From a virus, in IMG/VR virus record IMGVR_UViG_3300035130_000021, positions 1 through 20,016 of that record: 20,016 nt of DNA, one strand, 5' to 3'. The notes below the pieces were generated by a model. The model saw nothing but the letters and a program-made list of their open reading frames with translations. It made no database searches and was not told the origin of the DNA. The position numbers and the translations under genes were made by a program. Position 1 is the stretch's first letter; each line of letters starts with the position of its first letter. Shown here piece by piece: positions 1-20,016 of the stretch.

Positions 1-193
1 GCGTTGAATCGTCTTGATCTTTGACGAGAATGCGCATATTATATCCAGCGTCGTCGTCTGACGAGGCATATGTAACGCCATCAACGGTTTGGAATCCCGA
101 TAGGGTGAGGTTTCCAGTGCTGGCTGCGCGAACGGGCTTCTTAGCCGCATAAGTGCTCCGTGCACCGAGGAATCGGTTGTAGGTGTCTGTCAT
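1..193 (-). CDS. Phage tail/fibre-type protein, N-terminal part (partial)
   Basis: Open frame from an ATG at 193 that runs off the left edge of the window; about 64 residues are visible. The visible part begins MTDTYNRFLGARS and contains GNLTLSGFQTVDGV followed by RILVKDQ. This resembles the repeated segment near the N-terminus of many phage tail and fibre proteins (a TGN-x-LSG-x-QT-x-DG pattern followed by a VLVKDQ-like strand). It lies 12 bases after the tail tubular A gene in the same direction, which is where T7-like phages often place tail tube or fibre genes. Upstream purines (GGACACCAGAG) form only a weak ribosome binding site. The tail role is inferred from context plus this short motif; the C-terminal function cannot be judged. 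Confidence 0.6.
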   Translation of the reverse strand, partial: MTDTYNRFLGARSTYAAKKPVRAASTGNLTLSGFQTVDGVTYASSDDDAGYNMRILVKDQDDST

Positions 194-205
194 CTCTGGT
201 GTCCG

Positions 206-841
206 TTAAGCATATGGGGTTCTGCGCATGGTGTTCGTAAACCGTGTGCCAGAGCGTGCTTTTATGAGGCGACCAGCAGGAAGCTCAGCACGAGGCTGGT
301 TAACGGCATCCTTGCCCTTAGCGTAATAAAGGGAGCGGCGCCGCTTCTTCTCAAGCCAATCGACCTTAGCTGCTCCAGCGCTTGTGATTTGGGGGGCAGT
401 GCGATAGGCTAGCTCATCAATGAACGCTGCCGTAAATGATGCCGACCATTTACCAGGATCGGCACCGTATTCGGTGGAGTTGGAAACGTACTTGATGTAC
501 ATGGGATCACAGTCCGCAAGGATGTAATCGCCTTCCTCAGCGAAGTCCTCTAGCGTCGGACTAAATCTCTCGTTCTCAGATATCTCCATGATGCGAATGT
601 AATCATCAGGCTTCTCGAAAACGTATTCATAACCAAAATACGTCTCCACAGTATCTGATGATCCAAGTTCATCAGTTCTTGCGGCGAAATTCCACAGACC
701 AGCTTCAAGCATATAATCAAGCGTCTGTGACCACACCCGGTCAAGGCTATATCGTTCCGTCCTTGAGTCTGATGTTGTATTTAGAGTTCTGGCCCCCAAT
801 AAGACCAGCGCCCCATTATATGCTTCAAGCTTTGTTGCCAA
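206..841 (-). CDS. Tail tubular protein A (gp11-like, head-to-tail adaptor/gatekeeper)
   Basis: 211 residues, close to the usual size of T7 gp11-type tail tubular proteins. It has the family's layout: an N-terminal helix-rich start (KLEAYNGALVLLGARTL), then a Trp-rich segment around residues 37-53 (SQTLDYMLEAGLWNFA), a YVFEKPDDYIRI strand near residues 74-85, and a late helix (FTAAFIDELAYRTAPQIT). Family knowledge: the protein forms a ring between portal and nozzle in podoviruses. The start is TTG at 841-839; no in-frame ATG precedes the conserved N-terminus, and AGGA lies about ten bases upstream. It follows the 262-residue gene with a gap of six bases. The assignment rests on sequence pattern plus position downstream of the capsid gene. 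Confidence 0.8.
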   Translation of the reverse strand: MATKLEAYNGALVLLGARTLNTTSDSRTERYSLDRVWSQTLDYMLEAGLWNFAARTDELGSSDTVETYFGYEYVFEKPDDYIRIMEISENERFSPTLEDFAEEGDYILADCDPMYIKYVSNSTEYGADPGKWSASFTAAFIDELAYRTAPQITSAGAAKVDWLEKKRRRSLYYAKGKDAVNQPRAELPAGRLIKARSGTRFTNTMRRTPYA

Positions 842-847
842 TGGAGG

Positions 848-1636
848 TTATTCCTGTTTGATCATCTCCGGCAAACGCATGTTGTTAGCGCGGAGATATT
901 TATCCATAGCGATCTCGGCGGCTTCGCGCGTAGCAAAGCCGGATTTTTCTACGGTCCCGTCAATATTGTAGAAACTCCACTTCGTGGCCTTACGGAACGA
1001 CGGCCTTACGAGTGGTTTCCCGTCAACAACAGGAACGATAATAACGTCTTTTTCCTTTGACTTTTCAGGAGGTTTCTTGTACTCTGGCTTTGGTAGCTCT
1101 TTGACATCGTTAACTTTTTTTGCCATCTCTGGAAATAATTCAGGAAACATCCTGATCGCATTCCAGCTTGGGCGGAACCACACTTCGGTCCTCCCGCCAT
1201 GTGGAGGAACCTTCCACTGCTCAAGCTGCTCAACAGAGAAGAAGTTGTCGAGCCATTCGGTGAGAGAGCGCTGCCTAATTTTCGTTCCTTTTACCGGAAC
1301 GTTTTCCGGCCCCATCCACGTAATTACGGCCCACAAACGCATATTGTCGTGAACGGCATCGCCGGTAGCGTCTTCGAGGGGGATGAGAAGGATGGTTGTG
1401 ATACCATCCTCAATACCAGCATTATCTGGGTTAACGAACTCAAGGCCGCTTCGGCAGGATGAAAATGTCAGCGCCGTATTTCCGTTGGACGCCGTCATCT
1501 CATCCTTGATGGACGGAAGCATCGCGTGAAGCACCTGGCCAGTGTCGTTGTACTGCATCCACGAACCGTCATAGTAGTCGTGGCGCATGAAATCGTGAGT
1601 GTCAGGCTTTTTGCGAACAACAAGAATATGTTTCAT
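848..1636 (-). CDS. Hypothetical phage protein in the head-tail module (262 aa)
   Basis: I do not recognise this family. The protein has a mixed alpha/beta N-terminal half (residues 1-165) rich in aromatic residues and Met. A charged Lys/Pro/Glu linker follows at about residues 178-200 (KELPKPEYKKPPEKSKEKD). The compact C-terminal segment includes WSFYNIDGTVEKSGFATREAAEIA, which looks like a small beta-beta-alpha module. The start ATG overlaps the stop of the preceding gene in a TAATG, implying translational coupling. Its place between the capsid/decoration genes and tail tubular A suggests a virion or assembly role, but that is inference from position only. No signal peptide or membrane segment is visible. 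Confidence 0.65.
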   Translation of the reverse strand: MKHILVVRKKPDTHDFMRHDYYDGSWMQYNDTGQVLHAMLPSIKDEMTASNGNTALTFSSCRSGLEFVNPDNAGIEDGITTILLIPLEDATGDAVHDNMRLWAVITWMGPENVPVKGTKIRQRSLTEWLDNFFSVEQLEQWKVPPHGGRTEVWFRPSWNAIRMFPELFPEMAKKVNDVKELPKPEYKKPPEKSKEKDVIIVPVVDGKPLVRPSFRKATKWSFYNIDGTVEKSGFATREAAEIAMDKYLRANNMRLPEMIKQE

Positions 1637-2070
1637 TACGCTGCCTCAGCTTCCGATTCCATTTCATTCAGTCGCTCGGTAGCTTCCTCACGAGACGAAA
1701 GGTCAGATATGATAACGCCACCGTCTTTGCCGACAACGCACCACCTCCTGCTAGGAATATACTTGACGGCACGTTCGCTAGTCCTAACCTCAGCAATCGT
1801 ATGAGCTGGTGGAGCAGTGCGAATGACCCGCATCATGCAATAGCCAAGCCCGGTAGCCATCACACGCAGATCGACATCAAGCTGATCCTTACCGCCAATG
1901 CAGGTCACAATGCTGAATCGTGGAAGCTTGGCGTGAACATTTTTCCAAAAGTCCGGACGAAGTAGGTCCTCAAGACCAGTTTCGTGGGTAAGCTCAATAA
2001 TATAATGGGCAATGACATAGTTCGCCGCCTTATCGAATTGGCGGGCGTCCGCATAGTTTACCTTGGTCAT
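1636..2070 (-). CDS. Hypothetical phage protein in the head-tail module (144 aa)
   Basis: Unrecognised 144-residue protein. The N-terminal half is helical (ARQFDKAANYVIAHYIIELT). The C-terminal segment, VGKDGGVIISDLSSREEATERLNEME, resembles the beta-beta-alpha ending of the next gene (WSFYNIDGTVEKSGFATREAAEIAM), so the two neighbours may share a small domain. The start ATG at 2070 has AAGGA eight bases upstream. It is the first gene after a hairpin at 2097-2121 and couples to the following gene through TAATG. Function cannot be given from sequence; a head-tail connection or internal virion role would fit the position. Confidence 0.65.
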   Translation of the reverse strand: MTKVNYADARQFDKAANYVIAHYIIELTHETGLEDLLRPDFWKNVHAKLPRFSIVTCIGGKDQLDVDLRVMATGLGYCMMRVIRTAPPAHTIAEVRTSERAVKYIPSRRWCVVGKDGGVIISDLSSREEATERLNEMESEAEAA

Positions 2071-2096
2071 GTTCGGTCCTTGGTTGGGTTAGAGAA

Positions 2097-2121
2097 GCGG
2101 CGGAGCACAATGCCCCGCCGC
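2097..2121 (-). terminator. Strong hairpin after the small head protein gene (possible attenuator/terminator)
   Basis: On the minus strand GCGGCGG pairs with CCGCCGC, and the inner four positions also pair (one G-U), giving about 11 bp around a three-base loop. The bases that follow on the minus strand are only mildly T-rich (TTCTCTAACC), so a full intrinsic terminator is doubtful. It may instead partially terminate or protect the abundant capsid and decoration mRNA upstream from later tail genes. Confidence 0.5.
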
Positions 2122-2129
2122 AAGTCGTC

Positions 2130-2432
2130 TTAGGAAGACGAAGACGTGAGAGTGCCAACCGTCGCTCCGGCACCGGCAGTAACCGCAGTCACCATGCCGA
2201 TAGCGAAGTAGGTGGAAGTAAGATTGGTCACGAAGACCAAGTCATACTTGTTCATTCCCAGAGCGTCACCATTGCTGAAGTAAGAAGTTCCAGCAACAGT
2301 TGCGATACCATCGGCGCTGCGATAGTACCATATATTGCCTCCACCCGCAGTTACGGAGGTTGAGGTCGAAATCAGGCCACCAGCCGGTGCGGCAGTAACC
2401 AGATATGGAGGAAGGCTCGTGGAATAAGCCAT
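2130..2432 (-). CDS. Small Gly/Ser/Thr-rich head protein, possibly decoration protein (100 aa)
   Basis: A 100-residue protein rich in Ala, Gly, Ser and Thr with alternating beta-prone stretches (YDLVFVTNLTSTYFAIGMVTAVTAG) and a Ser-rich tail. There are no Cys, and charged residues are nearly absent. It sits 24 bases after the major capsid gene with a strong AAGGAG ribosome binding site, so it should be made in quantity with the capsid. Small beta-rich proteins directly after the capsid gene are often head decoration or stabilising proteins. That role is inferred here from position and composition; no family was recognised. Confidence 0.65.
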   Translation of the reverse strand: MAYSTSLPPYLVTAAPAGGLISTSTSVTAGGGNIWYYRSADGIATVAGTSYFSNGDALGMNKYDLVFVTNLTSTYFAIGMVTAVTAGAGATVGTLTSSSS

Positions 2433-2456
2433 TTGATTTTCTCCTTGTTACTACGA

Positions 2457-3296
2457 TTAGCTGGCAGCAAAAGCAGAGCCATCGTGCTTAATCTGCACGA
2501 CACCACTGTTCTGCAACAGTTTCGCACCATGATAGAGAGTGGCACGCGACCAAGACAACTGCTGCTTGGCATCGTAACCAACCTCGACCTCCATCTCCTT
2601 AGAGTTTGCCGCATGCCCAATGGCGTTCTGGTGCCACATGTAGCAATACTCAGTGGAGGTTCCGACACCAGTAAGGTGCGGATGGATCATGATGTTAACA
2701 CCGCCCCAGCGACGCATACGGCGGGCTGGACCAGCAAACGGCTTGACCTCTACATAGTCAGCCGATGCATACTCAGGGATCTGCATAAGATAACCATTCG
2801 CCGCTGGAGTAATGACGGCGAACATCTTATCTTCCTGCGTGACATCAACATCATTCGCAGCCAAGATAACGTGAGCCTTGATAAACAGGTTCAGCGACAT
2901 GGTTGTCGATGTACCAGTATCATTGGTCGCCGTATCCAACTGAGTGATGATGGCGTTGTCGATATTGCGATTCAGAGTAGCAATGCTGGAGTCCAGCATA
3001 ATGCGCTTCTGATCGCCCTGAGATGCGAAGATGTTGAATCCCGTCCGCTCGAACGGCGCATGGTATTCTACCAATGTGCAAGTATTCTGCACGTTGGAGA
3101 CAGTATTATAAGGAATTAGAGAGTTAACACCCCTAGTAACTGCGGTCGCGCTTCCGGACCCAGAAACCAAGAATATTGCACTATTACCTTTAATTACTGC
3201 CTCTTGAACACAACCGGCGCGAAGAATAGTATAGTTCTGCTCAAACGCGGCGATGTGTTCTTTTCGATATGCTGTTTGAAAGGCATAATCGACCAT
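2457..3296 (-). CDS. Major capsid protein
   Basis: About 279 residues, predicted from the ATG at 3296 (MVDYAFQTAYRKEHIAAFEQ). AAAGGA lies eight bases upstream, and the longer in-frame extension to 3365 would run into the non-coding leader, so the shorter start is preferred. It has the composition and order of HK97-fold phage coat proteins: a helical N-arm, a long helix region around RIMLDSSIATLNRNIDNAIITQL, then KMFAVITPAANGYLMQIPEY, and a late WGGVNIMIHPHLTG beta segment typical of the P-domain. It directly follows the scaffold gene in operon order, as in T7-like phages, although the tnpB insertion now separates the two. The Phage_capsid_2-type family is suggested but not proven by eye. Confidence 0.8.
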   Translation of the reverse strand: MVDYAFQTAYRKEHIAAFEQNYTILRAGCVQEAVIKGNSAIFLVSGSGSATAVTRGVNSLIPYNTVSNVQNTCTLVEYHAPFERTGFNIFASQGDQKRIMLDSSIATLNRNIDNAIITQLDTATNDTGTSTTMSLNLFIKAHVILAANDVDVTQEDKMFAVITPAANGYLMQIPEYASADYVEVKPFAGPARRMRRWGGVNIMIHPHLTGVGTSTEYCYMWHQNAIGHAANSKEMEVEVGYDAKQQLSWSRATLYHGAKLLQNSGVVQIKHDGSAFAAS

Positions 3297-3369
3297 CGGA
3301 CTTATCCTTTGTTTAGTTCGCTTTGGTGGATTGCCTTCATGCAAAGGGTTGCCGACAGGTATCATTCGC

Positions 3370-3471
3370 GGGGTAGCCGTAACGGGGCCGCTACTAAGAC
3401 AACTGTTGGGGCTTTACTTTTGGCTTGGGGCCTGATAGGAAAGCGGGGCCGTTAGACGGGGTGGCCGCTAA
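3370..3471 (+). repeat. Cluster of six GGGG runs with a recurring GGGGCCG(C/T)TA motif upstream of tnpB
   Basis: GGGG occurs at 3370, 3384, 3408, 3427, 3445 and 3458 in an intergenic stretch, with loops of about 10-20 bases. Three copies of a related motif are visible: GGGGCCGCTA at 3384, GGGGCCGTTA at 3445 and GGGGTGGCCGCTAA at 3458. The stretch lies between the capsid gene start and tnpB and probably belongs to the left part of the mobile element. It could alternatively form G-rich structure in the plus-strand transcript. No gene is seen here on either strand. Confidence 0.5.
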
Positions 3472-3482
3472 TCAGGAAATGG

Positions 3483-3499
3483 CTCAACATAAAGTTGAG
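3483..3499 (+). promoter_or_regulatory. Hairpin over the tnpB ribosome binding site
   Basis: CTCAAC at 3483-3488 pairs perfectly with GTTGAG at 3494-3499 around a five-base ATAAA loop. The right arm contains the only ribosome binding site (GAGG) for the tnpB ATG at 3504, so folding of the mRNA should restrain translation. Left-end structures of IS200/IS605 elements commonly repress translation this way; that role is inferred here. Confidence 0.5.
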
Positions 3500-3503
3500 G
3501 TTT

Positions 3504-4784
3504 ATGCAGGTATTAACCTACAAATACAGGTTGTTGCCGACACGCAGACAACACAGTGCCCTCACAGATATCCTGGAGGCACAACGACAGTTGTATAATG
3601 CCGCATTGGGGGAGCGCATTGACGCTTATCGGAAATGCGGCATTACAATCAGTGAGGCAGACCAATCAAAATCTCTTACGCAGATTAGGCGCGACGACCC
3701 AAGGTTCGCTGCCGTGCAACGGCGCATTCAGAGGGAAACGCTCCGACGCCTTGACCGCGCTTACAAGGCGTTCTTCTCACGGGTGAAGCGTGGTGAAGTC
3801 GCTGGATTTCCACGGTTTAAAGGCCGCGACTTTTTTAACGGATTTGGTTTTGACGCTTTTCTGCAGATAAAATTTGACGGGAAACGTTTGCGGTTTGCGG
3901 GAATACCCGGTGGATTGCGGGTTCACATTGACCGCCCCATCGATGGAACGATTAAGGGGATATGGTTCAAGCGAGATGGACGCCGCTGGTACGTTGGCTT
4001 CCAAGTCGAAGTCCCATGCGGAAGCACGAATGCACGGCACTCAATAGGAATTGATGTTGGCGTAGCGGTGCTTGCGGCTACCTCGCGCGGGGAAATGATT
4101 AACAACCCACGTGTGGCCAAACGAATCGAAAAAGAATTACGTCGGCGCCAGCGCGCCATATCACGTTGCCAAAAAGGATCAAGCGGGAGAAAAAAATCAA
4201 GAGCGAAGCTAAGGGCTATGTTGCGTAAAGCAACAAATACACGCCACAACCACATACATAAAACGACAGCAATCTTTGCGAAACAATTCCGTTGTGTGGC
4301 TGTTGAAAAACTAACCATACGTAATATGGTAAAGTCGGCGAAAGGAACGGTCGATAAGCCAGGAAAAAACATATCGCAAAAGTCTGGTTTAAACAGATCC
4401 ATAATGGACAGCGGATTTGGTATGTTCCGTCAATTGTTATCGTACAAGTGTGCGCGTAACGGAGTAGAGTTTATTGAAGTTGATCCAAGATACACATCGC
4501 AAAAATGTAGCTCGTGTGGATCAATTGACAAAAACTCCAGAAAGTCACAAGCTGAATTTACTTGTACAAACTGCGGATTTAGTTTAAACGCAGACATAAA
4601 TGCTGCCAAAAATATCCATAAAGCAGCTTTTGGACACACGGGCGGGCTGGTCCGTGGGATGCATAACGTAGTCGGATACGGCAAGCGTGCATCCGAAAAT
4701 ACGGCAGAGAAATCTGCCGGTCAGCGTGGCAAACTGCCATTTCATCCCATATGTGGAACACAGAAAATCGGTGCGAACACGTGA
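3504..4784 (+). CDS. tnpB: TnpB, RNA-guided RuvC-type nuclease of the IS200/IS605 group
   Basis: A 426-residue protein from the ATG at 3504 (MQVLTYKYRLLPT, the usual TnpB opening); a longer TTG start at 3495 lies inside a hairpin and is less likely. Order of parts: N-terminal helical/OrfB domain; RuvC-I GIDVGV with Asp184; basic bridge region (KELRRRQRAISRCQKG); RuvC-II AVEKLTIRNM with Glu268; zinc finger C335-x2-C338 ... C354-x2-C357; RuvC-III NADINAAKNI with Asp364. All catalytic and zinc residues are present, so the enzyme looks intact. Family knowledge: TnpB cuts DNA next to a transposon-associated motif, using an omega-RNA derived from the element's 3' end. It is transcribed against the capsid operon, and no tnpA is nearby. 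Two CRISPR-like repeats follow 40 bases after its stop. Confidence 0.93.
   Translation: MQVLTYKYRLLPTRRQHSALTDILEAQRQLYNAALGERIDAYRKCGITISEADQSKSLTQIRRDDPRFAAVQRRIQRETLRRLDRAYKAFFSRVKRGEVAGFPRFKGRDFFNGFGFDAFLQIKFDGKRLRFAGIPGGLRVHIDRPIDGTIKGIWFKRDGRRWYVGFQVEVPCGSTNARHSIGIDVGVAVLAATSRGEMINNPRVAKRIEKELRRRQRAISRCQKGSSGRKKSRAKLRAMLRKATNTRHNHIHKTTAIFAKQFRCVAVEKLTIRNMVKSAKGTVDKPGKNISQKSGLNRSIMDSGFGMFRQLLSYKCARNGVEFIEVDPRYTSQKCSSCGSIDKNSRKSQAEFTCTNCGFSLNADINAAKNIHKAAFGHTGGLVRGMHNVVGYGKRASENTAEKSAGQRGKLPFHPICGTQKIGANT
4702..4739 (+). ncRNA. Candidate omega-RNA structure in the tnpB 3' end
   Basis: Two consecutive perfect hairpins overlap the last codons of tnpB. CGGCAGA / TCTGCCG closes a GAAA tetraloop at 4702-4719, and TGGCA / TGCCA closes a three-base loop at 4727-4739. 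TnpB guide RNAs normally overlap the end of tnpB and extend into the right end, so this is where an omega-RNA scaffold is expected. The true 5' and 3' ends cannot be set from sequence alone, and the hairpins may also serve coding constraints. Confidence 0.35.
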
Positions 4785-4823
4785 CGCCTAAAACCATAGA
4801 CTTATCAACATCTAGTGGTTGGT

Positions 4824-4887
4824 GTGTTCCCCGCCCGCGCGGGGATGAACCGGTATCAGGTGTTCCCCGCCCGCGCGGGGATGAACC
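4824..4887 (+). CRISPR. Two type I-E CRISPR-like repeats with an 8-base interval (not a normal array)
   Basis: Two identical 28-base units, 4824-4851 and 4860-4887. Each starts GTGTTCCCCGC, has a CCCCGC/GCGGGG stem, and ends GCGGGGATGAACC. This matches the well-known type I-E repeat pattern, including the ATGAACC(G) segment that forms the crRNA 5' handle after Cas6e cleavage. The interval, GGTATCAG, is only 8 bases, whereas I-E spacers are about 32-33, so the pair cannot supply a normal crRNA. No cas genes or leader are visible. The units lie in the same direction as tnpB, between its stop and the end of the scaffold gene. Possible roles are an RNA anti-CRISPR, a collapsed mini-array, or the right end of the tnpB element. 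Confidence 0.7.
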
Positions 4888-4907
4888 TGAACCGAACCTC
4901 TCTTTAG

Positions 4908-6140
4908 TCACGCTCGCTCACGACGCCGACCGCGCTTTTCCTCACGTTCGGTGATTTCCAAATACTCCTTATCGAGACCCTGGCGATAGTATTCCTTGAT
5001 GTCGGTCTCCATGATCTTCTCAATTTCCTTCTTCCGGTCATTTCCAGACACCCTGCCATCTCCGGAGACAATGACGGCGTCACCGTAGGTATCTCTGGCA
5101 AAGTCCATGAGGAAATTGACCATCTCGCCGTTGTTGATAAGGCGCCGAGAGCGTCCTTCGTCATCAGTATAGCGAGCGTTCATGAGGGCCTTGGCCATGT
5201 GACCAGGGATGACATCATCATCCTTTAGGAGGCGGTCCATAAGAATGAGGGATGACTTGAACTCCGGGGGACCAAGGCGTGCCCTTAGTTCGTCACGCAG
5301 GCTTTCCTTATCCGTCTGATCCTGGACGGTGATGGTCTCAGCGTATTCAGCCTGTTGGTTTGCCAACGTTTTAGCATACCACTCTGCGGCAGCATTCATC
5401 TGATCTTGGCTGTAATTCGCCTTATAAGCCGCATCCTTGAAGGAGTCGATGAATGGCACGTCAACATCGTCCCACTGATGGCCGGGAACCTTAGGAATAT
5501 CGTAGTCCTTGGCGACAGGAGGAATGTTATTATCGCGACGCCACGCGGCAACTTCTTCTTCTGTAGCGTCTTCACTCAGCTTGCTGCGCTTATATTCACC
5601 AGATCTGATCTTCTCGCGCGCCGCAATTCCAGCACGCATAAACTCTTCCTGACTTTTAAATCTTGAGAGTTCCTTAGTGAGAGCATCGCGCCTCTTAGTA
5701 AGCTTTGATGCCGTCAGCTCATTCTCTTTACCCTTTAGAACATAATCAACTAGATTCTTGCGCCAGTCAGATTTATCATCATCTTTTTCAGACTTCTCGT
5801 CCTTCTTCTCATCATCATCTGACTTGTCGTCATCTTTCTTGTCGGCTGTTTCGTCTTTTTTATCCCGATCAATAACCTCGCCGTCGTCATCGATATCGTC
5901 TAACAGCGAGGTTCCTTTATCGTCCTGACTCTGCGCCTTATCATCAGCGGCATCGTCACCAGCCGTCGATTCATCAGAACCATCTGCCGAGGTTTCCTCG
6001 GCTGTTCCATCCGCAGACTTATCACTCACATCGTCTGATGTCTCATCACTGCTGCCCGCATCAGAACCATCTGCCGTGTCGTCCTTTACGAGATCGAGAT
6101 CTTCCTTCGTAAAGGTCTTTTCTTCCTGGTCCAAATTCAT
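4908..6140 (-). CDS. Capsid assembly scaffolding protein
   Basis: 410 residues with a very acidic N-terminal third (residues 1-125, runs of Asp, Glu, Ser and Lys) followed by helical, coiled-coil-prone sequence. The C-terminus is basic (REEKRGRRRERA). This is the charge layout of T7-like and related scaffolding proteins, whose basic C-terminal helix contacts the coat protein. The middle includes PPVAKDYDIPKVPG and WYAKTLANQQAEYAETI, consistent with the helical scaffold core seen in podovirus scaffolds. It precedes the capsid gene in operon order, as expected, but is now separated from it by about 1.6 kb holding tnpB. The stop lies 20 bases from the CRISPR-like repeats. No protease motif was seen. 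Confidence 0.82.
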   Translation of the reverse strand: MNLDQEEKTFTKEDLDLVKDDTADGSDAGSSDETSDDVSDKSADGTAEETSADGSDESTAGDDAADDKAQSQDDKGTSLLDDIDDDGEVIDRDKKDETADKKDDDKSDDDEKKDEKSEKDDDKSDWRKNLVDYVLKGKENELTASKLTKRRDALTKELSRFKSQEEFMRAGIAAREKIRSGEYKRSKLSEDATEEEVAAWRRDNNIPPVAKDYDIPKVPGHQWDDVDVPFIDSFKDAAYKANYSQDQMNAAAEWYAKTLANQQAEYAETITVQDQTDKESLRDELRARLGPPEFKSSLILMDRLLKDDDVIPGHMAKALMNARYTDDEGRSRRLINNGEMVNFLMDFARDTYGDAVIVSGDGRVSGNDRKKEIEKIMETDIKEYYRQGLDKEYLEITEREEKRGRRRERA

Positions 6141-6149
6141 AGAAACACC

Positions 6150-6314
6150 TTATTTCTTTTCGCCAACTTTTTCCAACGCCGCCATACGTTCTTTCTTCAG
6201 TGCCATCGCGGCACTTAAACGCGCCTTATCAACTTTGATTTTTTCAGCTTCAACCAAGGTAGAGAGATCGCTCTCTGCACGCCATTCCTTCTCATCGGCT
6301 GTAACTTTAGCCAT
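6150..6314 (-). CDS. Small Lys/Glu/Ala-rich helical protein (54 aa)
   Basis: A 54-codon gene read directly from the sequence: ATG at 6314 to TAA at 6152-6150, beginning MAKVTADEKEWRAESD and ending LEKVGEKK. It is strongly helical, with no Cys and a basic C-terminal half (KARLSAAMALKKERMAA). GAGAGGATG just upstream gives a good ribosome binding site, and the start overlaps the last bases of the preceding gene. It stops ten bases before the scaffold start. Its place and size suggest a small head-assembly partner; no family was recognised. Confidence 0.65.
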   Translation of the reverse strand: MAKVTADEKEWRAESDLSTLVEAEKIKVDKARLSAAMALKKERMAALEKVGEKK

Positions 6315-6681
6315 TTTTGTTCATCCTCTCACGTTGGCGCCGCAAGCGCTGGGAAACCATGCGGCGGGTTAGGGGTTTCGCTGTTCCGTCAGGGTTCTCT
6401 GGGATTAGCTCCGGAAGGAGAAGTTTCCGCAGCATGATCCCCACGAACCTCTTACCCTCAGCAAAGTCAGTATCGCGCTGTCCTTCGTTACCGGGACGAT
6501 ATGACAGGTCTTGAAATTCCTCAGACGCACCAGACAGATACATGATGTATTTCCATACCAGCATCTGTTGCGCATCACTGGCCACACCTTTGGTGAGGGC
6601 GATCACGGCATAGATAACTTCCTCATCATAGTCAGGAGGAAGATACGGAGACTTCTTTGGTAACCACTTTTTTCGTTGCAT
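6307..6681 (-). CDS. Small phage head-module protein, possibly Bbp19-like (124 aa)
   Basis: 124 residues with a basic N-terminus (MQRKKWLPKK), helical centre and very basic C-terminus (RRMVSQRLRRQRERMNKNG). The segment DTDFAEGKRFVGIMLRKLL at about residues 69-87 resembles the short conserved stretch of Bbp19-type podovirus proteins, where an acidic/aromatic residue precedes (E)G(R/K)R and a hydrophobic helix. That family is usually encoded just before the scaffold in podoviruses, which fits here. The start overlaps the stop of the 650-residue gene as TAATG. The family call is tentative; the existence of the gene is well supported by packing and coupling. Confidence 0.7.
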   Translation of the reverse strand: MQRKKWLPKKSPYLPPDYDEEVIYAVIALTKGVASDAQQMLVWKYIMYLSGASEEFQDLSYRPGNEGQRDTDFAEGKRFVGIMLRKLLLPELIPENPDGTAKPLTRRMVSQRLRRQRERMNKNG

Positions 6682-8633
6682 TACGCTGCCATTGATAGTA
6701 TTAACAACAGGGCTTCTTCATCATCATCGGCTTCTGGTGGCGAAAGCGGCTTCACTTCCTTAGGCAAGGTGGCGAGATCATCATCAGGATCGTTCTCGAT
6801 TTCCTCTGGCCATTCACCGACCTTGATGACGTGGGTTTTTGGCTTTGCCCGTTTGATCCTGACGCGACGACGGAGCGTAGCAGGATCTTCCCAGAGGCTG
6901 GAACCGATACCGCCAGTTGGCGTCGGAGCACCAATTATGATGCCACCAGCACCAGTTGCAGAGACTGCTGAAGATCCTGATGAACTCGCAACGCCATCAT
7001 AGATACCAGTTCCAATGGCATTAGCTGTTGCAGCCGCTGAACCACTAGCGGTAGTATCAGCAGTTGACGCACCTGCCGCTGACGCTGTTACAGATCCCGT
7101 AGATGACGCGACAGAATCCTGTGTTGCAGTAGCGACGGCAGAGGAAGTAGAAATACCAGTGGATGACGCAATGGAGTCAACGGCAGTCTCACTAACAGCA
7201 TCCCCAGTTGAAGATCCCGATGATGACGCAACGGAGTCAACAGTTGACTCTGCATATCCTACGCTAGATGTGGATGCTGAAGATTGCGCAACACTATCTA
7301 CTGTGGACTCGCCAACGGCATTGGCCGCACCAGAACCAACGCTATATCCAACAGACCCTGCGAATCCATCGCCAACAGCATTGGCTGTTGATGTAGCGGT
7401 CGATGACGCAATGGAATCAACCAGACCTTCGCCAACCGCATTTGCAGATGCGGATGGTGCTGACGAGGCAACGGAATCCACCGTCGAAGCCCCGTATCCG
7501 ACAGAAGTTGAAGCCCCAGAAGAACTCGCGACGCTATCAGTTGTTGCGGCGCCTACCGCATTCGCTGCTCCAGCCCCAGAACTAGAGGCCACAGACTCAA
7601 TAGAGCCATCACCGACAGCATTACCCGTTGACGATCCAGCGGAGCTGGCGATGCTATCAAATAGCCCTTCCCCAACTGCTAACGTTGTTGACGCACCAGA
7701 TGAGCTTGCGGTTGAATCTGCGGTTGACGCGCCGACAGCATTAGCTGTTGACACAACTGACGATGATGCCGAAGAGTCAGTTGCCGCCTGAACGTACGAT
7801 TGACCGGCGACTCCATATCTTGCAACAGTTAAATTACCAACATCTGCAGCATTTCCATCAGAAGCAAACGCGAACTTATCGATTACGTCGATTGCCGCCC
7901 CGGTCGTTCCACCAGAAGTATAGCCATAAGAATCTGATGATTGACCGGCGTTACGCCCCCTTGCAACAGTAAGATCGCCAACGTCTGTTGCATTATTGTC
8001 TGACGAAAACGTAAACTTATCAATAATATTGCTTCCGGCAGTAACCCACCCACCGCCAGTGTACCCGTATGAGTCTGACGATTGGCCACCACCACCATAT
8101 CTCGCGACGGTAAGGTCCCCGACATCTGCAGCGTTTCCATCAGAAGCAAACGCGAACTTATCGATTACGTTACTATTAACACCATAGGCTCCGCCAGAAG
8201 TATAGCCGTAATCTGTTGACGATTGACCTGTTGCTCTGTATCTAGTTGCAGATAGGTCGCCAACATCAGTAGCGTCGTTATCAGATGCAAATGTAAATTT
8301 ATCTATTATGTTAAAAGGAGACGCAAACCCACCTGAAGCGTATCCGTATGTAGATGACGACTGTCCGGCTGGAGCATATCTTGCAACAGTAAGATTTCCA
8401 ACGTCTGCAGCATTTCCGTCAGAAGCAAACGCGAACTTATCGATTACATCGCTTGCTGCCCCGGTCGTTCCACCAGAAGTATAGCCATAAGAATCTGATG
8501 ATTGACCGGCTCCATCTTCCCTTGCTACAGTAAGGTTGCCTACATCAGAAGCGTTTCCATCAGACGAAAAGCTAAACTTATCAATTACGTCACTTACAGA
8601 TCCAGTACTTCCTCCTGATGTATAACCAGACAT
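6681..8633 (-). CDS. Long repeat protein: six-blade propeller-like N-terminus plus 20-residue Ser/Ala repeats
   Basis: 650 residues in three parts. Residues 1-282 hold six repeats of about 47 residues sharing GYTSGG ... DVIDKFAFASDGNA.DVG.LTVAR ... GQSS, which look like Kelch-type blades of a beta-propeller. Residues 289-562 hold 13 full copies and one partial copy of a 20-residue unit (ASSSG.STANAVG....DSV), almost without charged or aromatic residues apart from the Asp near each unit end. Residues 563-650 form a distinct tail with a basic patch (RRRVRIKRAKPKTH) and an acidic, hydrophobic end (ADDDEEALLLILSM). GYTSGG/IDKF repeat proteins are known from phage virions. It sits between the 237-residue gene and a small head gene, with TAATG junctions on both sides. 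A fibre or adhesin role is likely but inferred. Confidence 0.75.
   Translation of the reverse strand: MSGYTSGGSTGSVSDVIDKFSFSSDGNASDVGNLTVAREDGAGQSSDSYGYTSGGTTGAASDVIDKFAFASDGNAADVGNLTVARYAPAGQSSSTYGYASGGFASPFNIIDKFTFASDNDATDVGDLSATRYRATGQSSTDYGYTSGGAYGVNSNVIDKFAFASDGNAADVGDLTVARYGGGGQSSDSYGYTGGGWVTAGSNIIDKFTFSSDNNATDVGDLTVARGRNAGQSSDSYGYTSGGTTGAAIDVIDKFAFASDGNAADVGNLTVARYGVAGQSYVQAATDSSASSSVVSTANAVGASTADSTASSSGASTTLAVGEGLFDSIASSAGSSTGNAVGDGSIESVASSSGAGAANAVGAATTDSVASSSGASTSVGYGASTVDSVASSAPSASANAVGEGLVDSIASSTATSTANAVGDGFAGSVGYSVGSGAANAVGESTVDSVAQSSASTSSVGYAESTVDSVASSSGSSTGDAVSETAVDSIASSTGISTSSAVATATQDSVASSTGSVTASAAGASTADTTASGSAAATANAIGTGIYDGVASSSGSSAVSATGAGGIIIGAPTPTGGIGSSLWEDPATLRRRVRIKRAKPKTHVIKVGEWPEEIENDPDDDLATLPKEVKPLSPPEADDDEEALLLILSMAA
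6948..7769 (-). repeat. 60-base tandem repeat region, 13 full copies plus one partial
   Basis: The DNA encodes consecutive 20-residue units in the 650-residue protein, each closing with a Asp-Ser-(Val/Ile)-Ala-Ser-Ser junction. Copies diverge at the DNA level but keep an exact 60-base period, so the array has been maintained in frame. The regular composition also creates a long spurious open frame on the opposite strand. Confidence 0.8.
7788..8627 (-). repeat. Six propeller-type repeats of about 141 bases
   Basis: Six copies of a 46-47 codon unit. Copies 2 and 6 share almost the same DNA over 99 bases (8412-8510 and 7851-7949, about five differences), and copies 2, 4 and 6 share the segment encoding FAFASDGNAADVG. 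Such local identity points to recent recombination or gene conversion between blades. Confidence 0.8.
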
Positions 8634-9346
8634 TATTTACACACACATTTTATTGTTAAATTATTTATGAATGTATTTATGGCATTAATACCAGCATCCT
8701 TATATTTTGAATTATAGAAATTGATTATTTCAGAAGATATAAAATCTGGAGATACGCCACATTGCTGCAAGTACTCCTGGTTTCCCTGACTAATTCTACC
8801 AGTGGATCTTATGTCCCACATGCTTTGAGTGATAGCCCTGCATAAATTTGCCTCAAGCTGTACTTTCTCTGACTCCTCTATAGAAGGCTCCCCATACTTA
8901 TCTCGAAGCTTGATATACAACTCATATAGAAACTCTACATCACGCATTGCTCCAGAAAACTTAACCATCGTGAATTCAATCTGATCTTCCAGATCAGCAA
9001 TATCTATTATTATTGCTCTTTTCTTAAATTCATCTACGCTATTGTTCGATAACTTATGGTTAAGCTTATCGATCTTAAGCCGCTTGCGCATAATGTTGTA
9101 CTTAGCCTCTGACAGGGCCATACGCCTTCTGTCAAGCTCGGCGCATATCTGACGCAGCCTTCTCCACGGATGCATAATCTCTGAAACGGTAAGGTGCTCT
9201 AATGACCAGTCTGTATGGCCGCGTTCGCCAAAGACGTCACTTAACGCCCTCGTTTCATCAAGGATAACTTCAGTACGTTTCCAGCGGTCATTTATCCCGT
9301 CAGGAAGATACGAATCGCTAGATACGAGATCTCTGTTATCCACCAT
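8633..9346 (-). CDS. Hypothetical coiled-coil phage protein (237 aa)
   Basis: Predicted from the ATG at 9346 (MVDNRDLVSSDSYLPDG). GAGGAC lies just upstream, and the preceding gene's stop is two bases away (TAATATG), so the longer in-frame start at 9403 inside that gene is unlikely. The protein is mostly helical, with coiled-coil-prone stretches at about residues 65-110 (ELDRRRMALSEAKYNIMRKR) and 130-170. It ends in Cys-Val-Cys-Lys. The 3' third of the gene is clearly richer in A and T than neighbouring head genes, which may reflect recent arrival. I do not recognise the family. It couples to the repeat protein by TAATG, so the two may act together in the virion or during assembly. Confidence 0.65.
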   Translation of the reverse strand: MVDNRDLVSSDSYLPDGINDRWKRTEVILDETRALSDVFGERGHTDWSLEHLTVSEIMHPWRRLRQICAELDRRRMALSEAKYNIMRKRLKIDKLNHKLSNNSVDEFKKRAIIIDIADLEDQIEFTMVKFSGAMRDVEFLYELYIKLRDKYGEPSIEESEKVQLEANLCRAITQSMWDIRSTGRISQGNQEYLQQCGVSPDFISSEIINFYNSKYKDAGINAINTFINNLTIKCVCK

Positions 9347-9347
9347 A

Positions 9348-9791
9348 TTAGTCCTCAGTGATGCTGCTTTCAGTCGTAAGACGAGCGGTAACGCCAGATC
9401 CAATGTTGATATTTGGGGTAACGGTTCCCAAATAATACATCACACCATCCGTGGTATCTGACGTAAGGCCAACGGAGAAATGGGTAATTGTTGACGTAGA
9501 GGTGCTGGTAGCGGAACCGAATGTAATAGCCGATACTGGCGAGGCCACTCCAGAAGATACCGTCCATCCACCAGTGGATGTGGATCTAGTTGTGGCTACA
9601 CGGGCATAGCCAGTATAAGAAGCCTCATTCGACCCCTGAGTCCCACTATCCGTAGGATCAGCGGTATGAAGCGCAACCCAAAGATCGGTTGCTGCTGACG
9701 ATGCCGCATTATCAGCTATCTGAGAAATAGCCGTAGCATTGAAAAGGAGTTGCAGAACACCATCTTCAAAGGTATCAGATTTGCCGGACAT
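9348..9791 (-). CDS. Phage fibre/decoration-type virion protein (147 aa)
   Basis: 147 residues with the recognisable plan of a common small phage virion family. There is an N-terminal helix naming the fold (DGVLQLLFNATAISQIA), then LWVALHTADPTDSGTQ, then EASYTGYARVATTRS, and later a strand pattern ITFGSATSTSTSTITHFSVGL that ends near a THFGL-type motif. The family is often annotated as a tail or head fibre; the exact location on the particle is not certain. A good AAGGAAA ribosome binding site precedes the ATG at 9791. It follows the portal gene by ten bases. No transmembrane or catalytic features are seen. Confidence 0.7.
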   Translation of the reverse strand: MSGKSDTFEDGVLQLLFNATAISQIADNAASSAATDLWVALHTADPTDSGTQGSNEASYTGYARVATTRSTSTGGWTVSSGVASPVSAITFGSATSTSTSTITHFSVGLTSDTTDGVMYYLGTVTPNINIGSGVTARLTTESSITED

Positions 9792-9801
9792 TTAAATTTC
9801 C

Positions 9802-11814
9802 TTATGTTCCCGCAGTTGCAGACTCGATCTTTCCATCCTTGCCGCGCTTGATGGTGATCTTCTTCGGTTTGGTTAGAGCGTCTTCAATCGAAGACAGTTG
9901 GACAAAAATACGCTCCTGGGCCTTCAAAACATCGTCAAGAGATGCGGACTGACGTTGAGCTATAGCCATGGCCCCATATTCAGGCATTGGTAGCTGCTCC
10001 TGTGATGGTTGAACTCCTGGCTCTTCCCAAGGCATAAGTTCTTGAGCTGGAGCTGCTTCAGAGGCCGCAGGAACCTCACTGATAGGCATTTGCTCTTGTG
10101 CTGGCGTACCCCCTGCAGCAGATGCTCCCTTAGCCTGCGCAGCCAGCATTTTGTCTGCTGGAGCAGATAGGCCGAGCTTATTAGCGGCATCGCCAACTTG
10201 AGATGCGACGGTAGCTCCTTGCGACAGTTCCTGCATGGCCGACATGATCTGCTGTTCCTGTGCAGCGGCGGCTGCTTCTTCCTGTTGTTCTTCAACAGTC
10301 TTCCGCCAAGTAGCTGGGCCACCAACACCACGAATTGCATCACGCATCGCAACGTTGATATGCAGAGGTTTAGCTGTGGCGCCAGATTGAGCACCCATTG
10401 CCAGAACCTCAAGGGAAGCCTTGAACTGCTCAACAAGAATCCTGTCCTGCGCTTGCTGAATTGGCGACTCGAAAGCCCATGTGAAATCAGCACCTGAAAG
10501 TTCGTCAGGAATATAACTCCAGTCGAACTTCTTCATGTTCCTGAGAAGAGAGAACGACAGATCAAGAACACGCGTGTTGTACTCAATCTGCATCGGCTCA
10601 AACAGTGGAAGAAGATTGCGAACATGCTCTTCAAGACGCTGAGACACCTCATATGCCGTCATCTTCCCCCCAGTTTCGGGGAGATTTAGTTTGTCAAGAT
10701 AGAAAGCCTTAGTGAGCATTTGCCGAACATCGTTCCGCATCTCAAAGCCAGCACGAAGATCGGCGTCAACTTTGATAGTGTCGAGAGCATCGGACAGCTT
10801 CATGTCATACTCAGCATCCACCCACGAGATGCCGCCAGCCATGATATTTGGCTCACCGATAACGATCTCCTGCTTGCCGATGAGAGGAGGATCGACAGCT
10901 TTTTCACCGGCCTCCAGAATGATCTGGGACAGCATTTGCGCCATGCGAGAGTCGGCGAGCGCCGTCATGGCGGCAGGAGAGAACGCGTACTGAGTACCAG
11001 AGAACCGCACCCAACGAGGAACAACATAGATGAATTCGGGAAGACCGGCTTCCTTGATGATGGTTTCGTTCTCAACATCAATATACACAATAACGTATGG
11101 GAGCTTTGACTTTTTTCCTGTACCTTCGTCATCTTTTATGATAGCGTCATATTCATCTGACGGCATCACAACGACATGAAGCGGGAACTCGCGCCAGGGC
11201 TCTTTCTCATAGGCATCTTTGACGGATTGGTGCACGCGGTCAGATCTGAACTGGGATACAATCCCTCTAGCCTGCATGCGATCTTTCCGATGGAGGTGAT
11301 CAACATCACCGAGTTCGTTCTCTAGCCATGCGCAATCCTTAAGATGATGGTTCTTAAAGAACAGATGATCACGAGTTCGTGGTGACTCCATGATCGACAT
11401 AACGCCTTGGCCAAAGTTGATGTAAAACCTGTCTGTTTCCTTGGATGCCCTTATGAATTTGGAGTTCGGGTTATAAAGGCCCTGCCGCACGACAGATGTT
11501 ACATACTGTAATGCGCGGGCGTTTTCTTCATCAGCATCCAGGCGATCATCCATGGTTGTGGTTCTAAACCATGGACGGTCCTGTGGCCTCAACATCGCCC
11601 CAATCATATTGGATAGTTCTCTAGAGACGATCTCTGGGAAGCTGTCCATACGATCAGCTGCCCAGTCCTCACCAAGAGTAAGATCCCTGACGAAATTGGC
11701 CAAGTCAGGAGCATACTGCCAAGCTATTTCTTGGCACAGATTATCAAGCTGGTTCTTTTTGCCGAATAATCTATTACCTATGCTAATGAGTTCACTTGCT
11801 CGTGATTTACTCAT
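9802..11814 (-). CDS. Portal protein (podovirus-type head-tail connector)
   Basis: 670 residues. The opening third (LCQEIAWQYAPDLANF; SNMIGAMLRPQDRPWFRTT) and the central MTKAFYLDKLNLPETGGKMTAYEVSQRLEE segment match the podovirus head-to-tail connecting protein family, where the MTAxEVxxR-type helix is strongly conserved. Twelve copies form the ring through which DNA enters and leaves the capsid. The C-terminal 170 residues are low-complexity, rich in Gln, Ala, Glu and Pro (EEQQEEAAAAAQEQQ), with a last coiled coil and a Lys-rich end. Its ATG overlaps the stop of the 57-residue gene as ATGA. This length is within the range of portals that carry extended C-terminal tails. Confidence 0.9.
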   Translation of the reverse strand: MSKSRASELISIGNRLFGKKNQLDNLCQEIAWQYAPDLANFVRDLTLGEDWAADRMDSFPEIVSRELSNMIGAMLRPQDRPWFRTTTMDDRLDADEENARALQYVTSVVRQGLYNPNSKFIRASKETDRFYINFGQGVMSIMESPRTRDHLFFKNHHLKDCAWLENELGDVDHLHRKDRMQARGIVSQFRSDRVHQSVKDAYEKEPWREFPLHVVVMPSDEYDAIIKDDEGTGKKSKLPYVIVYIDVENETIIKEAGLPEFIYVVPRWVRFSGTQYAFSPAAMTALADSRMAQMLSQIILEAGEKAVDPPLIGKQEIVIGEPNIMAGGISWVDAEYDMKLSDALDTIKVDADLRAGFEMRNDVRQMLTKAFYLDKLNLPETGGKMTAYEVSQRLEEHVRNLLPLFEPMQIEYNTRVLDLSFSLLRNMKKFDWSYIPDELSGADFTWAFESPIQQAQDRILVEQFKASLEVLAMGAQSGATAKPLHINVAMRDAIRGVGGPATWRKTVEEQQEEAAAAAQEQQIMSAMQELSQGATVASQVGDAANKLGLSAPADKMLAAQAKGASAAGGTPAQEQMPISEVPAASEAAPAQELMPWEEPGVQPSQEQLPMPEYGAMAIAQRQSASLDDVLKAQERIFVQLSSIEDALTKPKKITIKRGKDGKIESATAGT

Positions 11815-11984
11815 TGGCCGAGGTAATCTCCTTCAAGATCTGTTCCAGAACGTCCAGAACCAGCACGTCTCCTTAGTGATTCGGCGGCAAGTGCTTTGGC
11901 AGCGCGTGACGCCTCACTCTCAGAAACGGGCATCCTTGTTGGTATCGGTTGTGGAATCTTCGGTTTTGAAAATAACCCAGACAA
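11811..11984 (-). CDS. Small portal-upstream protein (57 aa, TTG start)
   Basis: A 57-codon gene read from the sequence, with TTG at 11984-11982 as start and TGA overlapping the portal ATG (ATGA). AAGGAG lies at good distance upstream of the TTG. The product begins MSGLFSKPKIPQPIP and continues EASRAAKALAAESLRRRAGSG, then RSGTDLEGDYLG. This plan (Gly-Leu-Phe, Pro-rich stretch, Arg-rich helix, Gly-Arg-Ser-Gly-Thr turn) is typical of short proteins encoded just before podovirus portals. It shares the (M)xGLFS opening with the 127-residue protein upstream, suggesting related ends. Function unknown; a portal-assembly helper is plausible. Confidence 0.75.
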   Translation of the reverse strand: MSGLFSKPKIPQPIPTRMPVSESEASRAAKALAAESLRRRAGSGRSGTDLEGDYLGQ

Positions 11985-12017
11985 TGGTATTCTCCTTATA
12001 TCTTTGATGGTGGAAAG

Positions 12018-12037
12018 CCCCGTCCTTTAAAGCGGGG
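12018..12037. other. Intergenic GC hairpin resembling an IS605-type right-end/guide-RNA stem
   Basis: CCCCGT pairs with GCGGGG around the loop CCTTTAAA. The plus-strand form (AAAGCCCCGTCCTTTAAAGC followed by a G run) resembles the subterminal hairpins of tnpB elements, which often have a CTTTA-like loop. It occupies the only sizeable gap (59 bases) between head genes from 9802 to 15343, all others overlapping or nearly so. It could instead be a processing or attenuation signal. No gene is encoded in the gap. Confidence 0.35.
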
Positions 12038-12043
12038 GAAAGG

Positions 12044-12427
12044 TTACCTACCTATCCTATAGCCACGTTGCTCTATATCGAACAATTCGTCTTCGCTGAG
12101 TTTTCCCTTGTTCATCTTCGCCCACTCGTCTTTAGTGACTAAAAACATCTCTTTTTTATCGGCACGAGTTTTAACTAGATAGTCGGCAAGAACTTTTTCG
12201 TCGCTCTTAATTGGCTCACTAGTTGTCCCTGTATCCGGGCCAGCCTTAGACGAAACCCTTGGCGTAATGGCCTTAGGAGTTTGGGGTGCAGCAGTTCCGC
12301 TACCTGAATAAATGTCATTCAGCCTATCAGTCCCAGGCCACGCAACATCAGATGGCATCTGGAAACTTCCGCCACCGCCACCAACAGAGCCGCCCGCAGA
12401 TGGGCCGCCGCTAAACAATCCAGCCAT
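12044..12427 (-). CDS. Small Gly-rich head protein between terminase and portal (127 aa)
   Basis: 127 residues. The N-terminal 35 are Gly/Ser-rich (GLFSGGPSAGGSVGGGGGSF), the centre is Pro/Ser/Thr-rich, and the C-terminal 50 are charged and helical (SDEKVLADYLVKTRADKKE) with a last Tyr-Arg-Ile-Gly-Arg. The start overlaps the terminase stop as TAATG, so it is translationally coupled. Low-complexity Gly-rich proteins beside portal genes are common in podoviruses but poorly understood. I do not recognise a named family. Confidence 0.6.
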   Translation of the reverse strand: MAGLFSGGPSAGGSVGGGGGSFQMPSDVAWPGTDRLNDIYSGSGTAAPQTPKAITPRVSSKAGPDTGTTSEPIKSDEKVLADYLVKTRADKKEMFLVTKDEWAKMNKGKLSEDELFDIEQRGYRIGR

Positions 12428-14511
12428 TAGAGTCTCCTTCTTCTCAACGGGCCTTCGCGCCGTTTTGCAAATTGTGGAAGTCCTACTGATCTCGGATCAA
12501 CAGCACGGCGACTTCCATTATATCCACGCTTCAGCGCAAGTTCGCCCATGGCCCATGCCATTACAACCACATCGCCCTTACCGGGAGAACGTCCAAGACG
12601 TTCACGTAGCTTATCTTTTGGCTCCACAATGATGCCTCTAAGGCCAACCTCATAGGTCGGAGCGGCTAGATCTGAACGAAGTTCAGTGCTTGGGGGAAGG
12701 CATATCTGCGAACCGCCCTCTTGATCTGGATCAAGAGCCTCACGGAAACGCCACCAGATCTCGGCGCGTTTGTTGGCGAACTTTAGGTGTTTGTCGTCAG
12801 TCTTTCCTGACGAAGAATGTGCCCCATGATAAGCAAGGCCCTTAATGCCGTTATCATCAAGCCTAAGCATTACGGAGCCACCGTAACCGCCGCCAACGTC
12901 AACAATTACTGGCGCATTATCACGGCGGTATCGTATGATCGTCGCTGCGGCACGAGACCCGTCAGCTGTTTCATCGCCCTTCTTTGTAATAGGCTCTGAA
13001 TACCAGTGACCGTAACGCGCCACTAATTCCGCCGCGTCCCTACCGCCACCAGCGGGATCGAAGGCCATCGCGCTCATCCCGCCCTGGTTACGCCAGCCAT
13101 CCTTGGTCCAGCGATCTTGGGCTTCGATGATCCATTGGGTAGGAATGACCTGCCACTCAGCGTCTTGGCGAGCCAACATGAAGTTGCCATCACGAACTGC
13201 TGACCGGAGAGGTTCCGGGAGGGAGTCGAGACGCGCCTTGTAGTTGGTATCAACAAGGAACGGGTTATCAGACAACTTAGCTGGGATAAACGTTCTTGAC
13301 TGAGCCTCTACATCATCTCCCTGCAGGATGTAATGGTGGCGCCCCTTATCGTCTGTGAACACTTCATCAGACGGAACTTCGAAATTAGTGTCTTCACCAG
13401 CGGTAACGAACCACCTAAGTTCACCTGATTTCGCTGGATTATGATGGGTAACATCCAGCCATGGCCTAAACATCTTGATGAGCCAGTCGCCATTGGAATC
13501 TACAGGCGGATTTGATGCAAGGACAGCACGGCATCTTTGGTTAGGATGGGCACCGTCAGGACGAAGCCAGCCAAGGTGGAAGTGTATTTGTGATTCAAGA
13601 AAATGGGCCGCCTCATCGAAAATTTTCAGGTCATACGACCTCCCTTGAAAAGACTGCTCATCACCTATATGTTGATTTGCCCCAAATTGTATAAACTTAC
13701 CGTTAACAGTCCTAAGTATAGGTGGAGGTGTTCCGTTGAAACCATTTCTAGTTCCATTAATTTCTACTGCTCGCTCTACTAGAGCGCCTATGTCTGAATA
13801 CCTTCTTCGTACAATTAATGACCTTCTATGCTCATTAAATGCCAGTCCTAAACCTAGATCGCTATTATGAGTTGGGATCATAGATCTACTAACAAGATAC
13901 AAATGCGAATGGCTATCAACCTCTATACAACGAACAGGAACAGAATTTATTGGTTTGATTGATTTTATATAAAATCTACCATCGACAAACTTAGGCATTT
14001 TCAATGCAAAATCATCAATAATGTCCATAAACAAGTCACCTGTTGTTTTTATTATATTTTCATCAGGTGATAATTTTATTCTCCACTGATGGCTTCTGTC
14101 AGCAATAATGTTTTCTATATTTCCACAGCAGGTAGAAAATTCTACGTTATAGCAATTCCTACCAAACATAATTTCAGTTGCAGCTGTGACATTACATACA
14201 TCAAGATTCTCATCGAAAACTTCATCGCCAATCTTAATATTCTCCAAGATTGTTTGCCCATGGGGAGTTGGAACTATAGTATGTATACTTAGAGCTTTCC
14301 CGCCCGCTGCGGCGCCACCATACAACAGTATATCGGCCTTAGAATTATACGCATCAGTCTGAGGCCCAGGGTTAGGAACCCATAAAGCTTTCTCCCCCCA
14401 TTTTGGATGCGTCTTTGTCTCTTTGTCGAGTTTGGCGAATTCCTCAGGGGGAAGGGCTTTTATCTTCTCAAGAATCGACTGGAGATCAGACACGCTGTTC
14501 TGCCCGTCCAT
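12427..14511 (-). CDS. terL: Terminase large subunit (TerL), interrupted in frame by an intein
   Basis: 694 residues, reducing to 550 after splicing, a normal TerL size. The ATPase half has a Walker A split by the intein: GGAAAGGK at 65-72, then Ser-Asp at 217-218. It also has Walker B IFDEAAHF with Asp299-Glu300 and the coupling motif VLASNPP at 330-336. The nuclease half has an RNase H-like set: Asp485 in MAFDPAGGGRD, Asp538 in PVIVDVGGGYGG, and Asp647 in SPGKGDVVVMA. TerL packages phage DNA into the procapsid through the portal. The ATG at 14511 lies inside the end of the upstream gene (26-base overlap), with only a weak ribosome binding site. Splicing must occur for the ATPase to work, since the Walker A Lys and Ser are 145 residues apart in the precursor. 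Confidence 0.95.
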   Translation of the reverse strand: MDGQNSVSDLQSILEKIKALPPEEFAKLDKETKTHPKWGEKALWVPNPGPQTDAYNSKADILLYGGAAAGGKALSIHTIVPTPHGQTILENIKIGDEVFDENLDVCNVTAATEIMFGRNCYNVEFSTCCGNIENIIADRSHQWRIKLSPDENIIKTTGDLFMDIIDDFALKMPKFVDGRFYIKSIKPINSVPVRCIEVDSHSHLYLVSRSMIPTHNSDLGLGLAFNEHRRSLIVRRRYSDIGALVERAVEINGTRNGFNGTPPPILRTVNGKFIQFGANQHIGDEQSFQGRSYDLKIFDEAAHFLESQIHFHLGWLRPDGAHPNQRCRAVLASNPPVDSNGDWLIKMFRPWLDVTHHNPAKSGELRWFVTAGEDTNFEVPSDEVFTDDKGRHHYILQGDDVEAQSRTFIPAKLSDNPFLVDTNYKARLDSLPEPLRSAVRDGNFMLARQDAEWQVIPTQWIIEAQDRWTKDGWRNQGGMSAMAFDPAGGGRDAAELVARYGHWYSEPITKKGDETADGSRAAATIIRYRRDNAPVIVDVGGGYGGSVMLRLDDNGIKGLAYHGAHSSSGKTDDKHLKFANKRAEIWWRFREALDPDQEGGSQICLPPSTELRSDLAAPTYEVGLRGIIVEPKDKLRERLGRSPGKGDVVVMAWAMGELALKRGYNGSRRAVDPRSVGLPQFAKRREGPLRRRRL
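13864..14295 (-). other. Class 3 mini-intein in the TerL Walker A motif (144 aa)
   Basis: Residues 73-216 of the terminase frame. The insert begins with Ala (ALSIHTIVPTPHGQ) rather than Cys or Ser, and block A continues to IKIGDEVFDENLDVC. Block B is ADRSHQWRI with His69 and Trp71 of the intein. Block F is VRCIEVDSHSHLYLV with Cys123. Block G is MIPTHN with Thr142, His143 and Asn144, followed by extein Ser+1. Ala1 with Trp, Cys and Thr at these block positions is the known class 3 (WCT) signature, in which the block F Cys is the first nucleophile. At 144 residues there is no room for a homing endonuclease. The DNA is distinctly richer in A and T than the flanking terminase. Confidence 0.92.
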
Positions 14512-15343
14512 TCATAGTTTTCTTCCGCTTGGTATATTTGCGGCGGGGCTTCTTTTGTGGCTCGATGATCTCAGGAACCTCATTAGGAATAAATGGAGGT
14601 TCGTCCTCGATCTGTGACGGGGCTGGGGCGTTAGCAATCCACTGGGGCTGCGCATAGGCCATATCCATGGCCATACGATCCGACACCCAGGTTTTCAGGG
14701 AATACTCCACATCCTCAATGGCGCCCTGCAGATAAAGTCGCTCATCATGGGCAACGGCCTCACGACGAGTCGCATCAGCCAGCCGCGCACCCAACTCTTC
14801 CTTGCGGGCCATGAGCTTGATGTTGAATGGGTCTTCCTCGCAATATCCATAAAGCGGCGGTGGCCGGAGAAGGTCTGACTCAAACGGAGCCATGACCTTG
14901 ATGCCCATCCTCTTGGCCAGATCGATAAAATAGTGACAGCCCGAGCGCTGATAGATCCATTCAGAGGTGGCGGACATATCCACACCCCACAGACTGATCT
15001 CCGTGGCGCCTTCCGCAATAGCCAGGGCGAGCATCCATGACACGGTGGAGGCGAAGAACCATGGCCCGAACCGAGCCAACATTTCTTCCTTTGGATAAGC
15101 CACAGAATTTGGTAGCTCTGGAACCGGACGGATCATATAGACCTTAGGATGTTTGGACATCCATTCTATATATTCCTTTGAGAACCACGGGGCAGGCTGC
15201 CAGCGATGCAACTCGAAATGAGCATCACACCGTTCCACATTGGGCCATGCACCTGGAGAACAGCTCCATATGCGCCAACTGGGGTCCTTATACGGCGCAA
15301 GCTTTACGGACGATGGCGCAGAGCCAATGATCGCAATTTTCAT
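14486..15343 (-). CDS. Rossmann-like phage protein upstream of terminase (285 aa)
   Basis: Predicted from the ATG at 15343 (MKIAIIGSAPSSVKLAPYKD), with AAGGAAAG about eight bases upstream. The longer frame starting at 15616 would overlap the oppositely directed gene and is rejected. The N-terminal GSAPSS loop after a hydrophobic strand, then WRIWSCSPGAW, ERCDAHFELHRWQP and a strand-loop ISLWGVDMSA near residue 135, suggest a Rossmann-type nucleotide-binding fold of the DUF115/MptE-like kind often seen next to phage terminases. The C-terminal third is helical, then Pro-rich, then very basic (KKPRRKYTKRKKT), which could contact DNA. Whether it acts as a transferase or a small-terminase-like DNA-binding partner cannot be decided; no small terminase is otherwise visible. 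Confidence 0.7.
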   Translation of the reverse strand: MKIAIIGSAPSSVKLAPYKDPSWRIWSCSPGAWPNVERCDAHFELHRWQPAPWFSKEYIEWMSKHPKVYMIRPVPELPNSVAYPKEEMLARFGPWFFASTVSWMLALAIAEGATEISLWGVDMSATSEWIYQRSGCHYFIDLAKRMGIKVMAPFESDLLRPPPLYGYCEEDPFNIKLMARKEELGARLADATRREAVAHDERLYLQGAIEDVEYSLKTWVSDRMAMDMAYAQPQWIANAPAPSQIEDEPPFIPNEVPEIIEPQKKPRRKYTKRKKTMNGRAEQRV

Positions 15344-15385
15344 TGCGTTGCTTTCCTTTCTTGACATTTGACAGAAGACACGCCA

Positions 15386-15403
15386 GTTTCCATTTGCGGA
15401 AAC
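15386..15403. promoter_or_regulatory. Inverted repeat between divergent genes (operator candidate)
   Basis: GTTTCC and GGAAAC form a perfect six-base inverted repeat with a six-base interval. It lies in the 85-base region between the leftward gene starting at 15343 and the rightward gene starting at 15429. Two overlapping TTGACA boxes (15361 and 15368) precede it on the plus strand, but no convincing -10 box follows, so a promoter with operator is only suggested. Confidence 0.35.
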
Positions 15404-15428
15404 ATTAACGCATGGACGGGGAAGACTA

Positions 15429-15881
15429 ATGAGTCTTGATGTAACACTCATAGATGACACGAAGCCCGAAGGGACTGAACGACCAGCAATCTTCATCAGA
15501 GAGAACGGGAGAACGGTAGAAATCTCACGTGAAGAATGGGACGATCTGTGTCCGGGCACAGAACCTGTAACTGACACTATTTGTGATGGAGGCAAAGAAG
15601 TATACACCGACAACATAACTCACAACCTCATCACCATGGCGAGAGAATGCGATCTGTACCTGCCGCTATGGAGGCCAGATGAAATCGGAATAAGCACGGC
15701 CAGTGAATTAATCATTCCACTTATTGACGGCCTTAAGAAGCTTGCAACAAGTCCTGACCATTACAAACAGTTCAATCCTGAGAACGGATGGGGTAATTAT
15801 GACGTTCTCGTCCGGTTCGTACTGAGATACATTGGAGCGTGTGTTGAGTACCAACAGGCTAAAGTTGAGGTGTCGAGATGA
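15429..15881 (+). CDS. Conserved phage protein of unknown function (150 aa)
   Basis: 150 residues. The C-terminal 85 show the pattern of a family found in many phages: THNLITMAREC near the middle, then LWRPDEIGISTASELI, then NPENGWGNYDVLVRFV and RYIGACVEYQQAKVEVSR at the end. The family has no established role that I can name. The N-terminal 65 residues are acidic and variable. The ATG at 15429 has GGGGAAG upstream. The stop overlaps the start of the next gene (ATGA), so it is translated together with the aminopeptidase-like protein. It opens the rightward accessory operon. Confidence 0.7.
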   Translation: MSLDVTLIDDTKPEGTERPAIFIRENGRTVEISREEWDDLCPGTEPVTDTICDGGKEVYTDNITHNLITMARECDLYLPLWRPDEIGISTASELIIPLIDGLKKLATSPDHYKQFNPENGWGNYDVLVRFVLRYIGACVEYQQAKVEVSR

Positions 15882-17134
15882 CGGAATCAATGTACACATG
15901 GGCGCAAGAACTGTGGTACTTGCCACGTTCCATCACAGGATGGGGAACGCGGCAAACAATCATGCGTCTACAGGAATTGATACCTGGATTGGAAATCTAT
16001 TCCGTACCATCTGGAACGAAGGTATTCGACTGGACCGTTCCTGACGAATGGAACATCACCGATGCCTACATCATGGATGCTGACGGTAATAAGGTTGTAA
16101 ACTTCGCCAACAACAATCTCCATGTTGTTGGTTACTCAGAACCGATTGACGAGATATTAGACCGCTGGGAACTTGAGACGTTCATCCACTCTCTTCCAGC
16201 GCAACCGGATGCGATTCCCTATATAACGTCCTATTACAGGAGACGCTGGGGTTTTTGCATGACCCACAATCAGCGTCTGGCGCTCAAGGATGGATTGTAT
16301 CGGGCGGTCATCAATTCATTTCTCGCACCCGGACACCTCGATTACGCTGATCTCCTAATTCCTGGAGAGTCAGATCAAGAGGTGCTGCTGTCCACCTATA
16401 TCTGCCACCCATCGCTTGCGAATGACAACCTATCAGGCGTCGTCGTGACGGCGGCTCTTGCGAGGTGGTTACAATCATTGCCCAGACGGCGCTTTTCGTA
16501 CCGTATCGTTTTCATCCCAGAGACGATAGGAGCCATTGCCTATCTCGCCAAGCATCTCGACCACATGAAAGAAAAGACCATCGCCGGTTACGTGGTTACG
16601 TGTGTTGGCGCCGGGAAGCGCTTCAATATCATCTCGTCGCGACAGGGGAACACAATATCAGATAAATTCGCAGCCCTAGCTACATACTCGACGCCATATC
16701 CAGTCATTAAGCCGCATCTATACACAGAGAGAGGAAGCGACGAACGCCAGTATTGCTGGCCAGGGGTAGATCTTCCGATAGCATCCATAACTCTCGATAA
16801 GTACGGGGAATACCCACAGTACCACACGTCACTAGATAATTTGGAATTCATTTCCCAAGAACGTCTTGAAGCAAGTTTGGAACTGTACAAGACGTGTCTT
16901 CAACTCATAGACTTCAATCGCAATTTTAAGTGTACCACAATATGCGAACCATTTCTGACAAAACATGGAGTATATCCACAAACATCACCAAGCAGCGTCC
17001 CGGACGAATTAAACGTACTAGCATATTGCGACGGCACCAACGATGTATATGATCTGATGCTGAAATCAGGACTTCGTGGTGAAGATACAATCTTAACGCT
17101 TAATAAACTCTTGGAGAAAGGTCTGATTGAGTAA
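15878..17134 (+). CDS. DUF4910/M28-like aminopeptidase-like protein
   Basis: 418 residues with the plan of the DUF4910 (aminopeptidase-like, formerly DUF2172) family: an N-terminal partner domain (WTVPDEWNITDAYI, residues 52-65), YYRRRWGFCMTHNQR at 119-133, and STYICHPSLANDNLSG at 172-187 supplying the metal ligands His177 and Asp183. IPETIGAI at 213-220 holds Glu215, and YHTSLDN at 315-321 holds His316. The last 70 residues look like a winged-helix segment. Members sit in surface-polysaccharide and modified-sugar clusters and are thought to be zinc hydrolases acting on non-peptide substrates. Start and stop overlap the neighbours (ATGA and TAATG). In a phage it is likely an accessory metabolic or host-surface gene; the HisF-like gene at the right edge supports that, but the substrate is unknown. 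Confidence 0.85.
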   Translation: MTESMYTWAQELWYLPRSITGWGTRQTIMRLQELIPGLEIYSVPSGTKVFDWTVPDEWNITDAYIMDADGNKVVNFANNNLHVVGYSEPIDEILDRWELETFIHSLPAQPDAIPYITSYYRRRWGFCMTHNQRLALKDGLYRAVINSFLAPGHLDYADLLIPGESDQEVLLSTYICHPSLANDNLSGVVVTAALARWLQSLPRRRFSYRIVFIPETIGAIAYLAKHLDHMKEKTIAGYVVTCVGAGKRFNIISSRQGNTISDKFAALATYSTPYPVIKPHLYTERGSDERQYCWPGVDLPIASITLDKYGEYPQYHTSLDNLEFISQERLEASLELYKTCLQLIDFNRNFKCTTICEPFLTKHGVYPQTSPSSVPDELNVLAYCDGTNDVYDLMLKSGLRGEDTILTLNKLLEKGLIE

Positions 17135-17493
17135 TGCCTATTACATCACTCGCCATGGCCGTTTGCAGAGCAATTGATCACGATCTTCCTGATGTTAACC
17201 ATACATCGAAGACCGGAACGATAAAGGCTTATCGACCGAGTACAAGAAACATAGAGGTCTACCACTTCCCCCAAACATGGGGAGACACTTCCATCGGTTT
17301 CGGCGGTGTCGGCGGTCAATCCCTTACGATGGCTTACACAACGGTTATCATCCTGGAATCGCAACACGCCTGCGTATATTTCAATGGCAAGCTAGCATAT
17401 CACGTCGAAAGCGTAGGAAGAGAATTTCTTTCAGATCTCAGCAATCACAATATGGCCGCTGTTTCCGGAAGAGGAAAGTACGCAAATAAATAG
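17134..17493 (+). CDS. Hypothetical protein, third gene of the accessory operon (119 aa)
   Basis: Unrecognised 119-residue protein. The middle is beta-rich, with a Gly-rich turn (TSIGFGGVGGQSLTMAYTTVIIL at about 52-74), followed by ACVYFNGKLAYHV. The start overlaps the previous stop as TAATG. The gene ends inside the left arm of the terminator hairpin at 17488-17517, so it is the last gene of this transcript. No catalytic motif, signal peptide or membrane segment is visible. Co-translation suggests a partner of the DUF4910-type protein, but this is inference. Confidence 0.65.
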   Translation: MPITSLAMAVCRAIDHDLPDVNHTSKTGTIKAYRPSTRNIEVYHFPQTWGDTSIGFGGVGGQSLTMAYTTVIILESQHACVYFNGKLAYHVESVGREFLSDLSNHNMAAVSGRGKYANK

Positions 17494-17517
17494 CGGGGCT
17501 GGCCCCACCCGCTATTT
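17488..17517. terminator. Bidirectional intrinsic terminator between convergent genes
   Basis: AAATAGCGGG and CCCGCTATTT form a perfect 10-base stem around a ten-base loop, followed by TT on the plus strand and a T-rich run (TTATTTG) on the minus strand. It lies between the ends of a rightward gene (17493) and a leftward gene (17521), which is the usual place for a shared terminator. Confidence 0.85.
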
Positions 17518-17520
17518 TTA

Positions 17521-18018
17521 TTATGCTACAGAAAGAACTGTATCGCCAGTGGAAAATCCGTTGACGCTGGTGACAAGATAATAAGAGGTCGAGAGACCGA
17601 CCATCTCAAGAATCTCCCCGCCCCCATTCAGCGTGATCGTGTTGTAGCTAGATCCGGCTGTAATTGCCGTTCCGAATGATACTGACGACCCCATAACGGT
17701 GTGGCCACCGGAAATAATAGTACCGGCAGTTGTCGTGATCGTTATGGCCTGAGTGGAACTGGTCGTAATGTTGGCCAGCACCGTCCTCACACCTGCAATG
17801 GGCGAATTCATAATAAACCCGGCACCGCTCCCAGAGGCAGAAGATCCGGTGGAAACATCGAACGTATTCACGCCATAGTGGTTCACGTAAGTGGAAGTCG
17901 TTGCTGAGGTCAGCGTATTGATGCGATCCTTCCAGCCGCGCTCGCCGGTTGGATAGCCGTCATAGGACACGCCAAGCGCGCGTCCATAGACAGAATGTTG
18001 AGAAGGAAAGTCAGACAT
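17521..18018 (-). CDS. Gly/Ser/Thr-rich structural-type phage protein (165 aa)
   Basis: 165 residues. The N-terminal 35 carry most of the charge (YDGYPTGERGWKDRI); the rest is Ser, Thr, Gly and Val-rich with repeated short beta strands (TQAITITTTAGTIISGGHTV), typical of beta-helical or jelly-roll virion surface proteins. The ATG at 18018 has AAAGGAA upstream. It is a lone leftward gene separated from the terminase block by the plus-strand accessory operon. A head or tail surface role is inferred from composition; no family was recognised. Confidence 0.6.
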   Translation of the reverse strand: MSDFPSQHSVYGRALGVSYDGYPTGERGWKDRINTLTSATTSTYVNHYGVNTFDVSTGSSASGSGAGFIMNSPIAGVRTVLANITTSSTQAITITTTAGTIISGGHTVMGSSVSFGTAITAGSSYNTITLNGGGEILEMVGLSTSYYLVTSVNGFSTGDTVLSVA

Positions 18019-18090
18019 TGGTAAGTTCCTTTAGTGCTTGTTGCAGTTGCTGGGGTGTGGTCCCGGTACTCACTCAACCAACAAACTAAA

Positions 18091-18115
18091 TGTCGCATAA
18101 TTTCCAAATGCGACA
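18091..18115. promoter_or_regulatory. Inverted repeat in the divergent intergenic region (operator candidate)
   Basis: TGTCGCAT and ATGCGACA form a perfect eight-base inverted repeat with a nine-base interval. It lies between the leftward gene starting at 18018 and the rightward integrase operon starting at 18231, about 25 bases before a plausible promoter. It may bind a regulator or serve as a recombinase core site. The rest of this intergenic stretch (18019-18230) shows no gene. Confidence 0.45.
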
Positions 18116-18140
18116 AAACGTTATGCAGCAACGATTATTG

Positions 18141-18170
18141 TTGACGTGATGGGTTCGAATGTCGTATTTT
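18141..18170 (+). promoter_or_regulatory. Sigma70-like promoter for the recombinase operon
   Basis: TTGACG at 18141-18146 and TATTTT at 18165-18170 are separated by 18 bases. Transcription would start about 50-60 bases before the ATG at 18231. The -35 box differs from consensus at one position, the -10 box at two. Confidence 0.45.
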
Positions 18171-18230
18171 TATAAAAACAGGATAGAATCCGACACGGTA
18201 ATACACAACCAGAAGTACAAGGATAGCGAC

Positions 18231-18488
18231 ATGACAACTCTAGCAAAAAAATATCTTCTCGAAATCAGAATTTATAGAAACATTGAACGGTGCGAAATCA
18301 CATACCAAAATGGAACCAAGTCCAGTGATGGTAGCGTCGCACAGTTTTTTAAAATCATGGAGGATAGGCAATATGATTGCGATGATATCATGGCCTATAT
18401 CAAACTCGGCAGGCGTATTGACCCAGCAAAAAACTGGGATGAAGCAGAACGCATCATAAATACTTTCATCGCCGGAGAAAAACAATGA
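18231..18488 (+). CDS. Small hypothetical protein ahead of the recombinase (85 aa)
   Basis: 85 residues from the ATG at 18231 (MTTLAKKYLLEIRIYRNIER), chosen because AAGGA lies seven bases upstream; the alternative ATG at 18159 has no such site and lies within the promoter. The protein is mixed alpha/beta with a helical acidic C-terminal half (NWDEAERIINTFIAGEKQ). Its stop overlaps the recombinase ATG (ATGA), so the two are co-translated. It could be a small accessory or directionality protein, but no helix-turn-helix is convincing. Confidence 0.6.
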   Translation: MTTLAKKYLLEIRIYRNIERCEITYQNGTKSSDGSVAQFFKIMEDRQYDCDDIMAYIKLGRRIDPAKNWDEAERIINTFIAGEKQ

Positions 18489-19042
18489 AACCTAAGGGGC
18501 AATCACTACCTCTGAATGCAGAACAGGTATCTGCAATCAGAACGCTACTGAAATCAATGAGGCGTTATCGCGACCTCGCGCTCTTCAACACCGGCATCGA
18601 CACCATGTTGCGGATATCTGATCTGCTCAGCATCAGGATTTGTGATGTGGTCGATAGCAACGGCAATGTCAGAGACGAGATCGCGCTGACACAAAAGAAA
18701 ACAGAGAAACCTGTTCGTTGCGTTCTTGGCCCAAAATCGAGAGAGGCAATCGCTGAATATCTCGGAACAATAAAGTGCTCTCCAAAGGAGAGACTATTCG
18801 GCATTGATATTCGTCAGGCCCAGAGACTCATGAAACTATGGATGGAGATCATCCACGTTGACGGACGACGGTACTCGCCGCATTCACTCAGGAGAACTAA
18901 AGCATCCATCATCTACCGCGAGACCAAGAATATCGAAGCCGTAAGGCAATTGCTTGGTCATGCGTCTGTTGCTGCTACATCAGCATATCTTGGCGTTGAA
19001 CAGGATGAGGCGCTTGCTCTTGCGCGGTCAATAGAAGTTTAA
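18485..19042 (+). CDS. Tyrosine recombinase, catalytic domain only (phage integrase family)
   Basis: 185 residues with the full catalytic set: Arg43 in TMLRISDLL, Lys71 or Lys72 in TQKKTEKP, His133-x-x-Arg136 in SPHSLRRTKA, His159 in LLGHAS, and Tyr168 in SAYLGV. The length matches only the catalytic domain; the N-terminal SAM-like core-binding and arm-binding domains of ordinary phage integrases are absent. This size is like FimB/FimE-type invertases. It would break and rejoin DNA through a 3'-phosphotyrosine intermediate. The gene is coupled to the small gene upstream and followed by a ribosome binding site for the Cys-rich genes. It may integrate the phage, invert a segment or resolve dimers; no paired target site was proven. 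Confidence 0.88.
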   Translation: MKPKGQSLPLNAEQVSAIRTLLKSMRRYRDLALFNTGIDTMLRISDLLSIRICDVVDSNGNVRDEIALTQKKTEKPVRCVLGPKSREAIAEYLGTIKCSPKERLFGIDIRQAQRLMKLWMEIIHVDGRRYSPHSLRRTKASIIYRETKNIEAVRQLLGHASVAATSAYLGVEQDEALALARSIEV

Positions 19043-19058
19043 GTAAGGAGTACATCAA

Positions 19059-19370
19059 ATGGACGAACAGACGCTTGAAGCCTTAAAAGGATCAATTAAG
19101 AAATGGGAGGATATTGTTAACGGAACCGCAGTTGACGACGGGCCAAGGAATTGTCCATTATGCGCATTGTTCCATAACCTTTATTGCTACGGATGTCCTG
19201 TATCCGAAGTATCTGGAGACTCATGCTGCAATAATACTCCTTATGAAGACTGGTGCGACCATCACCATGCTCTTATGAAGGTTACCCCACTTTATGTAAA
19301 AACTCCAGAAGAGAAATCATTAGCGCAAGCCGAGGTAGATTTTCTGAGATCTTTGTTGCCACCTAAGTAA
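19059..19370 (+). CDS. Small Cys-rich phage protein, copy 1 (103 aa)
   Basis: 103 residues beginning MDEQTLEALKGSIKKWEDIV. The core holds NCPLCALF, then YCYGCPVSEVSGDSCCNNTPYEDW, giving the spaced C-x2-C ... C-x2-CPV ... C-x2-TPY pattern of a small family seen in phages and bacteria with no known role. The Cys pairs suggest zinc binding. The C-terminus is helical (EEKSLAQAEVDFLRSLLPP). An AAGGAG ribosome binding site lies eight bases upstream. It is 16 bases after the recombinase stop, in the same transcript. Confidence 0.75.
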   Translation: MDEQTLEALKGSIKKWEDIVNGTAVDDGPRNCPLCALFHNLYCYGCPVSEVSGDSCCNNTPYEDWCDHHHALMKVTPLYVKTPEEKSLAQAEVDFLRSLLPPK

Positions 19371-19383
19371 AGGAGTACATCAA

Positions 19384-19701
19384 ATAGACGCAAAGACACT
19401 TGAAGCATTGAAAGGATCAATTAAGAAATGGGAGGATATTGTTAACGGAACTGACACTGATAAAGGATCCAAAAACTGTCCATTATGCGCGATTTTCTAT
19501 AAACTCTATTGCGACGGCTGTCCTGTATCAGAAGCATCTGGAAACAAACGCTGCGATAATACACCTTATGAAGACTGGATTAACTACAACGATACTATTA
19601 GTAAAAGGACACCATTTTATGCAAAAACTACAGAAGAGAAGGCCATGGCGCAGGACGAGCTTGATTTCCTCAAATCATTACTCCCACCTAATGACGCCTG
19701 A
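19384..19701 (+). CDS. Small Cys-rich phage protein, copy 2 (105 aa), with ATA at the start position
   Basis: Paralogue of the preceding gene. It keeps NCPLCAIF, the GCPVSEASG segment and NTPYEDW, but DSCCNN becomes NKRCDN and the His-rich stretch DHHHAL becomes NYNDTI. The codon aligned with the copy 1 ATG is ATA at 19384, still preceded by the same AAGGAG at the same distance. Translation may start at this ATA, which would be very rare, or at the TTG at 19408, giving 97 residues. The frame is otherwise intact, with many silent changes, arguing that it is still translated. Its last 14 bases overlap the end of the leftward HisF-like gene. Confidence 0.65.
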   Translation: MDAKTLEALKGSIKKWEDIVNGTDTDKGSKNCPLCAIFYKLYCDGCPVSEASGNKRCDNTPYEDWINYNDTISKRTPFYAKTTEEKAMAQDELDFLKSLLPPNDA

Positions 19702-20016
19702 CGTTCAATCCTCTGCCATGAAGATACTCAGCAGCTTCTGCTGGGGTGGCATCACTAAACACCCACATGGCGCCTGCTGCTACGGCGTGGGCGCCATGTG
19801 AGAATGCATCGAATAGATCAGCGTAGCACCCAGCCCCTCCGGAGGCTACAACAGGAATATCCACAGCAGATGCAACCTTCTTGATCAAGTCAAGATCATA
19901 ACCACTCATCGTCCCGTCACGCTCGATGGAGTTGAGGATTATCTCCCCGGCCCCTAGTTTCTCAACATGACGCGCCCAATCAACGGCGTTGAGTTTCAAT
20001 GGTTCTCTTCCACAAT
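19688..20016 (-). CDS. HisF/WbuZ-like cyclase, C-terminal part (partial)
   Basis: Open frame entering from the right edge; about 108 residues are visible, against roughly 250 for the family. The visible part carries GREPLKLNAVDWARHVEKLGAG, then EIILNSIERDGTMSGYDLDLI, then IPVVASGGAGCYADLFDAF and a late AVAAGAMW. These are the beta-strand loops of the HisF (beta/alpha)8 barrel, with the catalytic Asp kept in ERDGT and the phosphate-binding ASGGAG loop. In the commonest HisF the first residue of that loop is Asp rather than Glu. WbuZ-type homologues act with a HisH-like amidotransferase to build amidino sugars in surface glycans. In a phage near a DUF4910 gene, that pathway is the better guess than histidine synthesis. 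Confidence 0.85.
   Translation of the reverse strand, partial: CGREPLKLNAVDWARHVEKLGAGEIILNSIERDGTMSGYDLDLIKKVASAVDIPVVASGGAGCYADLFDAFSHGAHAVAAGAMWVFSDATPAEAAEYLHGRGLNVRRH

Follow-up and report, generated by a model that had tools for sequence, protein, structure and literature searches.

The window, the whole stretch of 20,016 nucleotides that was analysed, is a linear IMG/VR contig (IMGVR_UViG_3300035130_000021) with genes for a head-tail connector, a capsid protein and a terminase, in agreement with its assignment to a phage in an earlier sequence-only reading. The head module was podovirus-like, and no DNA similarity of the window to annotated phages was found. A tnpB gene and, behind it on the same strand, a pair of type I-E CRISPR repeats were located between the major capsid gene and a scaffold-like gene (Table 1). 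Toward the end of the contig (18485-20014), a tyrosine integrase gene was followed by a hisF-like fragment truncated where the contig stops, which suggests a prophage border. The terminase large subunit (12427-14511, minus strand) seemed by eye to contain an intein-like insertion near its N-terminus, where no Pfam Hint domain was found. A leader with the recurring motifs GCGGCCACCCC / GCGGACAACCC preceded the capsid gene (3300-3475, minus strand) and was found at the same place in L017-L022 and L054; it possibly represents a conserved structured RNA and had no Rfam match.

Table 1. Features of the tnpB-repeat locus in the window and compressed I-E-like repeat strings in other viral contigs
Feature	Sequence	Position	Strand	Description
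Major capsid gene, on the downstream side of the slot	window	2457-3299	-	Pfam PF19821; start codon set near 3299 on the basis of the reading frame
tnpB, RNA-guided nuclease	window	3495-4784	+	Pfam, NCBIfam, alignment, trees
Hairpin with ATCAA loop	window	4792-4820	+	putative hairpin at the right end of the tnpB element and at the terminus of its guide RNA; fold common to Bosea L093 and L094
Type I-E CRISPR repeat, copy 1	window	4824-4851	+	29th base G at 4852; same as a cellular I-E repeat of 61-nt period
Predicted 36-nt Cas6e product	window	4845-4880	+	putative; 8-nt handle AUGAACCG, 7-nt spacer, repeat hairpin
Longer hairpin enclosing copy 2	window	4851-4894	+	predicted outer stem of CGGTATCAGGT and ACCTGAACCG, from the interval and the 3' flank
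Interval GGTATCAG	window	4852-4859	+	8 nt; 7 nt past the 29th repeat base; below I-E spacer size
Type I-E CRISPR repeat, copy 2	window	4860-4887	+	followed by T where G is usual at position 29
Scaffold-like gene, on the upstream side of the slot	window	4908-6140	-	phrog_3742; stop 20 nt from copy 2
Compressed string	L110	2446-2675		five copies, 49-50 nt period
Compressed string	L099	2830-3062		4-5 copies: four at 49-50 nt and one more
Compressed string	L108	3274-3346		two copies, 50 nt apart, then a terminator-like hairpin
Compressed string	L098	4570-4755		two 49-nt intervals alike; terminator-like hairpin after the string

The scaffold-like gene was kept ahead of the capsid gene in 39 capsid-relative loci, and the gap between the two is a site of accessory insertions in related phages. 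In L068 (2535-3353), the place taken by tnpB in the window was occupied by a LAGLIDADG endonuclease gene. The sequence-only reading had proposed a search for the same pair in related phages, and none was found: all 64 capsid relatives (46-68% identity) were without tnpB and without the repeats, and the pair was private to one contig. Since these relatives lacked both and L068 carried another insert, tnpB and the repeats are a private insertion, which was probably recent.

A repeat search of the window showed two copies of the 28-nt unit GTGTTCCCCGCCCGCGCGGGGATGAACC, 100% identical and with a period of 36 nt, where they had been placed from the letters alone. Their assignment to type I-E also held, as they matched real cellular arrays letter for letter. 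No sites beyond the two copies were found in the 20-kb window when up to three mismatches to the I-E consensus were allowed, and 100 shuffles gave none. Copy 1 and the following G formed a complete 29-nt I-E repeat, leaving an interval of 7 nt (GTATCAG). Of 415 repeats in cellular I-E arrays, 389 had G at position 29; copy 1 had this G, and copy 2 was followed by T, so the sequence downstream of the pair was unlike an acquired spacer. The interval of 7-8 nt could not hold a spacer, as had been claimed, the canonical period of cellular arrays being 61 nt. The pair therefore lacked both the spacer of about 32 nt and the G at position 29 of each repeat that mark an I-E array or a viral mini-array. 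The reported absence of cas genes was borne out when selected proteins were scanned with Pfam, PHROGs and PADLOC, none being recognised besides TnpB. Rfam gave no match across the repeat pair.

The proposed search for cellular I-E arrays with the same repeat was successful. Three of the 385 alphaproteobacterial genomes sampled contained the 28-mer as an ordinary I-E repeat, in 22, 13 and 1 copies, and the arrays with 22 and 13 copies had a strict 61-nt period. This identity indicates that the pair is a true CRISPR sequence and not a TnpB end hairpin. Such end hairpins (GGAATCCCC..TTTAG..GGGGAGGATGTCAA) were found behind L114, L115, L118 and L120; the likeness to them was confined to the stem, which makes chance or convergence very unlikely, and the pair derives from a CRISPR array. 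The tight spacing was exceptional. A search of 84,980 genomes for the tight-pair pattern returned 14 stretches, all within long I-E arrays and each consisting of a single shortened spacer or an assembly gap (some across N gaps), and no isolated tight I-E pair. The exact repeat form with a short gap was absent from IMG/VR except for the present record, and no tight I-F pairs were found there. Among 92 viral loci with I-E-like repeats, the spacing was 61-62 nt in 306 of about 350 cases.

Short stretches in common can cause metagenomic contigs to be fused, and reads of a host I-E array might have been joined into the phage contig in this way. Another viral contig, L212, is perhaps such a case: an eight-repeat I-E array (9660-10320) continued directly into part of a tnpB gene, the junction being a spacer identical to this tnpB, and spacer 2 of the array was the same as the sequence past the last repeat, as could result from recombination or misassembly. 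A spacer-protospacer misassembly of this type was judged unlikely in the window because copy 2 was followed by T, whereas a G would be expected ahead of a spacer of phage origin. Additionally, a 7-nt spacer is not expected of a host array, and both flanks continued directly into intact genes. An assembly artefact is thus highly improbable, the least probable of the explanations considered.

The TnpB of the window was complete and retained the RuvC residues D187, E271 and D367, which were invariant in the alignment. The closest relatives found were Bosea plasmid genes (46%), and an exact-peptide search of IMG/VR returned no relatives. In a tree of 47 rows, the protein fell within a supported clade of nine (99/95 and 97/91). 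Four of the eight other members (L112, L113, L117 and L122, alphaproteobacterial) had CRISPR-like arrays with a 66-nt period directly downstream on the same strand, compared with none of the 38 rows outside, and these four TnpBs are possibly type V / transposon-CRISPR intermediates. As this clade is often followed by arrays, a link between TnpB and the repeats remains a candidate. The I-E repeats could serve TnpB as an array or guide source: a guide RNA extending beyond the element would include the I-E repeat and might direct the nuclease to host I-E arrays, or the locus could be a transposon-to-CRISPR intermediate. Copy 1 began 39 nt past the tnpB stop codon, within the range of the array-bearing relatives and at the end of the predicted guide-RNA hairpin. 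However, the repeats of these relatives were of a 36-nt type and none was I-E-like, no array was found behind the nearest relatives from Bosea, and the adjoining interval of only 7-8 nt provides no guide. PADLOC matched the protein to Cas12u4 and Cas12f, but ordinary TnpBs scored equally, and the matches were not taken as a sign of a Cas12. A role of the repeats in guiding TnpB is therefore unlikely.

The predicted end of the element was placed at about 4820-4828, so that the repeats would begin at this end or within a few bases of it. An IS605-like end at TCAAC (4805-4809) was dropped given the ends of the Bosea elements on plasmids L093 and L094, which had terminal inverted repeats and target duplications of about 8 bp (TTTGTTAG in L094). 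One of these two elements interrupted an adenylate-kinase-like gene, and the insertion of the Bosea elements did not follow the IS605 mode. Neither inverted ends nor a target-site duplication like those of the Bosea elements was found at the window element. The suggestion that the repeats belong to the guide RNA or right end of the element fared unevenly: it was weakened by the predicted end hairpin, which preceded the repeats and resembled that of the Bosea elements, and retained some force from the arrays behind other members of the clade. No I-E repeats were found behind 45 TnpB relatives, where two I-E-like matches (L242 and L255) were poor hairpin matches and were rejected as repeats; the pair was thus not a motif shared by related tnpB genes. 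This finding and the match to cellular arrays ran opposite to the pattern named as refuting an anti-CRISPR role, namely a pair that always moves with the tnpB family and never matches a host-type I-E repeat.

These observations also bear on a capture without function, in which recombination brought in tnpB together with the terminal part of a host I-E array, which was then mostly lost and had its last spacer shrunk to 7 nt, leaving an inert relic. The repeats started about where the predicted tnpB element ended, as captured flanking DNA would, and the target-site duplications seen in Bosea were absent. The fusion of array and tnpB fragment in L212 and the restriction of the pair to a single contig are also consistent with such a capture. 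Against it, both copies were perfect over 28 nt without the upkeep of an array, although a recent capture would explain this perfection equally well, and shortened intervals were very rare even within cellular arrays.

The RNA of the pair was predicted to fold into two hairpins with an energy of -51.1 kcal/mol (z = -4.2 against shuffles). The stem of copy 2 was extended by its flanks, and an equally good folding was obtained with only 0.05% of shuffled and 0.45% of random flanks. The repeats had the crRNA orientation on the strand that encodes tnpB, and the phage late genes ran in the opposite direction. No promoter-like or terminator-like sites for the repeats were found on the plus strand, with no consensus promoter close upstream, and no T-run followed the hairpins on either strand. 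TnpB guide RNAs run past the element end, so read-through into copy 1 is expected if TnpB is active. The hairpins could instead act on the minus strand as 3' untranslated stem-loops of the scaffold message before the capsid gene, serving as terminator, attenuator or stabiliser, with the CRISPR origin being incidental. They lay 20 nt past the scaffold stop codon, similarly placed hairpins were seen by eye in some relatives, such as L054 and L021, and the antisense RNA folded almost as strongly (-47.3 kcal/mol). This reading is improbable, however, as the T-run is missing, the exact match beyond the stem is left unexplained, and tnpB already stands between the hairpins and the capsid gene.

Compressed I-E-like strings of 2-5 copies with periods of 49-50 nt were found in four unrelated viral contigs among the 92 loci (Table 1). 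The repeat unit of L108 was 84% identical in DNA to that of L099. The intervals in these strings were partly alike, in contrast to true spacers. The strings are candidate multi-hairpin RNA anti-CRISPRs. L109 was excluded from this group since its palindrome was not I-E. An I-E mini-array of four repeats with a 61-nt period was present in Saccharomonospora phage PIS 136 (L095, 2310-2525), with no annotated cas genes nearby. That phages carry solitary CRISPR repeats as RNA anti-CRISPRs (Racrs), as the sequence-only reading stated, is documented for type I-E by RacrIE1 and RacrIE2, whose activity was experimentally proven (PMC10651486). The SRUFinder survey clustered full matches within 100 bp or less as arrays and then dropped them (Camara-Wilpert et al. 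2023, PMC10651486). Compressed strings would therefore be missing from its list.

We tentatively favor, at somewhat less than an even chance, the reading that the phage keeps a captured alphaproteobacterial-type I-E repeat pair behind tnpB as an RNA anti-CRISPR decoy. The phage would have captured two repeat copies and held them close behind tnpB, and the tnpB or guide-RNA transcript would read through into them. In I-E systems, Cas6e cuts after repeat base 21. Host Cas6e may thus bind each hairpin and cut after the stem, and the cleavage would release a mini-crRNA of 36 nt whose spacer is 7 nt long. This mini-crRNA might hold Cas6e, and perhaps Cas5 with one or two Cas7, in a dead complex, similar to single-repeat Racrs. 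Since, in the proven I-F case, Cas6f and Cas7f are trapped by the Racr and competition from a plain non-targeting crRNA is also inhibitory, a two-ended mini-crRNA is a plausible trap. The decoy is favored by the exact 28-mer in real arrays, the preservation of two identical, intact copies away from an array, the lack of isolated tight pairs among 84,980 genomes, the strong fold with the extra stem of copy 2, the compressed strings in other phages, the proven I-E Racrs and the removal of close repeats by SRUFinder. It is opposed by the missing promoter-like and terminator-like sites on the plus strand and by the late genes running the other way. No relative had the pair, which gives no sign of conservation, and the literature consulted showed no crRNA with a 7-nt spacer in I-E Cascade. 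The inert relic is nearly as likely as the decoy, and the two are hard to tell apart because a recent capture equally explains two perfect copies. Both roles might also be combined: a TnpB guide RNA extending past about 4820 would include an I-E repeat and aim the nuclease at host arrays, while the two hairpins would also occupy Cas6e. This combination is quite improbable; if true, it would unite an RNA decoy and array-cutting counter-defence in one locus.

The published catalogue of RNA anti-CRISPRs consists of solitary repeats by design. If close, spacer-less repeats act as decoys, an overlooked class exists in several unrelated phages (L108, L110, L099 and the window). The pair would also test the idea that a short-spacer crRNA with both handle and hairpin traps more Cascade than a lone hairpin, and its site behind a TnpB whose clade is prone to CRISPR linkage is a concrete case of transposon nucleases meeting CRISPR repeats.

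Compared with known systems, the pair shared with the IS200/IS605 TnpB right ends (GGAATCCCC...GGGGAGGATGTCAA) a GC-rich CCCC/GGGG hairpin tens of nucleotides past the tnpB stop codon, but it matched I-E at 28 of 28 positions twice, beyond the stem, and did not match the TnpB end consensus. As in CRISPR-linked TnpBs and type V intermediates (Cas12f- or TranC-like, with LaTranC present in the PDB), the TnpB belonged to a clade with same-strand arrays directly downstream; the relatives, however, had their own 36-nt-type repeats with a 66-nt period, whereas the window had I-E repeats and no spacer of guide length. Virus-borne mini-CRISPR arrays (PMC6858448; reviewed in PMC11656645) likewise consist of a few host-type repeats in a viral genome, but the window offered 7-8 nt in place of a usable spacer of 32-33 nt. 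A Racr (PMC10651486) is one copy, solitary in the sense of SRUFinder when no other full repeat lies within 100 bp, whereas the window had two full copies 36 nt apart and so was not solitary; the I-E Racrs were proven to block immunity, whereas the pair, with no promoter of its own seen, has candidate activity. The pair nevertheless resembled the Racrs in being a CRISPR repeat in a phage intergenic region with no cas operon, and it combined their two structural marks, a repeat-like sequence, here an exact match to cellular I-E repeats, and an intact hairpin in the predicted fold.
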